Made by a program: the position numbers and the translations under genes | Notes under the pieces: generated by a model | Database searches by the model: none | What the model saw: the letters and a program-made list of their open reading frames with translations, nothing else | Told to the model about the DNA's origin: nothing | Source: a virus | Length of the DNA stretch: 64,000 nucleotides | Virus record (IMG/VR): IMGVR_UViG_3300037472_000016 | Span: 1 to 64,000 of that record | Reading direction: 5' to 3' (one strand) | In this document: in pieces, positions 1 through 64,000 of the stretch | Position numbering within the stretch: the first letter of the stretch is position 1 | Layout: the number at the start of each line of letters is the position of its first letter

Positions 1-24
1 CTCGGTACGAACAACGATCTGCAC
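1..24 (-). CDS. possible 5' end of a leftward gene cut by the window edge
   Basis: A GTG at 22-24 on the minus strand opens a frame (MQIVVRTE...) that stays open to the window edge. AAGAGA lies just upstream as a weak Shine-Dalgarno. Eight codons are too few to name a family. A run of eight G (53-60) lies between this start and the gene to its right. Confidence 0.25.
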
Positions 25-90
25 AATAATCTCTTTTCTTTTTGTTATGATTGGGGGGGGCAGTTTGGTATCATGCCCAGGATAAACACA

Positions 91-240
91 CTATCCCTTG
101 ACCGTAGTCCAGCGAGTCTCGCCATTTACATCAAGACGAACACGCTTGTATCCATTCGAGTTCTCAATGATTTCTTTGACAATACCACTGACACCTGACT
201 TGGGGGTGACGAAGAGGGAATCGATAACGGGAGTAGCCAT
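91..240 (-). CDS. 49-residue SH3/KOW-like small phage protein
   Basis: The protein is MATPVIDSLFVTPKSG... and ends RWTTVKG. The core V(S/T)PKSGxxGxxxEI followed by a VRL segment and RWTTV looks like a small all-beta SH3/KOW-like phage family; the fold is inference. It is a clear paralog, with identical length, of the gene at 6146-6295. AAGGA stands 9 nt before the ATG. It is the only gene behind the promoter at 313-341, so it is probably monocistronic. Function unknown. Confidence 0.8.
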   Translation of the reverse strand: MATPVIDSLFVTPKSGVSGIVKEIIENSNGYKRVRLDVNGETRWTTVKG

Positions 241-312
241 GTTGAGCATCCTTTCAGTGAGCCAACTATTTTTGTTTTGCCAGCAGGCGCTGGGCTTTTT
301 CCTACAATATGT

Positions 313-341
313 AGTCTATATGCTGGGAAACGATTTGTCTA
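313..341 (-). promoter_or_regulatory. leftward promoter, cassette type
   Basis: On the minus strand: -35 TAGACA (336-341), 17-bp spacer, -10 TAGACT (313-318). The spacer carries TTCCCAG (CTGGGAA on plus), and CGTAAT follows the -35 on the upstream side. The same layout recurs at 1841, 2913 and 3323. It drives the gene at 91-240. Confidence 0.7.
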
Positions 342-361
342 GTCGTAATGGGTGTTATTTG

Positions 362-387
362 GTAACAGTTTAGTAACAAGCCCGGCC
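362..387 (+). promoter_or_regulatory. paired TAAC 11-mers plus CCCGGCC
   Basis: GTAACAGTTTA and GTAACAAGCCC are exactly adjacent 11-bp units followed by GGCC. The pair sits about 20 bp upstream of the -35 of the leftward promoter at 313-341. It is a candidate regulator site; equivalents occur at 2961, 3372, 5189, 5736, 8441 and 25134. Confidence 0.55.
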
Positions 388-494
388 TGCCCTAGGCTTT
401 CCTGCGAAGACTCGGGGCACCTTTTTGTACGGGCGGTTATTTATATGCAAGCCTCCAGCACTAGTTCTACACGAACTAATAAATACTTTGGCTT

Positions 495-517
495 GCACAC
501 CCTTTTCTCTTGTGTGC
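495..517 (-). terminator. weak hairpin downstream of the 540-1539 operon
   Basis: GCACAC and GTGTGC form a 6-bp stem with an 11-nt loop just past the stop of the last operon gene. There is no clear U-tract, so termination is only suggested by position. The remaining sequence between 388 and 494 shows nothing I can assign. Confidence 0.3.
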
Positions 518-539
518 GTGTTACTCTTTACGGTCCAGC

Positions 540-749
540 CTAACTTCTACGGGCAGTGGTGCTGCCCCAAACAGCTATCACACAAACGACAAGCCATACC
601 CAATGCCAAACACTGCCAATATCTCCACCAGGGCCGAATAGTGCCAGGGCATTGATAACGCCAAAGACAATAGCGGTAATGGTAAGAGCAACACTAACAA
701 CACCTGCAATGATTGCAATGAGTATCAGGTTAGAGGTGCTCTTGTCCAT
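540..749 (-). CDS. small membrane protein, two predicted helices
   Basis: 69 residues: a short MDKSTSN head, a hydrophobic helix at about 8-38 (LILIAIIAGVVSVALTITAI...), a Gly/Pro turn, and a second helix at about 47-62 (WHWVWLVVCVIAVW). It ends in TARRS, which suggests a positive cytoplasmic tail. The start ATG overlaps the stop of the upstream gene (TAATG), so it is translationally coupled. It is the last gene of a five-gene leftward operon. Membrane location is inferred from composition; no family recognised. Confidence 0.75.
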   Translation of the reverse strand: MDKSTSNLILIAIIAGVVSVALTITAIVFGVINALALFGPGGDIGSVWHWVWLVVCVIAVWGSTTARRS

Positions 750-892
750 TAGGATTCTTCTTTCTTGTTACCTATAAGCTGTTTGTGGATTGAGATAATA
801 CCCCCGACAAGTAGGCCAAAACCTCCCACGGTTAGTGCCAGCGGTACCAAAAGCAAAAGCCCAATACCTAGCAGTACAAAGAATAGCTCCAT
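749..892 (-). CDS. small single-helix membrane peptide
   Basis: 47 residues: MELFFVLLGIGLLLL... with one long hydrophobic stretch (2-34), then a charged tail (HKQLIGNKKEES). GGAGG lies 8 nt before the ATG, a strong ribosome site. Its stop overlaps the start of the next membrane gene. Two membrane peptides in a row suggest they act together at the envelope, for example in host take-over or superinfection exclusion; this is speculation from context. Confidence 0.7.
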   Translation of the reverse strand: MELFFVLLGIGLLLLVPLALTVGGFGLLVGGIISIHKQLIGNKKEES

Positions 893-893
893 G

Positions 894-1082
894 CTATCCC
901 TCCCCTACGTTTGACCAATTTGATTTACGCATTTCGATAATTTGACCCACAGCCGCCATGCGGCCCGTGTCTCCAGAAGACTCGATCATTTCCCAATCAG
1001 TTTCTGTCCACTCTCCAGTGTCAACCACTACTGCGTCATAGGCGCTACCGTAGTTGCCGTCAGCGGCAAAGTAATGAGTCAT
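894..1082 (-). CDS. hypothetical acidic protein, 62 aa
   Basis: MTHYFAADGNYGSAYDAVVVDTGEW...: a soluble, acidic protein with a DxxxWTETDWEMIE segment. This resembles small phage proteins of the 'GxAxDLVVVDTxxWTxxDWExIE' kind, which are of unknown function. ATG at 1082 overlaps the upstream stop (TAATG). It is the third gene of the leftward operon 540-1539. Confidence 0.75.
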   Translation of the reverse strand: MTHYFAADGNYGSAYDAVVVDTGEWTETDWEMIESSGDTGRMAAVGQIIEMRKSNWSNVGEG

Positions 1083-1363
1083 TAGTCTTCCATTCCATAG
1101 TGGTCAACAATCCAGAAGTCTAGGTGGTGCTGTTCGGCAATCTCCCAAGCAGGGGCGGTGTTCTTGCCCTGGTAGAATACCCCATCGGGCAGGGTAATGT
1201 CTTCATTCCACATACCCTCATTGCAGGCACCAATAGCCTCAATGCATGGGTCGATCATGCTGCCAGGTACTGGCGGATAGTGATTTGCGGATAGGTGCCA
1301 ACTCAGGGCAGACCTCATGTCTACATCCTGCTGTGCCATTTCCATTGCGCTCAGTGCTCCCAT
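1082..1363 (-). CDS. hypothetical protein, 93 aa
   Basis: The frame is open further upstream, but ATG 1363 (MGALSAMEMAQQ...) is chosen because it overlaps the stop of the previous gene as TAATG. The product is soluble with Trp/His-rich C-terminal half (AWEIAEQHHLDFWIVDHYGMED). No family recognised. It lies second in the operon; its coupling to both neighbours implies a fixed ratio of the products. Confidence 0.7.
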   Translation of the reverse strand: MGALSAMEMAQQDVDMRSALSWHLSANHYPPVPGSMIDPCIEAIGACNEGMWNEDITLPDGVFYQGKNTAPAWEIAEQHHLDFWIVDHYGMED

Positions 1364-1539
1364 TAGGATTCTTCCATTTCTTCTACGAGTTCGATGAGTT
1401 CTTTGGCCAACACAACAAGCCTGGTGCGTGCTCTGTCTTCGTACAATGAAGAGCCTACCACATACTCTTCCCACTTGCCAATCACAACTGCTAGGTCGTA
1501 TGCCGCATTCTCGTGACGGCAGTAGTCCATGCTAGGCAT
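1363..1539 (-). CDS. hypothetical protein, 58 aa, first gene of operon
   Basis: MPSMDYCRHENAAYDLAVVIG... with an acidic helix at the end (LIELVEEMEES). GAAAGGAA is placed 8 nt before the ATG. It heads the chain 1539 to 540 (five genes). A second in-frame ATG three codons in is less well placed. Function unknown. Confidence 0.75.
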   Translation of the reverse strand: MPSMDYCRHENAAYDLAVVIGKWEEYVVGSSLYEDRARTRLVVLAKELIELVEEMEES

Positions 1540-1561
1540 GTTGTTCCTTTCGTTTGATTAG

Positions 1562-1567
1562 AGTCTA
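1562..1567 (-). promoter_or_regulatory. candidate -10 box of the 540-1539 operon
   Basis: TAGACT lies 22 nt upstream of ATG 1539, in a context (AATGTC.GGG...) resembling the extended -10 promoters at 4865 and 5140. No convincing -35 is seen. Confidence 0.4.
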
Positions 1568-1593
1568 ACCCATACCCCTGACATTGCGGGGTA

Positions 1594-1683
1594 TCAAGAG
1601 ACAACAGAAGACAACAAAATAATAAACATTGCCAGAATCGCTCCTAGTACAAAGAAGATAACAAAGTCTACAACCTTCTTCAT
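1594..1683 (-). CDS. 29-residue membrane peptide
   Basis: MKKVVDFVIFFVLGAILAMFIILLSSVVS is one hydrophobic helix behind two lysines, typical of a single-span inner-membrane peptide. Its ATG overlaps the stop of 1680-1817 (ATGA), so it is coupled to that gene. Too short to assign to a family. Small phage membrane peptides of this type often alter the host envelope, but nothing here proves that. Confidence 0.6.
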   Translation of the reverse strand: MKKVVDFVIFFVLGAILAMFIILLSSVVS

Positions 1684-1817
1684 GCTTCTACCTCATACCC
1701 AATTACTTCCCAGCAGGTGAGACACCCACCAGGAATATCGTTTGGGTCTTGGATAAAGGTGTGGTGCCTTCCAAAAAGGATTTCGTGGAAAGCAACTTTT
1801 GATTCAAGAGTACTCAT
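1680..1817 (-). CDS. small CxxC protein, 45 aa
   Basis: MSTLESKVAFHEILFGRHHTFIQ... with a single GGCLTCWE motif (CxxC). The two Cys and the HH pair could bind zinc. GAAAGGA precedes the ATG at 8 nt. Only about 17 nt separate the predicted transcription start of the promoter at 1841-1869 from the ATG. Function unknown. Confidence 0.7.
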   Translation of the reverse strand: MSTLESKVAFHEILFGRHHTFIQDPNDIPGGCLTCWEVIGYEVEA

Positions 1818-1840
1818 GTTGTGTCCTTTCGATTAATCTC

Positions 1841-1869
1841 AGTCTATATCCTGGGAAAGATTTTGTCTA
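1841..1869 (-). promoter_or_regulatory. leftward promoter, cassette type
   Basis: Minus strand -35 TAGACA (1864-1869), 17-bp spacer containing TTTCCCAG, -10 TAGACT (1841-1846). A CGTAAAG box follows at 1872-1878, and an ATAACGCTGCC/CGGCC element at 1890-1905. Drives 1817 and 1683. Confidence 0.7.
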
Positions 1870-1908
1870 GTCGTAAAGGTCTCTATTTGATAACGCTGCC
1901 CGGCCAGA

Positions 1909-1940
1909 AGCCCCACAAGATTGTCAAGTCCTGTGAGGCT
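1909..1940 (-). terminator. hairpin after gene 1950-2132
   Basis: AGCC-C-CACA pairs with TGTG-A-GGCT (8 pairs, one mismatch) just past the stop of the leftward gene at 1950. It is followed by TTCT only, so it is a weak intrinsic terminator at best. Confidence 0.35.
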
Positions 1941-1949
1941 ATCGTCTAC

Positions 1950-2132
1950 CTAGACTTCGTATGCCGCATCGATAAAGCGCTCACGCAAAAAGCGCTCATT
2001 GTCTGCCGCAAACATATCTGCAAATGAGTGAACCAAAACGTCAAAGTCTTGGTCTTGCTCAACTGTCACAGAATCTTTGTAGAACTGGTTTAGGATAGTG
2101 CTGGTGCTGATGTAATCGCGTCGTGTCATCAT
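1950..2132 (-). CDS. hypothetical phage protein of the MTRxDY family, 60 aa
   Basis: MMTRRDYISTSTILNQFY... with C-terminal FADMFAADNERFLRERFIDAAYE. A MTR(K/R)DY head and an (A/D)N-x-RF-x-x-x-RF tail recur in many actinophage and cyanophage small proteins of unknown function (recognised from memory). AAAGGG lies 8 nt before the first ATG; a second ATG follows directly. Monocistronic behind the promoter at 2176. Confidence 0.8.
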   Translation of the reverse strand: MMTRRDYISTSTILNQFYKDSVTVEQDQDFDVLVHSFADMFAADNERFLRERFIDAAYEV

Positions 2133-2175
2133 GGTGTTTGCCCTTTCATTGGCGTGTGCTTTACTTGTTGTTATT

Positions 2176-2204
2176 AGTCTACACGGGGGTAGAGTGTTTG
2201 TCTA
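2176..2204 (-). promoter_or_regulatory. leftward promoter
   Basis: -35 TAGACA (2199-2204), exact 17-bp spacer, -10 TAGACT (2176-2181) on the minus strand. The -35 overlaps the stop codon of the upstream gene. It lacks the CTGGGAA box found in the cassette promoters. Confidence 0.65.
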
Positions 2205-2369
2205 GTCGGAGTCTTTGTAGTCTTTGATTGCTTCTGTCAGATACATACCGCCCAAAACTGCAAAGATGGGACCGAGTACGCTAAGCCAAATGGCTCCAGT
2301 GATACCACCAACGGTGCTAAATAGCAAGCCAGTGACGATGTTTAGAATTGCTTGTGGCATTAGCATCAT
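2202..2369 (-). CDS. two-helix membrane protein, 55 aa
   Basis: MMLMPQAILNIVTGLLF... forms two hydrophobic segments (about 7-24 and 26-45) linked by a Gly turn, followed by a charged tail (KDYKDSD). AAGGAG lies 8 nt upstream, and the ATG overlaps the previous stop (TAATG). Function unknown; probably membrane-embedded. Confidence 0.7.
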   Translation of the reverse strand: MMLMPQAILNIVTGLLFSTVGGITGAIWLSVLGPIFAVLGGMYLTEAIKDYKDSD

Positions 2370-2530
2370 TATGAATACTCCTTTACTGCGGCACCGAGGG
2401 CACCTGCGCGTGTACGAATTCGACGGTATCGAGTGTCTAGGTGAGTCCCCGCCTTATTAGAGCGACGAATCTCACGCATGGCCTGAATGTACTCAGGGTT
2501 AGCAGTCTTGGAATAAGCTTTCTTTGTCAT
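2369..2530 (-). CDS. basic hypothetical protein, 53 aa
   Basis: MTKKAYSKTANPEYIQAMREIRRSN... is rich in Arg/Lys, with a REIRRSNKAGTHxDTRYRRxRTR core. Similar 'LRRSNAAGxHxxxxxRxRTRS' peptides occur in many actinophages; a nucleic-acid-binding role is plausible from charge only. AGGA stands 7 nt before the ATG; it is coupled to 2202-2369. Confidence 0.75.
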   Translation of the reverse strand: MTKKAYSKTANPEYIQAMREIRRSNKAGTHLDTRYRRIRTRAGALGAAVKEYS

Positions 2531-2566
2531 GACTAAATCCTATCAGAAGACTGCTGGGGTAGCAAA

Positions 2567-2764
2567 TCAGTAATCACTATCGACCTCATACCCATCTCGA
2601 ATGAGATTGTCGATGTATTCATTCAGCCCTGCACGATATGCAATGGGGTCTAACTCATACAATACTCTTGATGGATAGAAAGAAATGCCCATTACCTCGA
2701 TCATCGGAGCATCGTCTAGGGAATCTTCGAATTGCTGGAAGGCTTGGTGCTTGGTGATTTTCAT
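2567..2764 (-). CDS. hypothetical phage protein, 65 aa
   Basis: The frame opens earlier, but ATG 2764 (MKITKHQAFQQFED...) has GAAAGG upstream and sits after a consensus promoter. Motifs MGISFYPSRVLYELDPIAYRAGLNEYIDNL match a common small phage family ('...S..L.E.DP.AYR.....Y.D') of unknown role. Confidence 0.8.
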   Translation of the reverse strand: MKITKHQAFQQFEDSLDDAPMIEVMGISFYPSRVLYELDPIAYRAGLNEYIDNLIRDGYEVDSDY

Positions 2765-2789
2765 TAGTTTACCTTTCGTCGTTGATATG

Positions 2790-2818
2790 ATTCTAGTTGT
2801 TTTCGCTGTCAATGTCAA
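2790..2818 (-). promoter_or_regulatory. leftward consensus promoter inside an upstream gene
   Basis: TTGACA (2813-2818), 17 bp, TAGAAT (2790-2795) on the minus strand: five to six of six matches at both hexamers. It lies within the 3' end of the 37-residue gene 2793-2906 and drives 2567-2764. Confidence 0.75.
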
Positions 2819-2906
2819 GGGTATTGCCAAGTCCATCCTCAAAAATGCAATCAGGGTCACCAGGCATGGTATGAAACATCTCGTGAGTGTCGCAGAACGT
2901 GTTCAT
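2793..2906 (-). CDS. 37-residue acidic peptide, predicted leaderless
   Basis: MNTFCDTHEMFHTMPGDPDC... is Asp/Glu-rich with two Cys and two His. The -10 TAGACT ends exactly 7 nt from the A of the ATG, which makes the A the expected transcription start and the mRNA leaderless. No Shine-Dalgarno is present. The next promoter (2790-2818) is embedded in its last codons. Function unknown. Confidence 0.6.
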   Translation of the reverse strand: MNTFCDTHEMFHTMPGDPDCIFEDGLGNTLDIDSENN

Positions 2907-2912
2907 GATATG

Positions 2913-2941
2913 AGTCTAACATTCTGGGAATAAAAGCACAA
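2913..2941 (-). promoter_or_regulatory. leftward promoter, cassette type, leaderless start
   Basis: -35 TTGTGC (2936-2941), 17-bp spacer containing TATTCCCAG, -10 TAGACT (2913-2918). Upstream lie CGTAAAG (2946-2952), ATAACGTTTCT/ATAACGTACCC (2961-2982) and GGCCCC. Confidence 0.7.
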
Positions 2942-2993
2942 CCTACGTAAAGAGTATTTGATAACGTTTCTATAACGTACCCGGCCCCTCCCC

Positions 2994-3203
2994 TCAAAGC
3001 CCAAGATGGTGGGCAAAGTCATCAACCGCATCATGGGCTACCTGCCGGTCATGCTCGGCCAGCCAACGATAAAACTCACCCCTTGCCCCACCTCCCGCGA
3101 GGTGTTCTTGGTAGTCCTTGTCGCTAGGGAACTCAACCTGATCGTAAGAGCGGTCATACGCATCAAAAACGTCTTCCGTTGTCGGCGTGTACTCGTCACT
3201 CAT
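2994..3203 (-). CDS. hypothetical acidic protein, 69 aa
   Basis: MSDEYTPTTEDVFDAYDRS... then GARGEFYRWLAEHDRQVAHDAVDDF. The ATG at 3203 overlaps the stop of the preceding leaderless gene (ATGA) and is preferred over a GTG two codons upstream. The 'EFDRWLAxHDxxVxA' pattern occurs in actinophage small proteins I know only as hypothetical. Confidence 0.75.
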   Translation of the reverse strand: MSDEYTPTTEDVFDAYDRSYDQVEFPSDKDYQEHLAGGGARGEFYRWLAEHDRQVAHDAVDDFAHHLGL

Positions 3204-3316
3204 GACCACGCCCCATAAGCAATTTCAAATTGAGCCATTGCCAACTCAAATTGTCCAGACTCATCAAAGTATTCGGATGCGTCTTCCGAGGTCCAAGCGT
3301 TCATTTTCTCTTCCAT
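3200..3316 (-). CDS. 38-residue peptide, predicted leaderless
   Basis: MEEKMNAWTSEDASEYFDESGQ...; acidic and soluble. The -10 TAAGAT is followed by six bases and then the ATG, so transcription should start at the initiator A. It heads a two-gene unit with 2994-3203. No family recognised. Confidence 0.65.
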   Translation of the reverse strand: MEEKMNAWTSEDASEYFDESGQFELAMAQFEIAYGAWS

Positions 3317-3322
3317 GTTTTT

Positions 3323-3351
3323 ATCTTAACATTCTGGGAATAATTAAGCAA
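3323..3351 (-). promoter_or_regulatory. leftward promoter, cassette type, leaderless start
   Basis: -35 TTGCTT (3346-3351), 17-bp spacer with TATTCCCAG, -10 TAAGAT (3323-3328). CGTAAAG at 3356-3362, then GTAACGGTTTG/GTAACGGGCCG at 3372-3393. Confidence 0.7.
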
Positions 3352-3396
3352 CCTACGTAAAGGCTTTCTATGTAACGGTTTGGTAACGGGCCGGGC

Positions 3397-3410
3397 ACAC
3401 CTTTCGGTGT
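3397..3410 (-). terminator. small GAAA-loop hairpin after the glycosylase-like gene
   Basis: ACACC-GAAA-GGTGT (minus strand) lies 13 nt past the stop of 3423-3947, merging into the CCGGGC element. The stem is short and no U-tract follows. Confidence 0.35.
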
Positions 3411-3422
3411 TTGTCAAACCCC

Positions 3423-3947
3423 CTAAATTGCGCTACCCCGAATAACAATCCAAATAAGGGCTTGAATTGTCCGATTAGTCATTCCCGTTTTACGAGCAAT
3501 AACACTAACCGCCTCAGACATTTCGCGGTATTGCGTTTTATTAGGAGAATCCGAATTGACTAATGCTGCACGCATCATCCAGATATCAATAACAATTGCA
3601 TCCTCATCGCCTGCAATAGCACGAGCGAATGCATTAGTCTTAGGGCCACGCAATGCGTCAAATCCATTAGTAATAGCTTCATTAGCCATACGGATATTGT
3701 TAGGCAAGCCACGGACTTCTAAGCCTAATGAGAATGCAATGGCTTTCGACACGTTGGATGCCCAACGCTCACGAGGTGAGAATGCAGAAACTACACTGGC
3801 ACCAACCTCTACGCTGACATTTAGGTTCTCTGCCACTTCACGAGCTACGTTCTCAGCATCGTTATACCAAGTGGATGCATCTTCAATCTGTCCGAGGGTA
3901 GCACGAGCAACCAAGGCAGAGAATCGGTCGGTGTAGATATCAATCAT
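3423..3947 (-). CDS. HhH/DNA-glycosylase-like phage protein, 174 aa
   Basis: By far the largest leftward gene. N-terminal helices contain a WY-NDA segment, then VVSAFSPRERWASNV (48-65), a LRGPKTNAF motif (about 98-107), and AIVIDIWMMRAA (about 116-127). It ends in a helical region with VIARKTGMTNRTIQAL that looks helix-turn-helix-like. The 'A.LSPr..We.N...A' and 'GPKt.aF..al.Gd...v..D.w..ra' pattern recalls HhH-GPD glycosylase-like proteins found in actinophages. Catalytic residues cannot be asserted. It could repair or edit modified bases, or just bind DNA. AAAGGG lies 8 nt before the ATG. Confidence 0.7.
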   Translation of the reverse strand: MIDIYTDRFSALVARATLGQIEDASTWYNDAENVAREVAENLNVSVEVGASVVSAFSPRERWASNVSKAIAFSLGLEVRGLPNNIRMANEAITNGFDALRGPKTNAFARAIAGDEDAIVIDIWMMRAALVNSDSPNKTQYREMSEAVSVIARKTGMTNRTIQALIWIVIRGSAI

Positions 3948-3973
3948 GAGGTTTTCCCTTTCGTCGTACCCTT

Positions 3974-4003
3974 AGTCTAATGCATAGAATTAGAAAAAGT
4001 CAA
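3974..4003 (-). promoter_or_regulatory. leftward promoter of the glycosylase-like gene
   Basis: -35 TTGACT (3998-4003), 18-bp spacer, -10 TAGACT (3974-3979). The two 11-bp CTGGGA units (4018-4039) follow directly upstream. Confidence 0.65.
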
Positions 4004-4017
4004 CCTAAAAAAGAAAG

Positions 4018-4126
4018 CTGGGATAAAGCTGGGAATCTTCATAAACAGCCTTAAAGACTTGACATTTATGATAGGATGCCCGGCCCCTCACAGGTAATTG
4101 GCAGCTAGCTCACAGGCTAATCACAG
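4018..4126. repeat. 11-bp units in both orientations
   Basis: Two plus-strand units CTGGGATAAAG/CTGGGAATCTT (4018-4039) are followed by four exactly contiguous minus-strand units at 4083-4126. Read on the minus strand the four are CTGTGATTAGC, CTGTGAGCTAG, CTGCCAATTAC and CTGTGAGGGGC. CTTAAAG lies at 4050-4056 and GCCCGGCC at 4078-4085. No gene is seen in 4004-4128. Confidence 0.7.
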
Positions 4127-4128
4127 AG

Positions 4129-4278
4129 TCAGTTGGGAACGTCATATCCCCATTTGGCTAATTTTTCTTGCATAACGCAAATCTGCCTACGCAATTGCCT
4201 AGCACTAACCATTTCGTCTTTATCAGAATTGGCAACTGTCCAATTGATAATGTATTCAAGCATTTCATATTCAGTCAT
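4129..4278 (-). CDS. hypothetical protein, 49 aa
   Basis: MTEYEMLEYIINWTVANSDK... with a helical Arg/Gln core (SARQLRRQICVMQEKLAKWG). AGGAA lies 7 nt before the ATG. It follows 4288-4440 by 9 nt and is the last gene of a five-gene leftward run starting near 4834. No family recognised. Confidence 0.7.
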   Translation of the reverse strand: MTEYEMLEYIINWTVANSDKDEMVSARQLRRQICVMQEKLAKWGYDVPN

Positions 4279-4287
4279 TGATAATTC

Positions 4288-4440
4288 CTATTCTGGTAAT
4301 TCATAAGTCTTTAGAAGAAACTCACAAAATTCAATTCGGCTTATAAACCAATCTGTGCTAGGCGTACCATTATCAACAAATGACTTATTTGCAGCGATAA
4401 TGTTTAGAAGGTCGGCCTGCGTTAGTATAAACTTTTCCAT
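4288..4440 (-). CDS. hypothetical protein, 50 aa
   Basis: MEKFILTQADLLNIIAANKSF... ends FCEFLLKTYELPE. It is predicted to be mostly helical and soluble. A GAGAG element precedes the ATG. No motif recognised. Confidence 0.65.
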   Translation of the reverse strand: MEKFILTQADLLNIIAANKSFVDNGTPSTDWFISRIEFCEFLLKTYELPE

Positions 4441-4467
4441 TGTGCTCTCTCTTTCTTTGATTCTGAT

Positions 4468-4545
4468 TTAGCAATAAGGTATGCTGCAAATGCTAAACGG
4501 TATAAACAATGCAATTACCAATAACACGATAAACAAATACTTCAT
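4468..4545 (-). CDS. 25-residue membrane peptide
   Basis: MKYLFIVLLVIALFIPFSICSIPYC: one hydrophobic helix with two Cys near the end. The ATG overlaps the stop of 4542-4685 (ATGA), which is the main reason to call it. It could be a lipidless anchor peptide; no function can be assigned. Confidence 0.5.
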   Translation of the reverse strand: MKYLFIVLLVIALFIPFSICSIPYC

Positions 4546-4685
4546 GATACTAAATGTCCAAACTCTTCTGGCATATATTTAGCGGCATCAGCATAAGTGA
4601 CAATACCGTCATACTCATTACAGGTACGACAAATGTATTCCCCTGGGTCTTTGCCACAGTAAATACAAATGGTTTTATCTTCCAT
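4542..4685 (-). CDS. zinc-ribbon peptide, 47 aa
   Basis: MEDKTICIYCGKDPGEYICRTCNEYDG...: CxxC at 7-10 and CxxC at 19-22 form a four-Cys zinc knuckle, followed by a helix. It is a paralog of the gene at 6631-6750 (shared ICxxC..EYxGI..Y.DA..Y). AAAGGAA lies 7 nt from the ATG. Such ribbons usually mediate nucleic acid or protein contacts. Confidence 0.75.
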   Translation of the reverse strand: MEDKTICIYCGKDPGEYICRTCNEYDGIVTYADAAKYMPEEFGHLVS

Positions 4686-4711
4686 TTCTATTCCTTTCTT
4701 TATCACTAACA

Positions 4712-4834
4712 TTACCGAGTGGTAACGGTTAGCGCTCCCATTTCCATAAAGGTATCAATAGCAGAGTTTACTGCCCAAGGGTCAACCTCAATGCTGAGGG
4801 GCGATGCATTTGCGAACGTTGCAGTGATTTCCAT
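4712..4834 (-). CDS. hypothetical protein, 40 aa
   Basis: MEITATFANASPLSIEVDPWAV...: short and mildly hydrophobic, with no motif. The start is preceded by AAAGAGAAAATCTA. The promoter at 4865-4873 has a -10 box 31 nt upstream of the ATG. Unknown function. Confidence 0.6.
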   Translation of the reverse strand: MEITATFANASPLSIEVDPWAVNSAIDTFMEMGALTVTTR

Positions 4835-4864
4835 TAGATTTTCTCTTTCTTTTTCGTTTGATTT

Positions 4865-4873
4865 ATTCTAGCA
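4865..4873 (-). promoter_or_regulatory. extended -10 promoter
   Basis: Minus strand TGC-TAGAAT preceded by AATGTCGGTGG. The same upstream word occurs 22 nt before the -10 at 5140, indicating a shared promoter type. No -35 is needed for an extended -10. Confidence 0.55.
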
Positions 4874-4887
4874 CGTACCACCGACAT

Positions 4888-5115
4888 TTAGTCGCGGTAG
4901 CCGTAGGTATTCTCTTTGAGGGCAACGAATGCCGAATACGTGTCATTGATAGCACGAGAGACGTTTACCTTGTTTAGATCACCACGGAATGACCAGTGAT
5001 TGCAGTAGTACTCGTATTTCTGTTCTACTGTCAGGATATTAGCGTTAGCCCATTCCTGCATGTCTTCTGTGAGATTGCTGAAAGCATCTGCCACATCGTC
5101 TAGCGTTTTGTTCAT
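4888..5115 (-). CDS. hypothetical protein, 75 aa
   Basis: MNKTLDDVADAFSNLTEDMQEWANANILTVEQKYEYYC...; helical, acidic. GGAAGAGGAAA lies before the ATG. It is expressed from the extended -10 at 5140. Not recognised. Confidence 0.75.
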   Translation of the reverse strand: MNKTLDDVADAFSNLTEDMQEWANANILTVEQKYEYYCNHWSFRGDLNKVNVSRAINDTYSAFVALKENTYGYRD

Positions 5116-5139
5116 TAGATTTCCTCTTCCTTTTCCTCT

Positions 5140-5148
5140 AGCTTAGCA
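5140..5148 (-). promoter_or_regulatory. extended -10 promoter
   Basis: Minus strand TGC-TAAGCT, with AATGTCGGTGG upstream as at 4865. It lies 25 nt upstream of ATG 5115. Confidence 0.5.
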
Positions 5149-5188
5149 CGGCCCACCGACATTACCTAATCCTAGAGGCATTATTTTG

Positions 5189-5276
5189 GTAACAGTTTGA
5201 TAACGGAAAGCTGGGAATAATCTGCGAATATACGTAAAGGTGTCTTAAAGCTACCTGAGAGTTAGCTGAGCGCCCG
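5189..5276 (+). repeat. eight contiguous 11-bp units
   Basis: The units in order are GTAACAGTTTG, ATAACGGAAAG, CTGGGAATAAT, CTGCGAATATA, CGTAAAGGTGT, CTTAAAGCTAC, CTGAGAGTTAG and CTGAGCGCCCG. They follow with no gap. The array contains every box of the cassette promoters in one 11-bp register. It fills most of the gene-free stretch 5150-5330; a short AGGCG/CGCCT hairpin lies at about 5299-5314. Confidence 0.75.
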
Positions 5277-5330
5277 GCCCATTTCTGTTTTTTGTCAAGG
5301 CGACACGCCGCCTCACAGCGGATTTACAGC

Positions 5331-5477
5331 CTACATACGGGCAAGCAAATCCATTTCATTATCAATATCGATATCGTGCTGTTCTGCACAGCTATCAGAC
5401 ATATTGGTAACAATGCAAGAGTTATTGCAATAGCAACGGAAAGGGACTGCATAAGCCCAACGCTGGATGTTATTCAT
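5331..5477 (-). CDS. small Cys-rich protein, 48 aa
   Basis: MNNIQRWAYAVPFRCYCNNSC... has four Cys (CYC, C, C) and an acidic tail (HDIDIDNEMD). A weak AGG is found 10 nt before the ATG. It could bind a metal; no known family. Confidence 0.55.
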   Translation of the reverse strand: MNNIQRWAYAVPFRCYCNNSCIVTNMSDSCAEQHDIDIDNEMDLLARM

Positions 5478-5507
5478 TATATATATACCTATTCTATTAG
5501 ATTCTTA

Positions 5508-5645
5508 TTAGTTGTGGATATAAACTACCGTGGTAAACCTACCACGATTTTTACCATCGGACATTATGGATTTAGTTGGATTGCATGAGCAAGCTTTACC
5601 ATTGTGTCCGATAATGCTGCCAGACTTTACGATATGACGTTCCAT
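5508..5645 (-). CDS. small basic protein, 45 aa
   Basis: The start ATG 5645 (MERHIVKSGSIIGHNGKACSCN...) is chosen because of AGAAGAAA upstream and a good promoter at 5687. A longer frame upstream crosses the promoter. CSC plus HH may bind metal. Function unknown. Confidence 0.6.
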   Translation of the reverse strand: MERHIVKSGSIIGHNGKACSCNPTKSIMSDGKNRGRFTTVVYIHN

Positions 5646-5686
5646 GATTTTCTTCTTTCTGTTAGATTCTTTTTTGCTATGTCTAT

Positions 5687-5715
5687 AGCTTAGCATGGCA
5701 CCAGCCAGATAGCAA
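5687..5715 (-). promoter_or_regulatory. leftward promoter
   Basis: -35 TTGCTA (5710-5715), 17-bp spacer, extended -10 TGC-TAAGCT (5687-5692) on the minus strand. Drives 5508-5645 and possibly 5331-5477. Confidence 0.65.
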
Positions 5716-5735
5716 GCCCAAGCACCCCCTTTTTG

Positions 5736-5884
5736 GTAACAGATTTGTAACAAGAAGCTGTGAACAACCTGGGAACTAACTTAAAGGAGTCTTATGCTTA
5801 CCTGTGAATTACCTGAGCGCCCGGCCAAACTGTGAATATGCTGGGAATATTCTGGGAAAAACTTAACCTTATCGTAAATTTGTA
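5736..5884 (+). repeat. longest 11-bp array, 8 + 5 units
   Basis: Eight exact-register units run 5736-5823: GTAACAGATTT, GTAACAAGAAG, CTGTGAACAAC, CTGGGAACTAA, CTTAAAGGAGT, CTTATGCTTAC, CTGTGAATTAC and CTGAGCGCCCG. A 6-nt break (GCCAAA) follows. Five more run 5830-5884: CTGTGAATATG, CTGGGAATATT, CTGGGAAAAAC, TTAACCTTATC and GTAAATTTGTA. With the terminator at 5903 this accounts for the gene-free interval 5646-5957. Confidence 0.8.
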
Positions 5885-5889
5885 TTAAT

Positions 5890-5921
5890 ACAAAGCAACC
5901 GACCGACCCCTTGCGGGTCGG
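5890..5921 (-). terminator. intrinsic-like terminator of gene 5958-6053
   Basis: CCGACCC-CTTGC-GGGTCGG is a perfect 7-bp stem (5903-5921) downstream of the leftward stop at 5958. On the minus strand it is followed by the moderately U-rich TCGGTTGCTTTGTATT. Confidence 0.5.
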
Positions 5922-5927
5922 CTACAC

Positions 5928-5960
5928 CTGGGAGTTGTCTGTGAACTCCCTGTGAGCCTA
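5928..5960 (+). repeat. three 11-bp units
   Basis: CTGGGAGTTGT, CTGTGAACTCC and CTGTGAGCCTA are contiguous. The last contains the stop codon (CTA on plus) of the leftward gene 5958-6053. Confidence 0.7.
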
Positions 5961-6053
5961 GCTAACGGCTACCATATATACCGCCGTTCCGCAATTCCCA
6001 CAGGCACGGATGAAGGTAGGGTACTGGCACTTGGAGCACTTGTATTCTGTCAT
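5958..6053 (-). CDS. 31-residue zinc ribbon
   Basis: MTEYKCSKCQYPTFIRACGNCG... carries CSKC (6-9) and CGNC (18-21), a minimal four-Cys zinc ribbon. GAGGAAA is 4-9 nt before the ATG. Promoter at 6077-6106. Likely a nucleic-acid or protein adaptor; unknown target. Confidence 0.65.
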   Translation of the reverse strand: MTEYKCSKCQYPTFIRACGNCGTAVYMVAVS

Positions 6054-6076
6054 GATTTCCTCTTCTTGTTAGTATC

Positions 6077-6106
6077 AGTCTAGTCTATGACCTGCACCTA
6101 TTGCAA
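6077..6106 (-). promoter_or_regulatory. leftward promoter
   Basis: -35 TTGCAA (6101-6106), 18-bp spacer, -10 TAGACT (6077-6082); a second TAGACT overlaps at 6082-6087. Confidence 0.55.
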
Positions 6107-6126
6107 GCCATAGACCCAACTTTATG

Positions 6127-6148
6127 CTGGGAGTTTGCTGATAGCCTA
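6127..6148 (+). repeat. two 11-bp units over a stop codon
   Basis: CTGGGAGTTTG and CTGATAGCCTA; the second holds the stop of 6146-6295. An almost identical pair occurs at 6385-6406. Confidence 0.65.
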
Positions 6149-6295
6149 GGCTACCTTTACCATGCTCCATTTCTCAGCGGTATCGCTGACCAGTCGCACT
6201 CGCACGAGTCCATGAGTAGCAGGTACTATCTCAGCGATGGTACCAGTAAAGCCAGACTTAGGCGATACGTATTGCTGACCGATTGTTAGTGTCAT
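6146..6295 (-). CDS. 49-residue SH3/KOW-like protein, paralog of 91-240
   Basis: MTLTIGQQYVSPKSGFTGTIAEIV... ends VRLVSDTAEKWSMVKVA. It is aligned end to end with the gene at 91-240: PKSG, G-T/V-I-x-EI, VRVRL. A small beta-barrel is inferred. The start at 6295 has AGATAGGAAACATC upstream. Function unknown. Confidence 0.8.
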   Translation of the reverse strand: MTLTIGQQYVSPKSGFTGTIAEIVPATHGLVRVRLVSDTAEKWSMVKVA

Positions 6296-6335
6296 GATGT
6301 TTCCTATCTGTTAGATTCTTTGTCCTTGTAGTATC

Positions 6336-6365
6336 AGTATAGTCTGACTAGGGCAGACAGCGCAA
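6336..6365 (-). promoter_or_regulatory. leftward promoter
   Basis: -35 TTGCGC (6360-6365), 18-bp spacer, -10 TATACT (6336-6341), driving 6146-6295. Confidence 0.6.
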
Positions 6366-6379
6366 CTCCTAGAGCAACT

Positions 6380-6478
6380 TTATGCTGTGAGTTTGCTGAT
6401 AGCTGCTCGGTGCTGCCATAGGACTAGCGCATAGGCTAAGGTCAGCGGTACCATGATGAGAAAGAATTGCATTACCAT
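6380..6478 (-). CDS. 32-residue membrane peptide
   Basis: MVMQFFLIMVPLTLAYALVLWQ... is one hydrophobic helix and a basic tail. AGGA is 7 nt before the ATG. The 11-bp units CTGTGAGTTTG/CTGATAGCTGC (6385-6406) lie in its last codons, so the regulatory repeat is partly coding here. Confidence 0.55.
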   Translation of the reverse strand: MVMQFFLIMVPLTLAYALVLWQHRAAISKLTA

Positions 6479-6500
6479 GTCTGTATCCTATCTTGCATTA

Positions 6501-6614
6501 CTGGGAAATACCTGTGTGTAACGTAGACGCAGCCTGTGTATTGGCTGAGAGTCGGGTCGGGTCGGGTAGCCTGTAAGTTACCTGAGTGCTGCCTGGGCAC
6601 TGGCTGGGAGCCTC
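6501..6614 (+). repeat. ten 11-bp units (6 + 4)
   Basis: Six contiguous units start at 6501 (CTGGGAAATAC, CTGTGTGTAAC, GTAGACGCAGC, CTGTGTATTGG, CTGAGAGTCGG, GTCGGGTCGGG). A 4-nt break follows, then four more at 6571-6614 (CTGTAAGTTAC, CTGAGTGCTGC, CTGGGCACTGG, CTGGGAGCCTC). The fifth and sixth units overlap a GGGTC triplication. Confidence 0.75.
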
Positions 6615-6630
6615 TCACGCTCCCTTACCG

Positions 6631-6750
6631 CTATGCCGTTAGATAGTCCATAGCGTCTCGGTATCCCATGATACCCTTGTACTCACCACAGCGACGGCAG
6701 ATGGTGGATTCTACTGGCATAACGCAGAAGATGCAGACTTGTTGTTCCAT
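6631..6750 (-). CDS. zinc-ribbon peptide, 39 aa, paralog of 4542-4685
   Basis: MEQQVCIFCVMPVESTICRRCGEYKG... has CxxC at 6-9 and 18-21, then a short helix (YRDAMDYL). It shares this layout with the gene at 4542. The ribosome site is weak (AGAG). Unknown function. Confidence 0.65.
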   Translation of the reverse strand: MEQQVCIFCVMPVESTICRRCGEYKGIMGYRDAMDYLTA

Positions 6751-6812
6751 GATGTTACTCTTTTCTGTTAGATTCTTTTTTCTTGGCTATGTTCTTTTTT
6801 TCTTATAGCTAT

Positions 6813-6821
6813 AGCTTAGCA
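6813..6821 (-). promoter_or_regulatory. extended -10 promoter
   Basis: Minus strand TGC-TAAGCT upstream of gene 6631-6750; no clear -35. Confidence 0.45.
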
Positions 6822-7090
6822 CAGGTTTAGGGCCTCGCACTACCAAAATTGAAAAATAAAATAAAAACCTTTTCTCACTTATGGGGTGGTACCTGTAGTG
6901 TGCTCACTAATTAACTGTGAATTTGCTGTGAGTTTACTGTATGGTACAAATCAACAATATTTTCAGATTGTTCCCAAAATAGACTTAGCCAGATATCCGG
7001 CTGTCACATCTTGTCACAAATAAATATTTTTTCAGATTTTCAGAAATGTGTATTTTTCCGGGTATCAACAACATCCTCTTGACACAATAG
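6822..7090. other. gene-free AT-rich segment
   Basis: No gene is visible. It holds three 11-bp units at 6915-6947 (CTGTGAATTTG, CTGTGAGTTTA, CTGTATGGTAC) and a near-perfect palindrome AGCC-A-GATATC-C-GGCT (6987-7002). A direct repeat TGTCACA-TCT-TGTCACA and several TTTTCAGATT words are also present. Composition and repeats would suit an origin or a regulatory hub; neither is shown. Confidence 0.4.
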
Positions 7091-7120
7091 AAAAAGCCCC
7101 CATGTGAAATACATGAGGGC
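7091..7120 (-). terminator. rho-independent terminator
   Basis: GCCCTCATGT...ACATGGGGGC hairpin (7096-7120) with five-base loop, then TTTTT on the minus strand. It ends the predicted RNA above. Confidence 0.8.
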
Positions 7121-7224
7121 TTAATCTATATATCGGGACTGTCTCGTAACCGAGCAAGCGATTATATTTTATTTGGCCTTGTGGTTAGGACAGTCCCAGT
7201 CTGAACATTTGCAGATTTTCATCT
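7091..7224 (-). ncRNA. predicted small structured RNA, about 134 nt
   Basis: A consensus promoter ends at 7231, giving a start near 7224. The transcript carries GGGACTGTC (7189-7197 on plus as its complement) pairing over 9 bp with GACAGTCCC, which complements 7135-7143. An inner CTCG-GTTA-CGAG hairpin lies inside. It ends at a strong rho-independent terminator. There is no convincing open frame (only a seven-codon ATG without ribosome site). It is not a tRNA: the enclosed length is 63 nt and a T-loop is absent. Role unknown. Confidence 0.65.
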
Positions 7225-7230
7225 AGCTAT

Positions 7231-7259
7231 ATTTTAGCACTGTATTTTAAAAGTGTCAA
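7231..7259 (-). promoter_or_regulatory. consensus promoter of the small RNA
   Basis: TTGACA (7254-7259), 17-bp spacer, TGC-TAAAAT (7231-7236 plus TG): near-perfect sigma-70-type promoter on the minus strand, one of the best in the left arm. It lies downstream of the stop of 7282-7476. Confidence 0.8.
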
Positions 7260-7281
7260 CATTGCGAGGGTATCAAGAGTG

Positions 7282-7476
7282 TTACCAATGTCCTATAGGA
7301 CACTTAGCCTTCTTAAGCGTAGTCTTCAAAGCCATAAAGCACCCACACTTCTTACATCTTGACCCAGTAAAGAAGGGACAGGTCTTACATATTTCAAGCC
7401 GGTATTCAGCCAATTCTTTTTCTGATCTAGGCTCTTTAGGATTAAACAAGTCAGTAAACTTAACATCATCACTCAT
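7282..7476 (-). CDS. phage zinc-ribbon protein (CxxC...CxxCGC), 64 aa
   Basis: Cys pairs: CKTC, then CKKCGC and KCP near the end (MALKTTLKKAKCPIGHW). This 'CxxC-(8-10)-CxxCGC-x(4)-K...CPxxxW' protein is a very common small phage zinc protein of unknown function. The Shine-Dalgarno AAAGG is 20 nt from the ATG but 9 nt from a four-codon ORF (7473-7487) whose TGA overlaps the ATG. Confidence 0.85.
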   Translation of the reverse strand: MSDDVKFTDLFNPKEPRSEKELAEYRLEICKTCPFFTGSRCKKCGCFMALKTTLKKAKCPIGHW

Positions 7477-7487
7477 ACATCAATCAT
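7473..7487 (-). CDS. possible four-codon leader ORF (MIDV)
   Basis: ATG ATT GAT GTA TGA has the well-spaced AAAGG and ends with an ATGA overlap on the zinc-ribbon start. This suggests translation of the ribbon by re-initiation. Confidence 0.35.
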   Translation of the reverse strand: MIDV

Positions 7488-7526
7488 ACACTGTTTCCTT
7501 TGACATTTATGCTGAACACTGTCAAA

Positions 7527-7535
7527 ATTATACCA
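7527..7535 (-). promoter_or_regulatory. extended -10 promoter of the zinc-ribbon gene
   Basis: Minus strand TGG-TATAAT. A TTGACA...TGTCAA inverted repeat lies between it and the gene (about 7499-7524) and may be an operator. Confidence 0.55.
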
Positions 7536-7599
7536 AAAACAGTATAGTTTTGGCATATCTGTTTATCCGTATATGTCAATAGCAACATATCAACAAGGA

Positions 7600-7960
7600 A
7601 CAGACTCCTATTGGGCACATCACCCCTTCGGCTAGTCTATTTTTCGCGGTATTGGAGGCATCGCCTCTCTTGATTATTTTCTAACAATCACTCTAGGGGA
7701 TAACACCTATCTAGCTATCCGGCTATGGGGATAGGGGCTAGTGGGCTATGGGGCTAGTGGGCTAGGGGTTTGTGGATAGCTGTTTGTGGCTATTCATTTG
7801 TGGCTATCGTTGAGTATTGTGATACCGCGTTCATTAGAGCGTTAGTGGATAGTGTTTCTCTCTCACGCGAAAACTAAGCCCGAACTTACTCTCCCGCCGA
7901 GACAATTCTCTCGAACTTGCCTACTTGTTTAACGAGTGTTTCTCCGTATATCATAAACTA
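7600..7960. repeat. gene-free switch region with GGCTA/TTTGTGGCTA repeats
   Basis: No gene is seen here. At about 7716-7815 GGCTAGTGGGCTATG-like units alternate and then pass into three TTTGTGG(C/A)TA units. This lies exactly where transcription changes from leftward to rightward. It may serve as an origin, a packaging site or a transcription barrier; none can be chosen from sequence alone. Confidence 0.5.
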
Positions 7961-7964
7961 ACTG

Positions 7965-7970
7965 TATACT
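7965..7970 (+). promoter_or_regulatory. -10 box of a leaderless rightward gene
   Basis: TATACT, six bases (TATTGT), then ATG 7977. No Shine-Dalgarno. Weak -35. Confidence 0.5.
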
Positions 7971-7976
7971 TATTGT

Positions 7977-8339
7977 ATGTTCGAAGCCAGCTTACCCGCC
8001 CTCAATCTCCTAGTCGTTCAACAGGTTTTGGGAATCGCTATCGCCTCGGCATCAGTAATAGGAATCTTGGGTGGAATGATTCGCTGGGTAATCAAGCATT
8101 ACCTTAAAGATATTAAGCACGAACTCTTGCCAAACAGCGGTAAATCAATGAAAGATCAGATAACAAGGCTCGAAAGAAGGCAAAGCGAAGAAAGAATTCT
8201 TCTGGAGAAGAACACAGAGATATTCACTAAAAAGATTGACGACAACAGAATTTCTCTGGAGTCAAAGATTGACCACATGAACGAAGAGAACATGAAGAGG
8301 TTTGACAACCTGTATCAGATCATCATCACCAAGCTCTAG
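7977..8339 (+). CDS. single-span membrane protein with coiled coil (possible holin)
   Basis: 120 residues: hydrophobic helix at about 10-38 (LLVVQQVLGIAIASASVIGILGGMIRW), then VIKHYLKDIKHELLPNSGKSMKDQITRLE, and a long charged coiled coil (70-118). The NGGxSxKDQ-like turn resembles DUF2746-type phage membrane proteins, often near lysis genes. First rightward gene. A holin role is inferred; the endolysin is 8 kb away. Confidence 0.7.
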   Translation: MFEASLPALNLLVVQQVLGIAIASASVIGILGGMIRWVIKHYLKDIKHELLPNSGKSMKDQITRLERRQSEERILLEKNTEIFTKKIDDNRISLESKIDHMNEENMKRFDNLYQIIITKL

Positions 8340-8586
8340 ATACTATATATTATATAGAAGATATCTAACTAGCTATTAGTATCACTTCTCTCTCAATTAT
8401 CAATTATACACACTTTTCAAGTGTTGTTGACCACATGAGGATAACGATTCTATAACGATTGAGTTACATGCCTAGATTGTTATGATTCTGTTACAATAGA
8501 GTAGCTAGTAGTTAAGGTTTTCTCTCTCAAACCACTTCCTTGACTACTAGCTCCATAGCTTAATAAACCTGGTATTATGTATACAT
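8340..8586. promoter_or_regulatory. TAAC operator, 14-bp stem-loop and promoter
   Basis: Two plus-strand 11-mers ATAACGATTCT/ATAACGATTGA (8441-8462) face two minus-strand ones ATAACAATCTA/GTAACAGAATC (8473-8494), giving a symmetrical operator. A stem of 14 pairs (8504-8517 with 8538-8551, one G-U) follows. Then an extended -10 TGG-TATTAT (8573-8578) puts the transcription start about 2 nt before ATG 8587. No gene in the interval. Confidence 0.6.
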
Positions 8587-8991
8587 ATGAATAATCTATC
8601 TAACAATAGAGCGAACAAGGGTTTTGGTTCTCTACCGGCCAACTTGAAGTGGAACGTTGTTAGAGGAGACACTGCTTCTATCCTAGTTCAGTTTTTAGAG
8701 AACGATGAAGAGACCTCTTATGATACAGACACATGGACATATATTTCAAGTGCCTATGACCATGAGACAGGAATCACCTACATCCTTGATACTGAAACCA
8801 TCGGGAGTTCTGTAAAGATTACAGCAGGGCCAGAGACTACTTCTCTATGGGGCACTCGGTTCTTAGATAAGGTTGCAGACCTTTCTTTTGATCTACAGGT
8901 AACGATGGACTTCGATGTTGTCTGGACTCCCATTGTCGGCAAAATAAGTGTTATAGGAAACGTTACCCTTTACGACCAGGGTAACAGTTAA
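8587..8991 (+). CDS. BppU-like Ig-fold tail/baseplate module
   Basis: 134 residues with the signature WNVVRGDTASILVQF near residue 22-36, then alternating beta strands and ...ISVIGNVTLYDQGNS. The 'RGDT..f.v.f' start of an immunoglobulin-like domain is typical of BppU N-terminal domains that attach receptor-binding proteins to the tail. It shares this layout with 11621-12001. Near-leaderless start. Confidence 0.65.
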   Translation: MNNLSNNRANKGFGSLPANLKWNVVRGDTASILVQFLENDEETSYDTDTWTYISSAYDHETGITYILDTETIGSSVKITAGPETTSLWGTRFLDKVADLSFDLQVTMDFDVVWTPIVGKISVIGNVTLYDQGNS

Positions 8992-9074
8992 GACACGCTC
9001 CCCAGTACTGTTGTTCCGAGAAGTTCTCTAGGAGAGGCAAGACTTTTCTTTGCATCTAGGGGCTTACCACTCGT

Positions 9075-9102
9075 GTTCGTAAAACGAACCTTTTCTCTCT
9101 TT
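9075..9102 (+). terminator. hairpin plus U-rich tail
   Basis: GTTCGT-AAA-ACGAAC (9075-9089) followed by CTTTTCTCTCTTTC; probable terminator after 8587-8991. Confidence 0.55.
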
Positions 9103-9118
9103 CTATCATAAAACCTGA

Positions 9119-9124
9119 TATAAT
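9119..9124 (+). promoter_or_regulatory. extended -10 promoter
   Basis: TGA-TATAAT; ATG 9134 lies 9 nt after, giving a leader of about 3 nt. Confidence 0.65.
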
Positions 9125-9133
9125 GAGTAAACC

Positions 9134-9244
9134 ATGACTACTGCTATTAAGGGTGCTTCGAGTGAAAGCTTCTCTCTTGGTACCCTGACCGCAAAACTAA
9201 AGACTGTTGCAAGCGTTACAAGTTTGGTTGAGCAAGATATCTAG
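9134..9244 (+). CDS. 36-residue peptide before the first collagen-like gene
   Basis: MTTAIKGASSESFSLGTLTAKLKTVASVTSLVEQDI. It is almost leaderless (3 nt). Its TAG overlaps the GTG of the next gene (TAGTG), so translation of the fibre gene depends on it. May be a small structural peptide; unknown. Confidence 0.6.
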   Translation: MTTAIKGASSESFSLGTLTAKLKTVASVTSLVEQDI

Positions 9245-9663
9245 TGGATGTAGTCAAGATTGTCTTGGGCCAAAACGAACAAGTATTTGTTAATGAAGAT
9301 ATTCCTGACCTGCTGGTAAAGATAATACCCGTTACCGTTTCACAGTCATCAATTTCTATAGTCCCTTCACCAGGAAAAACTGGCCCTACAGGACCTTCTG
9401 GAGTAGCTGGTCCTTCTGGACCCGCAGGACCCACTGGCCCTGGTGGACCTGCCGGTTCTGGGGCTTCCGATTCTTTTGAATATCTGCAACTGGTTCCACA
9501 GGCAACTTGGATAATTCCTGTTCCGCTGGAGTTTAGTCGCACACCCTCTGTCGATGTTTTTTTTCTAAATGGAGAAAAGGTTTTGACAGACATAGTAGCA
9601 ACAAGCATTTCTGTAACAATAACATTTGCATCACCTGTCGCTGGTAGCGCAGTCCTAACCTAA
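9244..9663 (+). CDS. collagen-like minor tail protein
   Basis: 139 residues from a GTG start. N-terminal beta segment, then Gly-X-Y repeats at about 42-78 (GKTGPTGPSGVAGPSG...). The C-terminal beta domain is SFEYLQLVPQATWIIPVPLEFSR..., of a sort seen in fibre tips. Collagen triple helices make rod-like trimers in phage fibres. Coupled to 9134-9244. Confidence 0.75.
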   Translation: MDVVKIVLGQNEQVFVNEDIPDLLVKIIPVTVSQSSISIVPSPGKTGPTGPSGVAGPSGPAGPTGPGGPAGSGASDSFEYLQLVPQATWIIPVPLEFSRTPSVDVFFLNGEKVLTDIVATSISVTITFASPVAGSAVLT

Positions 9664-9680
9664 TAGAAAAGAGAAAAATC

Positions 9681-10466
9681 ATGCCCACCAAGATTATGAA
9701 CGGAGCTGACTTTCAAGGTCAGCGCATCAACGGAGTAGGAGACCCATCACTTCCTACCGACGCGGCCACTAAGCAGTACGTTGATCTTTTTATTAACGGT
9801 ATTACACTAAAAGACCCAGTACGTGCCGCAACTACAGGACCAATCACTTTGACTGGTGCGCAAACCATTGACGGTGTGTCCATTGTTGCCGGTAACCGCG
9901 TGTTGGTACGAAACCAAGTCGCTGCTGCAACTAACGGCATTTATATTGCTGCGGCAGGTGCGTGGTTGCGTTCTGCTGATGCAGATGCTAGTGCAGAAGT
10001 TGCTGCTGGACTTACTGTGTTTGTTACAGAAGGTACAACAAACTCTGACCGTCAATTCTCCCTCACCACAGACGGACCTATTGTTCTCGGAACAACCGAG
10101 CTTGCTTTCGGTCAGACGGCAACGTCAGGAGTTGTGCTCAGCGCCGGTAACGGTATTTCAACTGCCGGTAACGCTATCACTGTTGTTCCTGCTGCAAGCG
10201 GTGGAATTCTTGTTGGAGGCGCTGGTGTTAGCATTGATAACACTTTCTCAGGGCTGGCTCGACGCTTTTCCACCAACGTCGGCAACTCAACGGTTTCAAC
10301 AATCGTACACAACCTTGGAACGCTAGATGTTCAAGTTATGGTGCGAGAAATTGCAGGCGGCGCGGTAGTCATTCCTGACATTAACATCACAACCATTAAC
10401 GAACTTACCCTTACGTTTGCCGTTGCTCCTGGTGTCGGCGTACTGCGCGTGACCGTTCTGGGTTAA
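9681..10466 (+). CDS. tail fibre protein with ATKQYVD motif
   Basis: 261 residues. GVGDPSLPTDAATKQYVD (about 18-36) is the phage tail-fibre repeat found in lambda Stf-like fibres. It is followed by beta-rich repeats (TGAQTIDGVSIVAGNRVLVRNQ...) and an Ala/Gly-rich region, ending in a beta domain VHNLGTLDVQVMVRE. It probably forms a trimeric host-binding fibre. Confidence 0.75.
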   Translation: MPTKIMNGADFQGQRINGVGDPSLPTDAATKQYVDLFINGITLKDPVRAATTGPITLTGAQTIDGVSIVAGNRVLVRNQVAAATNGIYIAAAGAWLRSADADASAEVAAGLTVFVTEGTTNSDRQFSLTTDGPIVLGTTELAFGQTATSGVVLSAGNGISTAGNAITVVPAASGGILVGGAGVSIDNTFSGLARRFSTNVGNSTVSTIVHNLGTLDVQVMVREIAGGAVVIPDINITTINELTLTFAVAPGVGVLRVTVLG

Positions 10467-10468
10467 TT

Positions 10469-10747
10469 GTGGCAAGCAAGATTCTCGGCCCCGTTGCGAC
10501 TGGACCGAATGACGCTATCCGCAAGTCTGAGTTGGATTCGGCCATTGCTGCCGTACCCATCGGTCAACCAGGTGCAACAGGCCCAGCAGGAATTGTTCGG
10601 TCTACTACGGCACCAACGAATACAAGCATTTTGTGGGTAGATACCTCTGAACCAGGTACTGCCCTCATTAGAGTGGTGAGCTTGACGCAAGCGCAGTACA
10701 ATGCGATTGTGACACCTGACCCGTTCACTCTCTACCTGATCGTTTAG
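10469..10747 (+). CDS. small collagen-linked fibre protein, paralog of 13829-14242
   Basis: 92 residues from a GTG 2 nt after the previous stop. N-terminal ATGPNDAIRKSELD, a one-turn collagen linker GATGPAG, and a C-terminal domain ([19 protein letters not shown]...). That domain is about 80% identical to the end of 13829-14242. Probably a fibre connector. Confidence 0.75.
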   Translation: MASKILGPVATGPNDAIRKSELDSAIAAVPIGQPGATGPAGIVRSTTAPTNTSILWVDTSEPGTALIRVVSLTQAQYNAIVTPDPFTLYLIV

Positions 10748-10754
10748 GAGCATC

Positions 10755-11507
10755 ATGGCAATTCTCAAGCAATACAATGAAGCGACTCTCTTGTGGGAGA
10801 CGGTACAGGTAGGCGTTCCTGGCCCCACTGGTCCTGCTGGCCCTAACTCAACGACTCCTGGGCCTACTGGTCCTGCTGGCCCTGCGGGTCCTGCCTCCGA
10901 CCCTACGGCGCTTAACGAGTTAACTGCTAGGGTGAGTGTCATCTCTAACTTCGCCTCACCCAACGCGGGCGGCATAATCGTCGGGCAGATTTACGACAAC
11001 TCATTTCAAGGTGTCTCGACGGGAATTATTGTCGGCGTTGCCAACCGTATTGACTTGGCCCCCTATTACACCTCAAGCACGTTCACTGCCGATCAACTGG
11101 GGATAAGAGTGACGACTGTTGCCACTGGCGGGTTAGGGCGAATTCTCGTGTACGGGTCAAACGCTGACGGTTGGCCTGACGCGCTCCTCTTCCAGGGAAG
11201 CGTGGACCTCGACATGGGCGGTACAACAGGATTCCGGTTCCATGCAGAAGATTTCACGTTTCAGCGTGGCACGCAGTATTGGGTTGGCATTCACACAAAC
11301 TCGGTGGCACGCTATGCCGGCATCGCAACCTCGTCGGCGGTGAACTTGGGGCTTACCTCGGGGGACGCTACGAGCTACGCGACCGTCCTGCGTCGCACGT
11401 TTGCGTTCGGCTCGCCGGCACCGAGCAGTTGGGCTTACGTCAACTCTGAGCGGGCGTCGAACGCGAACCCTCCGTCAATTCGCCTCCGTGTGAAGAGTCT
11501 CCCGTAG
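10755..11507 (+). CDS. collagen-like fibre with G+C-rich tip
   Basis: 250 residues. The N-terminus MAILKQYNEATLLWETVQVGVPG matches 14252-14518. Collagen-type repeats occupy 24-53, and then a beta-rich tip runs from about 70. From about 10960 the DNA is visibly richer in G+C and uses GCG/CGG/TCG codons unlike the neighbours, suggesting an exchanged host-recognition domain. Confidence 0.75.
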   Translation: MAILKQYNEATLLWETVQVGVPGPTGPAGPNSTTPGPTGPAGPAGPASDPTALNELTARVSVISNFASPNAGGIIVGQIYDNSFQGVSTGIIVGVANRIDLAPYYTSSTFTADQLGIRVTTVATGGLGRILVYGSNADGWPDALLFQGSVDLDMGGTTGFRFHAEDFTFQRGTQYWVGIHTNSVARYAGIATSSAVNLGLTSGDATSYATVLRRTFAFGSPAPSSWAYVNSERASNANPPSIRLRVKSLP

Positions 11508-11620
11508 GACATAAGAGCTTTCTTAAAACACCTTCAACCTCCTCACGGTCTTTTGCTAAATAAATTAAAAAACAAATACACACGCTCGTACTTCTGATAT
11601 ACTGTTGGTGGAGATAAAAT
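11508..11620. promoter_or_regulatory. intergenic promoter
   Basis: Extended -10 TGA-TATACT at 11598-11603; leader of about 11 nt with GGTGGAG 7-9 nt before ATG 11621. Confidence 0.55.
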
Positions 11621-12001
11621 ATGGCATTCCCAGGAACTTACAACTTTTCATATTACAGGGGAGATACCCTGGAGTTTCGTGTGTACCCCAAAAATGCTTC
11701 TGGTAATAGCTTTAGTCTTACTGGATTTTCTGCGGTATTTACCGTAGCCACCAGTAGAGGAAGCTCTCCTACAACCTCAATACCATGCTTTTCAGAGATA
11801 TATGTTAACGAAGGATATGTCCTCTGTGCTATTGAGCCAGATGTTGGTTCTAGCCTCATCGCAGGAACCTCATATGTATATGATATCGAAATAAATAACT
11901 ACAACGTCAACAATCCTTATGACAAGGTTTATACCTTGCTAACTGGAAATGTTGCTGTGACGGACCAGGTTAGCGTTACCGCTGATTCTGGGGGTAGCTA
12001 G
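11621..12001 (+). CDS. BppU-like Ig-fold tail module
   Basis: 126 residues: FSYYRGDTLEFRVYPKNASG near the start, then strands FSAVFTVATS..., SYVYDIEINN and VYTLLTGNVAVTDQVSV. Same domain as 8587-8991. It is overlapped by the GTG of the large collagen-like gene (TAGTG), so it likely anchors that fibre. Confidence 0.7.
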   Translation: MAFPGTYNFSYYRGDTLEFRVYPKNASGNSFSLTGFSAVFTVATSRGSSPTTSIPCFSEIYVNEGYVLCAIEPDVGSSLIAGTSYVYDIEINNYNVNNPYDKVYTLLTGNVAVTDQVSVTADSGGS

Positions 12002-13698
12002 TGGTAGATGTAAACATCTCCACACAAGACATTACTGTCTTAACAGGTCCAGCAAGGGTTGACCTACAGGTTGGATTTGGTGCAACTGGTGATCGTGGAA
12101 GCAGAATGTTTTCTGGTATCGGAGAGCCAGAAATATTTTTTCAAAATGCCGCTTCTCTTTCCGAGGGATACGACCAGACAGATTCACAAACATCATTTGA
12201 CATTTCTCCTGGAACAAAAGTTTTTAGTATTCGGGTGCCCATCGAAAGTGCAGACCCCCCTGGCGGTACTGGAAAGTACAAAGTTGGAGACAGAGTAAGG
12301 ATTGTTAGCACTGTATCTCCTGATAATTTTCAGGAAGCATTAATCACTGAACTTGTCTTAAATTCAACAATCACTGTTACCGTAGACAGAACTGTTGGTT
12401 CTGGAACCTTTTCTTCTTGGAAATTTTATCTTACCAACATGCCTAGCGGCGGAGAAGACCTAGGCCTTAAACTTTTTGACCTTTATGTAAATGCAGATCA
12501 AAGCTCTCTTACATATCTCTACATGAGTCAGTATGTTCCTGGAGATACCGGCCCAGAGTGGCGGGTATTGACCAATGTCTTAGGTTCAACAGGACCCACA
12601 GGACCAGAAACAACTATCAGTATTGGCACGGTAACTGCGAGCAACCCTGGTTCAGATGCTAATGCATCAGTCACTGGTCCAGCAGGGAACCAAGAATTAA
12701 GTCTGGTTCTTCCTAGAGGAATTATAGGACCCACAGGACCAGATGGAGTATTTCTTGTATCTATAGCAGAGCCAGCGTCTCCCTCTGAGGGCGACACCTG
12801 GTTTAACTCTGAGGCTGGAAGGTTCTACGTCTATTACGATGGTTTCTGGGTCGAGATTAGTTCAAACAAGGTTGGTCAAACTGGTAGTGTTGGACCAACA
12901 GGACCAACAGGTCCAACAGGACCAACAGGCGCAAATTCCACGGTACAGGGACCAACAGGTCCAACAGGTGCAACACCAACCCTAGTAGCGGCATCCACAA
13001 CTGTCTCGGGTATTGTACAACTTGCTACCAGTGCTGAAACACTTGCAGGGACTGCTACTTCGAGGGCAGTTACACCTATAGGTTTGGAACCATTGCGTTC
13101 ACGCTTGACTGCTACCGTTGCAGATTTCACCGCACTGTCTGCACTTAGCACAATAAACAAACTTGCAGGTGATTTGGCATTTGTTGTTGAGGGCGCAGTG
13201 TATATGTCGTGGACTGGCACGGTGTGGAGGCAAACAACGACGGCAACTTTTGCGTCAACTGGTGCGCGTGATACGGCGTATGCGAAAGCGGCGGGCGTGT
13301 TTCTCGTGGGGGGCGTGCGCGCTTTAGACACAAGTACGGGCGTCGAGTCGCAGCGAAGAGGGTCGTTGTGGGTTTTGCATTACGAGTCTTACGACACACC
13401 GCTCACCTTTAATCCCCTGTATTCTTCTATATATCAGCGCGCAGTCCGAAACGATTTTGTTGTGAATCTCAATTTTGTTATTTTGAAGTCATTCAGTTTC
13501 AACAACGTTGACGAAATAGGAACCCTAAATGTCGCACTTCGTCCAGTTTCTGGAGTGGTTTTTGGTTTGGCCTATAATACAAATAAACTTTTGCGACCTA
13601 TAGAACTTGCCCCGAGTGGTCTAATAACTTTGAGAGGCGCTTATAATGATCTTGGATATTTGGGTCAAACCATCTCAATGTCTTATGTTCTCGGCTAA
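12001..13698 (+). CDS. large collagen-like receptor-binding fibre, 565 aa
   Basis: GTG start with GGGGGTAGC upstream. N-terminal beta domain, four short Gly-X-Y stretches (about 197-205, 240-247, 293-307, 314-321), and a linker EPASPSEGDTWFNSEAGRFYVYYDGFW (about 258-285). Next is a 'TTTVSGIVQLATSAETLAGTATSRAVTP' segment common in fibres (again in 47759-49126), and a C-terminal tip. The part at about 13180-13400 is G+C-rich. Confidence 0.75.
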   Translation: MVDVNISTQDITVLTGPARVDLQVGFGATGDRGSRMFSGIGEPEIFFQNAASLSEGYDQTDSQTSFDISPGTKVFSIRVPIESADPPGGTGKYKVGDRVRIVSTVSPDNFQEALITELVLNSTITVTVDRTVGSGTFSSWKFYLTNMPSGGEDLGLKLFDLYVNADQSSLTYLYMSQYVPGDTGPEWRVLTNVLGSTGPTGPETTISIGTVTASNPGSDANASVTGPAGNQELSLVLPRGIIGPTGPDGVFLVSIAEPASPSEGDTWFNSEAGRFYVYYDGFWVEISSNKVGQTGSVGPTGPTGPTGPTGANSTVQGPTGPTGATPTLVAASTTVSGIVQLATSAETLAGTATSRAVTPIGLEPLRSRLTATVADFTALSALSTINKLAGDLAFVVEGAVYMSWTGTVWRQTTTATFASTGARDTAYAKAAGVFLVGGVRALDTSTGVESQRRGSLWVLHYESYDTPLTFNPLYSSIYQRAVRNDFVVNLNFVILKSFSFNNVDEIGTLNVALRPVSGVVFGLAYNTNKLLRPIELAPSGLITLRGAYNDLGYLGQTISMSYVLG

Positions 13699-13758
13699 AG
13701 ATAAAGGCCTTCAGCAAGTGCAACGCCATAAAGCACACAACGCCAATCGAAAGGGGCA

Positions 13759-13790
13759 CTAATGGGCGGTATTCCAAACCCCCCCATTAG
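13759..13790 (+). terminator. hairpin after the 12001-13698 gene
   Basis: CTAATGGG and CCCATTAG form a perfect 8-bp stem with a 16-nt loop. No U-tract follows, so termination is uncertain. Confidence 0.4.
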
Positions 13791-13816
13791 CCTCACCATC
13801 ACACTAACTTAAATGG

Positions 13817-13822
13817 TATAAT
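13817..13822 (+). promoter_or_regulatory. extended -10, leaderless
   Basis: TGG-TATAAT followed by CATAGT and ATG 13829: transcription should begin at the initiator A. Confidence 0.7.
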
Positions 13823-13828
13823 CATAGT

Positions 13829-14242
13829 ATGTCAGCCATAGATTTCCCCAATACCCCCACGGTAGACCAGTTATTTTCAGTAGGAAATAGAACCTGGCAG
13901 TGGACAGGTCAAGCTTGGGATACCGTTGAACAGGTCGTTGTGGGTCCCACAGGACCAGCATCCACTGTGCCGGGTCCTCCTGGTGCTAGTGGTGCTACTG
14001 GTCCAACAGGACCAGCAAATGGTCCAACAGGCCCAACAGGCCCAACAGGCCCAACAGGCCCAACAGGACCAGTCGGTTTAAACGGTATCGTAACATCTGG
14101 TACTGCTCCGGTAAACACAGAAATTCTTTGGGCAGACACATCAGAGCCAGGAACAGCTTTAATTCGGGTAGTCAGTCTTACTCAGGCACAATACAACAGC
14201 ATTTCTACCCCCGACCCACTGACGCTATACATTATCATCTAA
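13829..14242 (+). CDS. collagen-like fibre connector, 137 aa
   Basis: N-terminal domain [34 protein letters not shown] is a typical fibre-anchor motif. Collagen-type repeats cover about 38-83, then a C-terminal domain ([19 protein letters not shown]...) that duplicates the end of 10469-10747. Predicted leaderless. Paired with 14252-14518 as 10469 is paired with 10755. Confidence 0.75.
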
Positions 14243-14251
14243 GGAAAAACC

Positions 14252-14518
14252 ATGACAGTTCTTAAAAAATATAATTCAGTGTCTGGCTTGTGGCAACCCG
14301 TTCAGGTGGGGGTACCAGGCGAAAATTCCACGGTACCGGGGCCAGCAGGCCCAACAGGCCCAGCAGGCCCAACGGGTGCGGCAGGCCCAACGGGTGCGGC
14401 AGGCCCAACGGGTGCGGCAGGCCCAACGGGTGCGGCAGGCCCCATATATCCACTAACAGTATCCTTGTCACTTCCCACTGGCGGTAACGACGGAGACGTG
14501 TGGATGGTTTATAGCTAA
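14252..14518 (+). CDS. short collagen-like protein, 88 aa
   Basis: The N-terminus MTVLKKYNSVSGLWQPVQVGVPG matches 10755-11507. Then follow Gly-X-Y repeats with four perfect GAAGPT-type 18-bp repeats, and a short tail PTGGNDGDVWMVYS. Compared with its paralog it has lost the beta tip, and the next gene (TAATG overlap) may supply it. AAGGAA precedes the ATG. Confidence 0.7.
   Translation: MTVLKKYNSVSGLWQPVQVGVPGENSTVPGPAGPTGPAGPTGAAGPTGAAGPTGAAGPTGAAGPIYPLTVSLSLPTGGNDGDVWMVYS
14366..14437 (+). repeat. four perfect 18-bp tandem repeats
   Basis: GGCCCAACGGGTGCGGCA repeated four times without change; each encodes six collagen residues. Identity at the DNA level points to recent slippage expansion. 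Confidence 0.85.
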
Positions 14519-15789
14519 TGGCACAATTGGTAAACGTTACCGGCTTTAATGGAACACTAACCTGGAAGCCTTCGATACCTTACGTAAAAGTTGGGGGTAT
14601 ATGGAAAGTTCCAAAGTCTATATGGAGAAAGATATCAGGTGTTTGGTATTCTGGTTTTTTGCAGGGGGGGGTTGAAGATACCACCTTTAACTTCAATACA
14701 GGCACAGAAGCAAACAGTGAGGTTAGTGCTATTGCAATCCAGACAGATGGAAAAATAATTCTAGGTGGAAGCTTTACAACCTTTAACGGAACAGTAGCAA
14801 ACAGAATTGTCAGACTCAACACCGACGGAACAAGAGATACAACATTTGCCACAGGCACAGCAGCAAATTCCTATGTTGGTGCCATTGCAATCCAGACAGA
14901 TGGAAAAATAGTTATAGTTGGAAGCTTTACAGCCTTTAACGGAACAGTAGCAAACAGAATTGTCAGACTCAACACCAACGGAACAATAGATACAACATTT
15001 AACACAGGCACAGGAGCAAGCAATTTTATTATTGCTATTGCAGTTCAGACAGATGGAAAAATAGTTATAGGTGGAAGGTTTACAGCCTTTAACGGAACAC
15101 CAGCAAATGGAATTGCTAGACTCAACACCAACGGAACAATAGATACAACATTTAACACAGGCACAGGCTCAAACGATGGTGTCCAGACAATAGCCATTCA
15201 GACAGATGGAAAAATAATTCTAGGTGGAAGCTTTACAGCCTTTAACGGAACAGTAGCAAACAGAATTGTCAGACTCAACACCAACGGAACAATAGATACA
15301 ACATTTAACACAGGCACAGGATTCAGTGCTGTTGAATTCGGTGCTTTTGCTAGTGAGATTGCAATCCAGACAGATGGAAAAATAGTTGTAGCTGGAAACT
15401 TTACAACCTTTAACGGAGCAGTAGCAAACACAATTGTCAGACTCAACACCAATGGAACAAGAGATACAACATTTGCCACAAACACAGGATTAGGTTTTGG
15501 TGACTTCGGTTCTTATGCTAGTGCTATTGCAATCCAGACAGATGGAAAAATAATTCTAGGTGGAAGCTTTACAGACTTTAACGGAACACCAGCAAATGGA
15601 ATTGCTAGACTCAACACCAACGGAACAATAGACACAAACCTTGGCTTAGGAGTAAACGAAGAATTCTTTGGTATTTTTGTCATAGCCATACAAACAGATG
15701 GAAAAATAATTCTAGGTGGAAGCTTTACGGGTTTTAGCGGAATACTAGCAAATCGAATCGTTAGGGTTGGAGGAGATATAAGAACATGA
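14518..15789 (+). CDS. delta-60 repeat beta-propeller fibre protein, 423 aa
   Basis: An N-terminal segment of about 60 residues (KVGGIWKVPKSIWRKISGVWY) is followed by seven repeats of about 50-56 residues. Each carries AIQTDGKIILGGSFT.FNG...RIVRLN.DGT.DTTF. This is the 'delta-60 repeat', a beta-propeller-type repeat of bacterial surface proteins and unusual in a phage fibre. Seven blades would close one propeller. The gene overlaps both neighbours (TAATG, ATGA). Probably carbohydrate- or surface-binding. Confidence 0.8.
   Translation: MAQLVNVTGFNGTLTWKPSIPYVKVGGIWKVPKSIWRKISGVWYSGFLQGGVEDTTFNFNTGTEANSEVSAIAIQTDGKIILGGSFTTFNGTVANRIVRLNTDGTRDTTFATGTAANSYVGAIAIQTDGKIVIVGSFTAFNGTVANRIVRLNTNGTIDTTFNTGTGASNFIIAIAVQTDGKIVIGGRFTAFNGTPANGIARLNTNGTIDTTFNTGTGSNDGVQTIAIQTDGKIILGGSFTAFNGTVANRIVRLNTNGTIDTTFNTGTGFSAVEFGAFASEIAIQTDGKIVVAGNFTTFNGAVANTIVRLNTNGTRDTTFATNTGLGFGDFGSYASAIAIQTDGKIILGGSFTDFNGTPANGIARLNTNGTIDTNLGLGVNEEFFGIFVIAIQTDGKIILGGSFTGFSGILANRIVRVGGDIRT
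14729..15750 (+). repeat. DNA-level repeats of the delta-60 blades
   Basis: The word CAGACAGATGGAAAAATA recurs about every 150-170 bp, seven times. Long stretches (GGAACAGTAGCAAACAGAAT...) are identical between blades, so the array is prone to recombination. Confidence 0.8.
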
Positions 15790-16037
15790 TAGGAGAAAAT
15801 GTGATCGAATGTCCAGCATGTGCGGGACCACCCGAAGGCAGAGCATCTTGTGCCACTTGTGGCGGCATTATGGAAGTAACTCAAGCAATGCATGATGATT
15901 TTGTCATAAAACGAGACAAGGCAGACAGCTTTAACGAGTTTATTTTCGGGGTAGAACAAACAATTAGAACAGCGACATATAGCAGTGTCATCATCGTTAC
16001 TGTTGATGATGTAGCTTTGACACATACCCCGGAATAA
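15786..16037 (+). CDS. small zinc-binding protein, 83 aa
   Basis: CPAC (9-12) and CATCGG (21-26) form a DnaJ-like zinc knuckle, then an acidic helical half. The ATG overlaps the stop of the propeller gene. Placed between fibres and endolysin; it could be a fibre chaperone, but that is a guess. Confidence 0.7.
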   Translation: MIGENVIECPACAGPPEGRASCATCGGIMEVTQAMHDDFVIKRDKADSFNEFIFGVEQTIRTATYSSVIIVTVDDVALTHTPE

Positions 16038-16093
16038 AATGTTCTGCGGTCTAGCAATCAACAATCAAACCCAAAACATAGTCAAATCCGTGG

Positions 16094-16180
16094 TAAAATG
16101 TTTATGTAGGTGTGCAATGATTACACTTTGCAAAGCAGAATGTGCAAAGCTTGCACCAATTAGAATTGGAAGTGATTAAT
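16094..16180 (+). promoter_or_regulatory. promoter and structured leader of the endolysin gene
   Basis: Extended -10 TGG-TAAAAT (16094-16099) leaves a leader of about 75 nt. It is rich in complementary words (GGTGTGCAA against TTGCACC; TTTGCAAA), so it can fold. GGAAG is 8 nt before ATG 16181. Timing control of lysis through the leader is possible. Confidence 0.5.
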
Positions 16181-17254
16181 ATGTCTGGATGGTATCCAAA
16201 TAACTCTAGAGTCTGGGACAACGGATTCGGAGCAAGTCGTAATGGCAATACAATCAAGGGTGTTGTCATTCATCACGTAGCAGGGACCAATGGTCTTTCA
16301 TACGTTGCAAACAAAAACTCAAGAAATTCACATCCCACATACCACATTGCTACAAGCGGTGCGGTAACAGGAATAGTCAATCCTGAGCGTAGGCCATTTT
16401 CTACTGCAAATACCGTTGATCTTCAAGCTGTAACGTTTGAGATTGACAACTCTTCTGCTGGAGGAACCTGGCCGGTATCTGATGAGGCCATAGAGTCCCT
16501 CATCAATGTTATTGTATGGCACGCAAGCCACTCCCCCCGAGCAGGTAAGGGAATGGCAAGAAACATTCCTGGTCAAACACAAGAAGAGTTCTTCATTGCT
16601 TGGCACTCACAGTATGCAGCAACAGCGTGCCCAGGACCACACATTATGTCTTTGATGGACTACATTGTGTCAGAGAGCACTAAGAGGGCAGCGGGAACTC
16701 CGTCAACAGCCCCAGCCCCAGCACCAGCAGCACCAGCAGCGGCCCCCGCACAGGCAGCACCAGCCACTAGTGTTGATGCGCTTGCTAGAGAGGTTCTTGC
16801 TGGACAATGGGGAACAGGTCCTACCAGGGTGTCTAGGCTAGGAGCCGCAGGACACGATGCTAGGGCTGTTCAGGCTAGGGTCAACCAGATTCTTTCTGGA
16901 AAGGCTCCAGCCCCATCAGCACCTGCAAGACCAGCACAGAACAACTCAGTTGATGTGATTGCCAGAGAAGTTATTGATGGTAAGTGGGGTAATGGTGCAG
17001 TAAGGATTTCTAGGCTTAAAAGGGCTAGGCATGACGTTAGGGCAGTGCAAGCGGCTGTGAACGCAATCCTTGCTGGTGGTTCTCCAGCACCCGCTACTGC
17101 TCCGGCACAAAGTAACTCTGTAGATAGAGTTGCCAGAGAGGTTATCGACGGCAAGTGGGGCAATGGTCCAACAAGGGTCAGTAAGCTCGGAGCAGCAGGA
17201 TACGATGTTCGAGCAGTGCAGTCAAGAGTTAATGCAATTCTTGCCGGTAGATAA
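16181..17254 (+). CDS. lysA: endolysin: N-acetylmuramoyl-L-alanine amidase with three CW_7 repeats
   Basis: Amidase_2/PGRP domain at 1-160: GVVIHHVAG gives the first zinc His (H31/H32), with H142 and C150 (AATACPGPHIM) completing the site. An Ala/Pro linker follows (171-196). Then three Cpl-7/CW_7 cell-wall-binding repeats at about 197-238, 256-298 and 313-355 (VAREVIDGKWGNG.R...AGYDVRAVQ.RVN). The start is placed at ATG 16181 because of its ribosome site; an upstream GTG at 16142 lies in the leader. It cleaves the peptidoglycan stem peptide from muramic acid. Confidence 0.92.
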   Translation: MSGWYPNNSRVWDNGFGASRNGNTIKGVVIHHVAGTNGLSYVANKNSRNSHPTYHIATSGAVTGIVNPERRPFSTANTVDLQAVTFEIDNSSAGGTWPVSDEAIESLINVIVWHASHSPRAGKGMARNIPGQTQEEFFIAWHSQYAATACPGPHIMSLMDYIVSESTKRAAGTPSTAPAPAPAAPAAAPAQAAPATSVDALAREVLAGQWGTGPTRVSRLGAAGHDARAVQARVNQILSGKAPAPSAPARPAQNNSVDVIAREVIDGKWGNGAVRISRLKRARHDVRAVQAAVNAILAGGSPAPATAPAQSNSVDRVAREVIDGKWGNGPTRVSKLGAAGYDVRAVQSRVNAILAGR

Positions 17255-17268
17255 CTAAATATTTAATC

Positions 17269-17302
17269 GGGGTCGGCTAAAATACTCTAGTCGGCCCCTT
17301 TG
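17269..17302 (+). terminator. terminator after the endolysin
   Basis: GGGGTCGGCTA pairs with TAGTCGGCCCC (11 pairs, two G-U), loop of 8, followed by TTTGTC. Confidence 0.65.
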
Positions 17303-17319
17303 TCATAAACAAAACATGA

Positions 17320-17325
17320 TATCAT
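17320..17325 (+). promoter_or_regulatory. extended -10, leaderless
   Basis: TGA-TATCAT, then AGTTAT and ATG 17332. Confidence 0.65.
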
Positions 17326-17331
17326 AGTTAT

Positions 17332-17826
17332 ATGGCAACAAGAATTTTACTTCGAAGAGGCTTTGCTGCGGATTGGCAAACAGCAAATCCAATTTTGTCT
17401 TATGGCGAAGTTGGTATTGAAATAGATCAAAAAAAGTTTAGGATTGGCGACGGTACTACGGCGTGGAATGCCCTTTCGTATTATCAAGATACCGGCTCTA
17501 TTCTTGGTGACGTAGGAGAAGACTACAACACCCTAAAAAAGATTGCTGACTACGTTGACGGAAAGATTTTGCCATTGGGAGGTGCCGATGGCCAAGCCCT
17601 TGTGGTAGAGATTGACGGTGAGAGTCGCAATGTGGTGTGGTCGGCGTTGTCCTTTAGTGGGCTGTCAGATGTAAACTTGACGGCTCCCCCACAGGGGAAT
17701 ATTGACAGAAACACAATAGAGTATGACAACGCTGCCAGTAAGTGGATTAATAGAAAGACTCCTCGAATATATGTTCAAGAGTTAGCGCCAACAGATGCCA
17801 GGGAGGGCGATCTTTGGATTTTTTAG
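17332..17826 (+). CDS. tail fibre with Mtd-N-type domain, 164 aa
   Basis: Residues 1-50 match the major-tropism-determinant N-terminal domain: ILLRRGFAADWQTANPILSYGEVGIE...KFRIGDGTTAWNAL. The middle has LSFSGLSDVNLTAPPQGN; the end APTDAREGDLWIF is a common fibre joint. The same N-domain begins 47759-49126. Predicted leaderless. Confidence 0.8.
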   Translation: MATRILLRRGFAADWQTANPILSYGEVGIEIDQKKFRIGDGTTAWNALSYYQDTGSILGDVGEDYNTLKKIADYVDGKILPLGGADGQALVVEIDGESRNVVWSALSFSGLSDVNLTAPPQGNIDRNTIEYDNAASKWINRKTPRIYVQELAPTDAREGDLWIF

Positions 17827-17863
17827 GTCCACTCTGGACACAAATCCATATCGCCAATAGCTA

Positions 17864-19603
17864 ATGACTCAGTTTCAGGGAAACGCGGTAGACGGAGACT
17901 TTCTCTTTGTAGACTTAAGCTATAGCCAGTCAGGCAATTCTTCTACAATTTCTTACGCACTCTATTGGGCTTTTAGAAGCCCATCTCCGTTAGATAGAGA
18001 CCTTGACGCAGGAAGTTTTTCTATCGGTGGAGTTGGACTTTACTCAAACGCTAACCCATACAACTATACTGGAAACTTTACTTCTAGAAACGTTCTTTTG
18101 GCAAACGGCTCTCGATCTTATGGGCATGATGGAAATGGAAATCTTTCCGTAAATGTTTCTGGTTCGGTAAAGCCGTGGCAGAATCCAGCATCATCTTTTT
18201 CAGCAACATATTCTCTTCCGAGAATCACCAGGCCTCCCTCTCAGCCAGGAACCCCATCGGCAACAGCATTAGGCTCTCTTCCAGAGGGCAGGGTTTCTGT
18301 TTCTTGGGGAGCACCGGCAGACAATGGTGGATTGGGTATTGATGGATACAACGTATTTGCAAATGGTGGACTTGCTCAGCAAACAGGAAATACTACAAGT
18401 ACAACCTTGACGTACACTCCAGGAACCAGTTTGTCTTTTTTTGTTCAGGCCAGAAACGCCGCAGGAACAAGCTCCTCATCTGGTACTTCAAATCCGGTTA
18501 AAGCAAATGGGAATCCCGCAGTTACCAGCATGGCATCGGCATCAACAGGAACAGTAAATAAAAACTCTGTAAATCTTTCGTGGAACGCCGCCGACCCAAG
18601 AGTAGGAAGCATTGTGGGGTATTACGTTTTTAGAAGCGGTAGCCTGGTTTCAACAGTTGGAAACACCACAAGCCTTGTCCTTAACGATTCAACAGCAAAC
18701 CCTGATCTACCTCCAAATACAAGTTTGTCGTTTTCTGTTGCTGCTCGTAATCAGTTTTCAGATGCAAACTCTACACACGCTGGCCTCTCTAATGCCTTAC
18801 CGGCAACCTCATCGGCAACCTCATCGGGGCCACCAGGAGCACCCACATGGCCAGCGTCAGGTGCTGTCCAAAACACAAGTGACAGTGGCACTGTACCCGC
18901 CAACTCTTTGAGGATAAGCTGGGTAGCCCCCTCAAGCTTCGGAAACCCCGCCACAATCTCTAGCTACACAGTTTTTTGGTACAGACTTTCGCAACCCGCC
19001 ACTGTCTTTTCAGCAACGGTACCGGGAACTACGTACACCACTCCAGCAAACTTAACCGCAGGTGTAGATTATCGAATTTACGTCAACGCAAGAAACACCC
19101 TTTCGGGAGGGGCAGATGGAATCGGTCCGAACTCTACAGAGCAAACAAAGCAGTCTATCTCTCCAGCGGAATGGGCAGACAACTCTTTAAATCCAACCGT
19201 TAGAGTTGGGGTCCCCTACTCTGATGGAGTCTCAGCAACCTTTCCAGCGACATATGTTGTGCTACCCAACAACAGCGCTTTGCCTCCAGGAATTGTGCAT
19301 GCAAGCGGTGTCCTGTCTGGAACACCAACAACTCAGGGAAGCTACTCTTTTTCGATACAGGCAACGATCACAGAAAACCCAACACCAATAGCCCAAAGCT
19401 TTAGCTTGTACGTTTTGCCAGGAGCCAGGAGACGGCAGCTAGAATCACAAGTTCCCGTACAAAACATAAGGAGGCTTGCCTCTGGAGTTTGGGTAGAGGT
19501 TGGAACTGAAAATGTTGTATCTGGTTCCCCCATGGGAGCAAACCGGCCAATAGGAATGCACAGGTGGAATGGAAGCTCCTGGGTTAGCACTACAACACTT
19601 TGA
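17864..19603 (+). CDS. minor tail protein with fibronectin III domains, 579 aa
   Basis: An N-terminal beta domain (1-125, DUF859-like feel) is followed by three Fn3 domains at about 130-215, 220-310 and 325-430 (GRVSVSWGAPADNGGLGIDGYNVF...). A putative Ig/cadherin-like domain with LPPGIVHASGVLSGTPTTQGSYSF (about 470-520) and a C-terminal tail follow. No ribosome site is seen at the ATG; the upstream TAG blocks any earlier start. Typical tail-tip adhesion protein. Confidence 0.75.
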   Translation: MTQFQGNAVDGDFLFVDLSYSQSGNSSTISYALYWAFRSPSPLDRDLDAGSFSIGGVGLYSNANPYNYTGNFTSRNVLLANGSRSYGHDGNGNLSVNVSGSVKPWQNPASSFSATYSLPRITRPPSQPGTPSATALGSLPEGRVSVSWGAPADNGGLGIDGYNVFANGGLAQQTGNTTSTTLTYTPGTSLSFFVQARNAAGTSSSSGTSNPVKANGNPAVTSMASASTGTVNKNSVNLSWNAADPRVGSIVGYYVFRSGSLVSTVGNTTSLVLNDSTANPDLPPNTSLSFSVAARNQFSDANSTHAGLSNALPATSSATSSGPPGAPTWPASGAVQNTSDSGTVPANSLRISWVAPSSFGNPATISSYTVFWYRLSQPATVFSATVPGTTYTTPANLTAGVDYRIYVNARNTLSGGADGIGPNSTEQTKQSISPAEWADNSLNPTVRVGVPYSDGVSATFPATYVVLPNNSALPPGIVHASGVLSGTPTTQGSYSFSIQATITENPTPIAQSFSLYVLPGARRRQLESQVPVQNIRRLASGVWVEVGTENVVSGSPMGANRPIGMHRWNGSSWVSTTTL

Positions 19604-19609
19604 GCATGA

Positions 19610-19615
19610 TAGAAT
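19610..19615 (+). promoter_or_regulatory. extended -10, leaderless
   Basis: TGA-TAGAAT, TGCTAT, then ATG 19622. Confidence 0.7.
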
Positions 19616-19621
19616 TGCTAT

Positions 19622-22600
19622 ATGTCTACTAAGTCTAATCTTTATGCAGAAAAGGTTTTTGCAGAACAGCCACTTGCACTTTGGACATTAGACGATAGGT
19701 GTGACTACGTATCTTTGATACCCGAATCTTCTAGAAATGTATTTTTGTGGACAGTGGAATCTGGAACAGTATCTGCTGCATCAGTCTCTGGAGGATATCT
19801 TCCAATTACAGAATCTTTGGAGCGCTCTGCCACAATTTCGGGTATTACAAGGTTGCGGTCTCCAATAATCCTGGCAGACTCTTTAGACCAGTCAAAAAGC
19901 TCTGTTGCCGTATCTATACATGCCAAGCAGGTTTCAGGAAACATTAGCTCAATCACGCTAGGAATTAAGACTGAAAGCGATCATCAGTCTCACGAATTTA
20001 AGAAGGTGTCAAGCGGTGAGTGGACATACCTTTCTAAAACGCTTCCTAGACCCACAGGCAATTTTTCTGTATTTTTAGAAATATCTACATCGGCACCATC
20101 TCAGGTTTCTTTTAATGGGCTAACGGTTGGTCAATGGTCAGAAGAGTTTTCATTCTCTTCATTGGGAGTATCTCCGTCTCCAATTCTACAAAATCCTGCG
20201 GTATCTGGAACTCACGGAATACCTATGAATCCATACGGACTATCTTCTAATGATGCCTATGTCATAAAAGAGGAAAACAAGTTACTCGCCAGGCAGTCTG
20301 GCCTTCCTCTGACGTATGGAACAGCATCTTCTCTAGCGTTGCTTCCATCAGAGTCGTCAGGCCCTTCAATGATCGTTCCTGGTGTTGGATTTATGAATGA
20401 GAATGGAGAAACCTCTACCTATACCCTGGAATTCTGGTCAAGGATTCATGCTGGCTCCTCGAAAAAGAGAAGGATTGCAGGACCAATATCTTCATTGGAC
20501 GGCATATACGTAGATGGTCCATTTATCGGCATCCAGTCCCAGGGTCAAGAATCTTTTCATTATGTTGGTGAGTGGTATAGGCCGATGCTTATTCAAATGA
20601 TAGCGTCTGAGGATTACGTGTCTCTCCTGGTAAATGGAGAACAGGTCTGCAATATGGTATTGAAAGCGGCAGGGTATCCAGATAGACTAAACTCTGCTCA
20701 ACAGACTCAGGACTGGATTGGATTTTACTGTTATCCAGATATAGAGAAAATAGAAGTAGAGTGTGTAGCAATATACCCTTATGCCGTTCCGCCAGTGGTA
20801 GCAAAAAGAAGATTTGCCTATGGTCAAGCTGTAGATAACGCAGACACTATTGATTCGTCCTACAATGGTTCTTCCATTTATATAGATGCAAAGCTTGCAC
20901 AGCACTCAAACACCTATTCTTATCCAGATATTGGATTATGGAATCAGGGTGTGGTAGAAAATCTATCCCCGACTGCTAGCGTCCTCTCTTCTCCAAAACA
21001 CAGGCTTCCAGTTGCATCTTTTCTTAATGCACAAGCTTCTTCTTGGGAGTCTGACCTTAAAGAAATGTCTCTTTCTACTGGAGCCACTATATCCCTAAAG
21101 CCAAACCTGGGGTGGTCAGAAATAGGGGGTCATCTGTTTTTTGAAAATTTGTCCTTCGCAACAGACCGTCTTCGCGCAGTGTACGGGGTTTTTCAAGCAA
21201 GCCTGACACAAGACAACAGCAAGACATACTGTCTGCTAAGAATTGTTGATAGAACAAATAAGGACTATTTTTCTGTAGAGCTAGATGCAGGACAGGTTAC
21301 TTATTTTTTCAAATACGGGAGCGCACTGCCAGAAGAAGTTTTCAGAATTGGTGCCGACAGCCAGGGCGTTGCCGAGACCATAAGACCAGGAGAGGTTTTT
21401 TCTGCTGGATTAGATATTGCTAGCTTTTCTAATTCATTTGGTGGAAGCCTATCTGCATTTTTTGGAAACCCGTCCAGGCTATCGCTCTATGTGGGGGGTA
21501 CCGCAGAATACACAAAAACCTTTGGAGGCTTTATCCACAAGGTTGGATTTTGTAGCAACAGAAACTTTTTAGAGGCTGCTGAGTTTTTCTCTTCAAATGG
21601 GACAGTTCCAGTTATCTATGACGGAGGAATTCAGCCAGTCCAGCCAGTCCCACCGCCAGAGGGGGTGCCCCTCATAGTTGACCCAGATTTTATTGACCCC
21701 CCATTGGATGGAGGATTTGCAAGCTCCGAGTACGAGGGTACCATTGTTGACCACGTAGCAACTTATACCCTGTTCGGAAGCGGACAGACCTCCGCCTTTG
21801 ACGTTGCAACAGACTCTTACTGGGAAGATTATATTCCTCTGTCTAGGTTAGCGAAGAGAGTTGTAAACTCCTTTGGCAAGACAGAGGCATCCCTCGGATT
21901 TGTTCAGTTCAACATAGATTATCCGAGAGCAGAGATTACTGTTGGACAGAATATAGATACAACAAAAGAGATTGTAAAGTCTTACGTTTCTTTTCAATAC
22001 ATCTCTGAGGGGTCAAACAAAAGTCCTTTACAGTTTTTCAGCAAGTCTCCAGCAAAGATGAACGGCTTAGTTGTACCAGACTTAGATTGGACAACAAAGA
22101 AGTATGAGGTGCTTGACGGTGATGTTATTCTTCCGCCCCAGGGCATAGACATTAGACAGCTTTCTATAAATGTTCACATTGAGATGAAATCTCCATCTAT
22201 GCAAACAAAGCCAGTTCGGATACGCGCAATGTCTTTAGTTTCTAGAGCTTTTGGTTCAGATGCCCCTGGAAAAATCGGTACGAAATTTAGTAAAGAAATT
22301 TTTCCATACACCAAATACGGCAACTACAACATGTACAGTTCCGTCGTTCCTTTTTCAACGTACAAAGACTCAAGTCCACACCTCTACTTAACAAATAGTT
22401 CTGGGATAAGAATTGTGGGAAGCGGTACAAACGGCTCTCAGGGAATTTTTATACCAGTAAACAATGAAAATGCACCAAATTTTCTTGTGTCTTCCATTTC
22501 TTTTTCTATGAATAGTGAACGAGAGCCTTTTTCTGAGGAAGAAAAAAAGATTGCAGAAATAGAGTCTAACGACAACACGGTAGAAATATACGTGGTTAAG

Positions 22601-23149
22601 GAAAGCTCTTTGTCAGATCGTGGAAGAATTTTTGCGAGAAGAAAGCCAGGACTGTCAGACCCCTCGAACACAGTTTACAACCTTAATGGAATAGTCTTTT
22701 TTATCAATGGAGTTCCGACAGCCACTCCTTATGTATCGATGGGGCAGTGGAACCGCATTGGTATGGCGTTTGATAAGACGCTGAACTTTTCTGAAAACTC
22801 TGGAGGAATTAGACTAGTTGGGAAGCAACTGTTTGGGGGAATATCTTATTATCGACAGTCTGACTTCAACAGAAGATTAGAGGTTGCTTCTGGAGTGAAT
22901 AGTCAAATGTCAGAAGTTTTTTCTTTGGCGACTGCTGAGGTTGTGCCCATCTCGCACTTTTATTGGGGGCCGAGCAAGGGTACTGGAACCTCAAGATTTT
23001 TTGGGCCAAACCCGTCAGAGATTTATGGTTCATATACGGGAACTGATAGGCTTGTTGTTGGTGACGATGAGCCATTAGTATTTGGAAATTACTTTTATGC
23101 TATATATAAAGACCTGGCAGTGCAATCAATAACCATATCTCCGGTCTAA
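19622..23149 (+). CDS. large minor tail protein with LamG-like domain, 1175 aa
   Basis: Beta-rich throughout. A concanavalin/LamG-like stretch at about 255-350 (TYTLEFWSRIHAG..., VSLLVNGEQVC) suggests sugar binding. A Pro linker (PVQPVPPPEGVP, about 672) divides two halves, and the second has another lectin-like end (FFINGVPTATPYVSMGQWNRIGMAF). Predicted leaderless. It lies just upstream of the portal gene, an unusual place for a tail-tip protein. Structural role inferred. Confidence 0.7.
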   Translation: MSTKSNLYAEKVFAEQPLALWTLDDRCDYVSLIPESSRNVFLWTVESGTVSAASVSGGYLPITESLERSATISGITRLRSPIILADSLDQSKSSVAVSIHAKQVSGNISSITLGIKTESDHQSHEFKKVSSGEWTYLSKTLPRPTGNFSVFLEISTSAPSQVSFNGLTVGQWSEEFSFSSLGVSPSPILQNPAVSGTHGIPMNPYGLSSNDAYVIKEENKLLARQSGLPLTYGTASSLALLPSESSGPSMIVPGVGFMNENGETSTYTLEFWSRIHAGSSKKRRIAGPISSLDGIYVDGPFIGIQSQGQESFHYVGEWYRPMLIQMIASEDYVSLLVNGEQVCNMVLKAAGYPDRLNSAQQTQDWIGFYCYPDIEKIEVECVAIYPYAVPPVVAKRRFAYGQAVDNADTIDSSYNGSSIYIDAKLAQHSNTYSYPDIGLWNQGVVENLSPTASVLSSPKHRLPVASFLNAQASSWESDLKEMSLSTGATISLKPNLGWSEIGGHLFFENLSFATDRLRAVYGVFQASLTQDNSKTYCLLRIVDRTNKDYFSVELDAGQVTYFFKYGSALPEEVFRIGADSQGVAETIRPGEVFSAGLDIASFSNSFGGSLSAFFGNPSRLSLYVGGTAEYTKTFGGFIHKVGFCSNRNFLEAAEFFSSNGTVPVIYDGGIQPVQPVPPPEGVPLIVDPDFIDPPLDGGFASSEYEGTIVDHVATYTLFGSGQTSAFDVATDSYWEDYIPLSRLAKRVVNSFGKTEASLGFVQFNIDYPRAEITVGQNIDTTKEIVKSYVSFQYISEGSNKSPLQFFSKSPAKMNGLVVPDLDWTTKKYEVLDGDVILPPQGIDIRQLSINVHIEMKSPSMQTKPVRIRAMSLVSRAFGSDAPGKIGTKFSKEIFPYTKYGNYNMYSSVVPFSTYKDSSPHLYLTNSSGIRIVGSGTNGSQGIFIPVNNENAPNFLVSSISFSMNSEREPFSEEEKKIAEIESNDNTVEIYVVKESSLSDRGRIFARRKPGLSDPSNTVYNLNGIVFFINGVPTATPYVSMGQWNRIGMAFDKTLNFSENSGGIRLVGKQLFGGISYYRQSDFNRRLEVASGVNSQMSEVFSLATAEVVPISHFYWGPSKGTGTSRFFGPNPSEIYGSYTGTDRLVVGDDEPLVFGNYFYAIYKDLAVQSITISPV

Positions 23150-23154
23150 TATGG

Positions 23155-23160
23155 TATACT
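23155..23160 (+). promoter_or_regulatory. extended -10
   Basis: TGG-TATACT; GTG 23162 and ATG 23168 follow within 8 nt, so the mRNA is leaderless or nearly so. Confidence 0.65.
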
Positions 23161-23167
23161 TGTGGTT

Positions 23168-23545
23168 ATGAAACAACAAAAACCTCGATTCCCTGGTCAA
23201 ATTGGTGACACAAAAGTAAACGTAATCCCCAAAATGTACGATTGGGGAGTGTACTACTGGAAGCTTCCTAACGGAAGAAAATTTTCAGACGGAAGCGGGA
23301 ACTTTCTTACAATTGCGTCAGACAAGGGCGACCTTGCAAAGATTCAGCAGTTGCAAGATGCGGCGGCACATTACGGAAGGCCAGACGGCACTGCGGTATT
23401 TGAGGCTGGTGCAAGAAAGATCACCGACGAAGAGCACTCCGAACAGATTGATCGTCTAAAGCAGGGAATGATTCCCAGCCTTAATGACTTGGGTGCCATT
23501 CACGCAGCACAGCAAACGTTTAGGGCTTACGGGGACAACGACTAA
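23168..23545 (+). CDS. hypothetical head-module protein, 125 aa
   Basis: ATG 23168 (MKQQKPRFPGQIGDTKVNVI...) is preferred; an in-frame GTG lies 6 nt upstream. Contains YYWKLPNGRKFSDGSGNFLTIASDKGD and FEAGARKITDEEHSEQ. It precedes the portal gene with a TAATG overlap. I know similar unnamed proteins next to actinophage portals. Function unknown. Confidence 0.75.
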   Translation: MKQQKPRFPGQIGDTKVNVIPKMYDWGVYYWKLPNGRKFSDGSGNFLTIASDKGDLAKIQQLQDAAAHYGRPDGTAVFEAGARKITDEEHSEQIDRLKQGMIPSLNDLGAIHAAQQTFRAYGDND

Positions 23546-25137
23546 TGAATGAATATGTCGTCCCCGCTAGCATTGACGAAGCGATAGAAGCTGATGAAAC
23601 GTTCAACAGGCAAGACCCATTCAACAAGACATGGGATGACGTAAAATCTTATTCTGGTATGGAAAAAAACTTTAAGCGTCGGGCAGACCGAATGAAAAAG
23701 TTTGACCAGTCACCACAATACCTAGATTCTGCAATGGCTAACAGTTCAGGAATAAAGGGGGCACAGTCAAAAGAAATTAACCCAGGCACTGTTTATCGAA
23801 ACGGTTACGGAATGTTTGACGTTATTACGCCGCCCTGGAATATGTATCAGCTAGCAAACTTCTACGACACCTCTTTTGCAAATCATGCTGCAATTGATGC
23901 AAAGGTTGCTAACATTGTCGGTCTCGGATATTCCATTCAGAATTCAAGCAGAGCACAGCTTGCCATTGAAAACTCCACAAACGGAACAGCCACAGACAAG
24001 GCAAGAAAAAGACTTGAGCGTTCCAGGGTCGAGCTTGAAGAGTGGCTAGAAAGCCTCAATAGCGATGACTCGTTTACGCAAACACTATCTAAGTTTTATA
24101 CAGATGTTCAGGCAACGGGCAACGGATACTTGGAGGTTGGTCGCACAGTCAATGGAGACATTGGATATGTGGGTCACATTCCGGCTACCACCGTAAGGGT
24201 ACGTAGGCTAAGAGACGGCTTCGTTCAGATTATTGGAAGCAAGGTTGTGTACTTTAGAAATTTTGGGGCATCTAACCAAAATCAAATTACAGAAGACACT
24301 AGGCCAAACGAGATAATCCACTACAAGGAGTATTCACCACTTAATACCTTTTATGGTGTACCAGACATAATGTCTGCAATATCTTCATTGCAAGGTGACC
24401 AGTTGGCCTCACAGTACAACATTGATTATTTTGCAAATAAGGGTGTTCCCAGGTATATCATAACTCTTAAGGGTGCAAAGCTTTCCCCTGATGCAGAGGA
24501 TAAGATGTTCAGATTCTTGCAGACTAGCCTTCGTGGTCAGTCTCACAGAACTCTTTATATTCCGTTACCCGGAGATTCTGACACCAACAAGGTTGAGTTT
24601 AAGATGGAGGCCGTAGAAAACGGGGTACAGGAAGCCTCATTCAAAGAGTACAGAAAAGAAAACAGAGATGACATTCTTATCGCTCACCAGGTGCCCCTAT
24701 CAAAGATTGGTGGAGGAGATTCCTCTGCAATCGCAGCTTCTATAGCACAAGACAGAACCTTTAAAGAGCAGGTATCAAGGCCAGCACAGAGAAACCTAGA
24801 GAAGTCTATTAACAAGATCGTTCACGAAAAGACAGACATGCTTGACTTCAAGCTTAATGAGTTGACTCTAACTGATGAAAACGTTGAGTCTCAGATTGTT
24901 GAGAGATACGTCAAGACTCAGGTGATGACAATTAACGAGGCACGAGACAAGATCAACCTCCCCCCACGAGACGACGGAGACAAGGCATTTGAAATGTCTT
25001 CTAGGCAGGCTACGGACATGAGAGCAAACGTTGCACAGAACAGACAGAGAGATTCTGAAAGAGCAAACGAGCAGTCTGACGGAACAGCAACAGTGTCTGG
25101 GAGAAACGCCCAGGGAGAGGGACGTTCTTCTTCATAA
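23545..25137 (+). CDS. portal protein, 530 aa
   Basis: The portal forms the dodecameric DNA entry ring of the head. Features: NMYQLANFYDTSFANHAAIDAKVANIVGLGYSI (about 93-130), FYTDVQATGNGYLEV (about 180-195), and HYKEYSPLNTFYGVPDIMSAISSL (PBSX/HK97-type portal signature). A crown helix ends with NLEKSINKIVHEK. The C-terminus is hydrophilic and disordered (RDSERANEQSDG). Length is normal for the family. Confidence 0.92.
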   Translation: MNEYVVPASIDEAIEADETFNRQDPFNKTWDDVKSYSGMEKNFKRRADRMKKFDQSPQYLDSAMANSSGIKGAQSKEINPGTVYRNGYGMFDVITPPWNMYQLANFYDTSFANHAAIDAKVANIVGLGYSIQNSSRAQLAIENSTNGTATDKARKRLERSRVELEEWLESLNSDDSFTQTLSKFYTDVQATGNGYLEVGRTVNGDIGYVGHIPATTVRVRRLRDGFVQIIGSKVVYFRNFGASNQNQITEDTRPNEIIHYKEYSPLNTFYGVPDIMSAISSLQGDQLASQYNIDYFANKGVPRYIITLKGAKLSPDAEDKMFRFLQTSLRGQSHRTLYIPLPGDSDTNKVEFKMEAVENGVQEASFKEYRKENRDDILIAHQVPLSKIGGGDSSAIAASIAQDRTFKEQVSRPAQRNLEKSINKIVHEKTDMLDFKLNELTLTDENVESQIVERYVKTQVMTINEARDKINLPPRDDGDKAFEMSSRQATDMRANVAQNRQRDSERANEQSDGTATVSGRNAQGEGRSSS

Positions 25138-25172
25138 CGTTTTTATAACTTTATGAAAAAAGATGCTATAAT
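25134..25172 (+). promoter_or_regulatory. TAAC pair plus extended -10 promoter
   Basis: ATAACGTTTTT/ATAACTTTATG (25134-25155) are adjacent 11-mers that overlap the portal stop. TGC-TATAAT follows (25167-25172). ATG 25182 lies 9 nt downstream (leader about 3 nt). Confidence 0.65.
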
Positions 25173-25181
25173 TGGCTTAGT

Positions 25182-26465
25182 ATGACTATTGAGAAAGCTC
25201 TATGGAGCGCCGATGGGGAAAACATTCGCATGTCTATGCCACTTACCAAAGTGGATATAGAGCGAAGAATCGTTTCTGGATTCGCTACCCTGGATAACGT
25301 GGACAGGCAGAACGACATTGTTAGCACAGAAGCTAGCGTAAAAGCATTTTCACGATTCAAAGGAAACATCAGGGAAATGCACCAGCCCATTGCTGTGGGA
25401 AAGCTTGTATCGTTTAAGCAAGACAGATACTTCGATGCAGATACCAAAAAGTTTTACTCTGGGGTATTTGTTTCTGCTTATGTTTCAAAGGGCGCACAGG
25501 ACACCTGGGAAAAGGTTCTCGATGGGACATACACAGGATTTTCAATTGGCGGGGTAATGAAAGAATGGGATGACGCTTTTGATGAAAATGCAGAGTCTCC
25601 CATTAGAGTAATTAAAGATTACGACCTCTATGAGTTATCTCTTGTTGATAGCCCAGCCAATCAGTTTGCCAGCATCGTTTCTATCGAAAAAGTAAACGGT
25701 GTTGATGTTTTAAAGGGTGAGGTCACAGAGACCGTTCTAGAAAATGTTTTCTGGGATGAGCAGTCTGGCCTTGTTCTTTTGTCAGAAGAAGATGCCGTTA
25801 TCAGTCCTGCTTCGGACATGCCAATGAAAAACATTGGGTTTGTTGAGAAGTCTGATTCGGCAAAAGCTGACATGATTAAGTTCTTAGTGGATGATGCTAA
25901 AGGCATTACAGCTTCTAAGATTAATAAGGAGGTAAGTCTTATGACAGAAAATGATGTAGCAGAAACTGCTATCGAAAAGTCAGAGGTTGCTCCAGAGGCA
26001 GAGACCGTCGCAGAAGATGTTGTAGCAGAGGTTGCAGCAGAAGAAGTGGTGGAATCTGAGGTAGTAGAGGAAGAGAACATTGAGAAGTCAGTGGACGAAT
26101 CTCCTGTTGAAGATACTGTTGCTCCTGTAGAAGAGATTGCTAAGTCAGTCTCCGAAGAAGCAACAGAAATCAAAGACGCTATTACATCAGCCTTTAGCGA
26201 CCTAACCGAAATCGTAAAGTCTCTTCACGAGCAGATTTCAGAAATGCAAAAATCAATTGGTGTAACAAATGAGGCTGTTGCCGCAGTCAAGTCAGAAGTT
26301 GATAGCACCAAGCAAGAGTTTGGAAAGAGTATGGACAAAGTAATTAAAGATACTGCTTTCCGTAAATCTGGCGACTTAGGCGAAGTTGTTCAGGAGCAAC
26401 CAGAACTGGTTGAGAAATCCCTATGGGGCGGCCGTTTCCTCAAAACTGCCGACTTGTTTAAGTAG
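25182..26465 (+). CDS. prohead protease fused to scaffold, 427 aa
   Basis: Residues 1-170 form an XkdF/S78-like protease: SMPLTKVDIERRIVSGFATLDNVDRQNDIVS, H67 in REMHQPIAVG, and S121 in TGFSIGG as likely catalytic His and Ser. Residues 254-427 are Glu/Val-rich coiled coil (EVAAEEVVESEVVEEEN...), as expected for a scaffold. An internal ATG at residue 254 has a strong ribosome site (see next entry). The protease processes the head during maturation. Confidence 0.88.
   Translation: MTIEKALWSADGENIRMSMPLTKVDIERRIVSGFATLDNVDRQNDIVSTEASVKAFSRFKGNIREMHQPIAVGKLVSFKQDRYFDADTKKFYSGVFVSAYVSKGAQDTWEKVLDGTYTGFSIGGVMKEWDDAFDENAESPIRVIKDYDLYELSLVDSPANQFASIVSIEKVNGVDVLKGEVTETVLENVFWDEQSGLVLLSEEDAVISPASDMPMKNIGFVEKSDSAKADMIKFLVDDAKGITASKINKEVSLMTENDVAETAIEKSEVAPEAETVAEDVVAEVAAEEVVESEVVEEENIEKSVDESPVEDTVAPVEEIAKSVSEEATEIKDAITSAFSDLTEIVKSLHEQISEMQKSIGVTNEAVAAVKSEVDSTKQEFGKSMDKVIKDTAFRKSGDLGEVVQEQPELVEKSLWGGRFLKTADLFK
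25941..26465 (+). CDS. nested in-frame scaffold protein, 174 aa
   Basis: AAGGAGGTAAGTCTT precedes ATG 25941 in the same frame as the protease gene, a textbook start site inside the gene. The product would be only the acidic coiled-coil scaffold, as with lambda C/Nu3. The site is seen; expression is inferred. Confidence 0.7.
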   Translation: MTENDVAETAIEKSEVAPEAETVAEDVVAEVAAEEVVESEVVEEENIEKSVDESPVEDTVAPVEEIAKSVSEEATEIKDAITSAFSDLTEIVKSLHEQISEMQKSIGVTNEAVAAVKSEVDSTKQEFGKSMDKVIKDTAFRKSGDLGEVVQEQPELVEKSLWGGRFLKTADLFK

Positions 26466-26495
26466 CAAATAAAAATCACTTAGGAGGTGACAAAA

Positions 26496-27632
26496 ATGTC
26501 AGAAGATATTAAGAAAAATCAACCAGGTGAATCCGGGGAACTCGGAGGAACTGCACCAGGCCTATATCAGGGTCAGGGAGCATTCGCATCTGGTGGCGTT
26601 GGCGGAGTAACTGACCCAGGTGCAGACGTACTTGGCAATATCCCCAATGCAGAATTTGGCGTTACAGATGGTCGCAACGGCGTAAACCCCTCGGGTGCCG
26701 CTGGCGGCGGAATTCTTCGTCCAGAGCAAGCAAGACGTTTTATTGATTACGTATGGGATGCAACGACTCTTGCACAAGACGGTCGCCGCGTAACAATGCG
26801 TGCCAACTCAATGGAGCTAGAGAAGGTCAACGTTGGTGAGCGCGTAATTCGTGCCGCTGCTCAGGCAGACGGTCGTTACACGAACACTGGTGCGACATTC
26901 ACCAAGGTAGAGCTAACTACTCGCAAGATTCGTCTTGACTGGGAAGTTTCTGCTGAGGGTCTAGAAGACAACATTGAGGGAGGTGCCCTAGAAGACCACT
27001 TGGTTCGTCTAATGACAAATGCTTTTGCAAATGACATTGAGGACCTCGCCATTAACGGTGACGGTACAACAGGAAACTTCCTTAGCATCATGGATGGATT
27101 CATTAACAGAGAGAAGTCAAACGGTGACGCGCACGAGGCTGTCGTAACAGTGGCCAACAATGCATGGACACCATCTGTTATGCAGGAAATCATCTATGCT
27201 CTGCCTCGCAAGTACCGTGCCCTTAAGAACGGACTCAAGTTCTATGCAGGAACCGACGCATTCGCAGGAATCGTTGCCCAGAATGGAACACTTGCTGATG
27301 CAGTTGCAGAAGCGTTTGCTGGTCAGGTACCAGGAAGCACCGCTGCTAACCGTCAGAACTACCTTGATGGTGTTGGTCAGACATTTGGTGGCGCTCGCAC
27401 CACTCGTGTCCTCGGCATCGAAGTACAAGAAGTTCCATACTACCCAGAGGGCTTTGTTGACCTAACATTCCCAACGAACCGTATTTGGGGCTTCCAGCGA
27501 GACATTACTGTGAACCGCGAATATGTGGCCAAGAAGGACACAATCGAGTACACCGTATTTGTTCGCTTCGGTCTCCAGTGGGAGGAAGAGGACGCAATTG
27601 CGTTCGCAGACTCCGACGCACTGGATTCATAA
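26496..27632 (+). CDS. major capsid protein, HK97 fold, 378 aa
   Basis: ATG 26496 has AGGAGGTG at ideal spacing; the GTG at 26487 lies inside that ribosome site. After a Gly-rich arm come RPEQARRFIDYVWDATTLAQDGRRVTMRAN, RKIRLDWEVSAEGLEDNIEGG and DLAINGDGTTGNFLSIMDGF. Near the end are VQEVPYYPEG and FQRDITVNREYVAKKDTIEY. These are hallmarks of HK97-type capsid proteins. A terminator follows. Confidence 0.92.
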   Translation: MSEDIKKNQPGESGELGGTAPGLYQGQGAFASGGVGGVTDPGADVLGNIPNAEFGVTDGRNGVNPSGAAGGGILRPEQARRFIDYVWDATTLAQDGRRVTMRANSMELEKVNVGERVIRAAAQADGRYTNTGATFTKVELTTRKIRLDWEVSAEGLEDNIEGGALEDHLVRLMTNAFANDIEDLAINGDGTTGNFLSIMDGFINREKSNGDAHEAVVTVANNAWTPSVMQEIIYALPRKYRALKNGLKFYAGTDAFAGIVAQNGTLADAVAEAFAGQVPGSTAANRQNYLDGVGQTFGGARTTRVLGIEVQEVPYYPEGFVDLTFPTNRIWGFQRDITVNREYVAKKDTIEYTVFVRFGLQWEEEDAIAFADSDALDS

Positions 27633-27654
27633 CTAAATACGATTGAAGCTTTGG

Positions 27655-27691
27655 GGGTAGGAGCCTTTGTGCTCCTGCCCTCTTTGCTTTT
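27655..27691 (+). terminator. terminator after the capsid gene
   Basis: GGGTAGGAGC-CTTTGT-GCTCCTGCCC (10-bp stem) followed by TCTTTGCTTTTT. Confidence 0.85.
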
Positions 27692-27699
27692 TAATCTGA

Positions 27700-27705
27700 T
27701 ATAAT
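27700..27705 (+). promoter_or_regulatory. extended -10 promoter
   Basis: TGA-TATAAT directly after the capsid terminator; AGGAGG lies before ATG 27726. Confidence 0.65.
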
Positions 27706-27725
27706 ATAAAACTAGGAGGATTTTT

Positions 27726-28190
27726 ATGTCAACAGAACTAAACGAACCTGGTGTGGTAGAGCCAGAAGCTTTAACAAATGAAGCGACGACAGAGGCAAGC
27801 CCCTCTGTGGAGAATGTAGACCATCAGGGTGACGGAGACATTAAAATCTCCAAGCCCAACACCATGCCGGTAGCAGACGAGGAAAAAGTTATTGGCTCTT
27901 CGGGCACAACCAAAAAGGGTGGAAAAAAGGCTAGTGGCGCACTTACTGTAAAGGGTGGAGTCGTTGGCTCAAGTGCAGCCGAGGCAAAGCCAAAGGCAGT
28001 GAAAAAGGTTGCTACCAAGGAAAGCGACAAGGTTGCTATCTTTTCTACAAGAAGCGTTCGGTGGCCAAATGTCGGCAACGTCGTAAAGGGGTACAACATC
28101 GTATCTTTGGCGGCATCAGAAAAGTGGCTAGCAAGAGACCACGTAAGAGAAGCCACTCCAGAAGAAGTAGCAAGAGAGTACGGTCAGTAA
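27726..28190 (+). CDS. hypothetical head-region protein, 154 aa
   Basis: The first ~100 residues are disordered (Glu/Thr, then Lys/Ala/Gly repeats: KKGGKKASGALTVKGG). A compact C-terminal part follows (FSTRSVRWPNVGNVVKGYNIVS...EKWLARDHVREATPEEVAREYG). The start has a strong AGGAGG. By position it may decorate the head or join the connector; not recognised. Confidence 0.7.
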   Translation: MSTELNEPGVVEPEALTNEATTEASPSVENVDHQGDGDIKISKPNTMPVADEEKVIGSSGTTKKGGKKASGALTVKGGVVGSSAAEAKPKAVKKVATKESDKVAIFSTRSVRWPNVGNVVKGYNIVSLAASEKWLARDHVREATPEEVAREYGQ

Positions 28191-28194
28191 GAGC

Positions 28195-29076
28195 ATGGAA
28201 CTACTGAGGGTTTCACCATTTCCAATTCAGCTTCCCATCACTGTAGAGTCTACAGGAATAGAGTACGAAGTTTCTGTCTTGGACTTGGTGGACTACTCAG
28301 TATCAACGCAGATAGTTGTTGCAGAAACAGGCCTCATTGCGCTTGTAGCCCTGCCTTCTGACAGAGACGGAAACTACACCGTGTCTTGGGGTAATGGGGA
28401 GGAAGACGTTTCTGTCATTAGGCCATACGTTGATGCAAATACAAAGGCAACTACAGCATCTGAAATTGCTGACTACAAGAAGCACGAGCAAATAGCCAGG
28501 GCAATTATCGACTCTGTCGTAACCTCTGGCTTCTACTACAGGAAGCATATTCTTCAAACTTCTGGCCAAGGCTCTGATTACATTCCACTCTGGGTAAATG
28601 CTAGAAAGATTTTTTCGGTATCTGAAAACAACAAGACCATTTATGATGTTGATAGCACAGAAGAATACCCTCGCAAATTTGAAATAGTAAAGAATAGAAC
28701 AGCCATTGCAGAATCTTATGCTGGCGGAATAAATAGGATTGAGGGAGCGCCTTTGATTCTTCCTTTTGCACCAAGCGATAGCCTAGACCTATCTTACAGT
28801 TATAGGGGCTTCCCCAACACATTTGACTACACGTTTGTCCTCGGTGTGGGATATAAGACCTTGCCAACAGACCTAGTTCTTGCGGCAGAAATGCTGATCG
28901 ATGACCTCATGTGCGGAAAGCTTGAGTATTTTAAGCGGTACGTATCAAGCTATGACACAGATCAGTTCAGTATAAAGCTTAATGACAAGATTGCTTTCGA
29001 AGGAACCGGAAACATTCTCGTTGACAAGATTCTTTCAAACTACACAAACTCTATAACAACACTAGGAGTATTGTAG
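28195..29076 (+). CDS. head-to-tail adaptor-like protein, 293 aa
   Basis: N-terminal beta domain with VALPSDRDGNYTVSWGNGEE, then helical ADYKKHEQIARAIIDSV. Later segments are FPNTFDYTFVLGVGYKTLPTDLVLAAEMLIDDL and a C-terminal helix. The helical hairpin after a beta module resembles phage head-tail connector (gp6-like) proteins. No ribosome site; it relies on coupling to the previous gene 5 nt away. Confidence 0.65.
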   Translation: MELLRVSPFPIQLPITVESTGIEYEVSVLDLVDYSVSTQIVVAETGLIALVALPSDRDGNYTVSWGNGEEDVSVIRPYVDANTKATTASEIADYKKHEQIARAIIDSVVTSGFYYRKHILQTSGQGSDYIPLWVNARKIFSVSENNKTIYDVDSTEEYPRKFEIVKNRTAIAESYAGGINRIEGAPLILPFAPSDSLDLSYSYRGFPNTFDYTFVLGVGYKTLPTDLVLAAEMLIDDLMCGKLEYFKRYVSSYDTDQFSIKLNDKIAFEGTGNILVDKILSNYTNSITTLGVL

Positions 29077-29077
29077 G

Positions 29078-29524
29078 ATGTTATGCGAAGCTACAGACTT
29101 TACGTTCCCCATGCTGGCAGATATCTATTACCCCATCGTTGAGCAGGGAGCTTACGGAAACGTTTCCAAGGTTTGGATGCATGACAAGTCAATTGCTTGT
29201 AATTTTCAGCCAGAGGCGAAGACAAGCCAGGTAGATGTAAGAACAAACATTGATGTATCTTACAAATTAGTTTTAACAGGAAGAACAAGAAAAGACTTAA
29301 GGATTGCAACCTCTGGCGAAGACTTTGCAGTTACTAATGTTTTAATTTCTAACATCAGAGATACCTCTGGAAACATAATATACAAAGAGACTGCTGGTGT
29401 AAGGTCGGGCATGGGTACGCTGTTCGAGATTTCTTCTAGTCAGCCTTTTGTCAACGCCTTTGGATATGTAGAGTTTTTTAAGGTAACTCTGTCACGCTCA
29501 GAAAATCAGGGGGCAGACGTATGA
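29078..29524 (+). CDS. head closure (stopper)-like protein, 148 aa
   Basis: MLCEATDFTFPMLADIYYPIVEQGAYGNVSKVWMHDKSI... is all-beta, of the size and position of head-closure proteins (SPP1 gp16-like). AGGAG is 9 nt before the ATG. Its stop overlaps the next gene (ATGA). Assignment by gene order. Confidence 0.6.
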   Translation: MLCEATDFTFPMLADIYYPIVEQGAYGNVSKVWMHDKSIACNFQPEAKTSQVDVRTNIDVSYKLVLTGRTRKDLRIATSGEDFAVTNVLISNIRDTSGNIIYKETAGVRSGMGTLFEISSSQPFVNAFGYVEFFKVTLSRSENQGADV

Positions 29525-30195
29525 TAGGCGTAAAGTTTGATGACAGGGCTTTTATGTCTGAGATGAACAACATTGTTGAGTATGCCGCTGGATTCCTTGA
29601 GGGTGCCAGGTCTGGAAAAAGAAAGTTTTTGGACAACGTAGGAGCGGGCGCGGTAGAAGAGCTAAAGCAGTTCATTGATGTGAATGCAAGAATGGACCCC
29701 ACTGCACTCCATCACGTATACGAGTGGTCTCAAACAGGAGGCTCTGAGGGTAGGCTGTTTGACATTCACCACACGGTCAGCAACCTTGGATTATCACTCA
29801 AGTCAGAGTTTTTACAGTCTCAGTCAGTGCGCGCAGGGTCAAAAGAGCCTTTTACAGACAAGGCATCCATTATGGAGTCTGGAATGACTGTAACGATTTC
29901 GCCAAAGAATTCTAGCGTGCTTGCCTTTGATGTTGACGGAGAAACCGTCTTTACTCCAAACGACATAACGGTAGAGAATCCAGGTGGCGATGCTGTTCAG
30001 GGTTCATACGAAAGAGTGTTCGACCTATTCATGAACAAGTATTTCTCACAGGCGTTTTTGCTTGCTAGCGGAATATCATCCAGGATACAGAATCCAATAG
30101 CATTTAAGAATGATCTTAAGGCAGGTTCCAGGGGCGGAAGGTCTGTAGGAGTGTCTACTGGATTCCGGTGGATTGCAAATGCGGGGGTAACGTAA
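29521..30195 (+). CDS. tail-completion/HK97 gp10-like protein, 224 aa
   Basis: An N-terminal helix region (VEYAAGFLEGARSGKRKFLDNVGAGAVEELKQFIDVNARMDPTALHHVYEW) fits gp10-like neck proteins. The middle is beta-rich (GMTVTISPKNSSVLAFDVDGETVF), and the end basic. Coupled to both neighbours. Confidence 0.6.
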   Translation: MIGVKFDDRAFMSEMNNIVEYAAGFLEGARSGKRKFLDNVGAGAVEELKQFIDVNARMDPTALHHVYEWSQTGGSEGRLFDIHHTVSNLGLSLKSEFLQSQSVRAGSKEPFTDKASIMESGMTVTISPKNSSVLAFDVDGETVFTPNDITVENPGGDAVQGSYERVFDLFMNKYFSQAFLLASGISSRIQNPIAFKNDLKAGSRGGRSVGVSTGFRWIANAGVT

Positions 30196-30743
30196 TGTCT
30201 GCTATATCTTATGCACCAATACTCATCAATGAGTACATTTCTGAAAAGGTAACAGAGAGACTGTCTGAGCACTTCTCTGAAAGCATGAAGATATTCACCA
30301 GCCTTCCAACAGACATAAACTCTTTATCGGAAAGCTTTCCTGCTGCCGCTAGCGATGTGTTTGCCAGTTATGACAGAATGATTAAGTTTAGGCGCACACC
30401 GTTTCCTCACATAAAAACAGAGCAGGTAATGTATTACTTGTACAAGATGAACTCAGACCCAGAGGCTCTGATTGAGGCTACACAGGTCATTGCAGACCTG
30501 TTAGACAGGGGAGACGAGTCTGCACAAGAGCTAAATTCCTGGGTAGCAGGCAAATCCGTTAACGGAATAATTACATTTGGAACGGGCACACTGGCAAGAA
30601 ACTTTAAGCCAGTATTCTTTCACGAAACAAGAATCTTTCAACTAGAAGAAGCCAGAGACGTAAAGACAAGCTATACCACAAGAAGCTATATGGCATCAAA
30701 GATGATTATCGATTACAAGTACCACACCAGAAATTATCTTTAG
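30195..30743 (+). CDS. tail terminator-like protein, 182 aa
   Basis: ATG 30195 overlaps the previous stop (TAATG) and is chosen over an upstream in-frame start. Sequence: MSAISYAPILINEYISEKVTERL..., then FPHIKTEQVMYYLYKMN and a central helix; it ends MIIDYKYHTRNYL. Order (connector, stopper, completion, this, tube) suggests tail terminator. Confidence 0.55.
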   Translation: MSAISYAPILINEYISEKVTERLSEHFSESMKIFTSLPTDINSLSESFPAAASDVFASYDRMIKFRRTPFPHIKTEQVMYYLYKMNSDPEALIEATQVIADLLDRGDESAQELNSWVAGKSVNGIITFGTGTLARNFKPVFFHETRIFQLEEARDVKTSYTTRSYMASKMIIDYKYHTRNYL

Positions 30744-30757
30744 TATCAAATGGTTGG

Positions 30758-30763
30758 TATAAT
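30758..30763 (+). promoter_or_regulatory. extended -10 promoter of the tail tube gene
   Basis: TGG-TATAAT; a leader of about 47 nt ends in GAGGTGA, 8 nt before ATG 30817. Confidence 0.65.
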
Positions 30764-30816
30764 GATAAATGAGGAAACGCGCCCCAATTCTATACAGAAA
30801 AATGAGGTGAAACAAA

Positions 30817-31452
30817 ATGGCTTATTCAAGAGGTTCAAGCGCCAACATTATCGTTGGTGCCGCCGCTCTCTTCACATTTGAGGATGGGCAGCTTGATGAT
30901 GGAGAGTTACCGGCATATGCAGATGGTGTCTCGTACAGAGAGACCCTTTCTTCGGATGCTAACAGTGGCTCTTTCCGTAACGTGGGTTACACCATGAACG
31001 GACTAGAAATTCAGTTCCAGCCTGACTTCGGTGAGGTTCAGGTTGACCAGATTCTTGACGTTGCAAAGCTGTACAAGCAGGGTATGCAGGTTAACCTGAA
31101 CACTGCTTTTGCTGAGTCAACGCTAGAGAATCTTCTGTTTGCAATTGCCGGAAATGCTGGTGACCTAGTTACCGGATCAACCGAAAATACTCTAAACCTT
31201 ACGGCTGGAGATATTGGTGAGTGCCCCGTAGAACGTGGACTTGTTGCTGTTGGACCAGGTACAGGCGACTGTGCCCCAGTAGAGGCAATCGAGCGCATCT
31301 ATGTTGCTTACCGTGCGCTTTCAATTGAGAGCGTTACAGTATCTGCAAAGCGTGACGAAGCAACCATGTTCGAGGTATCGTTCCGTCTGCTTCCAAACGA
31401 CCAAGGTTCGTATGGAAAGATTGTAGACCGTACCATCCCAGCGGGTTCGTAA
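30817..31452 (+). CDS. major tail (tube) protein, 211 aa
   Basis: MAYSRGSSANIIVGAAALFTFEDG..., then GVSYRETLSSDANSGSFRNVGYTMNGLEIQFQPDFGEV and a C-terminal FEVSFRLLPNDQGSYGKIV. The 'diff/trans-type' beta-sandwich pattern and its own strong promoter, ribosome site and terminator fit an abundant tube protein, placed just before the chaperones and tape measure. Confidence 0.82.
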   Translation: MAYSRGSSANIIVGAAALFTFEDGQLDDGELPAYADGVSYRETLSSDANSGSFRNVGYTMNGLEIQFQPDFGEVQVDQILDVAKLYKQGMQVNLNTAFAESTLENLLFAIAGNAGDLVTGSTENTLNLTAGDIGECPVERGLVAVGPGTGDCAPVEAIERIYVAYRALSIESVTVSAKRDEATMFEVSFRLLPNDQGSYGKIVDRTIPAGS

Positions 31453-31472
31453 TACAAAGCCCGCTAAACTTG

Positions 31473-31506
31473 ACTGCTCAGACTTCGGTCTGGGCAGTTT
31501 TGTTTT
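31473..31506 (+). terminator. strong UUCG terminator after the tube gene
   Basis: ACTGCTCAGAC-TTCG-GTCTGGGCAGT: 11 pairs closed on a cUUCGg tetraloop, followed by TTTTGTTTTT. Confidence 0.95.
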
Positions 31507-31509
31507 TGC

Positions 31510-31515
31510 TACACT
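31510..31515 (+). promoter_or_regulatory. extended -10, leaderless, abutting the terminator
   Basis: TGC-TACACT, TAGTGT, then ATG 31522. The TG lies within the terminator's T-rich tail. Confidence 0.65.
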
Positions 31516-31521
31516 TAGTGT

Positions 31522-32199
31522 ATGGCTATAGAAATATACAAAGAAGAAGAAGTTTTTTTGGTAGACGGAACATCTATGATACTGGCTCCACTCAAGATTG
31601 TTTATCTTAAAAGAGTTATGGACAGGTTCAGCCTTTTGTCCGAGTCTTCGAGGGAGATGGATAAGACAGAGGTTCTTGTCTCTTGTGCTCTTGTTGCTAT
31701 GAAGCAGTACCGTCCAGAAATCGACACGGTAGAAAAGGTGGAAGATGTTGTAGATATAGATATCATATACAAGATTCTAGACATTGGCGCTGGAATAACA
31801 ATGAAAGAGCAAGAGCCAGAGACCAAGGCCAAAGATGCAAAAGGTAAGTCTGACTGGGCATCCCTAGACCTGGCCTCGCTTGAGGCAGAGGTGTTTTTGC
31901 TGGGTATATGGAAAAGCTATGAAGACCTAGAACTGTCTATATCAATGCCAGAGCTTATAGCAACACTTGAGTCTCAAAGAAAGTCAGACTACGATAGCAA
32001 AAAGTTTTTTGCAGCAATTCAGGGTGTGGACATTGACAAGAATAGCTCAAAGGGTAACGAATGGGAAGAAATGAAGGCTAGGGTATTCAGTGGAAACAAG
32101 ACCGATGACCCCAATGACATACTTGCATACCAAGGGGTTAGTGCTCAAAAGGCAGGGTTTGGAATTAACATGGGCCTAAGCTACGAAAAGATTGACTAA
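31522..32199 (+). CDS. tail assembly chaperone, long form, 225 aa
   Basis: The N-terminal ~95 residues are paralogous to 32258-32572: VDGTSMILAPLKIVYLKRVMDRF and ALVAMKQYRPEI. A further 130 residues (SDWASLDLASLEAEVFLLGIW...MPELIATLESQRKSDY) resemble the T part of G/GT chaperones. No slippery site is needed because both forms have their own genes. Predicted leaderless, which would keep the long form scarce. Confidence 0.75.
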   Translation: MAIEIYKEEEVFLVDGTSMILAPLKIVYLKRVMDRFSLLSESSREMDKTEVLVSCALVAMKQYRPEIDTVEKVEDVVDIDIIYKILDIGAGITMKEQEPETKAKDAKGKSDWASLDLASLEAEVFLLGIWKSYEDLELSISMPELIATLESQRKSDYDSKKFFAAIQGVDIDKNSSKGNEWEEMKARVFSGNKTDDPNDILAYQGVSAQKAGFGINMGLSYEKID

Positions 32200-32218
32200 T
32201 TAAAAACCTCCCCTGTGA

Positions 32219-32224
32219 TATAAT
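32219..32224 (+). promoter_or_regulatory. extended -10 promoter
   Basis: TGA-TATAAT, then AAGGAGG about 11 nt before ATG 32258. Confidence 0.65.
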
Positions 32225-32257
32225 TGACACAGACCTTTGAAGGAGGAAAATACAATA

Positions 32258-32572
32258 ATGTCAGAAGCGACAATTAACGAAAAAAAGACAGTTACCCTTA
32301 TTGACGGCACCAAGATTGTGGTGAGACCACTAAAGATTTCACTACTAAGGCCATTTCTAGATAAGTTTGGAGAGATTCAAAAAGTAGCAGAAGACAACTC
32401 AAAGTCTATGACAGTTCTTCTGGAGTGTGTACAAATTGCAATGAAGCAGTATGAGCCAAAGCTTGCAGAGGACCTTGACGCAATTGAAGACAACATTGAT
32501 CTTCCAACGGTATATGCAATTATCGAGGCAGCATCTGGAATCACTCTTGATGGAGCTAGTCTAGGTCTATAG
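32258..32572 (+). CDS. tail assembly chaperone, short form, 104 aa
   Basis: MSEATINEKKTVTLIDGTKIVVRPLKI... aligns with the first part of the long form: LLRPFLDKF, IAMKQYEPKL, IIEAASGITL. It ends where the common domain ends. ATG 32258 carries AAGGAGG; the longer upstream TTG frame runs through that site. It precedes the tape measure by 23 nt, as G-type chaperones do. Confidence 0.78.
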   Translation: MSEATINEKKTVTLIDGTKIVVRPLKISLLRPFLDKFGEIQKVAEDNSKSMTVLLECVQIAMKQYEPKLAEDLDAIEDNIDLPTVYAIIEAASGITLDGASLGL

Positions 32573-32595
32573 ACCCAGATAAGAGGTGTTGATGA

Positions 32596-35500
32596 ATGGC
32601 TGATATTCAATCCAACATAGATATTAATGTTTCGACTGGCACCGCGCTAGCGAACATTCGTAGTCTGCAAAGGGAAATATCAGCCTTTCACACCTCTATG
32701 GCGAGAGGCGGCGCAGCCGCCAATGTTCAGTCTGCTCAAATGCAGCAGAACTTGCTCAACACCGTTAATGCAACGGGTAAGTTTAGAGCGTCTATTCAGA
32801 ACATTTCCACAACTACGGAAACATTTACAAACGCCCTAGAAAAGAACAAGCTCTCAATGGCAGAGTCTTTTCGCTTTGCCGGGGCAGCGAGTGGAAAGTT
32901 TGGACAAAGATTCTCTACTGAAATGTCAACTATTGACAAGGTTGCTAGAGAAAGGGTCAAGAGTGTCCAGACCCAGTTTATTAAATTAGGAAGAGATGCC
33001 AACGGCTCTCTCAGGGGAATTGCTGTAAGGCCGCTAGCTCTTGACATGGACAATCTGGCCACAAGGACGGCTATAGCGGCACAGAAGCAGCAACTGTTTA
33101 ACAAGCTTGTGAATCAGGGTTCAACAAACCTTCTAAACTTTGGTAAGAATACTCAGTGGACTGGTCGCCAACTTATGGTTGGTTTCACAATTCCTCTAGG
33201 AATCTTTGGAGCAACAGCATCAAAGGTATTCATGGACCTAGAGAAGCAGGCCATCGCCTTCAAGAAGGTATACGGAGACCTCTTCACCATTGAGTCTGAG
33301 AAAAACAAGGCACTCAAAGATGTAGAAGACATTGCCAAGTCCATGACTACTTATGGCGTTGCAATCAAGGACACAATGGGGCTTGCGGCAGAGGCAGCAG
33401 CCGCAGGTTTTCAGGATGCACAACTCATGGCCCAGACCGAGCAAGCAACAAGGCTCGGAATCCTTGGTCAAATCGATAGCCAAAAGGCCCTAGAAACAAC
33501 AATTGCTCTACAGAGTGCATTCCAGATTTCCACGGAAGACCTTGCAGACTCCATTAACTTCCTTAACGCCGTAGAGAACCAGACAGTTCTTTCTCTAGAC
33601 GATGTGACTACAGCCATTCCAAAGGTTGCTCCAGTTATTCAGCAGCTTGGCGGTGACGTAAAAGACCTAGCATTTTTCCTTTCAGCTATGAAGGAAGGTG
33701 GCATCAACGCATCCGAGGGTGCTAACGCTCTAAAGTCTGGTCTTGCCTCCATGATTAACCCCACCAAGCAGTCTTCTGAGATGCTCGCCCAGATGGGTAT
33801 TGATATTAATGGTATCGTTAACTCAAACCAGGGAGACCTAAAGCAGACAGTCGTTGGATTTGCCGAAGCCCTAGATACCCTTGACCCACTGAACAGGGCA
33901 AAAGCCATTGAGCAGCTATTCGGTAAGTTCCAGTTTGCTAGAATCTCCGCACTGTTCTCTAACGTTATCCGCGACGGTAGCCAGGCATCAAGAGTTCTAG
34001 ACCTTGCAGGAACGTCACTAGAAGAGCTATCATCTCTAGCAGACTCCGAGCTTGGAATTGTTGCAGATGCAACGTCTACAAAGTTTATGGCAGCAATGGA
34101 AAACATAAAGTTTGCAATTGCCCCAATTGGAGAAGAGTTCCTTAAGCTCGTAACCCCCATACTCACTTTTGGAACAGAAGTCTTAACGGCTTTCAACAGT
34201 CTTGATGCTGGCATGAGGCAGTTCGTTATTGGAACGATTGGTGTTCTCGGCGGTATAGCACCAATAGCCATTATGGTATTTGGTCTATTAGCTAACGGTG
34301 TAGCAACATCCATTAAGGCATTCATGTTCTTGAGAAACCTGTTCCTTAAAACAGGAGGCTCTTCTCAGATACTTGGTCAGCAAACAGAATACATGACACA
34401 GCAACAGCTTGAGGCAGCGGCTGTAGCAGCATCTCTGGGGCAGACACACAGTCAGTTGACTCAAATCTTTACAGCCGAGGCTGGAGCCGTTACAGCCCTT
34501 GCAGCGGCCTATAACAGCGCTACAGCAGCGCAGAGGGCATTTAGCGGTCCAGTCATGGGTAGCACCCTGGGTCGTGGTCCAAAGGTTCCTGGATTCAACA
34601 AGGGAAAAATGGCGGGGTACAACAAGGGAATCGTAATGGTTCCTGGTTCTGGAAACAAAGACACAGAGCCAGCAATGTTGACACCAGGCGAAGCAGTCAT
34701 TCCAGCAGACATGGCTAAAAAGTATGGGTCTCTAATCAACGCAATGATTAGCGGAAACATTCCTGGGTTTAGGACTGGAAGACCAGGGGAATCTGGTCAG
34801 ATACAGGTGCCGTCGAGCCAAACAAATTTTAGAATGCCTCTTGGAGAAGGCTTTGAGCTTTCACACTTTTCATCAGCAATTAATCTTACTGGTACAGAGC
34901 TTATTGAGCACGCCCGCCTAATGGGAGCGACAAATAACCACATTAGCCGAATAAATGAAATGATTGCCAGGGCAGGAGGCGACTTAGAACAAACCTTTAG
35001 AGTTTTGGATAGCTCTGTAGAACTTTTAAGCACAGAGCTTAACCAGGGTATTGGCGCAATCGGAAGTGGAAAAACAGTACCAAGAAGCCTAGTTGAGCGC
35101 GATCTTGTTGAGAGAGGAGATGTAGCAAGGTCGCCACTAATGAAGTATATGGCCATAGACGGCGTTGCACCCGATAAGGCTCTAGCGAATGCAAGACTAA
35201 TAACCGAAAAAGTTCAAGAACAACTAGACCTTGTTGGCGACCGGCTTGTCTTTACAGCCGAACAGATTCATGACATAACGAAAAAAGCTTATGATGCAGT
35301 TTTGCTTGACCCCTCAGTTTCTGAGACAGCAAAAACAGAAATATCTAATGCTAGACAAAGAATGAGTTCTGGTCTTGTTGTTGTAGATGAAACGACTACC
35401 GAAAGGGGTAGTCGTGGAAACAGAATTAATGCAACACCAAAAACATACAAGAGCCTTTCAACTTCAATTAGAAAACGGGCTGATGTTCCGAGTAATTCAT

Positions 35501-38500
35501 TTTTGGCTAGTTCAGAAATTCCTCAAACGCTGGGAATCTCTCAAGAAGAGTTTTCGCAAACATTTTCAGGGCTTCCCGAGGCCGCTAAGGCTGCACTATT
35601 TAGGCTAAGAAAAGATATTGATGGTTTTGTAGAGGAATTCCGTAGACAGACTGCGACAGAACTAGATCGTGCATCACAATCAAACTCTCCATCACAAAGA
35701 TTTATAAGGTCTGCGGCAAACAATATAGTCGATGGTGTTGAGGTTGGTATTCAGCAAGGCCGCGACGATATGGTTACCGCTGGTCAGGGCCTAGCAGATG
35801 CAACAGAATCTGGCGTAAAACGCAGCCATAGAAGAGCCTCTTCTGCTGGCGGTAGCCCCGGACAAATGTTTGCCCCCCAATCACAACAAATAGTAACAGC
35901 AAATCCAAGAACTAATAGAAGGGCCTCCGCTCCAACGCAAACTATTGGTTCATCAGTAATACCACCAGCACACTTTGAAAAGATAATAGCTGGTAACCAG
36001 GCAGCGGCAGACAGTCAACAAAAGGCTTCTGTAGCTCAAGCAGCAGCAAGCCAAAACTTCTCAAGCAAGGTTATGGGGCTGAGCTTTGGAATCACTGGAC
36101 TTGCCGGGGTAATGTCAATATTCGGTGGAGAAATGGCCCAAGTCTCTAGTGTAATCTTCCAGGTAAGCGGTGCATTGACAGGACTGATGTTTGCGTTCCA
36201 GGCTCTTCCAGCAACAATGACTAAAGGAATAACAGAGCTATTTGACAATAGAGCAGCGGCTTTTACACAGGCAAGAAACTCTACCCAGGTAGTTCCAGTA
36301 GGTGGTGGGGGAGGTGTTGGTGCTAAGGGGGGCGTAGCGGCGGGGGCAGCAAAAGCTGGAGGAGCACTGGCAAGCCTGGGCAGAGGAGTCATGGCTTTTC
36401 TTGGAGGCCCATTTGGTCTAGCTATTACTGCCTTCCTTTTGCTAGCGGGATTTGCAATTCCAGCCCTTATAGATGCATACCAGGAACAGAAAAAACGTCT
36501 TAGAGGTCTTTCTGACGTTGCAGATGTTGCATCTGACAGAGTAAAAAAGTTTGCAGAAGCTTTGGGGCAAGAAATAAAAATATCTCCACTTGGTGGAGAA
36601 CAGGGTATATCCTTTAGTGGTGCAAACCTAAATCCAGAAGAAAGAAAGTCAGTAGGCTCTGTGGTAGAGTCTTACGGTGGAGCAGAGAAATTTCAAGAAG
36701 ATTTTAAAGATGATATTGATAGAATAAATGAGGCTGGCAGCAGAGGAAAAGAAGAGCTTAATCGAGTATTTACAGAAAAAGCATCTAGTTTAGCAATGGC
36801 TGGTATTGACGAAGCCGGAATTCAATCGCTACTGGATGCACTATTTCAATTTTCAAATATTGAATTTACTTTTGACGTAAAGGGAGCAGGAATTTTTGAC
36901 GAAAAAGGTAACTTTGATCTAGATGCATTTAAGGCCCGTGCAAAAGAAGCAGCAAGGGCTTACACTGATTCATATGATGCAGAAGTTGCTAATTATAGTC
37001 CAAACGAAACAATTGACCAGCAGGCTGTTTTGAATAGTGCGGGATACTCCTCTGTTGGTGACCTTGAAAAAGCAGTAGAAGGTCAAAAAGTGGCTGTGGG
37101 AATTGCTGAAGAGAATGCATTGTCCAAAGGACTAAAGCCAGAGCAGGACTCAGACTTTATAGCTCAAATGTCAGAGCTAAGACAGTTAGAGGGATATCTA
37201 CAAGAATTTAAGTTTATTGCTTCAGAACCTTTAGAAATTTTAAAAATTGAAACAATATCAAACGCCGCTGACCAGATTAATGGTCTGAACACATTGCTTT
37301 CAGAAGGAAAAATTTCTGCAATAGAGTTTTCTGACGGAATAGGGGTTGTAGCTGAGGGTATCCTTGAAATGGATGATGGTGCAAAAGCTCTTCAAGACTT
37401 ACTAAAAGAGCTTGGAGTTAAAGACTTCGAGCTAATAAAAGACCCAGAAGCACAAATAGCGGCATTGCAGGGTGCTACGGCAGGGCTTGATTTAACAAAG
37501 TTTTCTGGACTTTCATCAGAAGATGAGCAAGTAAGGGCACAAGCAATTAACGAAGTTGCTCAAGCAATTAGAAATACGGTTTCGGCAAGGGAGCAAGAAG
37601 CTATAGTTAATCAGCAGATTGCTGAAATGACTGCTGCAAATACAGAACTTGAATCAATGGCTAGCGACATTGAGCAAGAAGCTAATGCTTATGCCTACCT
37701 AACTGCAAATGGAATATCTGCCGCCGACGCGATAGACCTTATTGCTAACGCAAATATTAGAGCAGCCGCTGCTGCGGCATTTGCTGGTGCAGAAACCACT
37801 GGATTTATTGAAAACATAAATGCAATGTTAACAGCAAAAGCAAATAGTCCGGTAACCGTTGCAAGGAGATCAATTGGTTCAGGTGGTCGAGGAGGCGGTG
37901 GCAAAAGCGGTCCAGAAGCTTCCGGCCTAGACAAAATACTAGAAGACATGGCCAGAGTAGTTTCTGTTCAGACTACAATGACAAAGGGGTTTGCTGCATC
38001 GAGAACCGCCCTAGACAGAATGTTCGGCGGTAGCAACTCTTCTGGACTCTTCGGTGGCCTTGAACAACAGATGCGTGCCCTTGGTGGAGGAGAAGACCTT
38101 ATTAAGCTGATTGCTGGAATGCCTCCAGAAGAGTTTAATAAGAGGAAGAAAGAACTCTTTACTTTTGACGGTGCCGGAAATATTTCATCGTTCAGAGACA
38201 GCCTTGTTTCCATTGGAGAAGCACTCAGAAAGATTGCACTTGGAGAGTTCCAGAGCAAGCAGCAGGCCACTGTTAAGTCTTTCAACGATCAAATGGTTGC
38301 TGTCAACAGGCTCGTTGGTGCAGGTGCAAGCTATGCAGATGCATACGAAATTGCTGGAGATGCAGCACTGGCAGCAGCAATCGCCAACGAAACAAACTCA
38401 GCAGCTATTAGGCAGCTTGTCAGAGATACTAAGGCGGCAGAGAAAGCCACAAAGGATTTTGCAGCAGCCCAAAGCGTCGCGGCATCCAACAACTCATTTG

Positions 38501-40152
38501 TTGACCAACAGAAGCTTCTAACAAAACTACAGCAAAACAGTCTAGGACTAAGCAATGCCCAAATCCAAGCAGTGCTTGACGACACAGACCTTCAAAGACT
38601 ATTCATGGACCCATCTATTGATGCAAAGACATTGCAAGACGCTCTTAACAGCGTTGCGTCTAGAGCAGCACTAGAACTAGAAATAAAGAAGCTAACTGTC
38701 GATGGTCTTGAGTCAATCTTTGATGAAGGCTTTAGCAAAGCTATGGAGGCTTTCGACGCACAAGAAAAAAAGATTGAGCTTGAGTTTGACGTAAAGACAA
38801 AGCCTTTCGAAGATGCCATTAGGGATGCGGAAGAGCAAATTTCAGATATCACCAACGGTGTTGGTGGAATAGACGACCTTGAGGCAGACCTCGAAAGAAT
38901 ATCTGAGCAAGAAGAAGAAATTAATAAGAAGTATGATGAAAGAGCCAAGGCGCTCTCTCTCGTTAAAGACCTTAACGCACAAATGTCTCAGCAGCAAAAG
39001 ACACAGCTTACTCTGGCAGATGCCCTTTCCCAAGGAGATATCGCTGGTGCCGCCAGGGCAGCGCAAGAGATGCGTGCTCAGCAACAAGCAAAATCTCTAG
39101 AGCTTCAAGAAAAGGCGCTAGACAAGGCAAGAGAGCTAGAGCTTGGTGCAATTGTCGGCAACATGGGCCAGACGAGAGAGCAAATAGAACAAAGAATTAA
39201 GGAACTAAAAGCACAAATTCGTGAAATAGAAGAGGCAACTCTTGAGCCAGCCCGACGCAGGGTAGAGCTTCTAGACAGAGAAGAGCAGAAGCTTCTTGCG
39301 TCTGTGACGGTGCTGGGTAGAACCAAGCTTGAGTGGGAAACCATCAAGAATAAGATTGATATTGCCAAGACTGGCAGCGATAAATATACCGAAGCCATTG
39401 GTGCCGCCCTAGGAGTTGTTACAGATATTGTTGAGTATTGGGATGAGCTTGACGGCAAAGAGGTAAATACCGTTCACGTTGTGACGACTACATATAAGAC
39501 AGTGGGGACTCCCCCATCGCCCACCGTTCCATCAGCACCATCTGGTGGAGGCAGCGGCAGCGACAGCGGCATTGTTGGCAAGACCGCAGCAGAGTTGGCA
39601 GAAGAGCAAAGGGCTTCTGCTTCGGCACAAGCCAGAGCACGAGTGCAAAGAGGATTAAACGATAGAGCAATACGTGGAATAATATCTGCAAGGCTTGCTA
39701 GCAAGGCGGGTGCAACGACAGGAGGAGAAAGCGCAAGGTCATCGAGAATAGCAACATATCTATCAAGAATTACAAAAGCTCAGGCAGATCAAATATTGCT
39801 GAACAACGCGAAGGGTGGCGGTGCGCTGTACTACAACTCTGGAGGCCTTGTCTCTTCTAGGGTTGGCTCTCCCAGACTGGGTATTGGAAAAATTCCATCT
39901 ATGGGCACAGACTCTGTATCTACAATGCTTACCCCAGGAGAATTTGTAGTGTCTAAGTACGGTGTACAAAAAACTGGCATTAAAAACATGGAAGCAATAA
40001 ACAATGGAACATACGGTGGTGAATCAGTGTATAATTATGGTATCAACATAAACGTTAGGTCAGAGTCAGACCCTAATCAGATTGCCCGCACGGTAATGGG
40101 TACAATCAAGAGTGTTGATGCTCAAAGAATTAGGGGTAATAGACTTGGCTAG
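32596..40152 (+). CDS. tape measure protein, 2518 aa
   Basis: Spans the tail lumen and sets its length; at about 0.15 nm per residue it predicts a tail near 380 nm. Contents: N-terminal coiled coil; TP901-like core GITVAIKDTMGLAAEAAAAGFQ type at about 240-330; hydrophobic segments at about 540-575 and 1275-1295. There are two copies of a MLTPGE(A/F)V motif (about 694 and 2443). The C-terminal third is coiled coil (1980-2200). GAGGTG lies before the ATG. Confidence 0.92.
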   Translation: MADIQSNIDINVSTGTALANIRSLQREISAFHTSMARGGAAANVQSAQMQQNLLNTVNATGKFRASIQNISTTTETFTNALEKNKLSMAESFRFAGAASGKFGQRFSTEMSTIDKVARERVKSVQTQFIKLGRDANGSLRGIAVRPLALDMDNLATRTAIAAQKQQLFNKLVNQGSTNLLNFGKNTQWTGRQLMVGFTIPLGIFGATASKVFMDLEKQAIAFKKVYGDLFTIESEKNKALKDVEDIAKSMTTYGVAIKDTMGLAAEAAAAGFQDAQLMAQTEQATRLGILGQIDSQKALETTIALQSAFQISTEDLADSINFLNAVENQTVLSLDDVTTAIPKVAPVIQQLGGDVKDLAFFLSAMKEGGINASEGANALKSGLASMINPTKQSSEMLAQMGIDINGIVNSNQGDLKQTVVGFAEALDTLDPLNRAKAIEQLFGKFQFARISALFSNVIRDGSQASRVLDLAGTSLEELSSLADSELGIVADATSTKFMAAMENIKFAIAPIGEEFLKLVTPILTFGTEVLTAFNSLDAGMRQFVIGTIGVLGGIAPIAIMVFGLLANGVATSIKAFMFLRNLFLKTGGSSQILGQQTEYMTQQQLEAAAVAASLGQTHSQLTQIFTAEAGAVTALAAAYNSATAAQRAFSGPVMGSTLGRGPKVPGFNKGKMAGYNKGIVMVPGSGNKDTEPAMLTPGEAVIPADMAKKYGSLINAMISGNIPGFRTGRPGESGQIQVPSSQTNFRMPLGEGFELSHFSSAINLTGTELIEHARLMGATNNHISRINEMIARAGGDLEQTFRVLDSSVELLSTELNQGIGAIGSGKTVPRSLVERDLVERGDVARSPLMKYMAIDGVAPDKALANARLITEKVQEQLDLVGDRLVFTAEQIHDITKKAYDAVLLDPSVSETAKTEISNARQRMSSGLVVVDETTTERGSRGNRINATPKTYKSLSTSIRKRADVPSNSFLASSEIPQTLGISQEEFSQTFSGLPEAAKAALFRLRKDIDGFVEEFRRQTATELDRASQSNSPSQRFIRSAANNIVDGVEVGIQQGRDDMVTAGQGLADATESGVKRSHRRASSAGGSPGQMFAPQSQQIVTANPRTNRRASAPTQTIGSSVIPPAHFEKIIAGNQAAADSQQKASVAQAAASQNFSSKVMGLSFGITGLAGVMSIFGGEMAQVSSVIFQVSGALTGLMFAFQALPATMTKGITELFDNRAAAFTQARNSTQVVPVGGGGGVGAKGGVAAGAAKAGGALASLGRGVMAFLGGPFGLAITAFLLLAGFAIPALIDAYQEQKKRLRGLSDVADVASDRVKKFAEALGQEIKISPLGGEQGISFSGANLNPEERKSVGSVVESYGGAEKFQEDFKDDIDRINEAGSRGKEELNRVFTEKASSLAMAGIDEAGIQSLLDALFQFSNIEFTFDVKGAGIFDEKGNFDLDAFKARAKEAARAYTDSYDAEVANYSPNETIDQQAVLNSAGYSSVGDLEKAVEGQKVAVGIAEENALSKGLKPEQDSDFIAQMSELRQLEGYLQEFKFIASEPLEILKIETISNAADQINGLNTLLSEGKISAIEFSDGIGVVAEGILEMDDGAKALQDLLKELGVKDFELIKDPEAQIAALQGATAGLDLTKFSGLSSEDEQVRAQAINEVAQAIRNTVSAREQEAIVNQQIAEMTAANTELESMASDIEQEANAYAYLTANGISAADAIDLIANANIRAAAAAAFAGAETTGFIENINAMLTAKANSPVTVARRSIGSGGRGGGGKSGPEASGLDKILEDMARVVSVQTTMTKGFAASRTALDRMFGGSNSSGLFGGLEQQMRALGGGEDLIKLIAGMPPEEFNKRKKELFTFDGAGNISSFRDSLVSIGEALRKIALGEFQSKQQATVKSFNDQMVAVNRLVGAGASYADAYEIAGDAALAAAIANETNSAAIRQLVRDTKAAEKATKDFAAAQSVAASNNSFVDQQKLLTKLQQNSLGLSNAQIQAVLDDTDLQRLFMDPSIDAKTLQDALNSVASRAALELEIKKLTVDGLESIFDEGFSKAMEAFDAQEKKIELEFDVKTKPFEDAIRDAEEQISDITNGVGGIDDLEADLERISEQEEEINKKYDERAKALSLVKDLNAQMSQQQKTQLTLADALSQGDIAGAARAAQEMRAQQQAKSLELQEKALDKARELELGAIVGNMGQTREQIEQRIKELKAQIREIEEATLEPARRRVELLDREEQKLLASVTVLGRTKLEWETIKNKIDIAKTGSDKYTEAIGAALGVVTDIVEYWDELDGKEVNTVHVVTTTYKTVGTPPSPTVPSAPSGGGSGSDSGIVGKTAAELAEEQRASASAQARARVQRGLNDRAIRGIISARLASKAGATTGGESARSSRIATYLSRITKAQADQILLNNAKGGGALYYNSGGLVSSRVGSPRLGIGKIPSMGTDSVSTMLTPGEFVVSKYGVQKTGIKNMEAINNGTYGGESVYNYGININVRSESDPNQIARTVMGTIKSVDAQRIRGNRLG

Positions 40153-40837
40153 CATAGAGTATGTCAACGGCAGGAAGAGGTATGCCAGGCCACAAGCAAT
40201 GTTATTCTCCAATAACCCAGGCACCACAGCCGTAGACTCCGACACAAACTCTCCTACATCTGGTCAGGTCTTTCACGTTCCTCTTGGCTCTGAAATAAAT
40301 GCCGCCGCCCAAACAAACGACGGTAACGAGTTCATGATTCTATCTGACGATAACCGTGGAGCCATAGACATTGCATCAGAAAGAATAGAGCGCAGAGAAA
40401 GAATGATTAATGGCAGGATGCGCTCGTACCATATTGCTGACAAGATTGCTATATCAACCTCTTGGGATATGCTCCCCTCTAGATCGTTTGCTACCGTTCC
40501 AGGACTAAACTCCACAGGCAAGTCAAGCCTTCCCCAAGACTTTAAGTATACGACTGATGGTGGCGCTGGTGGCGCTGAACTTGTTGAGTGGTACGAGAAC
40601 TACACAGGCTCATTCTACTTGTTTCTGGCATACGATAAATTCACGGTATTTGAAAAGGCAGAGGGTGACCCATCGACAGAAGAATACGAAGAAACAAACA
40701 ATAGAAGATACAACAGCATGAACAAGTACAACCAGGTCATTGAGGTAATGTTCTCAGACTTCTCACACTCTGTCGTAAAAAGAGGAGCGGGAACGCATGA
40801 CTTCTGGAATGTGTCTTTGTCTTTGGAAGAGGTCTAG
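40145..40837 (+). CDS. distal-tail-like minor tail protein, 230 aa
   Basis: TTG 40145 (MASIEYVNGRKRYARPQAM...) is chosen because AGGGG lies 8 nt upstream; it overlaps the tape-measure end by 8 nt. Sequence features: FHVPLGSEINAA, KIAISTSWDMLPSRSF, and WYENYTGSFYLFLAYD; ends HDFWNVSLSLEEV. Gene order fits the distal tail (Dit) position. Confidence 0.6.
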   Translation: MASIEYVNGRKRYARPQAMLFSNNPGTTAVDSDTNSPTSGQVFHVPLGSEINAAAQTNDGNEFMILSDDNRGAIDIASERIERRERMINGRMRSYHIADKIAISTSWDMLPSRSFATVPGLNSTGKSSLPQDFKYTTDGGAGGAELVEWYENYTGSFYLFLAYDKFTVFEKAEGDPSTEEYEETNNRRYNSMNKYNQVIEVMFSDFSHSVVKRGAGTHDFWNVSLSLEEV

Positions 40838-40839
40838 AA

Positions 40840-43800
40840 TTGTTTCAAGACGAACAGTTAAACGAATACCTAAAAACATCTTCTTCTATTAACTCAAAGG
40901 CTTTGATTTTGGCCGAGTGGAATCTAAACTTTGCAGACAACATAGAGACTGTTGGAAATTATCGCTTTAGGCCCAATGCCGAAACTGGTTCTCGTGATGC
41001 ACTATTTTCAAATATTCAGGGGTACTTTGATAGGAACGATGCTCGAAACCTAGAAGAAGGAGTCCAGTTTTACACAGGAGCAACAGACGCAGACATAACC
41101 GTTGACGGTGGATTTGTTGATGGCCAAACCCTCATTCCCCAAGCCTTTACATCTAAAAAAGAAAAAGAGAAGCAGTTATACTCTCTGGAGGAATGCTTTG
41201 GAAGATTTAGACCACGCTCAGGTATAAACAAGGCAAGGTTCTTTAATCAAAAGTTTTTGCAGTTTGACAGTAAGGATGTTTTTTCTAGGCCACGGTACTA
41301 CATGGGGCACAGAGACGACAAGTTTAAGTACTGGTCTTCTTACAGAACAGAGTCTAACATTGAAAGAGGAATTTCTCGATTGCTCAACGGAGCAAACGTG
41401 ATTGATGATACCGCTCCTTTCGTGGTGTACAAAGCAGAAGTTCCTGCAAACAGGATTGTAGTAAAGATGCAAACAGGAGTGGGGGACATAGACCTTGGCC
41501 CATTCCAAACATCGTATTCCACAAGCTCAGACCCCTTTTTTGGTTATGAGAATCAGGCGACACCCGTTTCTTGGAAGATTCAATATCTTAAAAACGATAG
41601 CTGGATAGATGCAATCGAGTTTGACCCAGTATCCACTAGGGTCAATGGAGATAGGGTCATTGGGATTGATGGACACGTTGAGGTGTCTTATGGATTAGTT
41701 ATACCGCTGGAGCATCGTCAAACAATGTCTCTTGTTGGAGAGTATTCCAGTGAGGCCATTCTTCCTGTTGTTGCCGAAACAAACGAGGCATACCTTGTGG
41801 GTGCTTCTAGCACTGCCGCAGGTAGGGTTTTTGTTTGGACTGGAAGCTCTTACGATTCTTTTCCAGCAATCTACGGATGGTTCTTAAGGGAAGAAACAGA
41901 TGCCAGCCTTGTGGGGGTAGCCTCAGAGCTTGTTAATCCTAAGTTCTTTGTCGCTGATGGACAGACTATATACAGAGAAGTATCAAAGATTTCCGGTATA
42001 AGAATTGTAGTTCAAACAATGAACACCCTAGACTCAACCTTAGAGCTTATTGAGATATCTCCCAGGTTAGTTGTCAACATGACAGACAGAACTTCTGCAT
42101 TCAACGTTACCAAGAGTGCATCAGACCTTGGAATCAGCGGTATGCCGGTAGGACAGTTGCTTGCATCTGTTGGCTCAATCTCTATCTTTGACTACGACTC
42201 TGCATTCAATGAAAACAACGTGGGCAGCATTATATCCTCATTTTCATCTAAAAATATGAAGGTGAAGTTCTTCGAAGATATCGTTGATGGTTCTGGGCAA
42301 AGATATTTAATTCCCATAAAGACTCTTTATGCAGAGGGCTTTCCCACTACATCAGTTCAAGACAGATCAGTCTCTGTGCCACTAAGAGACCTATTCTTCC
42401 TGCTAGAGTCTATGGAAGCGCCAGAGCTATTTTTGCAAAATGTTTCTATGACCTATGCAGTTTCAATTTTGCTAGACTCTATTGGGTTTTCTAACTATAC
42501 CTTTAAGAGAATTGACGATGAAAGCGATGCGATTATCCCTTTCTTCTTTGTTCAGCCAGGAAAAACGGTAGCGCAAGTTCTTCAAGACATTGCAGTTTCT
42601 ACACAGACAGCCATGTTCTTTGATGAGTACAATAATTTTGTTATGATGACAAAGAACTTCATCATGCCAGCAGAGGGAGAGCGCCCAGTAGACCTAGTTC
42701 TTCGTGGCTCCAAGGACTTTTCCGTTAGCGGAGTAGAAAAAAACAAAACTGTGCCAGGCAAGCAGCTTGCAAACATTCAGTCGATAAGCTCTATGCAGAA
42801 TGATGTATACAATGATGGAACCATTAGATATTATGCACGGCATATTCAAAGATCATACGGCTCCTTAAAGCAGAGTATGCTTATTGATAAAGACAAGTCT
42901 TGGAGCTATAAGCCAGTTCTGCTTTGGGAGGTTAGCCCTACTCCAAAGGTCAAGTCCCAGGGAGACGATGCTGGAGATCAGTCATCCTATGTGTTGTCTG
43001 CAATTCCCCTTAACTCAGACCTTAGCGAAGAAGTTCCTACAGTTGTTGGCGGAGAAGTTATAAACAATATCATTGAGTTTGGCGAGGGCATTTATTGGTT
43101 GTCTCGTTACAACGGATACTTTTACTCCAATGGAGAAGTCATCAAGTACGATGCCGCTGAATATAGCGTGGCAGGAATTGGAGATGTTTGGGTTTCTAGC
43201 GCACAGGATTACCACAAGCTCTTTTCTCAGGTTCCATTTAACGGAAAGATGTATCCTACAGGCACGCTTAGAATATTTTCAGAACCAAGCTACGAACTTA
43301 TCGACGGCATCAGGGTAGCGAAAGACGGTCCAGTTGCTAAGCATGGAAGGGGTCAGTTTGACACCAAGGTTGTTGGGCACAGGGCAGGGCTAGACCCTTA
43401 TTGGTCTAGTAACGAATCTGTTGCTGGATGTAAAATGCAATCAAGTATTCTGTTTTCAAAAACTAAAGAGTTCTTCGTTGATGCCAGAAGTGATGTTTCT
43501 ACTGGACTACCACCCATAACACAATTTATTAGGGTCTCTGACATAACAGGATTAAAGATTGGTCTTTTGGTAGAAGTTGTTAGTGGTCCAGGAAGGCTTT
43601 CTCCAGGCTCAAAAATTACTGGAATAAACGAGGCACAAAAAACCTTCGTTGTGGATAAGCCCATTCTTGTGCCCTTTGCATCAGTGCCCGGCTCTCCTGA
43701 ACTTGCAACAACAAGGCTTAGAATGTCTGAGCTTGTAGACGTTGAGTCTTTAACGGTTGACACTGCTTCCGAGGTTTCGGTTGCTGGCTCCGCACCGGAA

Positions 43801-45471
43801 TTTGCTAGGTCCACTACCAGAAACGGTATAATTAAAAATTTTTTGTCTGCATCAAACATAACAGAGACACAGGCAAACTCTTTTTATTCCACACAGTCTG
43901 GAACAATTCAGTCTTCCGCCCTTGTTATGCAAGGTTCTCCACTTGGCGTTGACGAAAACCCCATAGACTTTATTTCGTATGTTCACAAGCCACTAAACGA
44001 AAAGTTTACTCACTTTGGTACTAGGATGAGAATTGTCGGAAAAGTTTCTAGCTCACAGGACAGGCAGTCTCCAGTAGGGAGTATGCCGTACTACTCTGTA
44101 GAGAGTGCGCTGTCAGAAGAAAGCGTTTCCATATCTGGTGGTTCGGGAGGAATTGCCGTACTGCTAAACCCATTGACAAACAATGGATACTACTTAGAGA
44201 TTATATCTCTTACAGAGACTGATGTTTCAAGGTATGGAGAAGGAGCAGAGCTATATAGCATAGTGTTTTACAAGTTAATGAGAGAAAGAAGAGTCGCTAG
44301 TGGCGGTCAGACCGCTGTCTCACCTGAAACTCCAGCAATTCCAATAAAGCTTTGGGGTGGTGTCCTTCCTGTTGTGGTAGACGACGGACTGTTTGCTGGT
44401 CAAGCGAGGGTCTTCGGTGAAGAAAGCCCTAGCGTATATGACTTGTCTGTTGAGTATGTGGACTCTGGAGGAACAAGAAACTTTTATCTATACGTAAACA
44501 ACAAACTGGTAAAAGTTGTTCAAGACACAGAGCCTCTTCCTGTATACAACAATATGGGGCTGTTTGTTCGTGGAACTTCAAGGATTATGTTTGAAAACAT
44601 ATTTGCCCTGTCCAACAACGTTTCTCAAAACTCTGTAGCAACTCTTGATACTGCAATTGGCTCGGTATTTGCTAATCAGGAAATAACAGTTAACGACTCA
44701 TTAAGAAAATACGCCATGAGCGGAATGGTTCAGAGTACATATCTTTCGGGAGTCGGTAACTCAGAGCCACCGAAGTACTCCATATACTTTGAAGAGTTTG
44801 GCACAATCATGAGAGAGGCTGCATACTTCAACGTAAAGTATGACAGAGCCTATCCAGCGCTATACGCTCAAATTTCCCCAACCTTTAATAACATGAAGGG
44901 GTACACAATTTCTGGTTTTATTGCCGGGGCATACGGAGCGGAGTTCTTAATCTTTAATAATACAGATACCGCACTAAACCTTGATGAAACAACAGGAAAC
45001 TATCTAAGAATTCAGGGTGTTGCGTTTACTCAGCAGACCCAGTATGACTTGACAGTAGATGAATATTTTGGGGTAAAAAGCAATATGTCTACTGCGCTAT
45101 TTCAAAAAGATAATACAATTGAGGGAGCCAATAGAGCAAAAGAAGACATAATTGGTATTAGACAAAACAGGATATCTTATGGAAGAAAAGAATTCTCTAT
45201 TGACCCTATATATATACAATCAGAAGATGCTGCAAACGAGCTTATGGATTGGATGATATCCAAAACAATGAGCAAGAAAAAGTCAGTAGGCTTGCAGTTG
45301 TTCGGAACACCCACCCTGCAATTGGGAGACATTGTGTCTATTGATTACAAGGATTCTGCGGGGGTAGACGAAGTGGCCATTGATTCTGAAACCTTTACTG
45401 TGTACAGTATTGAATACTCTAGAGATGCCTCTGGACCATCAACGTTGGTGTATTTGAGCGAGGTTGCATAG
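40840..45471 (+). CDS. tail tip / tail-associated protein, 1543 aa
   Basis: TTG start 2 nt after the previous stop, with GAGG 7 nt upstream. Beta-rich. Two jelly-roll-like halves early; a mid part resembling the gp27-type hub (FFVQPGKTVAQVLQDIAVSTQTAMFFDEYNNFVMM, about 566-600). A C-terminal hub-like end is LQLGDIVSIDYKDSAGVDEV...YSIEYSRDASGPSTLVYLSEVA. It should form the tail tip and carry the fibres. Confidence 0.75.
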   Translation: MFQDEQLNEYLKTSSSINSKALILAEWNLNFADNIETVGNYRFRPNAETGSRDALFSNIQGYFDRNDARNLEEGVQFYTGATDADITVDGGFVDGQTLIPQAFTSKKEKEKQLYSLEECFGRFRPRSGINKARFFNQKFLQFDSKDVFSRPRYYMGHRDDKFKYWSSYRTESNIERGISRLLNGANVIDDTAPFVVYKAEVPANRIVVKMQTGVGDIDLGPFQTSYSTSSDPFFGYENQATPVSWKIQYLKNDSWIDAIEFDPVSTRVNGDRVIGIDGHVEVSYGLVIPLEHRQTMSLVGEYSSEAILPVVAETNEAYLVGASSTAAGRVFVWTGSSYDSFPAIYGWFLREETDASLVGVASELVNPKFFVADGQTIYREVSKISGIRIVVQTMNTLDSTLELIEISPRLVVNMTDRTSAFNVTKSASDLGISGMPVGQLLASVGSISIFDYDSAFNENNVGSIISSFSSKNMKVKFFEDIVDGSGQRYLIPIKTLYAEGFPTTSVQDRSVSVPLRDLFFLLESMEAPELFLQNVSMTYAVSILLDSIGFSNYTFKRIDDESDAIIPFFFVQPGKTVAQVLQDIAVSTQTAMFFDEYNNFVMMTKNFIMPAEGERPVDLVLRGSKDFSVSGVEKNKTVPGKQLANIQSISSMQNDVYNDGTIRYYARHIQRSYGSLKQSMLIDKDKSWSYKPVLLWEVSPTPKVKSQGDDAGDQSSYVLSAIPLNSDLSEEVPTVVGGEVINNIIEFGEGIYWLSRYNGYFYSNGEVIKYDAAEYSVAGIGDVWVSSAQDYHKLFSQVPFNGKMYPTGTLRIFSEPSYELIDGIRVAKDGPVAKHGRGQFDTKVVGHRAGLDPYWSSNESVAGCKMQSSILFSKTKEFFVDARSDVSTGLPPITQFIRVSDITGLKIGLLVEVVSGPGRLSPGSKITGINEAQKTFVVDKPILVPFASVPGSPELATTRLRMSELVDVESLTVDTASEVSVAGSAPEFARSTTRNGIIKNFLSASNITETQANSFYSTQSGTIQSSALVMQGSPLGVDENPIDFISYVHKPLNEKFTHFGTRMRIVGKVSSSQDRQSPVGSMPYYSVESALSEESVSISGGSGGIAVLLNPLTNNGYYLEIISLTETDVSRYGEGAELYSIVFYKLMRERRVASGGQTAVSPETPAIPIKLWGGVLPVVVDDGLFAGQARVFGEESPSVYDLSVEYVDSGGTRNFYLYVNNKLVKVVQDTEPLPVYNNMGLFVRGTSRIMFENIFALSNNVSQNSVATLDTAIGSVFANQEITVNDSLRKYAMSGMVQSTYLSGVGNSEPPKYSIYFEEFGTIMREAAYFNVKYDRAYPALYAQISPTFNNMKGYTISGFIAGAYGAEFLIFNNTDTALNLDETTGNYLRIQGVAFTQQTQYDLTVDEYFGVKSNMSTALFQKDNTIEGANRAKEDIIGIRQNRISYGRKEFSIDPIYIQSEDAANELMDWMISKTMSKKKSVGLQLFGTPTLQLGDIVSIDYKDSAGVDEVAIDSETFTVYSIEYSRDASGPSTLVYLSEVA

Positions 45472-46025
45472 TGGTTAAGCCAAACAAAAAGAGGTCACGC
45501 CGATCATCACCCGGAATTGAGGGTACCGTTACAACAATGCCAGTAAGTCCGGTTCCTCCCTATATGCCAACCTCAATGCCCACGTTTACTATCGATACTC
45601 CAGTAAAAGTAGCGACTCCAGAGTTAGTCATAACAGGAGAGGCACCCATGACTGTTGAAGAAATGACAGACCTGGTGTTTGAAAAAATAGGCGGTCACGA
45701 AATTATTAATCTTCTAAGGCTTGAAAATGTGAACGGAATCAATGCGTCATATCAGCCAATAAGAAACGTTGCACAGCTTGCAGCAGAGTATGGCCCCATT
45801 ACAATATTGCCACTACCTCGATCAACTAATTTTTACTTTAATGGTTTTGCTATTGATCTTTTGGCAAGGGTGCCTCAAAAGGGATTGGGTTCCAACATAT
45901 ACATAGATGCAAGTCAGGTAGGACCCTCAAGCTTAATCATCGAGGTAGCGAATATGCTGCCAGAAGAACGAGTAGAGGTAGAAATAATAAAGACCAAAGA
46001 TGCGTTTAATGATACAATTGTGTAG
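45471..46025 (+). CDS. minor tail protein, 184 aa
   Basis: GTG start by TAGTG overlap. Basic N-terminus (KPNKKRSRRSSPG), a Pro-rich stretch (30-50), then a compact C-terminal domain with ITILPLPRSTNFYFNGFAIDLLARVP. Not recognised; position indicates a tail-tip component. Confidence 0.65.
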   Translation: MVKPNKKRSRRSSPGIEGTVTTMPVSPVPPYMPTSMPTFTIDTPVKVATPELVITGEAPMTVEEMTDLVFEKIGGHEIINLLRLENVNGINASYQPIRNVAQLAAEYGPITILPLPRSTNFYFNGFAIDLLARVPQKGLGSNIYIDASQVGPSSLIIEVANMLPEERVEVEIIKTKDAFNDTIV

Positions 46026-46033
46026 GTGAAAAA

Positions 46034-47548
46034 ATGATAACGGAAACTGGAAAAGCAATTCTGTCAAAGTATCTCATTGGGCAAAGCCCAGGCTATGCTT
46101 CGCACATTGCTCTGGGATGTGGCCCAAGGCCCCTTGCAGCAGGAGAGGCTTTCGGAGATTATTCTAACAAGGAGTCTCTAGATTTCGAGATGTTTCGAGT
46201 GCCCATTATTTCTCGGGGGTACGTGACAGAAAACAATCAAACAAGCATTGCACTAACGGCAGAGCTTCCCACAGAAGAAAGATATGAAATCACCGAGGTT
46301 GGAATATATTCCGCTGGAGCAAACCCCTCTGCTGGTTCAAGAGATAGCAAAACTGTATTTTCTTTTTCTAGAAACGAGGGTTGGGAGTATCATGCAGAAG
46401 GAGTAGCGCAATCTCTTCCAGTCCGTAACCTTCCTCTAAACTCTCTAAGCCCTACAGACATAGACTTTCCAACGCTTACAGAGCAGTACAGGTATCACGT
46501 TTTAGCTGACGGTCTTACTGCAAACAGCTTTAGGGTTTCTGAAAGCTTGTTCAAGATTGTAATCGCTCCACCAGCACCACCTGCATCAGTAATTAGCGAC
46601 ATTGTTGTGTCAACAACAGGGCCTCAGTCCGGCACACACACTGTCTTGAACTCTGATGGAGAACCTATTGGAGCCGTCACAATGAGCGATAGTGGTTCAA
46701 ATCTAATCAGTCTAAACGGGCATGGATTGTCTGCCCAAGACTCTGTTTATTTTGTTAGCAGCGGAAGCCTTCCGCCCTCGATACTGTCTGCGCGACCAGT
46801 AGTTCCAGCACTTCAAACAGCCTCTAGCAACGTTATTTTTGTTCAAGAGGCAAGGGTGAAAAGGAATGAGCGGTCTCGATTCCTAGACAACGTTATTTTG
46901 TTGGGCGGAGACACTGGAAACATTGTGGTAAATCCTGATACTGGAAATCTAGAAGAAGGACCGCTTTCCAGGCACATTCATTTAACGGGACAATCTTTTT
47001 CTTTTGACAAAAACTCCTCTACAGATGAGTTAAGAATTGCCTTTTCTGTTGTAAATAGATTAGAGGCATCCGACAATCCAGAAGCGGTTAGGATTCTTGT
47101 TGAATTTCGTTCAACTGAAAGTGTAGGAGAGGGGTCTCAATTTGCAAAATTTGAGGCAGAGGTTTTCTTTGTTGAGCCACCAGCAGGAGTCAGTCAAAAC
47201 AGGTACATCGTTTTGTCTAAGAAGCTAGAAGATTTAGAAAAAAGTGCAAACTTCACCTGGAGCGCAATGAATGTTGCAAAAATTTCGGTATCGGTTCTAG
47301 ATACCGTTTTAGCCCCACCCCCAGGAGACCCACAAGGAGCACCAACCCTACAGCAACTTCAATCAGACAAATGGTATGTCGCACTAGATGCTTTGAGGTT
47401 TGAAAACACATCCATTAAAAACCCTCTTTACGGTTTGACGGGGTATTCGGTTGTTAGGACCGAAACCGCAGATGGATTGCCCATCATTAAAGGTTCAAAC
47501 ACAAAGAGCCTTGTTGAATTCAGGTTTGCTTTGTCTGTGGGAAACTAG
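46034..47548 (+). CDS. tail fibre/tip protein, 504 aa
   Basis: The N-terminus MITETGKAILSKYLIGQSPGYASHIALGCG followed by ALTAELPTEERYEITEVGIYSAG is a fibre-attachment domain seen in many phage tail proteins. The rest is beta-rich (VILLGGDTGNIVVNPDTGNL...). AGGTG precedes the ATG. Confidence 0.7.
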   Translation: MITETGKAILSKYLIGQSPGYASHIALGCGPRPLAAGEAFGDYSNKESLDFEMFRVPIISRGYVTENNQTSIALTAELPTEERYEITEVGIYSAGANPSAGSRDSKTVFSFSRNEGWEYHAEGVAQSLPVRNLPLNSLSPTDIDFPTLTEQYRYHVLADGLTANSFRVSESLFKIVIAPPAPPASVISDIVVSTTGPQSGTHTVLNSDGEPIGAVTMSDSGSNLISLNGHGLSAQDSVYFVSSGSLPPSILSARPVVPALQTASSNVIFVQEARVKRNERSRFLDNVILLGGDTGNIVVNPDTGNLEEGPLSRHIHLTGQSFSFDKNSSTDELRIAFSVVNRLEASDNPEAVRILVEFRSTESVGEGSQFAKFEAEVFFVEPPAGVSQNRYIVLSKKLEDLEKSANFTWSAMNVAKISVSVLDTVLAPPPGDPQGAPTLQQLQSDKWYVALDALRFENTSIKNPLYGLTGYSVVRTETADGLPIIKGSNTKSLVEFRFALSVGN

Positions 47549-47558
47549 AAGGTACGTA

Positions 47559-47762
47559 ATGGAAGAGTTAGTCAAAAAGATTATTGTTCCGGTATCTGAG
47601 ATACAACGTCTAACTGAAACAGACATTCAAGATGGTATCAAGCAGTATGTTCGATACCGAATTATTTCAGAAGACCGTAACAGAACTTCATCGTGGTCTC
47701 CGTTAGTAGAGTTTTCTTTGGATGAAGCTGGCCTAAATGTTCTAGATGGTGGTGCTCCTTGA
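47559..47762 (+). CDS. small tail protein, 67 aa
   Basis: ATG 47559 ([18 protein letters not shown]...) has GAAGG upstream; the open frame begins earlier inside the preceding gene. Contains [20 protein letters not shown], a pattern seen in short phage tail proteins before collar fibres. Its TGA overlaps the next TTG. Confidence 0.7.
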
Positions 47763-49126
47763 CCCAGGTGGACAGTAGGGCATTTTCTAATATCCAGGTG
47801 CGCCGTGGTACGGCAGAGCAGTGGATAGCCAAAAATCCCATTTTGCTTGTTGGAGAGTTTGGATTTGAAACATCCAGCAATCGTGTAAAGATTGGCGATG
47901 GGGAGACACCGTGGAACTCTATGCCGTATTTTTCCACTACTGGTGGTGGAGCAACGGGTCTTACAGGAGCTACAGGCTCTACAGGTCCACAGGGTGCCGT
48001 AGGCCCCACAGGACCAACAGGAGCCATAGGTCTTACAGGACCAACAGGAGCCACAGGCTCTACAGGTCCACAGGGTGCCGTAGGCCCCACAGGACCAACG
48101 GGAGCCATAGGTCTTACAGGACCAACAGGAGCCACAGGCTCTACAGGTCCACAGGGTGCCGTAGGCCCCACAGGACCAACGGGAGCCATAGGGCTAACGG
48201 GAGTCGCAGGCCCAACTGGTCCAACAGGAGCAGACTCCACGGTACAAGGTCCAACAGGCCCAGAAGGAAGCATAGGGCTAACAGGACAGCAAGGTTCTAC
48301 GGGAGCCACAGGACCAACGGGGCCTTCATTTGTTGTAGAATCGGCAACAACAACAGATTCAGGCATTGTTAAGCTTGCCACTGCTGAGGAAACACTGGCA
48401 GTTGCAGATGGTAGCTTAGCAGTTACTCCACTTTCTCTTGCTGGTTTTTTGCCTGCTGGAATGGTTTCTCCCTTTGCTGGCAGCGCGGCACCAGCGGGCT
48501 GGATGTTTTGCGACGGGCAGGCTGTTTCACGCACTGTGTTTGCAGTCTTGTTTAATTCCATCGGCACTCAATACGGCGGAGGTGACGGCTCAACCACCTT
48601 CAACCTTCCTGACATGCGGGGCCGCGCGGTCGTCGGACGCGATGCGGGCCAGTCGGAGTTTGACTCGCTCGACCAAGCGGGCGGCGCTAAGACTCATTCG
48701 CTGAGCACGATAGAGACGCCCGCTCACAGTCACACTGTGAGCGCGACGACAAGCTCGGACTCGCATACCCACACCTTCAGCGCGACGACAAGCTCAGACT
48801 CGCACAATCACACCTTCAGCGGCACGACTGACAATCATGACATTCGCGCTGGGTTCTCAAGCGCTGACGGCAGTTCAGGGTCAGGTCGAATAAGAGCAGG
48901 GTTCGAGACGAACGGGCGATACACGCAAAGTCTCTCAGGCGGTGATCATTCGCACCCTTTCAGCGGCACAACAGCGTCAGACTCGCACACGCACACAGTC
49001 AGCGGCACAACAGCGTCAGACTCGCACACGCACACAGTCAGCGGCACAACGAGCACAACGCCGACAGCTGCCGCGCACAATAATCTTCAACCGTACCGAG
49101 TGCTCAACTTCATCATCAAAACCTAA
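47759..49126 (+). CDS. collagen/collar tail fibre, 455 aa
   Basis: TTG start. Mtd-N domain ([26 protein letters not shown]...[15 protein letters not shown]) at 12-60. Collagen-type repeats follow (62-190), including three 27-residue repeats. A phage tail-collar domain is at about 235-310 ([19 protein letters not shown]..., [16 protein letters not shown]). His-rich SDSHTHT repeats (about 320-440) likely bind metal as in trimeric fibre stems. From about 48480 the DNA is G+C-rich, so the tip looks transferred. Confidence 0.85.
47950..48200 (+). repeat. three 81-bp collagen repeats
   Basis: Units encoding [16 protein letters not shown]... are nearly identical in DNA (single-base differences such as ACAGGA/ACGGGA). 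Copy number may vary between isolates. Confidence 0.8.
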
Positions 49127-49137
49127 CGGGAGAAAAA

Positions 49138-49236
49138 ATGACTGTGCAAGAGCTACCATCAGGCGCAACGCCTCGACGGGTGCGTTTGCAAGTCGCTAAC
49201 GGAGCACACGTCGAAGCGTCCTACACGAAAGGTTAA
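49138..49236 (+). CDS. 32-residue peptide after the collar fibre
   Basis: MTVQELPSGATPRRVRLQVANG... has GGGAG 6-9 nt before the ATG. It shares the G+C-rich composition of the preceding fibre tip, so it probably arrived with it. Function unknown; might be a fibre assembly peptide. Confidence 0.6.
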   Translation: MTVQELPSGATPRRVRLQVANGAHVEASYTKG

Positions 49237-49285
49237 CCTTCGGTGCTAGTGGAAATACTGACAGCGGAAGGAAGTGCGTCATTGC

Positions 49286-49315
49286 TTGTTTTTGACCGCC
49301 TTGTCGTGATAGAAT
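49286..49315 (+). promoter_or_regulatory. promoter with extended -10
   Basis: TTGTTT (49286-49291), 18 bp, TGA-TAGAAT (49310-49315); GTATCT then ATG 49322. Confidence 0.6.
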
Positions 49316-49321
49316 GTATCT

Positions 49322-49369
49322 ATGACAAAAACAATCATTATTATATTTGACTTTTCAGCGAAAGGGTAA
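49322..49369 (+). CDS. possible 15-residue leaderless leader peptide
   Basis: MTKTIIIIFDFSAKG ends 6 nt before ATG 49376. Its start sits exactly where a leaderless mRNA would begin. AAAGGG in its last codons is the ribosome site of the glycosidase gene, so translation of the peptide could gate the next gene. Confidence 0.45.
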   Translation: MTKTIIIIFDFSAKG

Positions 49370-49375
49370 TAGATA

Positions 49376-51448
49376 ATGGCTCCAATTTCTTCCAGCATCG
49401 GAAGCATGTTCTTAGGCACCACCCCTGTTAGCCTTGCCTATCTTGGTGCTGTTCCTGTCCTAACGAACACCCAACCCCCTGCCAACCCGATCACCATTAC
49501 TCCCTCCAACTCGCTAGAGTCAATGGCGGTGCAACACGTAAGCAACTTCCGCACCTGGCTTGGTGGAGGACTGCAAGGATTTATTGGAGAGTTTGGGGTA
49601 CCTAACGACCGTCCTGTTTCTGAGCAAGACCAGTGGAATACCATGCAGGACAAAATGCTTCACAAGCTTAACGCTGACAAAATTGGGTGGACGTTTTGGG
49701 CTACCGGCCACTTGTGGGGCAACGGGTACAACGTTAGTTATTACGAAAACAACGGCAACCCAGGAGGAACTTGGTCACTAGAAGATAGTGCCGCGACAAT
49801 GGAAACGCACTACAACGACCCTGTACCGTTTACGGGTGGTAACTATGCAGGACACGAGTTCTTCAATGGATCAACGGCTCCTGCACTTGCCGACTGGCAG
49901 TTCCACAAGGGCCGCGGCATGAACTTAGCCCGCTATCCAATTGGGCCAGCATTTATTTACCCGACAGCAAACGCACCGTTGAACACAGCAAACTTGACGC
50001 ACATTCTTGACACGTTAAACCGCGCGCAAACTGCGGGTATAACTGTGATGCTTGACGTTCTCCACCCTGGTAGTGGTAACGATTACGCGAGAATGTTTGG
50101 GTTGCCCCTAACAAACCCCACTGCTCTTGCACACTATCAAGACTACATTACTCGCTTGCACGCGGCAGTTGGCGATCACCCTGCTCTGTGGGGCTACGAC
50201 ATTGCTAATGAGCCAAATGGCGTGACCCCTGCCCAATGGGAGACAATTAGTCAAACCTTGTACACATGGTACAGAACAACTCTCGGCTGGACAGGAAACA
50301 TTGTCATTCCTGCCGGTTCGTTTTCCGGTGCCCATTCACTGAACTCCCTTCATCCGAACGGGCCGTGGATTCAAACAAGCGGATACGACGCAAACCTGTA
50401 CTACACAGCCCACTACTACCCAAACCGTATTGGACAGTTTGGAAGTTACGATGGAACATTCAACAATCCAGACGCAACTCAGGCAAGCTTTAATGCCAAC
50501 GTGACGAGTGCTACCACTGCTGGCTTTACAGGTGGAGCGTTTACCTACACACCGCGCACCACGGTAGCACCGTCTACACCTACAGCGCCTACCCTTACGT
50601 CGAAAACACATTCGCAAGTGGTGTTAGGTTGGACGGCAGTGGCTGGGGCTATCGGTTATGTCGTGTACCGTAGTGGGAATAGAATTTTAGATACCGCTCA
50701 AACGTCAGCTACAATTACAGGCCTAACTCCAGAAACGGCATACCTGTTTTCTATTCGAGCATATAACGCTTCTTGGAATTTGTCAGCCAGTTCACCAAAC
50801 CTGTCGGTCACAACAAATGTTGCCCCTGTTTCATCTGGCAATGTTGTGTTCGATGCGGTATCAAGCAGGACAACAAGTTTTGCCAACAACTACACGTTCA
50901 CGCATACGGCATCCGGCGCAGATAGATATGCCCTGGTGTTTGTTGCCTTCCGAACTAACTCAATCACAGGCATTACCTATGGTGGGGCACCGATGACGCT
51001 GTTGCAGACAATCGTGAACACAAACGTTTCTGGTGGCCAAATTTGGGGCATTGCCGCACCAGCAACAGGCACGCAAACAGTTGCAGTATCTTTGAGCGGT
51101 TTCGTGCTAAACAATGCGGCGGCGCTGTCTTTTACCGGGGTAAATCAGACGGCAAGTGTTGATGCTGTCGCTGGAATTCCTGGAGGCTTTTCAGCAACCT
51201 CATCTACGCCGATTACGACCACAGTAAACAACGCACACATTGTTCACGCCTTTATGTCAAAAGAGAACAGAGTTCTCGATACAACCTCTGGGACAGAGCG
51301 CGTGGACATTGGAAACCCAGATGCCAACCTGGGTTCACTTGCCGTAGCTGACCTTGTTAGGGTCACGGCGGGTACTGGCTCCGTGGCTTGGACTGCGGAT
51401 ATCTCAGACAATTTTAGTACCATCGCGGTAGCGCTCCGACCAGTATAG
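49376..51448 (+). CDS. GH5-like glycosidase with Fn3 domain, barrel order permuted, 690 aa
   Basis: An N-terminal anchor segment (1-55) is followed by cellulase-like motifs in an unusual order. GFIGEFGVPND (nucleophile E72) and GWTFWATGHLWG (104-115) come first. Then GMNLARYP (181-188), VMLDVLHPG (224-232), WGYDIANEPNG (acid/base E279) and YYTAHYYP (H346). In ordinary GH5 enzymes the GEFG and WTFW motifs come last. An Fn3 domain (about 402-482) and a C-terminal beta domain (490-690) follow. Both catalytic Glu are present, so it may cut a host surface glycan. Confidence 0.8.
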   Translation: MAPISSSIGSMFLGTTPVSLAYLGAVPVLTNTQPPANPITITPSNSLESMAVQHVSNFRTWLGGGLQGFIGEFGVPNDRPVSEQDQWNTMQDKMLHKLNADKIGWTFWATGHLWGNGYNVSYYENNGNPGGTWSLEDSAATMETHYNDPVPFTGGNYAGHEFFNGSTAPALADWQFHKGRGMNLARYPIGPAFIYPTANAPLNTANLTHILDTLNRAQTAGITVMLDVLHPGSGNDYARMFGLPLTNPTALAHYQDYITRLHAAVGDHPALWGYDIANEPNGVTPAQWETISQTLYTWYRTTLGWTGNIVIPAGSFSGAHSLNSLHPNGPWIQTSGYDANLYYTAHYYPNRIGQFGSYDGTFNNPDATQASFNANVTSATTAGFTGGAFTYTPRTTVAPSTPTAPTLTSKTHSQVVLGWTAVAGAIGYVVYRSGNRILDTAQTSATITGLTPETAYLFSIRAYNASWNLSASSPNLSVTTNVAPVSSGNVVFDAVSSRTTSFANNYTFTHTASGADRYALVFVAFRTNSITGITYGGAPMTLLQTIVNTNVSGGQIWGIAAPATGTQTVAVSLSGFVLNNAAALSFTGVNQTASVDAVAGIPGGFSATSSTPITTTVNNAHIVHAFMSKENRVLDTTSGTERVDIGNPDANLGSLAVADLVRVTAGTGSVAWTADISDNFSTIAVALRPV

Positions 51449-51495
51449 TCCTGATTCGCAAAACAATCTTAAATCGTCACTGCCCTGAAACCTGC

Positions 51496-51501
51496 TATAA
51501 T
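51496..51501 (+). promoter_or_regulatory. extended -10, leaderless
   Basis: TGC-TATAAT, TAAGAA, then ATG 51508. Confidence 0.7.
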
Positions 51502-51507
51502 TAAGAA

Positions 51508-51954
51508 ATGGCAAGATTACCACTACCAAACAGGGCGCAGCCCCTAGACGTTAACTATATCTATCAGATTGCAAATGAGCTAAACGCTCTCTCAGAAGAG
51601 GGGTCTGCTCTTGCACAGGGAAACAACTTCTTATTTTCTGGAAGAGACGAGCCTCCCAGGTCTTCAAAGATTTACGGAGCACAAATTTTTGCAGCAGTAA
51701 AAAAAGCAACAAAGGAAGTAGTAAACGCTTCTGAAACAGAAAGCATTACCTTTGACTTTCAGCCAGGATTTGCATATCCCCCAGTTGTACAGGCAACAAT
51801 CGAAAACTCTGGAAGAACAATCACCCCTGTTGGTGCAACGGTTAATATTCAAAGTGTTTCAACTTCGTCTGCTGTCGCAGTAATAAGTTTCGCAAGGTCT
51901 GGGGCCTTCACTGCAAATATTCACCTTACGGCAATCGGTCTACCCGTTTCTTAG
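51508..51954 (+). CDS. minor tail/fibre protein, 148 aa
   Basis: MARLPLPNRAQPLDVNYIYQIANELNALSEE is a common N-terminal module of short phage tail proteins. A beta C-terminal domain (ESITFDFQPGFAYPPVVQATIENSG...ANIHLTAIG) follows. Predicted leaderless. Last structural gene before the replication block. Confidence 0.65.
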   Translation: MARLPLPNRAQPLDVNYIYQIANELNALSEEGSALAQGNNFLFSGRDEPPRSSKIYGAQIFAAVKKATKEVVNASETESITFDFQPGFAYPPVVQATIENSGRTITPVGATVNIQSVSTSSAVAVISFARSGAFTANIHLTAIGLPVS

Positions 51955-51962
51955 GGGATAGC

Positions 51963-52490
51963 ATGGGCGTAAGTTTAGAAGAGTATAACTCTGAACCAGT
52001 TGTTCCGGCATGTAAAACTATTTGGTTTTTAAACGGAGACTTGGTAAGGCCAAAGCATACCAGTCGTGCATCAGGTCTAATGTCTATTTATAATATTACA
52101 AAGGACAGGATAGAGGCCTGCTTCTTGTCTGATTTTAGAAAGAATCGCAAAAGAGCATATACCGTAAAGCAAACAGCACTGCTTGTCAACAGGCACCCAA
52201 AGCACATTCCCAGACTTATGGGCTGGGGTGAAATTCCAGAGCCAACTGGAGCACAAAAAGATGGAACGCGAGCTTGGCAGGTGCGAGCGTATTACTCAGA
52301 AGATCAAGTCTATGAAATCCGTGATATCCTGGCAACGTACAACATTGGTTGGCCAAGAAAAGATGGGCTTGTCTTCAATAACATTACCCCCACTCGCCAG
52401 GAGTTGACACGCAGACTTGGCGACGGTATACTGACATATACACGAACAGACGATGGTCGCTTCATCCCAATCTGGGCTGAGAGCATTTAA
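51963..52490 (+). CDS. MerR/HTH-type DNA-binding protein, 175 aa
   Basis: After a 40-residue N-part (CKTIWFLNGDLVRPKHTSRASGLMSIYN), residues 66-120 hold AYTVKQTALLVNRHPKHIPRLMGWGEIPEPTG..., WQVRAYYSEDQVYEIRDILA. This is a winged-helix MerR-like reader of the kind common in actinophages. It stands at the junction of late and replication genes and may regulate either. GGGG lies before the ATG. Confidence 0.75.
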   Translation: MGVSLEEYNSEPVVPACKTIWFLNGDLVRPKHTSRASGLMSIYNITKDRIEACFLSDFRKNRKRAYTVKQTALLVNRHPKHIPRLMGWGEIPEPTGAQKDGTRAWQVRAYYSEDQVYEIRDILATYNIGWPRKDGLVFNNITPTRQELTRRLGDGILTYTRTDDGRFIPIWAESI

Positions 52491-52508
52491 CAGAAAAGAG
52501 AGAGAAAC

Positions 52509-52715
52509 ATGAATAACGACAACACGCAAGTAACTGTTTCACTGGGATACACAATCAACCTGGGCAACTTTCAGTCTATCCGTCTTGATTTTTCGGTAGA
52601 CGACTATGCTCGTCAGGGAGAGAACGTCAACGATGCCTTTGAACGTGTCTACAAGTTTGTAGAGTCTAAGCTAGTGGAGAAGTCAGAAGAGGCCAAGCAA
52701 GCCCTGGCAGAATAA
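52509..52715 (+). CDS. hypothetical protein, 68 aa
   Basis: Beta strands TQVTVSLGYTINLGNFQSIRLDFSVDDYAR, then a helix ENVNDAFERVYKFVESKLVEKSEEA. The 'G.tinlgnyes.ri..g..d' pattern is widespread in phage replication regions and of unknown function. GAGAGAG is upstream; the stop overlaps the next gene. Confidence 0.75.
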   Translation: MNNDNTQVTVSLGYTINLGNFQSIRLDFSVDDYARQGENVNDAFERVYKFVESKLVEKSEEAKQALAE

Positions 52716-53023
52716 TGGCTGAACGCAAGGAAAGAATGACCTTGCTCAGCAGGTACTCAAAGCTGCACACCGCGCGGTACGAGGCCAAGCCAACCTATAA
52801 CATCAATGTTGAGCAATGGGCGGCAGACGGACTAGTAGAGTCATATGGTATGCCTATGTGTTATGACCTGCTAGACTACTACTTTAGTGTTGCAGAAAAC
52901 CCTACGTGGAAGTATTTTGCAAACTACGCAGAAAAGATTATTCATGCACGAGCAGAGGTTGAAAGAGACCTGCAAGAGCGATTCGAGAGAAAGAAAATGG
53001 CTGAGAGGTGGTTGAATGAATAA
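52715..53023 (+). CDS. hypothetical protein preceding the helicase, 102 aa
   Basis: Helical: ADGLVESYGMPMCYDLLDYYFSVAENPTWKYFANYAEKIIHARAEVERDLQERFERKKMAERW. The gene overlaps the helicase start by 8 nt. A helicase-loader or accessory role is suggested only by this position. Confidence 0.7.
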   Translation: MAERKERMTLLSRYSKLHTARYEAKPTYNINVEQWAADGLVESYGMPMCYDLLDYYFSVAENPTWKYFANYAEKIIHARAEVERDLQERFERKKMAERWLNE

Positions 53024-54239
53024 CACAGAGTCAAAGCTTATGTCTGCTGTACTTGACGACAAGCAGATTTACGTTTTGCTACAGGCCAACGTGTCAAATC
53101 TCCTAAGCACTCACGGAGATATTTGGGAGTTCATTAGAAACTATTTTGAAAAGAATGGCTCTGTTCCTCCCACTGGGCTAGTCGTTGACAAGTTTAGAGA
53201 TTTTGCACCAATCCAGGGTATCGGCTCAACCAAGCATCACTTAGAGGAGTTGCAGTCTGAGTACCTTACAGACAGCCTCAAGACAATTCTTCGGTCAGCG
53301 GCCTCTGAGGTTCAGGGCGGTAGCGGAACAGATGCTCTTGAAGCAATCATTTCACAGACCTCTGAGCTAAAGAAGAACACCTCTAACATCAGGGATATTG
53401 ATGCTACAGACATTGAGTCTGCTGTTGCCTACTACGAGGACGTTCAGAAGAAGAATGCTCTAGGCTCTATTGGCATCAAGACCTCATTGCCAGGCTTTGA
53501 CAACTACTTGCCCTCGGGCATTATGCCTGGTCAGCTTGGGGTTTTCTTGGCGTACCCCGGAATTGGAAAGTCGTGGCTCGCCCTGTATTTCGCGGTACAG
53601 GCATGGAGGCAGGGAAAGTCACCACTAATCATTAGCCTTGAAATGAGCGAGGCAGAGGTACGAAACAGAGTATACGCAATCATTGCAGAGGGACTGTTTA
53701 CTCACAGACAGCTTAGTGCTGGTGAGGTAGACCTTGATGACCTACGGACATGGCATCGTAAAACAATGCAGGGTAAGCCAGAGTTCCATATCATTTCTAA
53801 CGACAGTGGTGGAGACATTACCCCATCGGTGATTCGTGGAAAGATTGACCAGTACCGCCCTGATTTTATCGTTGTTGACTACCTGCAACTCATGAGTCCT
53901 AACGGCAAGTCTGAGTCCGAAGTTGTTCGAATGAAGAACCTGTCTCGTGAACTAAAGCTTCTATCTATTGGCGAAGAGATTCCCATTCTTGCCATTTCAT
54001 CAGCAACTCCTGACGATGCCACCAAGATGGACACCGTGCCTACGCTTGGTCAAACCTCATGGTCACGACAGATTGCTTATGACGCTGATTTTGTCTTGGC
54101 TCTGGGCAGGGCATCAAACAGTGATGTACTGGAATGTGTTTTCAGAAAAAACAGAAACGGATTCATGGGTGAGTTTTTGCTCCAGGTAGACTTCAACAAA
54201 GGATTTTTTAAGTACAAAGACTACAGAGAAGATGCGTGA
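53016..54239 (+). CDS. dnaB: DnaB-like replicative helicase, 407 aa
   Basis: Unwinds the replication fork. N-terminal helical domain (1-110), then the RecA-fold core. Walker A AYPGIGKSW (about 179-187), IISLEMSEAEVRNRV, and Walker B FIVVDYLQLM (about 284-293). Next is SRELKLLSIGEEIPILAISSA, with a late Arg-rich region CVFRKNRNG. It is shorter than bacterial DnaB but complete for phage DnaB/gp41-like enzymes. Confidence 0.92.
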   Translation: MNNTESKLMSAVLDDKQIYVLLQANVSNLLSTHGDIWEFIRNYFEKNGSVPPTGLVVDKFRDFAPIQGIGSTKHHLEELQSEYLTDSLKTILRSAASEVQGGSGTDALEAIISQTSELKKNTSNIRDIDATDIESAVAYYEDVQKKNALGSIGIKTSLPGFDNYLPSGIMPGQLGVFLAYPGIGKSWLALYFAVQAWRQGKSPLIISLEMSEAEVRNRVYAIIAEGLFTHRQLSAGEVDLDDLRTWHRKTMQGKPEFHIISNDSGGDITPSVIRGKIDQYRPDFIVVDYLQLMSPNGKSESEVVRMKNLSRELKLLSIGEEIPILAISSATPDDATKMDTVPTLGQTSWSRQIAYDADFVLALGRASNSDVLECVFRKNRNGFMGEFLLQVDFNKGFFKYKDYREDA

Positions 54240-54245
54240 TATACT
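54240..54245 (+). promoter_or_regulatory. extended -10 promoter after the helicase gene
   Basis: TGA-TATACT overlapping the helicase stop; start near 54252. Confidence 0.5.
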
Positions 54246-54279
54246 TGCATAAGCAAATAACAAACAAAGACAAAACACA

Positions 54280-54624
54280 GTGCAGAGCATCCACCATAAG
54301 CCGATTAAGATGTTCAACCTTGCTGGAACGATAGCTAGCGATTCAGCTTTATGGAGGCTCAAGGAAGAGTTTGTTAGGCTTTTACAAATAGATATGCGTT
54401 CTGCTGGATACGTTCCTCGACTAGACATTCCAACAGACTTTACAATAGACTACAACCACGAGAAAGAATATTTTGAATTCTCATTGTCGATTCATGGAAT
54501 ATACCTAGGAAAGAGAAGAAGCGAATGGATAGCAGGGGTAGACGAGACTCGAATAATTCATATTCAGAAGAGCAAATCAAAAGAGTCCTCACAGGAATCG
54601 GAACCTCAATTGAGGGAGAAGTAG
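54280..54624 (+). CDS. hypothetical protein, 114 aa
   Basis: Either GTG 54280 or ATG 54310 (MFNLAGTIASDSALWRLKEEF...) may be the start; neither has a clear ribosome site. Contains DFTIDYNHEKEYFEFSLSIHGIYLGKRRS. Its last 100 nt overlap the primase gene in another frame. A replication role is inferred from context. Confidence 0.65.
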   Translation: MQSIHHKPIKMFNLAGTIASDSALWRLKEEFVRLLQIDMRSAGYVPRLDIPTDFTIDYNHEKEYFEFSLSIHGIYLGKRRSEWIAGVDETRIIHIQKSKSKESSQESEPQLREK

Positions 54625-55469
54625 ACTCCGACTTTCTGATCTTCTGCCCCTTCCATGGCAACTTTAGAACTCCTGCCGGAGAGATAGACAAAAGAACTGG
54701 AATCTTCTACTGCTTCTCCTGTCACAAGGTGGTAGAGCTAGAAGACTACGTTATGCACGTTTCGAACAGAACATACTTTGAAGCCGCACGGTATGTAAAG
54801 ACTCGGGAACAAAGCACAACCATTGAGCAAGACATTGTTCGTCAGCTAGAAGAAAAGCCAATGTATGTTCAGTTTGACGATGTTCTTGTCAAAAGACTAA
54901 GCACGCAAGCCATGTCTTCACCCAGAGCAATGCGGTACTACAGAGGTCGATCAATCACAGAAGACTCCATTAAAAAGTTTTCTCTTGGCTATTCCGAGAA
55001 AATGGACATGGTTACTATACCTGTAGCGGCACCAGACGGAATGACCGTGGGCTTTGTTGGACGCTCCGTTGAGGGTAAAGAGTTTAAGAACACTCCCAAG
55101 CTGCCAAAGAGCAAGGTGTTGTTCAATTTGCACAGGGTAAAAGCATCGCGCCAGGTCTATGTGGTAGAGTCGTCTTTTGATGCCATTAGGTTAGACCAGG
55201 TAGGAATGCCAGCGGTAGCAACCTTGGGCGCAAACGTTTCAAACATTCAAACAGGCTTGCTTCAAAAATACTTTAACGACATTATTGTTGTTGCAGATAA
55301 TGATGAAGCTGGAGGAAACATGAAGGACAGGCTTATCGAAAGGCTTGGCTCTCGTGTCTCTGTCGTCCAACTGGACAAACAGTACAAAGATATTGGCGAT
55401 ATGTCAGACGAGGCAATTGAGGAGATAAACTTCACATTTGACAAGTCCATTATGGCCATGTTACAATAA
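54525..55469 (+). CDS. dnaG: DnaG-type primase, 314 aa
   Basis: Zinc site C41/H44 (CPFH) with C63 and C66 (CFSCH), then the catalytic core. TOPRIM motifs are VYVVESSFDAIRL (E about 215) and VVADNDEAG (about 255-263), and GANVS precedes the second. It lacks the C-terminal helicase-binding domain of DnaG, as in other compact phage primases. The start lies inside the previous gene, with AGAAG upstream. Confidence 0.9.
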   Translation: MDSRGRRDSNNSYSEEQIKRVLTGIGTSIEGEVDSDFLIFCPFHGNFRTPAGEIDKRTGIFYCFSCHKVVELEDYVMHVSNRTYFEAARYVKTREQSTTIEQDIVRQLEEKPMYVQFDDVLVKRLSTQAMSSPRAMRYYRGRSITEDSIKKFSLGYSEKMDMVTIPVAAPDGMTVGFVGRSVEGKEFKNTPKLPKSKVLFNLHRVKASRQVYVVESSFDAIRLDQVGMPAVATLGANVSNIQTGLLQKYFNDIIVVADNDEAGGNMKDRLIERLGSRVSVVQLDKQYKDIGDMSDEAIEEINFTFDKSIMAMLQ

Positions 55470-55496
55470 ATAACAACCAAAGGAGAAACAAAAACT

Positions 55497-56159
55497 ATGA
55501 GCGTAATCAAGGGACTAAAGAATATCAATGCCCTGCTTAATGAGCAAAAGTATGACGGTGGCTCAAAGGTTCGTTGGGTCAAGCTGGCTGACGGCCAGGC
55601 TGTCAAGATTCGTTTTGTTGAAGAGCTTGACGAAGATTCTGCCCACTACAATGAAGAGCGTGGTTTAGCCCTTGTTGTTAAGGAGCACCAGAACCCAAAG
55701 GATTACAGGCGCAAGGCTGTAGACACCATGGACGACGAGGGTCGTGATTGGGCAGAGGAAATGTACCGAAAAGACCCCAAGGGTAACTCAGGATGGAAAG
55801 CTCGCAAGCGCTTCTACTGCAACCTCTTGGTGGACGACGGCACAGAGGCCCCATATGTCGCGGTATGGTCAATGGGTGTCAGCAAGCAGTCCTCTGTCAA
55901 TACTCTTATTGAGTATGCAATGGACACTGGTAGCGTGTCAAACCTTGTCTGGAAGCTAAAGCGTAACGGCGTAGGCACAGAGACAAGCTACATGCTTCTT
56001 CCAGGTGCTCCTGACTCGGAGCCTTTTGCATGGGGAGACACAAAGCCTCACGCTCTAGAAAAGGCTATCAACCAGATTCCTTATGCTGAGCAGGAGTCTT
56101 TCTACCTTGGCTTTGATGGTCCATCAGAGGCTTCCACTTCTGCAACCGCAGAGTGGTAA
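55497..56159 (+). CDS. single-stranded DNA-binding protein, gp32-like, 220 aa
   Basis: Core: VRWVKLADGQAVKIRFVEELDEDSAHYNEE..., ARKRFYCNLLVDDGTEAPYVAVWSMGVSK, then NLVWKLKRNGVGTETSYMLLPGAPD and an acidic tail. The OB-fold layout and position between primase and polymerase fit an SSB. AAGGAG precedes the ATG. Confidence 0.75.
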   Translation: MSVIKGLKNINALLNEQKYDGGSKVRWVKLADGQAVKIRFVEELDEDSAHYNEERGLALVVKEHQNPKDYRRKAVDTMDDEGRDWAEEMYRKDPKGNSGWKARKRFYCNLLVDDGTEAPYVAVWSMGVSKQSSVNTLIEYAMDTGSVSNLVWKLKRNGVGTETSYMLLPGAPDSEPFAWGDTKPHALEKAINQIPYAEQESFYLGFDGPSEASTSATAEW

Positions 56160-56172
56160 GATAGTTCTCGTG

Positions 56173-56209
56173 GGGTTCACCTTGTCTTTCTAAAAGTCAG
56201 GGTGGACCC
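56173..56209 (+). promoter_or_regulatory. hairpin between SSB and polymerase genes
   Basis: GGGTTCACC pairs with GGTGGACCC (9 bp, one G-U). No U-tract; may attenuate or stabilise mRNA. Confidence 0.45.
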
Positions 56210-56250
56210 TACACCAGTTTCTGCACACAAACGAGAGAGAGATTATTTTT

Positions 56251-59200
56251 TTGACTAGTTACGTACCACTACACGTTCACTCCGATTTCAGCCTATTTGA
56301 TGGTATTGCAAAGCCCCAAGAGTATGTAGACCGAGCCGTATCTCTGGGCATGAGCGCAATCGCTCTAACCGATCACGGCACCTTGTCTGGTCACAGGCAG
56401 ATGTACCGTGCTGCAAAAGAGGCAGGCATCAAGCCCATCTTGGGAATTGAGGGGTATATTACCAAAGACCGACTTGAGCACACAGACAAGAAGGCGCTTA
56501 ACGACCCTCTTGACCTAAACTACAACCACTTGATTATTCTGGCAAAGGATGCCAAGGGTCTAGAGAATGTCAACAAGCTAAACGAGTTGGCATGGACAGA
56601 AGGCTTTTACCGGAAGCCCAGGATTGACTGGAAGATTCTGGAGAAGTTCAAAGAGGGCTTAATCATTACCTCTGGATGCCTCAGCGGAGTGTTGGCAAAA
56701 GCCATTGAGTCAGATAACCTTGCATATGCTAAGGACCATATTCTCTGGGCCAAGAAGGTATTCGGAGATGACTACTACATCGAGGTCATGCCTCACAACC
56801 CAGCAGAGATTAACCACATTCTTCTGGAGCTTGCCGATGAGTTTAAGATCAAGGCTGTCGTTACTCCAGACTGCCACCACTCAGGGCCAGAGCAAAAAGA
56901 AATCCAGGAGCTAAAGCTAATCCTGAACTCTTTCAGCAACAAGGTTATTCGTGGAACAACGTATGAAGAGTCTGCAAAGATTGACGACATGATGAAGCGT
57001 CTGGACTACCTCTACGGTGAGGACCGTCAAATGACCTTTAACAAGTTTGACATTCACTTGTTGTCAGACGAAGAGATGCACATTGCTATGAAAGCGCAGG
57101 GTATTGATCGAGAAGACATTTACCAAAATACCCTAGAGATTGCCGACAAGATTCAAGACTATAACATCAAAGATAACCTTGACCTTCTTCCAGCACAGTA
57201 CCCCAAGCCCAATGAAGAACTTCGAAGCCTGTCTTTGGAGGGACTTAAGGCTCTAGGGTTCGAGGGCAACGAAGAGTATCTTGCAAGGCTTGAGGAAGAG
57301 CTACAGGTCATCTCAGACAAGAACTTTGCTCCGTACTTTTTGGTAGTAAGAAACATGATTGTTTGGGCCAAGAAAGAGGGAATCCTTGTAGGGCCAGGCC
57401 GAGGTTCAGCCGCAGGCTCGCTCCTTTGCTATGCTCTGGGGATTACAGACATTGACCCCATCAAGCATGGACTGCTCTTCTTTCGGTTCATCAACCCAGA
57501 CAGAAACGACTTCCCCGATATCGATACTGATATCCAGGACTCTCGTCGTGACGAGGTAAAAGACTACCTGGTTCGCCAGTACCGCCACGTTGCATCAATT
57601 GCCACCTTTATGCAATTCAAGGGTAAGGGAATGATTAAGGACATTTCTCGTGTTCTTAATATCCCTCTTGCAGACGTAAACAAGGTTAACAAGACGATTG
57701 ATACCTGGGAAGACTTCTGCTACTCCAAGCAGACAGAGTGGTTCAGGGACAAGTATCCAGAGATAGAGAAGTATGGAGAGCTTCTGCGCGGTAGGATTCG
57801 CGGTACAGGAATCCATGCGGCAGGAATTGTTACCTCTCGTGAGCCTATCTTCAAGATTGCTCCTCTAGAGACTCGTACAGACCCAAAGACCAAGCAGAGA
57901 ATTCCTGTTGTTGGTGTTGACATGGAAGAGGCTGAGAGAATTGGCCTCATCAAGCTTGATGCTCTTGGTCTTAAGACTCTGACTGTCATTGATGATGCAA
58001 TCAAGATCATCGCAGAGCGTCATGGAGAGAAGATTGTTCTTCTTGATATCGACATGCACGACAAGAGGGTTTACGAAATGCTTTCTTTCGGACACACTAA
58101 GGGAGTCTTCCAGTGTGAGGCCGCTCCCTACACGAACCTACTAGTCAAGATGGGTGTCAAGGATTTCAACGAACTTGCAGCATCTAACGCTCTGGTTCGA
58201 CCAGGAGCTATGAACACAATCGGAAAAGACTACATTGCTCGCAAGCACGGGAAGCAGAAGATTTCATTCAGCCACACTGTGCTAAAAGAGTTTACGTCTG
58301 ATACCTATGGTTGTATTCTGTACCAGGAGCAGGTCATGCAGGCCTGTGTCCAACTTGGTGGAATGAGCATGGTAGAGGCTGACAAGGTTCGCAAGATTAT
58401 TGGCAAGAAGAAAGATGCCAAGGAGTTTGACGAGTTCCAGGATAAGTTTGTTGCCGGTGCCACACAGTTTATTGGTAAGACTGCTGCTGAGGATATGTGG
58501 CATGACTTTGAGGCTCACGCAGGGTACTCATTCAACAAGTCACACGCTGTAGCATACTCAACCCTTTCCTATTGGACTGCATGGCTCAAGTTCTACTACC
58601 CAATTGAGTTCATGTTCTCAATCCTAAAGAACGAGAAAGACAAGGATGACAGGACCGAGTATCTTATTGAGGCAAAGCGTATGGGCATTCCTGTTCGACT
58701 TCCCCATGTCAATGAGTCAGACCTTGACTTTAAGATTGAGGGCAAGGGGATTCGATTCGGTCTTACTGGAATCAAGTACATATCTGACAACATTGCGTCT
58801 AAGTACATTGCTCAGCGCCCCTTTGCATCTTACAAAGAGCTTGAGGAGTTTACCTTCACCAAGGGCAGTGGGACAAACAGTCGTGCGCTGGCATCGATGA
58901 AGTTAATCGGTGGTGCTACGTTTGATGACAATCCTCGTAATGATTTTGAGATTAAAGAGAACCTTTACGAGTACTTGGGGTTGCCAGAGTTTAACCTCTC
59001 TGTTCCTCCCCACTACCATGCCTTCATTAGCCCTGTAGAGGACTATGAGGAGAAGGGAGCCTTTATCCTCATGGGCATGGTGAAAGAGGTTAAGAGGGGC
59101 AAGGGTTGGACTAGGATAGAGCTTCTAGACAAGACTGGCTCGACTGGTATTTTTGATATCGAGGGTAGCACCATTGAGCCTGGAAAGACTTACATGATTC

Positions 59201-59544
59201 TTGCCAGTGACAATCGTGTAATGGAAGCCATTCCATCGGAAGATATCAAGGCGTCGAAGTCTAATCTAATTAAAATGCTTAACTACAAGCAGTTGCCATT
59301 CTCTGGTGAAGAACTCTTTGTGGTAGCCTTTAATGTCAGAGTGACAAAGACAACTGGTAAAAAAATGGCTAACCTCGTGGTTGCAGATACCTCTAGAGAC
59401 CTAAAGTCTATAGTCGTGTTCCCCATGCAATTTGCGAAGGCATATATGAAAATTGAAGAGGGCAAGGCCTATAACCTTGAACTTGGACAAGCAAAAGACG
59501 GAACAATAACACTAGCCAACATCTTGGAGGATGCGAATGTTTGA
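56251..59544 (+). CDS. dnaE: DNA polymerase III alpha subunit, 1097 aa
   Basis: Main replicative polymerase. PHP domain with metal residues H8, H10, D12, D41, H42 and E67 (VPLHVHSDF, ALTDHGTLSG). Fingers/palm: GPGRGSAAGSLLCYALGITDIDP and PDIDTDIQDSRRDEV (about 418-432, catalytic Asp). Then GIHAAGI and NKSHAVAYSTLSYWTAWLK. A C-terminal OB-like part includes GWTRIELLDKTGSTGIFDIEG. TTG start. The intact PHP site would allow proofreading. Confidence 0.95.
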   Translation: MTSYVPLHVHSDFSLFDGIAKPQEYVDRAVSLGMSAIALTDHGTLSGHRQMYRAAKEAGIKPILGIEGYITKDRLEHTDKKALNDPLDLNYNHLIILAKDAKGLENVNKLNELAWTEGFYRKPRIDWKILEKFKEGLIITSGCLSGVLAKAIESDNLAYAKDHILWAKKVFGDDYYIEVMPHNPAEINHILLELADEFKIKAVVTPDCHHSGPEQKEIQELKLILNSFSNKVIRGTTYEESAKIDDMMKRLDYLYGEDRQMTFNKFDIHLLSDEEMHIAMKAQGIDREDIYQNTLEIADKIQDYNIKDNLDLLPAQYPKPNEELRSLSLEGLKALGFEGNEEYLARLEEELQVISDKNFAPYFLVVRNMIVWAKKEGILVGPGRGSAAGSLLCYALGITDIDPIKHGLLFFRFINPDRNDFPDIDTDIQDSRRDEVKDYLVRQYRHVASIATFMQFKGKGMIKDISRVLNIPLADVNKVNKTIDTWEDFCYSKQTEWFRDKYPEIEKYGELLRGRIRGTGIHAAGIVTSREPIFKIAPLETRTDPKTKQRIPVVGVDMEEAERIGLIKLDALGLKTLTVIDDAIKIIAERHGEKIVLLDIDMHDKRVYEMLSFGHTKGVFQCEAAPYTNLLVKMGVKDFNELAASNALVRPGAMNTIGKDYIARKHGKQKISFSHTVLKEFTSDTYGCILYQEQVMQACVQLGGMSMVEADKVRKIIGKKKDAKEFDEFQDKFVAGATQFIGKTAAEDMWHDFEAHAGYSFNKSHAVAYSTLSYWTAWLKFYYPIEFMFSILKNEKDKDDRTEYLIEAKRMGIPVRLPHVNESDLDFKIEGKGIRFGLTGIKYISDNIASKYIAQRPFASYKELEEFTFTKGSGTNSRALASMKLIGGATFDDNPRNDFEIKENLYEYLGLPEFNLSVPPHYHAFISPVEDYEEKGAFILMGMVKEVKRGKGWTRIELLDKTGSTGIFDIEGSTIEPGKTYMILASDNRVMEAIPSEDIKASKSNLIKMLNYKQLPFSGEELFVVAFNVRVTKTTGKKMANLVVADTSRDLKSIVVFPMQFAKAYMKIEEGKAYNLELGQAKDGTITLANILEDANV

Positions 59545-59854
59545 AGAATTATCTAACGAAATTCATAGAAATGCGGTAGACAAGGGCTTCTGGCCTGAGA
59601 AGGTTGACGATATCTTCATCACCAAGCAGTTGATGATGATTGTCTCAGAAGCGGTAGAGGTCATGGAGGCTATTCGTAAGAGCCAGGGCAAGAGGGCTGT
59701 AGCAGACGAAATGGCAGACATTATCATCCGTACCTTGGACCTGCACGCAGGACTCCTAGAGCATGGCTATACAGACACCTCGCTGGCAGAAGCAGTCATG
59801 CACAAAGCGGCTGTCAATGTAAAGCGACCAGCACTGCATGGGGTCAAGTTCTAG
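59537..59854 (+). CDS. MazG-type nucleotide pyrophosphohydrolase, 105 aa
   Basis: ATG 59537 has GGAGG 6 nt upstream, better than the ATG at 59531. Metal motif SEAVEVMEA (E38, E41) and DEMADIIIRTLD (E58, D61) match ExxE...ExxD of MazG. It may clean dNTPs or lower (p)ppGpp. It overlaps polymerase and RecA genes. Confidence 0.88.
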   Translation: MFEELSNEIHRNAVDKGFWPEKVDDIFITKQLMMIVSEAVEVMEAIRKSQGKRAVADEMADIIIRTLDLHAGLLEHGYTDTSLAEAVMHKAAVNVKRPALHGVKF

Positions 59855-60867
59855 TGGCTGTTACGGCGGCAGAGGTATTGGCCCAACTAAACCCAAAGCT
59901 TAAGAAGCTAATCACCACAGGAGACTCTGTAGAGGCCACAGAGTACCAAAAGACACCAAGCTTTGGCTTGAATCGTGCTCTAGGTGGGGGCCTTCCCTAT
60001 GGTCGGCAGGTTCTCATCTGGGGAAACAAGTCAGCGGGCAAGTCTTCGTTCTGTTTGCAGATGGTTGCAGACGCTCAGAAGGAAGGCAAGCTTTGCGCCT
60101 GGATTGATTCGGAAATGTCTTTTGACGCTGAGTGGGCAAACCGTTTAGGGGTGGACGCTTCTGACCTCATCTATTCACAAGCCAGGACAATCAACGACAT
60201 GGTAGACATTGGTGCCCACCTAATGGAAGCGGGAGTAGATTTGGTTGTTGTTGACTCAATCTCCGCTCTATTGCCAGCTATCTATTTTGAGAAAGATTCT
60301 GCTGACCTTAAGCAGCTTGAGAACACCAAGCAGATCGGTGCTGAGTCGAGAGACTTCTCGAATGCCTGGAAGATGCTTAATTATGCAAACAACAAGAACA
60401 GCAAGACCTTGTTCGTAATCATTAGTCAAGCAAGAAACCAGATCAACGCCATGTACACTATGGCGGCACCGATGGGCGGTAACGCAACAAAGTTTTACTC
60501 TTCAACAATCGTAAAGCTATTCTCTTCTGAGTCAGACAACCAGGCCATTAAGGGAAAGGTTGCCGTAGGAGACAAGCTGATTGAGCACAAGGTGGGTAGA
60601 AAAGTTAATTGGGATGTTCAGTTCTCCAAGACCTCTCCGGGCTTCCAGAACGGCTCCTATGACTTCTATTTCCGTGGGGACAAGATTGGTGTAGACACCG
60701 TTGGTGACCTTGTGGACACGGCAGAGCTTGCTGGACTGGTTAATCGAACTGGTGCTTGGTACCAGCTTGAGGACGGCACAAAGGTCCAGGGTAGAGATGG
60801 ATTCGTAAAGCGAGTAAGTGAAGACAAAGAGCTATACAACTCACTAATGGAGCAACTAAATGGCTAA
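59854..60867 (+). CDS. recA: RecA-like recombinase, 337 aa
   Basis: GTG start by TAGTG overlap. Walker A GNKSAGKSS (57-65), CAWIDSEMSFDAEWANRLGV, and Walker B DLVVVDSISALLP (about 129-141). Then ETIKQ-like LENTKQIGAESRDF and LFVIISQARNQINAMYT. It catalyses strand exchange in repair and recombination-dependent replication. Confidence 0.93.
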   Translation: MAVTAAEVLAQLNPKLKKLITTGDSVEATEYQKTPSFGLNRALGGGLPYGRQVLIWGNKSAGKSSFCLQMVADAQKEGKLCAWIDSEMSFDAEWANRLGVDASDLIYSQARTINDMVDIGAHLMEAGVDLVVVDSISALLPAIYFEKDSADLKQLENTKQIGAESRDFSNAWKMLNYANNKNSKTLFVIISQARNQINAMYTMAAPMGGNATKFYSSTIVKLFSSESDNQAIKGKVAVGDKLIEHKVGRKVNWDVQFSKTSPGFQNGSYDFYFRGDKIGVDTVGDLVDTAELAGLVNRTGAWYQLEDGTKVQGRDGFVKRVSEDKELYNSLMEQLNG

Positions 60868-61030
60868 GTACACGGTATACCAGGGCGACCTAAAGTGCAG
60901 CAAGTGCCCAATGGACGTAAGGTCTTTTAGGCACTATCCCAATGCAGCAACACTTAGCTGGGCCTGTCCTGATAAGCATGTAACAGAGGTAAGCCTTAAG
61001 ACAAGAAAGAATCGTGAGGACTTTGACTGA
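60860..61030 (+). CDS. small zinc-binding protein, 56 aa
   Basis: MAKYTVYQGDLKCSKCPMDVRSFRHY...LSWACPDKHVTEVSLKTRKNREDFD. CSKC with C and H in WACPDKH form a zinc site. The ATG overlaps the RecA stop. Similar peptides sit beside actinophage recombination genes; function unknown. Confidence 0.8.
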   Translation: MAKYTVYQGDLKCSKCPMDVRSFRHYPNAATLSWACPDKHVTEVSLKTRKNREDFD

Positions 61031-61328
61031 GCGAGGAGAGGCCAACAGGATAGGGGCCAAGTTACAGAAAAACAGTGGCCGTGGCAAGATTCAAAAGGGC
61101 GATGCCCGTTGGCACAACTTCATTGTAGACTTCAAGGAGTTTGGTAAAAGCTTTTCCTTGAGCAAGGATGTTTGGGCAAAGGCATCAACGGATGCCATGC
61201 GCCAGCAGTCAGACCCCATGATTATTGTCGTCTTGGGTTCACCCGATGAATCAAAGACTAGGTTAGCAGTTGTAGAGTTGGCTCTGCTAGAACAGATGTT
61301 AGATGAGTTACAAGATACTAAGACATGA
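61014..61328 (+). CDS. PD-(D/E)XK resolvase-like nuclease, 104 aa
   Basis: GTG start within the previous gene. ERGEANRIGAKLQKNSGRGKIQKGDARWHNFIVDFKEFGKSFSLSKDVWAKA. GD30 and D39-x-K41 fit the PD-(D/E)XK core of small Holliday-junction-resolvase-like phage nucleases, with E7 as a possible extra ligand. Likely processes recombination intermediates made by the RecA-like protein. Confidence 0.7.
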   Translation: MRTLTERGEANRIGAKLQKNSGRGKIQKGDARWHNFIVDFKEFGKSFSLSKDVWAKASTDAMRQQSDPMIIVVLGSPDESKTRLAVVELALLEQMLDELQDTKT

Positions 61329-61346
61329 GAGACCCTAGGATTGGTG

Positions 61347-61352
61347 TATAAT
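61347..61352 (+). promoter_or_regulatory. -10 box, near-leaderless
   Basis: TATAAT, seven bases, then ATG 61360. Confidence 0.55.
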
Positions 61353-61359
61353 TATTAAT

Positions 61360-61674
61360 ATGCAAGAAAACACAGATGGTCAGACTACTATCGACATGGT
61401 AAATGGTCTAGCAGATATTGCGGATTACATGAATGATAAAGAGCTTACCGATGCTCTAGTCATGATATCTAAACTAATTATAAAGCCAGATATCCCTCTA
61501 AACATAGCGACGATTGAAATTGTGAGACTACAAGCGATTGCAGCAAAAATGTCATTTAGGGCTACCTGGTTAACTAACGTCGATAAGACAGATAGGGCAC
61601 GCAAGAATATATATTACACTGCTGCTGAGAGCATCAACAACTTAGTTTCAGCACTAAAGTATATTCTTCGCTAG
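61360..61674 (+). CDS. hypothetical helical protein, 104 aa
   Basis: MQENTDGQTTIDMVNGLADIADYMNDKELTDALVMISKL..., then IEIVRLQAIAAKMSFRATWLTNVDKTDRARKNIYYTAAESINNLVSALKYILR. All-helical. The 'vrLqaiaakmsf.atwy..vdk....rKn.yyt..ea...lv.alKY' end is familiar from phage replication regions, function unknown. Promoter of its own. Confidence 0.75.
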   Translation: MQENTDGQTTIDMVNGLADIADYMNDKELTDALVMISKLIIKPDIPLNIATIEIVRLQAIAAKMSFRATWLTNVDKTDRARKNIYYTAAESINNLVSALKYILR

Positions 61675-61681
61675 GAAAATT

Positions 61682-62476
61682 ATGAAAAATCTAATCAGTG
61701 AAGTAATGGAGCGACCAGTTCGGGTAAAGAAAGACCCAATCGACCCAGAGGGCATCATTGCAAAGATCAGAGAGGGGTACACAGTAAACCGTGGCCCCAA
61801 GTATCAGCAGAAGAAAAGCTTTGCACCGTCCACTGTGGCATACTCTCACGGAGAATGCGCCAGGTACTGGTACTTAGCTTTTGAGGGCGGAGTCTTTGAG
61901 GACAACGCAGATGCTTTTGCTGGTGCCAACATGACTAACGGAACAAAGTCTCACGAGCGAATCCAGCAGGCTATGGCTGATTCTGGAATGCTTGTAGATT
62001 CTGAGTTCAAGGTCATCAGCCAAGACCCTCCAATTTTCGGGTATGGAGATGTTCTTTTAGACTGGCAAGGAGAAGTCCTTCTAGGAGAAATTAAGACCAT
62101 GATGAATGAAGGCTTCGAGTATCGCAAGATTAACGAGAGGCCCAAAGCAGGACACCTTATTCAGCTTCTCATTTACATGAAGATTCTTAATAAGCAAAAG
62201 GCAGTCCTCATTTATGAAAACAAGAACAACCACGAGTTGCTGGTTCTTCCTGTTGAGATGAATGAGTATTACAAAAAGTGGGTAGACCAAGCATTTGAGT
62301 GGATGCGAGAGGTTCGTACTGCGTGGGAAGAAAAGACCCTTCCAGTAAAGAACTATCGATCAAACTCAAGAATCTGCAAGACTTGTCCTTTGTACAAGAT
62401 TTGTGCAGAAGCTGGAACTGGAGAGATCAAGATTAAGTCTCTGGAGCAGATAGATGAAAAGCTGTCAGTGGTGTGA
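61682..62476 (+). CDS. Cas4/RecB-like PD-(D/E)XK exonuclease with Fe-S cysteines, 264 aa
   Basis: Nuclease motifs: H91 in TKSHERIQ, FGYGDVLLDW (D123), LGEIKT (E136-x-K138), and HLIQLLIYM (Q161). C59 with C232, C235 and C241 (CKTCPLYKIC) can hold a 4Fe-4S cluster as in Cas4/AddB. Likely a DNA end-processing nuclease in recombination. No cas genes are near. AGGAAAA lies before the ATG. Confidence 0.88.
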   Translation: MKNLISEVMERPVRVKKDPIDPEGIIAKIREGYTVNRGPKYQQKKSFAPSTVAYSHGECARYWYLAFEGGVFEDNADAFAGANMTNGTKSHERIQQAMADSGMLVDSEFKVISQDPPIFGYGDVLLDWQGEVLLGEIKTMMNEGFEYRKINERPKAGHLIQLLIYMKILNKQKAVLIYENKNNHELLVLPVEMNEYYKKWVDQAFEWMREVRTAWEEKTLPVKNYRSNSRICKTCPLYKICAEAGTGEIKIKSLEQIDEKLSVV

Positions 62477-62747
62477 GAACGCCTTCGTAGCAAGAGTAAA
62501 GTATCAGATATATTGTTCTGACTCTTGTAGGGAAGGTGCTACCAAGCAAAAGATTGCAGACCGCTACGCGATTGCGAGGCGCACGAGGCTAATGTCTAAG
62601 ACTAGGCTTTGTGCGTCTTGCAAGCTTCCCCTGTCGGCATACAACGACGAAGAAGTTTGTCAGGCTTGCTTGGTAAATCCAAAAGATGTAAAGAAAGCAC
62701 TTAAAGAAATTAAATCAATCTCTAGGGGAGGGAGCAGAAATGAGTAA
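62454..62747 (+). CDS. double zinc-finger protein, 97 aa
   Basis: The first finger is CQWCENAFVARVKYQIYCSDSCREGA (CxxC...C...C, FCS-like). The second is CASCKLPLSAYNDEEVCQACL. Basic C-terminus. Common in actinophages ahead of RuvC-like genes; probably DNA-binding. Confidence 0.8.
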   Translation: MKSCQWCENAFVARVKYQIYCSDSCREGATKQKIADRYAIARRTRLMSKTRLCASCKLPLSAYNDEEVCQACLVNPKDVKKALKEIKSISRGGSRNE

Positions 62748-63300
62748 GAAAATCTGTTCCATTGACGCTAGTACAAACAACATAGCTTTTGCTCTCTTTG
62801 ATTCAAATACTTTGTTGATGGTTGGAAAGATAAACTTTGTTGGAAGAAACACTTACGAAAAAGTTGCAGACTCGGCCAAGAAGATTAGAGACTTTTTTGC
62901 CCTAGAGCTTATGCAAGGCATAGATGCCATTGTCATTGAGCACACGGTATTTATGAACAGTCCCAAGACTTTGGCTGACCTTACCCTGGTTCAGGGCGCG
63001 GTATTGGGAGCGGCCTCCACAGCGGGGGTACCAGTCATAAAGAGTACAAACCCTATGGCTTGGCAGTCCTTCATTGGTAACAACCGATTGACAAAGGCAG
63101 AACAACAAGAGATTAAGGACTTCTATCCAGGTAAAACAGAGGCTTGGTACAAGAAGGCTTCCCGAGAAGTTAGAAAGCAGAGAACAATAGAGTTTGTGGA
63201 AGAGCACTACGGTAGGGTAGTATTGGACAATGATGTGTCTGATGCAATCGGAGTTGGACACTATGCCGTTCACAACTGGGAGAAGCTAAACAATGGCTAA
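62740..63300 (+). CDS. ruvC: RuvC-like Holliday junction resolvase, 186 aa
   Basis: RNase H fold with acidic residues D9 (SIDAST), E67 (AIVIEHT), D165 and D168 (DNDVSDAIGVGHYA). Contains QGAVLGAASTAGVPVIKSTNPMAWQSFIG. Cuts four-way junctions. GGAGG is 8 nt before the ATG; overlaps both neighbours. Confidence 0.9.
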   Translation: MSKKICSIDASTNNIAFALFDSNTLLMVGKINFVGRNTYEKVADSAKKIRDFFALELMQGIDAIVIEHTVFMNSPKTLADLTLVQGAVLGAASTAGVPVIKSTNPMAWQSFIGNNRLTKAEQQEIKDFYPGKTEAWYKKASREVRKQRTIEFVEEHYGRVVLDNDVSDAIGVGHYAVHNWEKLNNG

Positions 63301-63448
63301 TAAGCTATACCAGTCTGAGGCCTGGCTCCGCAAACGCTTTCATCTTGATAGAAAAACACCAGAGCAAATAGCCGCTGAGTGCGGAGCAAGTGTAGAAACC
63401 ATTTACGTTTATTTGGCAAAATTTAAATTAAGGAAAAGTAGAAGATGA
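63293..63448 (+). CDS. small helix-turn-helix protein, 51 aa
   Basis: MANKLYQSEAWLRKRFHLDRKTPEQIAAECGASVETIYVYLAKFKLRKSRR: the segment from TPEQIA to YLAKF is a clear HTH (IAxExGxSxxTIxxYL), followed by a basic tail. Starts inside the RuvC stop (ATGGCTAA). Possibly a regulator or an HNH-associated DNA reader. Confidence 0.82.
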   Translation: MANKLYQSEAWLRKRFHLDRKTPEQIAAECGASVETIYVYLAKFKLRKSRR

Positions 63449-63777
63449 CATTTGATGTTTACGAACCAAGAAAAAGTGCTACCCGGTATGCAAAAATGGG
63501 GCCTCCCTTTCAGCACTCTCCCGCAGAAGTATTTCAGCAGGCAGCAGAAGACCTGGTTAATCGCCCGACGCACTACACAAGCCACCCTAGCGGCGTAGAG
63601 GCAATCCAGATTACTCGGCACTATGACTTTGCCATTGGAAATGCAATTAAGTATTTGTGGAGGGCTGGACTAAAGAAAGACCAAAGCAAGAAAGACAGAG
63701 ACAAAGAGGTGGAGGACTTGAAGAAGGCGGTCTTCTATATCAATGACAAGATTGCTACTCTTGAGGGTAAAGCATAA
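63445..63777 (+). CDS. DUF3310 protein, 110 aa
   Basis: NRPTHYTSHPSGVEAIQITRHYDFAIGNAIKYLWRAGLKKDQSKKDRDKEVEDLKKAVFYI is the full DUF3310 (phage 'nucleotide kinase-like') motif. ATGA overlap with the previous gene. Role in nucleotide metabolism is suspected for the family, not proven. Confidence 0.9.
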   Translation: MTFDVYEPRKSATRYAKMGPPFQHSPAEVFQQAAEDLVNRPTHYTSHPSGVEAIQITRHYDFAIGNAIKYLWRAGLKKDQSKKDRDKEVEDLKKAVFYINDKIATLEGKA

Positions 63778-64000
63778 TGGGTCGCCACAAGAAAGTGGCG
63801 GTACAGCCACCACCGTCTATTTTTATTAAGGACACCTCGCCCTTAACGCTACCCTCTGGCGGAGTGCTAGAACAGGGAGACGTATTCCGGGTACACGGAG
63901 AGTACGGAACAAGGTTTAAGTTTTTTAGTCTTACCACCAATAAAGAAACAGGTGTTTCTTGGGTGGACTGCTTTGAGGTCTACAAGCTTAGAAGCGGTGT
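63777..64000 (+). CDS. hypothetical protein, 5' part only
   Basis: TAATG overlap start; MGRHKKVAVQPPPSIFIKDTSPLTLPSGG..., then QGDVFRVHGEYGTRFKFFSLTTNKETGVSWVDCFEVYKL. The gene runs off the window after 74 codons. The pattern 'G.vl..GD.fkv.GeyG.rFkF.slt.n..tG..WvdC.E' is common in actinophages, function unknown. Confidence 0.8.
   Translation, partial: MGRHKKVAVQPPPSIFIKDTSPLTLPSGGVLEQGDVFRVHGEYGTRFKFFSLTTNKETGVSWVDCFEVYKLRSG

Follow-up and report, generated by a model that had tools for sequence, protein, structure and literature searches.

Tandem 11-bp arrays upstream of small leftward genes in an uncultured freshwater actinophage as predicted sites for a host PhoP-type response regulator

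The leftward gene module and its 11-bp arrays

The virus record (~95 kb) is that of an uncultured actinophage with Stanwilliamsviridae kinship, from freshwater actinobacteria; the window is the whole stretch of 64,000 nucleotides analysed from it. The left part of the window carries a module of small minus-strand genes, which are probably early genes. An IMG/VR search with the DUF7178 protein as bait returned no relatives. The genes and arrays that matter here are listed below.

3423–3947, minus strand: gene for the DUF7178 protein; no other annotated gene in this stretch of the module is as large
4888–5115, minus strand: small gene (75 aa), downstream of array A
5508–5645, minus strand: small gene (45 aa), downstream of array B
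5189–5276, minus strand: array A, 8 units at 11 bp (GCTCAG, TCTCAG, TTTAAG, TTTACG, TCGCAG, TCCCAG, GTTAT, GTTAC on the minus strand), upstream of the gene starting at 5115
5736–5823, minus strand: array B, 8 units (GCTCAG, TCACAG, CATAAG, TTTAAG, TCCCAG, TCACAG, GTTAC, GTTAC), preceding the gene that starts at 5645
5830–5862, minus strand: array C, 3 units (TCCCAG, TCCCAG, TCACAG), then CGTAAA at 5873
5928–5960, minus strand: array D, 3 units (TCACAG, TCACAG, TCCCAG), past a hairpin at 5902–5922
6127–6148, minus strand: array E, 2 units, preceding the gene that starts at 6053
6385–6406, minus strand: array F, 2 units, preceding the gene that starts at 6295
6501–6614, minus strand: array G, 9–10 units in two blocks with a register break between 6555 and 6571, preceding the gene that starts at 6478
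6915–6947, minus strand: array H, 3 units
4018–4056, minus strand: array I, two TCCCAG and one TTTAAG, upstream of the DUF7178 gene promoter
4083–4126, plus strand: inverted array, TCACAG at 4088, 4110 and 4121, with a degenerate GGCAGC in between

The arrays named in the original prediction were present at every place (A to H, and 4018–4039 in array I), as was the inverted set. Read on the minus strand, the unit is a 7-bp T-C-(A/C/T)-C-A-G-(C/G) followed by a 4-bp spacer (40 units); 31/40 have the CAG core, 39/40 have A at position 5 and 28/40 have C or G at position 7. The proposed autocorrelation check, run on 3951–6960 with 300 dinucleotide shuffles as background, gave a clear excess of self-identity at lag 11 (z = 6.9); elsewhere among lags 7 to 24, z never exceeded 2.5. 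At the 11-bp lag there were 8 TCNCAG pairs, with 0.003 expected, and none occur in 8001–64000 of the window. Across the whole 95-kb record, CTGKGA-N5-CTGKGA occurs 8 times and the reversed pattern 0 times. Two details needed revision. The run at 6501–6614 does hold about ten units, but it is not gapless (there is a 26-bp step from 6545 to 6571), and GTAAC, CGTAAAG and CTTAAAG, which had been read as variants of the unit, belong in part to a second element.

The arrays stand upstream of, or run into, sigma70-like promoter matches of the small minus-strand genes. The two ends of the record share a 133-bp overlap (132 identical), and a wider cassette (CTGGGAA, 21–22 bp, CGTAA, GCCCGGCC) therefore runs leftward past the first letter of the window and on into the record's far end. 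In a promoter consensus scan of the region, matches were not in excess over shuffles, so promoters were called solely where they abut cassettes.

323–387, minus strand: simple cassette, GTTAC-N6-GTTAC, TTACGA, TTCCCAG, adjoining GGCCGGGC
1851–1905, minus strand: simple cassette, TTTACG, TTCCCAG, GGCCGGGC
2924–2989, minus strand: simple cassette, GTTAT-N6-GTTAT, TTTACG, TTCCCAG
3334–3396, minus strand: simple cassette, GTTACC-N5-GTTAC, TTTACG, TTCCCAG
5272–5279, minus strand: GGCCGGGC element, distal cassette boundary (others at 380, 1898, 3389, 4078 and 5819)
313–341, minus strand: promoter-like TAGACA-17-TAGACT, a consensus match only, TTCCCAG inside the spacer
1841–1869, minus strand: promoter-like TAGACA-17-TAGACT, likewise a consensus match only with TTCCCAG inside the spacer
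2913–2941, minus strand: putative promoter TTGTGC-17-TAGACT, weak first hexamer, from sequence reading
3323–3351, minus strand: putative promoter TTGCTT-17-TAAGAT, from sequence reading
3974–4003, minus strand: promoter-like TTGACT-18-TAGACT, downstream of array I
5140–5168, minus strand: putative promoter TAGGTA-17-TAAGCT, ATGTCGGTGG opening the spacer, downstream of array A, from sequence reading
5688–5715, minus strand: putative promoter TTGCTA-17-TAAGCT, downstream of array B, from sequence reading

PhoP-type and MtrA-type sites in bacteria and related viruses

PhoP of Mycobacterium tuberculosis binds direct repeats of TCACAGC with a strict 4-bp spacer, head to tail and extendable to tetramers, and triple or quadruple repeats are bound more tightly (PMC4832192). 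The phage consensus, TC(A/C/T)CAG(C/G), is a TCACAGC-like motif of this PhoP (Rv0757) type. Across 246 Actinomycetes genomes, TTCMCAG-N4-TTCMCAG gave ~50 matches versus ~10 for the reversed control, and on actinobacterial chromosomes 11-bp CAG arrays adjoin PhoP-type response-regulator genes (receiver + Trans_reg_C), HlyD operons and phoX. One array-adjoining regulator scored 319 bits to the solved PhoP, 200 to PrrA and 149 to MtrA. In Microbacteriaceae, direct reading of the upstream regions found such arrays immediately 5′ of PhoP-type genes (GTTCAG-TCTCAG-TGTCAG in L342, TCCCAG-ATTCAG-ACGCAG in L341 and TCACAG-ATCCAG-GCGCAG in L363). These are looser CAG units; the strict pair TTCACAG-N4-TTCACAG showed no enrichment across 150 genomes of the family (1 match versus 1 in the control). 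Until those upstream regions were read, the null result for the strict pair had spoken against a PhoP-type site in this family. Arrays of the size and number seen in the phage were found in no report in the literature.

The second element, GTTAC-N6-GTTAC, matches the MtrA box, which is GTnACC-N5-GTnAC in Streptomyces and GTCACAgcg in Mycobacterium (PMC5650626, PMC13189361). GTTACC-N5-GTTACC is a published MtrA site, and in Microbacteriaceae it flanks NlpC/P60, M23, GDPD and alkaline phosphatase genes. Seven GTTAY-N6-GTTAY pairs lie on the phage gene strand as direct repeats of this kind; similar sites are also bound by other regulators of the OmpR family. Across 61 contigs of related viruses, 118 GTTAY pairs had the 11-bp lag (7.4 expected), lags 10 and 13 were not raised, and CRP and DnaA boxes were also strongly enriched. 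None of the 80 viral contigs closest to this phage has CTGKGA arrays; such arrays recur only in L271, which is weakly related, and in other phages. Searching IMG/VR with the strict full-cassette pattern returned five contigs, L095 being the only true relative, and a triple CTGKGAA pattern returned chance minisatellites, DnaA-like arrays and L098.

Microbacteriaceae are the likely host family, judging from the phage GlyA, which is 71–73% identical to the best copies in this family and 48–50% identical to those of four other small actinobacterial genomes. TTCACAG sites and GC content had pointed to hosts with small, low-GC genomes among actinobacteria outside the family, which were set aside on this GlyA identity. 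PhoP-type regulators at 54–57% identity are found in several Microbacteriaceae; the Pontimonas MAG, which is incomplete and holds the best GlyA match, has no close PhoP-type regulator (best 33%). PF00486, the OmpR-type domain, had no match at E ≤ 1 in the whole phage record, so the protein binding the arrays would most likely be the host's.

Proposed mechanism and alternatives

From these likenesses in sequence, we consider it probable that a response regulator of the host, belonging to the OmpR/PhoB family and most likely of its actinobacterial PhoP (Rv0757-like) type, binds the arrays as multi-unit sites, and that MtrA-type boxes (GTTAC-N6-GTTAC) stand alongside. Once phosphorylated, the regulator would line up along an array in head-to-tail order, each protomer taking 11 bp, with all of them on the same side of the helix and turned towards the promoter. 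It would thus recruit host RNA polymerase to the sigma70-like promoters that serve the small minus-strand genes, and early transcription of the phage would depend on the state of the host two-component system. We infer that the arrays are bound by protein and that binding activates rather than represses, silencing at operators being less likely; the host and the paralogue that binds are presumed in the same way. A cooperative binder spreading on one DNA face, as first envisaged, gains support because the 7+4 bp unit has the format of OmpR/PhoB-family regulators, which form tandem oligomers. The other two suggestions, a centromere-like partition site and an iteron origin, do not hold up, as the arrays repeat at a dozen promoters and not at one locus.

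A phage-encoded DNA-binding protein of unknown fold might instead bind the arrays and coordinate the leftward genes, by repression or activation, like mycobacteriophage stoperators, where in the L5-like case an HTH-bearing phage repressor acts at dispersed asymmetric sites. Most of the small module proteins are unannotated, the phage encodes a WhiB, and the phages NootNoot and Coruscant combine an equal architecture with other upstream elements, which is what one would see if every phage supplied a regulator of its own. We nevertheless think this unlikely: the motif equals one used at bacterial PhoP-type genes, relatives have textbook host boxes (CRP, DnaA) in the equivalent module, and among 84 non-structural phage proteins scanned, many of them unannotated, there was no HTH repressor or other HTH or OmpR-type domain. 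The scan of these 84 proteins also showed no ParA/ParB and no Rep initiator. It is also quite improbable that the arrays serve as decoys, offering so many high-affinity sites that a host regulator is titrated and the host stress response blunted, with no direct promoter role. The units per array exceed what activation needs, one array (4083–4126) is inverted, and phage DNA copy number climbs during infection; yet a pure decoy would have no need of arrays that share one orientation, lie beside promoter-like sites close to the starts of many separate genes and often enter the promoter.

The 11-bp step could also be a 9-mer plus 2 bp, that is, a low-affinity DnaA box array or the iterons of a phage origin. 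Arrays of 11-bp CTGTGAATAAC near the DnaA consensus do occur in other phages and plasmids (L099), and L271 and relatives have many TTATCCACA boxes nearby. We consider this very unlikely, since just two sites in 3951–6960 match TTATCCACA within one mismatch and neither lies in an array, unlike a DnaA box array with its TTATCCACA or TTWTNCACA 9-mers, and about a third of the units have CCCA in place of the required CACA. An iteron origin would have Rep beside a single iteron cluster, whereas the arrays are dispersed across ~12 intergenic promoter sites and no initiator gene or Rep was recognised among the module proteins. Tandem direct repeats on one helix face would also suit a centromere-like partition site bound by ParB, Omega or a TubR-like protein, but this is scarcely credible, given sites that are dispersed and tied to promoters and no partition gene among the proteins scanned.

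Under the PhoP-type reading, the data suggest that the virus may switch its small leftward genes on through the host's own stress-sensing proteins. More tentatively, it is quite possible that a large group of freshwater actinophages wires its small-gene promoters to interchangeable host global regulators, with CRP/GlxR, DnaA, GTTAY-type (MtrA-like) repeats and, in this phage, PhoP-type arrays sharing one promoter-upstream slot; lineages would thus exchange one host sensor for another as the gate on infection. If so, host envelope, nutrient or stress signalling would gate infection by widespread freshwater phages from the first minutes, and cis-elements would reveal the host regulator and host family on which an uncultured phage depends. 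The proposal is testable using single proteins and short DNA fragments.

Comparison with known systems

The BE-cluster Streptomyces phages NootNoot and Coruscant (Stanwilliamsviridae), whose terminase is ~53% identical to that of this phage, likewise have a leftward small-gene module with each gene preceded by a hairpin, a GC-rich palindrome, an upstream element and a promoter; unlike this phage, their upstream elements are others, without 11-bp CAG arrays. With MtrA boxes the phage shares GTTACC-N5-GTTAC pairs, the 11-bp step and a place upstream of promoters, but its candidate pairs stand beside CAG arrays and recur at many promoters. With the M. tuberculosis PhoP (Rv0757) boxes, TCACAGC-N4-TCACAGC, the arrays share the 7-bp motif, 4-bp spacer, head-to-tail order, promoter location and more than two units (PMC4832192); they differ in being phage-borne candidate sites only, with up to 8–10 units, a looser motif (TCMCAG, TCTCAG) and GTTAC and TTTACG units mixed in. 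In cyanophages, pho boxes are read by host PhoB, although the authors warn that pho-box predictions in phages are unreliable without binding assays (PMC10976474). In S-PM2d and P-SSM2, as in our proposal, a response regulator of this family supplied by the host controls phage genes by way of sites in their promoters, but these cyanophages carry single boxes at few genes, whereas this actinophage has multi-unit arrays across a whole module (PMC10976474). If correct, our proposal would take the pho-box idea, which in cyanophages concerns a few auxiliary genes, to the scale of an entire promoter module.

Phage affiliation and the small-gene module

The full IMG/VR virus record that includes the window is 95,215 bp long. 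Its ends share a 133-bp overlap (132 identical), which means that the window carries on past its left edge into the far end of the record. One module runs through the junction:

~86 kb, across the end junction, to ~7 kb, minus strand: module of very small genes

The terminase is ~53% identical to those of the Streptomyces phages Coruscant and Samisti12, and the module's DUF932 protein is 57% identical to its counterparts in NootNoot-like phages, in which the DUF932 gene likewise belongs to a module of small minus-strand genes at the left genome end. Based on these identities and this gene context, we consider the phage a low-GC relative of Stanwilliamsviridae. Its layout suggests an early module. 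The host most likely belongs to the Microbacteriaceae, as phage GlyA shares 71–73% identity with the best copies in that family versus 48–50% with those of four other small actinobacterial genomes. The phage carries this Microbacteriaceae-like glyA, a WhiB-type regulator gene and nrdE/nrdF-like genes (sequence records L010:275-1546, L009:14763-15050 and L009:6781-9869), as well as structural genes with coding tandem repeats (18-bp, 153-bp and 81-bp units; window 14345-15637 and 47963-48192).

Arrays and cassettes

Tandem 11-bp units had been noted here and are present: lag-11 self-identity in 3951-6960 was 931 versus 767 in dinucleotide shuffles (z = 6.9), with every other lag between 7 and 24 at or below z = 2.5. 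Lag-11 TCNCAG pairs numbered 8 in this region (0.003 expected) and zero in the remaining 56 kb, and CTGKGA-N5-CTGKGA occurs 8 times in the whole record (reversed control, 0). The ten units at 6501-6614, originally described as gapless, are instead two blocks that are out of register, and GTAAC, CGTAAAG and CTTAAAG, originally taken as variants of the unit, belong in part to a different element. As all genes concerned are on the minus strand, the arrays are to be read as TCMCAG (CAG arrays); the consensus of 40 units is 7 bp, T-C-(A/C/T)-C-A-G-(C/G), followed by 4 loose bases.

In minus-strand order, a typical cassette starts with a hairpin or the upstream gene's end and GGCCGGGC, followed by GTTAC or GTTAT pairs at an 11-bp step and/or CAG arrays, then TTTACG or TTACGA with TTCCCAG ~21–22 bp beyond, and ends with a promoter-like hexamer pair and the start codon. 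Since consensus promoter matches show no excess in the array region, promoters were inferred from position and conservation. Hexamer matches include:

341-313, minus strand: promoter-like TAGACA-17-TAGACT
1869-1841, minus strand: promoter-like TAGACA-17-TAGACT
4003-3974, minus strand: promoter-like TTGACT-18-TAGACT

The GC-rich near-palindrome bounding each cassette, GGCCGGGC (window 380, 1898, 3389, 4078, 5272 and 5819), is a candidate terminator part or operator; its equivalent is GGGCCCGGACA in NootNoot and GGCGCCCGGCGCC in Coruscant (L117, L118). In Coruscant (L118), a distinct upstream element, AGATGCA-N4-TACATCTA, precedes nearly all leftward genes.

Conservation in related viruses

We gathered 80 related viral contigs (L122-L201; 35–43% GC) via the DUF932 protein and counted elements over 61 non-redundant ones. 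TTACG-N13..18-TTCCC occurred 174 times on the gene strand versus 6 on the opposite strand. GTTAY pairs were enriched at lag 11 (118 versus 7.4 expected) and, mainly on the opposite strand, at lag 12 (42 versus 12.4), with no rise at lags 10 and 13. The GTTAY and TTACG elements are thus strongly conserved, and conservation of the CAG arrays is patchy: these are absent from all 80 contigs and turn up again in the 120-kb phage record L271, which encodes homologs of two small ORFs of the studied phage, and in a separate contig group (L257, L277, L290; CTCAGGAAACTCTCAGGAAACTCTCAGG and CTGTGAATTGTCTGGGAATTGTCTGGGA). In that group, two short 11-bp CAG arrays share one intergenic region with a CRP-like palindrome and DnaA-like boxes. 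A further virus record (L098:2300-2700; 148.8-kb, 62% GC) has a long run of CTGTTCGGTAA(C)/CTGTTTCACAG units at an 11–12 bp step, including GTTACC-N5-GTTAC in seven steps.

The common promoter 5' of the DUF932 gene in related contigs is TTGCAT or TTGACA, 17 bp, TATACT, its spacer often opening with TGTCGGTGG or TGTCAGTGG. Over the 61 contigs, the CRP/GlxR-type palindrome TGTGA-N6-TCACA was found 210 times (~1 expected), with no excess for N5 or N7 spacers, and the DnaA box TTATCCACA 288 times (14.6 expected). Host global regulators seem to be built into these viruses' promoters.

Candidate binders of the arrays

Regulators of the OmpR/PhoB family usually bind head to tail at 11-bp steps. Mycobacterium tuberculosis PhoP recognizes direct repeats of TCACAGC whose spacer is strictly 4 bp, and binds triple or quadruple repeats more tightly than pairs (PMC4832192); MtrA sites are GtnAcC-n5-GTnAcn in Streptomyces (PMC13189361) and GTCACAgcg repeats in Mycobacterium (PMC5650626). 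Across 246 Actinomycetes genomes, TTCMCAG-N4-TTCMCAG occurred ~50 times (~10 for the reversed control), adjoining genes that include full-length response regulators with Trans_reg_C, HlyD-type efflux proteins and PhoX phosphatases. At three bacterial loci (L320, L325, L327) the sites extend into 11-bp arrays built of variants also seen in the phage (TCACAG, TCCCAG, TGCCAG and TCTCAG). The L327 regulator is clearly of PhoP type, scoring 319 bits against solved PhoP versus 200 for PrrA and 149 for MtrA.

In Microbacteriaceae, the strict TTCACAG pair shows no enrichment. Reading the upstream regions of their PhoP-type genes without a motif filter revealed 11-bp CAG arrays, listed here with the units at a PhoP-type gene of another small genome (L340):

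L342, upstream of PhoP-type gene, Microbacteriaceae: GTTCAG-TCTCAG-TGTCAG
L341, upstream of PhoP-type gene, Microbacteriaceae: TCCCAG-ATTCAG-ACGCAG
L363, upstream of PhoP-type gene, Microbacteriaceae: TCACAG-ATCCAG-GCGCAG
L340, PhoP-type gene of another small genome: TCTCAG-CCCCAG

A second, paralogous PhoP-like group in Microbacteriaceae (L348, L349, L364) carries TCATAG-N5-TCATAG(A) directly 5' of its own gene, possibly reflecting shifted specificity. In 120 Microbacteriaceae genomes, GTTACC-N5-GTTACC occurred 45 times (control, 9), adjoining genes for cell-wall hydrolases (NlpC/P60 and M23), GDPD and alkaline phosphatase, which fit the MtrA and Pho regulons.

Motif, spacing, orientation, context and chromosomal counterparts are established. 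In the favored interpretation, host response regulators of PhoP and MtrA type would load head to tail on the phage arrays and activate the small-gene module's promoters; we infer binding, the sign of regulation, the timing and the identity of the host. Its main rival is binding by an unrecognized phage protein. Against that rival, PF00486 had no match in the phage at E <= 1, and a scan of 84 other phage proteins yielded WhiB as the only recognized transcription factor. Weaker explanations are that the arrays act as a decoy, as DnaA sites or, as originally proposed, as iterons or a partition site. In the open-access literature on host regulators at phage promoters, we encountered no description of multi-unit response-regulator arrays across a whole phage module. 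Precedent comes from cyanophages, in a study whose authors caution that pho-box prediction by itself is unreliable: there, host PhoB binds pho boxes in phage promoters (PMC10976474).

Follow-up and report, generated by a model that had tools for sequence, protein, structure and literature searches.

The window, a 64,000-nt stretch of a 95,215-base virus record, carries on the minus strand of that record a short phage RNA whose independent transcription, termination and structure are well supported as a prediction from the sequence, and the predicted transcript is probably real. We favor reading it as a leaderless mini-mRNA for a putative metal-binding-type microprotein, with a structured and terminated 3' end, and assign this reading a probability of roughly 0.55. 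It is the likeliest reading because ORFs in relatives parallel it in place, size, Cys content and, across four lineages, the spacing from -10 box to ATG. The initial annotation had described an untranslated phage RNA; the short, terminated, structured RNA stands as a prediction, but "untranslated" is at odds with a Cys-rich ORF at a leaderless position and with the parallels in relatives. The unit and its upstream neighbor comprise:

7282 to 7476, minus strand: DUF6171 family gene of 64 aa, the upstream neighbor and the query for related loci
7231 to 7259, minus strand: promoter, with TTGACA (7259-7254), a 17-nt spacer and an extended -10 TGcTAAAAT (7239-7231)
7222 to 7225, minus strand: predicted transcription start zone, placed from the position of the -10
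7169 to 7222, minus strand: 17-codon ORF, MKICKCSDWDCPNHKAK plus stop, predicted leaderless, its ATG 8 nt past the -10 hexamer
7134 to 7198, minus strand: rod hairpin of 20 pairs (7198-7178 with 7158-7134), sharing sequence with the latter half of the ORF
7143 to 7154, minus strand: alternative CTCG/CGAG hairpin, forming without the 5' arm
7089 to 7122, minus strand: intrinsic terminator, a 12-pair stem (7122-7094) followed by T5

Promoter, terminator and rod hairpin

The promoter agrees with 11 of 12 consensus positions, has TG ahead of its -10 hexamer TAAAAT (7236-7231, minus strand) and ranks first among 14 promoter-like sites in 5-10 kb, bearing out the earlier proposal of a TTGACA promoter with 17-nt spacing and supplying the strand that had been left unstated. 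The sole exact match to TTGACA-N14-TGNTANNNT in the 64-kb window is this site at 7259-7231 on the minus strand, where 0.10 matches would be expected. Such a match appeared at least once in 9 of 100 shuffled windows, which lends something to the view that promoter, terminator, hairpin and ORF assembled by chance and form no working unit, as does the lack of conservation found in relatives. Set against this, four individually unlikely parts fall inside 170 nt and in the right order, and we regard chance as very improbable.

With at most two mismatches allowed, TGCTAAGCTATAG-like -10 sites occur on the minus strand at 5136, 5683, 6809 and 7227, which accounts for four of the six matches in the window. 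The sites at 5136, 5683 and 6809 precede neighboring small genes, with 24-62 nt between -10 and ATG, so the 7259-7089 unit is the odd one out of this promoter set, a fact that cuts both ways. The leader AAAGAATCTAACAG is found in exact copy before neighboring small genes, at 5659, 6308 and 6765, and several small genes here, with this leader and TGCTAAGCTATAG-type -10 sites, are apparently individually promoted mini-genes.

Other features of the surroundings were also recorded. The 21-nt stretch directly upstream of the -35 (7259-7279, minus strand; beginning CTCTTGATACCC) has a 95% match on the same strand at 1581-1600. The minus-strand ORFs at 4542-4712, 5958-6053, 6631-6750 and 7282-7476 form a cluster of tiny Cys-rich, zinc-ribbon-like frames. 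Between divergent gene blocks, 7706-7852 holds overlapping repeats of the GCTAGTGGGCTATGGGG and GTTTGTGGATAG types, possibly an origin or regulatory region. A pair of GGACWGTCC-like palindromes 52 bp apart was considered as an operator and rejected: the window holds 7 matches with at most one mismatch against 10.2 expected, so the palindrome is not a phage-wide site.

At the other end of the unit, the GC hairpin with TTTTT noted previously proves to be the minus-strand terminator, and the 9-bp stem pairing 7135-7143 with 7189-7197 is present as part of the longer 20-pair rod. The inner CTCG/CGAG hairpin (7154-7143), by comparison, is absent from the minimum-energy fold of the full RNA and forms when the 5' arm is removed. 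Relative to shuffled sequences, the whole RNA has a folding z-score of -6.1, the body minus its terminator one of -3.5 and the isolated hairpin one of -4.9. Among minus-strand 69-nt windows of 40-50% G+C, 14 of 3439 fold as well as the rod, whose stability is unusual, though not unique in the window.

The ORF contains the 5' arm of the rod, the 3' arm follows the ORF's stop, and the separate parts differ in predicted fold: once the 5' part is taken away, the 3' part folds as the CTCG/CGAG hairpin while the terminator keeps its form, so the 7198-7134 fold could respond to translation. This arrangement is what a dual-function RNA would need, with a peptide made and the rod itself regulatory, refolding when a ribosome covers the 5' arm. 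Its pairing also goes far beyond what shuffling the 37 nt downstream of the stop produces: none of 3000 trials reached the rod hairpin energy. However, no target or partner was identified, the hairpin is missing from the mini-ORFs of relatives, and of 3000 synonymous versions of the ORF, 432 equal or exceed the native one in fold stability; the last result shows a codon choice not tuned for the rod and is neutral as to the ORF. A dual role appears quite improbable.

The 17-codon ORF at the predicted 5' end

The leaderless mini-mRNA reading centers on the ORF that begins 8 nt after the -10 (7222-7169, minus strand), in the face of which the earlier statement that the element holds no ORF is incorrect. 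Its product, MKICKCSDWDCPNHKAK, contains three Cys and one His in the pattern C-x-C-x4-C-x2-H. An in-frame stop lies just ahead of the ATG at 7222 (minus strand), which falls at roughly +1 to +4 relative to the inferred start, that is, within about 3 nt, and with the start so placed from the -10 there is no room for a ribosome-binding site before it. The ORF lies 60 nt past DUF6171 on the same strand. Four tiny Cys-rich ORFs were found in the window, and 7222-7169 alone has an adjacent -10. When the transcript was shuffled with dinucleotide frequencies preserved, 1457 of 20,000 shuffles held any start-proximal ORF of 10-25 aa, and 2 of 20,000 held one with at least three Cys and a CxC, these motif criteria having been chosen post hoc, after the MKICKCSDWDCPNHKAK ORF was seen. 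The ATG at 7222 sits within a stretch that is alike between the 7259-7231 promoter and the 6809 promoter, and because the gene behind the latter has a leader, this ATG could be fortuitous.

Homologues of the RNA were sought with a single-sequence covariance model in 87 sources (the window, L002-L081 and, of the capsid-query loci, L193-L198 only); the model recovered the element itself, and the next hit, at E = 0.19, was the reverse strand of the element. The element occurs once in the whole 95,215-base record, blastn of 241 nt against 50 relatives' records gave only chance-like matches of 14-24 nt, and no RNA relative was found in phage records. No Rfam family reached its gathering score for the element, and a scan of the window was likewise empty. 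A tRNA scan of the window found none, in keeping with the lack of tRNA features already remarked upon. Roles as a sponge, antisense regulator or decoy, once suggested for this RNA, gain no support, with no second copy in the record and no conserved RNA in relatives.

For the peptide, two patterns of the MKICKCSDWDCPNHKAK motif gave 0 matches in viral contigs, the best phage-record match (E = 3) was not meaningful, and no Pfam or PHROGs family was assigned. Twenty-four pattern matches in bacterial genomes look like chance and were set aside. Neither the RNA nor the peptide motif was detected in the 80 loci obtained with DUF6171, and in the six closer capsid relatives examined (L193-L198) the syntenic slot is occupied by other genes. 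The proteins at 7977-8336, 3426-3947 and 8587-8988, used as viral-contig queries, yielded no confirmed loci.

These results bear on whether the unit is a true non-coding regulatory RNA, in which case the short ORF would be coincidental and the rod hairpin the working part. An ORF without a sequence homologue would suit that explanation, as would the unit's own promoter and terminator and a structure far more stable than shuffled sequence. The absence of an RNA homologue from the covariance search and of an Rfam match runs the other way, as do the rarity of a start-proximal Cys-rich ORF among shuffles and the parallel predicted leaderless Cys-rich mini-ORFs in relatives. We consider a non-coding RNA unlikely.

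The same layout, a leaderless position and three Cys codons, then a hairpin and terminator, could also describe a cysteine-responsive leader peptide with an attenuator, like the mycobacterial polycysteine leaderless short ORFs; in the parts of PMC4633059 and PMC9094748 drawn on here, such short ORFs are known from actinobacteria. Yet no regulated gene follows in the same transcript, the small gene that comes next on the minus strand (6750-6631) has a promoter-like site to itself, and the terminator is predicted to be unconditional, forming with and without the 5' part, with no fold that switches it. An attenuator is thus highly improbable.

Cysteine-rich mini-ORFs in related viral loci

The DUF6171 query returned 80 loci, forming 70 groups at 90% identity over 400 nt. 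The gene at 8587-8991 is also carried by 78 of them (L027 and L075 lack it), so these loci share this genome region. The record's major capsid protein shares 42.6% identity with its counterpart in Streptomyces phages and 79-100% with those of the 80 viral-contig loci kept in the capsid comparison, from which we infer that the host is probably an actinobacterium.

Within the first 1300 nt past DUF6171, the related loci hold 18 tiny ATG-initiated ORFs rich in Cys, where 60 shuffle sets averaged 6.0 and peaked at 13. In five of these (L032, L045, L046, L048 and L067) a -10 box lies 4-9 nt ahead of the ATG, compared with a shuffle mean of 0.2 and a maximum of 2; elsewhere, such a box precedes 0 of 23 on the structural side (374 kb) and 1 of 13 farther downstream. 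As L045 and L046 are near-identical, the five represent four lineages, in all of which the -10 box stands 5-6 nt before the ATG. With four lineages counted, a close -10 is associated with Cys-rich rather than other tiny ORFs of the same stretches (Fisher p = 0.001). Across the whole downstream side the density of Cys-rich mini-ORFs (32 in 326 kb) exceeds that of the structural side (25 in 388 kb) only modestly.

Examples of the relatives' peptides are MCGCQENCPCKSEQQPN, MKCQGCGIKGKPCECDYGL, MKIIHKMTCGCNDKCPCKTQPE and MSETPVKNNPECKCDNCKCGKN, and similar peptides with other start contexts occur in L031/L036, L041, L049 and L052/L053. The 22-aa peptide of L067 has no match among 50,697 phage records. 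Ten of the 18 ORFs look like one kind, all opposite to DUF6171, and the other eight are unlike these and on the same strand. The first ORF listing past DUF6171 covered 79 of 80 loci, the remaining one having less than 300 nt beyond the gene. Left out of the counts were the MFKEECC-type ORFs (L002, L003, L013, L015, L017, L019 and L035) and L078-L080, excluded by the maximal-ORF rule because their frames are open upstream, making them tails of longer frames. L031 was also removed by this rule and enters solely through the first ORF listing and its near-duplicate L036. In the seven MFKEECC-type loci, the longer open frame downstream of DUF6171 closes with a MFKETCCDNCSC-type tail rich in Cys.

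The pattern C-K-C-G-K-N-stop matched 28 viral stretches: 9 encode such microproteins, 2 are ambiguous (L213 and L226) and 17 are of other kinds. The type, of 13-22 aa and ending C-x-C-x2-C-x-C-G-K-N, recurs in L031, L036, L203, L207, L208, L209, L219, L224 and L227. The C-x-C-x4-C-x2-H of the window peptide does not contain the C-x-C-x2-C-x-C core of these microproteins, and its ORF lies on the same strand as DUF6171 rather than opposite to it within about 1.1 kb. With the opposite strand, no sequence homology and a motif defined post hoc, we do not claim membership of MKICKCSDWDCPNHKAK in the relatives' microprotein family.

Proposed mechanism and comparison with known systems

In our picture the unit stands alone as a mini-gene, carried by an aquatic, actinophage-like virus. 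Transcription by RNA polymerase and a sigma-70-type factor would start at about 7224, leaving the AUG at, or within about 3 nt of, the RNA 5' end, so that ribosomes could start without a leader. That ribosomes start at the 5' AUG of actinobacterial leaderless mRNAs is established. For mycobacteria, PMC4633059 reports that a 5'-terminal ATG or GTG suffices to initiate translation without a leader. The predicted 17-residue peptide MKICKCSDWDCPNHKAK would then be made, and its C-x-C-x4-C-x2-H, judged by its residues, would suit one metal ion, probably zinc. The rod hairpin and intrinsic terminator would end the transcript and plausibly shield its 3' side, and a translating ribosome is predicted to open the 5' arm of the rod. 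The peptide would presumably act in trans, as a small phage product among several tiny Cys-rich proteins encoded nearby. A wider proposal is that aquatic actinophages carry Cys-rich metal-binding microproteins of 13-22 aa, several made from leaderless mini-mRNAs beside DUF6171, and that the window version adds a translation-refolded rod, making a dual peptide-and-RNA regulator; taken whole, it is speculative and distinctly unlikely.

ORFs of 13-22 codons without a Shine-Dalgarno site tend to escape gene callers and RNA finders alike. If translated, the unit and its counterparts would constitute an unannotated set of Cys-rich microproteins of aquatic actinophages, several from leaderless mRNAs, and would provide candidates for phage takeover or metal handling that are short and open to testing. 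"Untranslated phage RNAs" of actinobacterial phages should have their 5' ends checked for an AUG.

Literature surveyed at the level of titles and abstract openings held nothing on phage leaderless microproteins or phage metallothionein-like peptides, which is no proof of absence. Metallothioneins are short proteins with CxC motifs; MKICKCSDWDCPNHKAK is likewise short with a CxC, but it is far shorter, has three Cys only, and its metal binding is putative. Polycysteine leaderless short ORFs were reportedly described by Canestrari et al. 2020 as cysteine-responsive attenuators. The window unit resembles them in being short, predicted leaderless and provided with several Cys codons, and differs in its unconditional terminator and in having no regulated downstream gene. 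With the relatives' tiny Cys-rich ORFs (13-22 aa) it shares the DUF6171 neighborhood, the size class and the CxC motif, whereas theirs lie on the opposite strand, differ in sequence and have neither a rod nor a close terminator. Compared with the leaderless small-protein mRNAs of Mycobacterium, as presented in the portion of PMC4633059 drawn on here, where small proteins without a nearby gene are also reported, the unit differs in being phage-borne and self-terminated, in its rod hairpin and in that its translation is predicted; it is like them in the AUG at the predicted 5' end, the small ORF and the actinobacterial setting.

Follow-up and report, generated by a model that had tools for sequence, protein, structure and literature searches.

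A glycosidase domain of family GH5, encoded in a phage tail gene, was found to be a circularly permuted variant rather than an ordinary family member, as judged from its sequence and predicted structure. The gene lies in the window, which is the whole stretch of 64,000 nucleotides of a metagenomic virus record that was analyzed. It is one uninterrupted frame of 690 amino acids, with exactly the bounds given in the sequence-only reading, an earlier interpretation of the same letters. That reading had proposed a circularly permuted GH5 domain that retains the two catalytic glutamates, in a tail gene, and the proposal is borne out by the sequence, a confident AlphaFold2 (AF2) model and relatives with the same order. 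The best explanation for the whole, which we hold to be fairly probable, is a tail-associated retaining endo-glycosidase with a permuted GH5 barrel that was captured by an actinophage and would cut a polymer of the host envelope. The features of the gene are collected in Table 1.

Table 1. Features of the permuted GH5 tail gene (res, residues of the 690-amino acid protein)
Feature	Position in window	Strand	Basis
Tail-module ORF: permuted GH5 domain, Fn3 and minor-tail C-terminal domain	49376..51448	+	ORF list, Pfam, PHROG
N-terminal segment, res 1-40, ISSSIGSMFLGTTPVSLAYLG...	49376..49495	+	Sequence; no family match
Helix alpha6, res 47-62, opens the permuted barrel	49514..49561	+	AF2 model; aligns with RBcel1 from residue 216 on
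Strand beta7 with GEFG; E72, catalytic nucleophile (RBcel1 E245)	49574..49594	+	Alignment, AF2; E invariant in 70/70 normal-order rows
Strand beta8 (WTFW); W108, conserved active-site Trp	49685..49699	+	AF2, alignment
beta8-alpha8 loop, alpha8 and junction fusing the native C- and N-termini	49700..49831	+	Low-confidence loop in AF2 model; doubled-template alignment
Strands beta1 to beta6, res 153-347	49832..50416	+	Pfam Cellulase 17-228, RBcel1 match, AF2
R186, conserved Arg on strand 2; next comes PAFIY in place of the WERxQ of relatives	49931..49933	+	Alignment
Six-residue insert LHPGSG, res 229-234, end of strand 3	50060..50077	+	Alignment
N278-E279, catalytic acid/base	50207..50212	+	E279 aligns with the site mutated in RBcel1 E135A/E135Q
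H346 and Y348 (HxY, strand 6); Y348 aligns with RBcel1 Y201	50411..50419	+	Alignment
Helix past beta6, res 368-381, end of permuted domain	50477..50518	+	AF2; matches the '..SYAEEVADAQNRGY' end of cellular members
Fibronectin type III domain, res 400-469	50573..50782	+	Pfam fn3, E 6.3e-08
C-terminal domain, res 489-690, common to mycobacteriophage minor tail proteins	50840..51445	+	PHROG 2106, E 2.1e-14

The motif positions of the sequence-only reading were confirmed (GEFG at 71, with E72; WTFW at 105-108; ARYP at 185; DVLHPG at 227; NEPNG at 278, with E279; HYYP at 346), as was an Fn3 domain following the glycosidase domain. DVLHPG, which had been counted among the GH5 motifs, differs from the motif of normal GH5 and represents an insertion peculiar to the window protein. 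Instead of the GH5 strand order beta1 to beta8, the window protein has beta7 and beta8 followed by beta1 to beta6. The Pfam Cellulase family (PF00150) matched the protein in two stretches (E 1.9e-19; 70.7 bits against a cutoff of 23.5) whose coordinates are swapped: residues 56-111 correspond to profile positions 219-269 and residues 164-383 to positions 17-228. RBcel1 (PDB 6zz3/4ee9), the best match among solved structures, was likewise matched twice, with residues 151-294 aligned to chain positions 13-150 and residues 45-127 to positions 216-294. When the halves were searched separately against the solved structures, E-values of about 1e-8 for the strand 1-6 part and 4.8e-9 for the N-terminal part were obtained; therefore, the swapped match is not due to chance. 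Weak PDB matches to botulinum neurotoxin (E 0.07-0.28) were dismissed as chance.

When the window sequence, left unaltered, was aligned to a doubled template, one continuous alignment resulted that runs through the end and the start of the template. Doubling raised the score 1.77-fold for RBcel1, 1.69-fold for L028, 1.70-fold for L098, 1.48-fold for L002 and 1.14-fold for L062; for normal-order control enzymes, the gain was 1.00-1.01. Strands 7 and 8 have thus moved to the N-terminus, as the sequence-only reading had it, but the moved piece begins earlier than stated there: its first element is helix 6, which precedes strand 7.

The structure of residues 41-390 was predicted with AlphaFold2 from 71 aligned rows (pTM 0.81, mean pLDDT 78). 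The elements of the model follow one another as alpha6, beta7, alpha7, beta8, a loop, beta1 to beta6 and a final helix; the domain is predicted to be a single compact eight-stranded barrel with its strands in a non-normal order, in agreement with the sequence-only reading. A second permuted viral protein, L097, was modeled with a pTM of 0.85 and the same strand order. The alignments used for prediction (A8, A9) were composed of permuted rows and C parts. In a MAFFT alignment that combined N-part with C-part fragments (A7), the N parts were misplaced, and this alignment was kept out of structure prediction. In Foldseek searches, which keep sequence order, RBcel1 and XacCel5A were the top matches, with 216-225 of about 320 columns aligned for the window model; with the L097 model, 245-252 columns were aligned for most top matches. 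Structural alignment to GH5 had been named in the earlier reading as a check; the order-restrained run spans about two-thirds of normal GH5 barrels, which is what a permutation would give if the remainder sits at the opposite end of the chain.

Homologs with the same order exist among viruses and in Actinomycetota. Besides the window, eight viral contigs carry the permutation at the same cut point, at approximately 25-70% identity (L008, L096, L097, L152, L153, L155, L163 and L167). These were found by alignment-based scans alone; single-protein scans of viral contigs and of phage and plasmid records returned no permuted relative. Several of the contigs have features of their own. In L163 (viral contig 3300031449_000138, 4845-8742), the permuted GH5 is split by a single in-frame TAG immediately ahead of the Trp of strand 8, for which a nonsense mutation, a sequencing error and amber recoding are all possible. 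In L008, a domain of about 170 residues is inserted after the NEP motif (6334-6860 and 7343-9007 were noted), and the next ORF has a second, weaker Cellulase match. The normal-order proteins L004, L009 and L011 also carry an insert in the loop after NEP. An apparent loss of the invariant P280 in L008 was an artefact of cutting its insert from the alignment row. L152 (511-3855) holds a stand-alone permuted GH5, immediately upstream of a portal-like gene, on a contig with apparent glycosyltransferases and a methyltransferase, all three assignments made by reading only.

A profile of four permuted phage domains was spanned over its whole length at 12 loci in 9 of 396 Actinomycetota genomes. Nine of the proteins were read, and two more again show the N part ahead of the C part. 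This search overturned the result of a first genome scan, by which the permutation seemed restricted to phages. That scan, made with alignment A4, had yielded normal-order proteins alone; its patterns favored YDI-NEP and overlooked the YGLMNEP/YDLMNEP type. In 299 Pseudomonadota, 198 Bacteroidota and 149 Planctomycetota genomes (646), searched with a profile of this type, all matches started near strand 1 and no permuted match was found at 1e-40, a threshold that a very diverged permuted protein could escape. Most of the nine cellular proteins have a Sec- or Tat-like N-terminus or a membrane anchor, and most copies examined look secreted on these sequence features; the nine stop within a few residues of the helix past strand 6 (the '...SYAEEVADAQNRGY' stop). 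In L142 and L150, the permuted gene lies amid genes for Wzz, a Wzc-type ATPase and a Wzy/O-antigen ligase, and one or the other also has an LMW phosphatase, a Wzx-type flippase, a sugar transferase and glycosyltransferases. In L144, it comes after a cellulose-synthase-like GT2, and a MurJ-type flippase (L146) and a GT4 glycosyltransferase (L148) lie near it elsewhere. No exopolysaccharide-type neighbors were listed for L141 and L143 in the neighbor scan, which covered these seven loci. The sequence-only reading had suggested a new class of surface depolymerase. The permuted domain is not a phage invention, since it is also found in secreted proteins of Actinomycetota, and it is therefore preferable to regard the phage protein as a captured variant and not as a new class of depolymerase.

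A permuted layout would also be left by truncating a tandem pair of GH5 domains, and phage proteins with tandem pairs, each domain in normal order, do exist (L100, L159, L169, L170 and L177; L169 was scored as permuted by a script). Under such an account there would be no permutation of one barrel, and the window protein would hold truncated remnants that complete each other between chains by domain swapping or not at all. We consider this very improbable. The two pieces sum to exactly one eight-strand barrel with no overlap, about 20 proteins show the whole layout in conserved form, most cellular members have a signal-type N-terminus and no other domain, and AF2 gives one compact barrel in two members, the window protein and L097. 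Scrambling of the order by an assembly or binning artefact is conceivable in a metagenomic contig, and the source is a metagenomic virus record of 95 kb. The uninterrupted frame speaks against it, and the independent occurrences of the same cut, in the eight other viral contigs and in Actinomycetota genomes, already refute it and leave it practically no probability. One of the cellular genes is on a 4.38-Mb contig; therefore, at least that permuted gene is chromosomal and not part of a stray phage contig.

A different question is whether the permuted barrel of the window is still an enzyme. E72 and E279, at the ends of strands 7 and 4, sit in fully conserved columns. Among 70 normal-order rows, E72, E279, H346, Y348 and R186 correspond to invariant columns, and W108 and N278 to columns conserved at 96% and 99%. 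Of the six further GH5 active-site residues, the window protein retains five at their aligned positions: R186 on strand 2, N278 on strand 4, H346 and Y348 on strand 6 and W108 on strand 8. The sixth, the strand-3 His, is present in 100% of relatives and is N235 in the window protein, beside the LHPGSG insert. The WERxQ motif, found in at least 96% of relatives, is also lost. The other three permuted phage proteins compared retain WERxQ, the strand-3 His and the remaining active-site residues, and the window copy is the most diverged permuted member, with a branch length of 2.2. These losses, the adjacent insert and the long branch would all fit a domain derived from a permuted GH5 that has given up catalysis and now serves as a carbohydrate-binding tail receptor. 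We regard this as unlikely, though it deserves some weight, because both glutamates and the five residues above have survived while the sequence elsewhere diverged strongly, a pattern that points to selection for catalysis. The lost His may be replaced by H230, within the insert. Without WERxQ and the aligned His, activity is likely but not assured; by its conserved residues, the window copy is probably still catalytic, with an uncertain specificity.

In phylogenetic trees, all of which were quick searches with long branches, the permuted proteins all lie in a single region, away from most normal GH5. Three normal-order proteins nest among them: L062 (Mycobacterium deserti), the phage protein L098 and L077. 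L098 is the sister of the permuted L153 (SH-aLRT 99). Strict monophyly of the permuted proteins was not rejected with few rows (p-AU 0.234) and was borderline in another test (p-AU 0.059), but it was rejected in larger sets, both without (p-AU 0.006) and with (p-AU 0.020) the window protein. Repeated permutation at one cut point and reversal are both possible. Tandem duplication followed by truncation is the likely route of origin, and the tandem GH5 pairs in phages indicate that the duplication step of this classical route does occur.

The permuted gene sits between a collar/collagen tail gene and helicase-primase genes. Its position and the PHROG 2106 C-terminus place the enzymatic domain on a tail protein within the tail module, and tblastn matches of the 690-amino acid protein in the Mycobacterium phages Saroj and Ritam007 support the C-terminal tail domain. 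The tail gene directly upstream (47759-49126) has Mtd_N, collagen-like GPTGATG repeats and a Collar domain, and its local GC of 0.54 is the highest in the window. The portal is about 46% identical to that of Streptomyces phages of Stanwilliamsviridae, in which the head, tail and replication genes also follow one another in a similar order. An Amidase_2 endolysin with three CW_7 repeats (16142-17254) points to a Gram-positive host. Between the early genes and the endolysin lies a gene with seven DUF5122 beta-propeller repeats (14518-15789). Portal, endolysin and tail homology together make an actinobacterial host likely, in keeping with the taxa in which the permuted enzyme occurs.

The mechanism that we propose is as follows. 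In the permuted chain, alpha6-beta7-alpha7-beta8-alpha8 precedes beta1 to beta6, with the native termini fused and the new termini in the beta6-alpha6 connection. An actinophage would have captured a secreted-type permuted domain from Actinomycetota, the direction from cell to phage being the one we infer, and mounted it between a short tail-attachment peptide, which residues 1-40 probably provide, and the Fn3 and minor-tail domains. With both new termini located on the catalytic face, the neighboring tail domains would attach beside the substrate cleft and not on the opposite face of the barrel, and this placement may be what the phage gains. During adsorption, the enzyme may cleave a beta-1,4-glucan-like polymer of the host envelope, cellulose-related or another exopolysaccharide (EPS), by the usual double-displacement mechanism. 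Homology and gene neighborhood point to such a substrate, and use as a tail depolymerase for host EPS is suggested on the same kind of evidence.

RBcel1 (PDB 4ee9, 6zz3), Pseudomonas stutzeri Cel5A (4lx4) and XacCel5A (4w7u) share the fold and the catalytic residues with the window domain, and RBcel1 and its relatives are the best sequence and structure matches of both halves. In contrast to the window copy, these solved enzymes, which we take to be members of subfamily GH5_5, have the normal strand order, are not phage tail proteins and contain both WERxQ and the strand-3 HN. GH5 domains in normal order are found in phages (Xanthomonas phage LucasX, Erwinia phage S6 and the IMG/VR protein L098), several of them as parts of tail proteins, such as L098, in which Mtd_N and a PHROG tail domain are present. 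Where the order of phage GH5 could be checked, in L004 and L098, it was normal, and no permuted GH5 was seen in annotated phage records. The record behind L002 (MT835628.1, 'Bacteriophage sp.', 24 kb, human faeces) has two GH5 places and a lipoprotein-like neighbor gene and resembles a piece of Bacteroidota chromosome more than it does a phage. The cellulase of Erwinia phage S6 has been reported to degrade EPS cellulose, which is a precedent for a phage cellulase that clears EPS (PMC12540986).

Natural permutation or a permuted layout has been reported for (beta/alpha)8 glycosidases, in GH70 relative to GH13 and in MalS of GH13_19 (PMC9732880; PMC10223318). Unlike the window domain, which belongs to GH5, these are alpha-glucan-active families unrelated to GH5, and their cut points lie elsewhere. 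No report of a natural GH5 permutation was found in titles and abstracts of the open-access literature, a search that most subscription papers fall outside. GH5, whose strand order is taken to be fixed, counts among the biggest and most thoroughly studied families of glycosidases. We tentatively suggest, and hold it somewhat doubtful as a whole, that the permuted proteins form an unreported GH5 clade shared by Actinomycetota EPS loci and phages, in which the order changed more than once and termini on the catalytic face present the active site beside the tail. A naturally permuted GH5 clade would give a clean test case for the evolutionary re-cutting of barrels. Ordinary domain annotation catches part of such proteins: the label given by Pfam covers strands 1-6, and they match no named family in NCBIfam. 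The adjacency of the cellular genes to EPS genes and the occurrence in actinophage tails link an enzyme of the host coat to a phage tool against that coat, a link that can be tested for actinobacterial phages.
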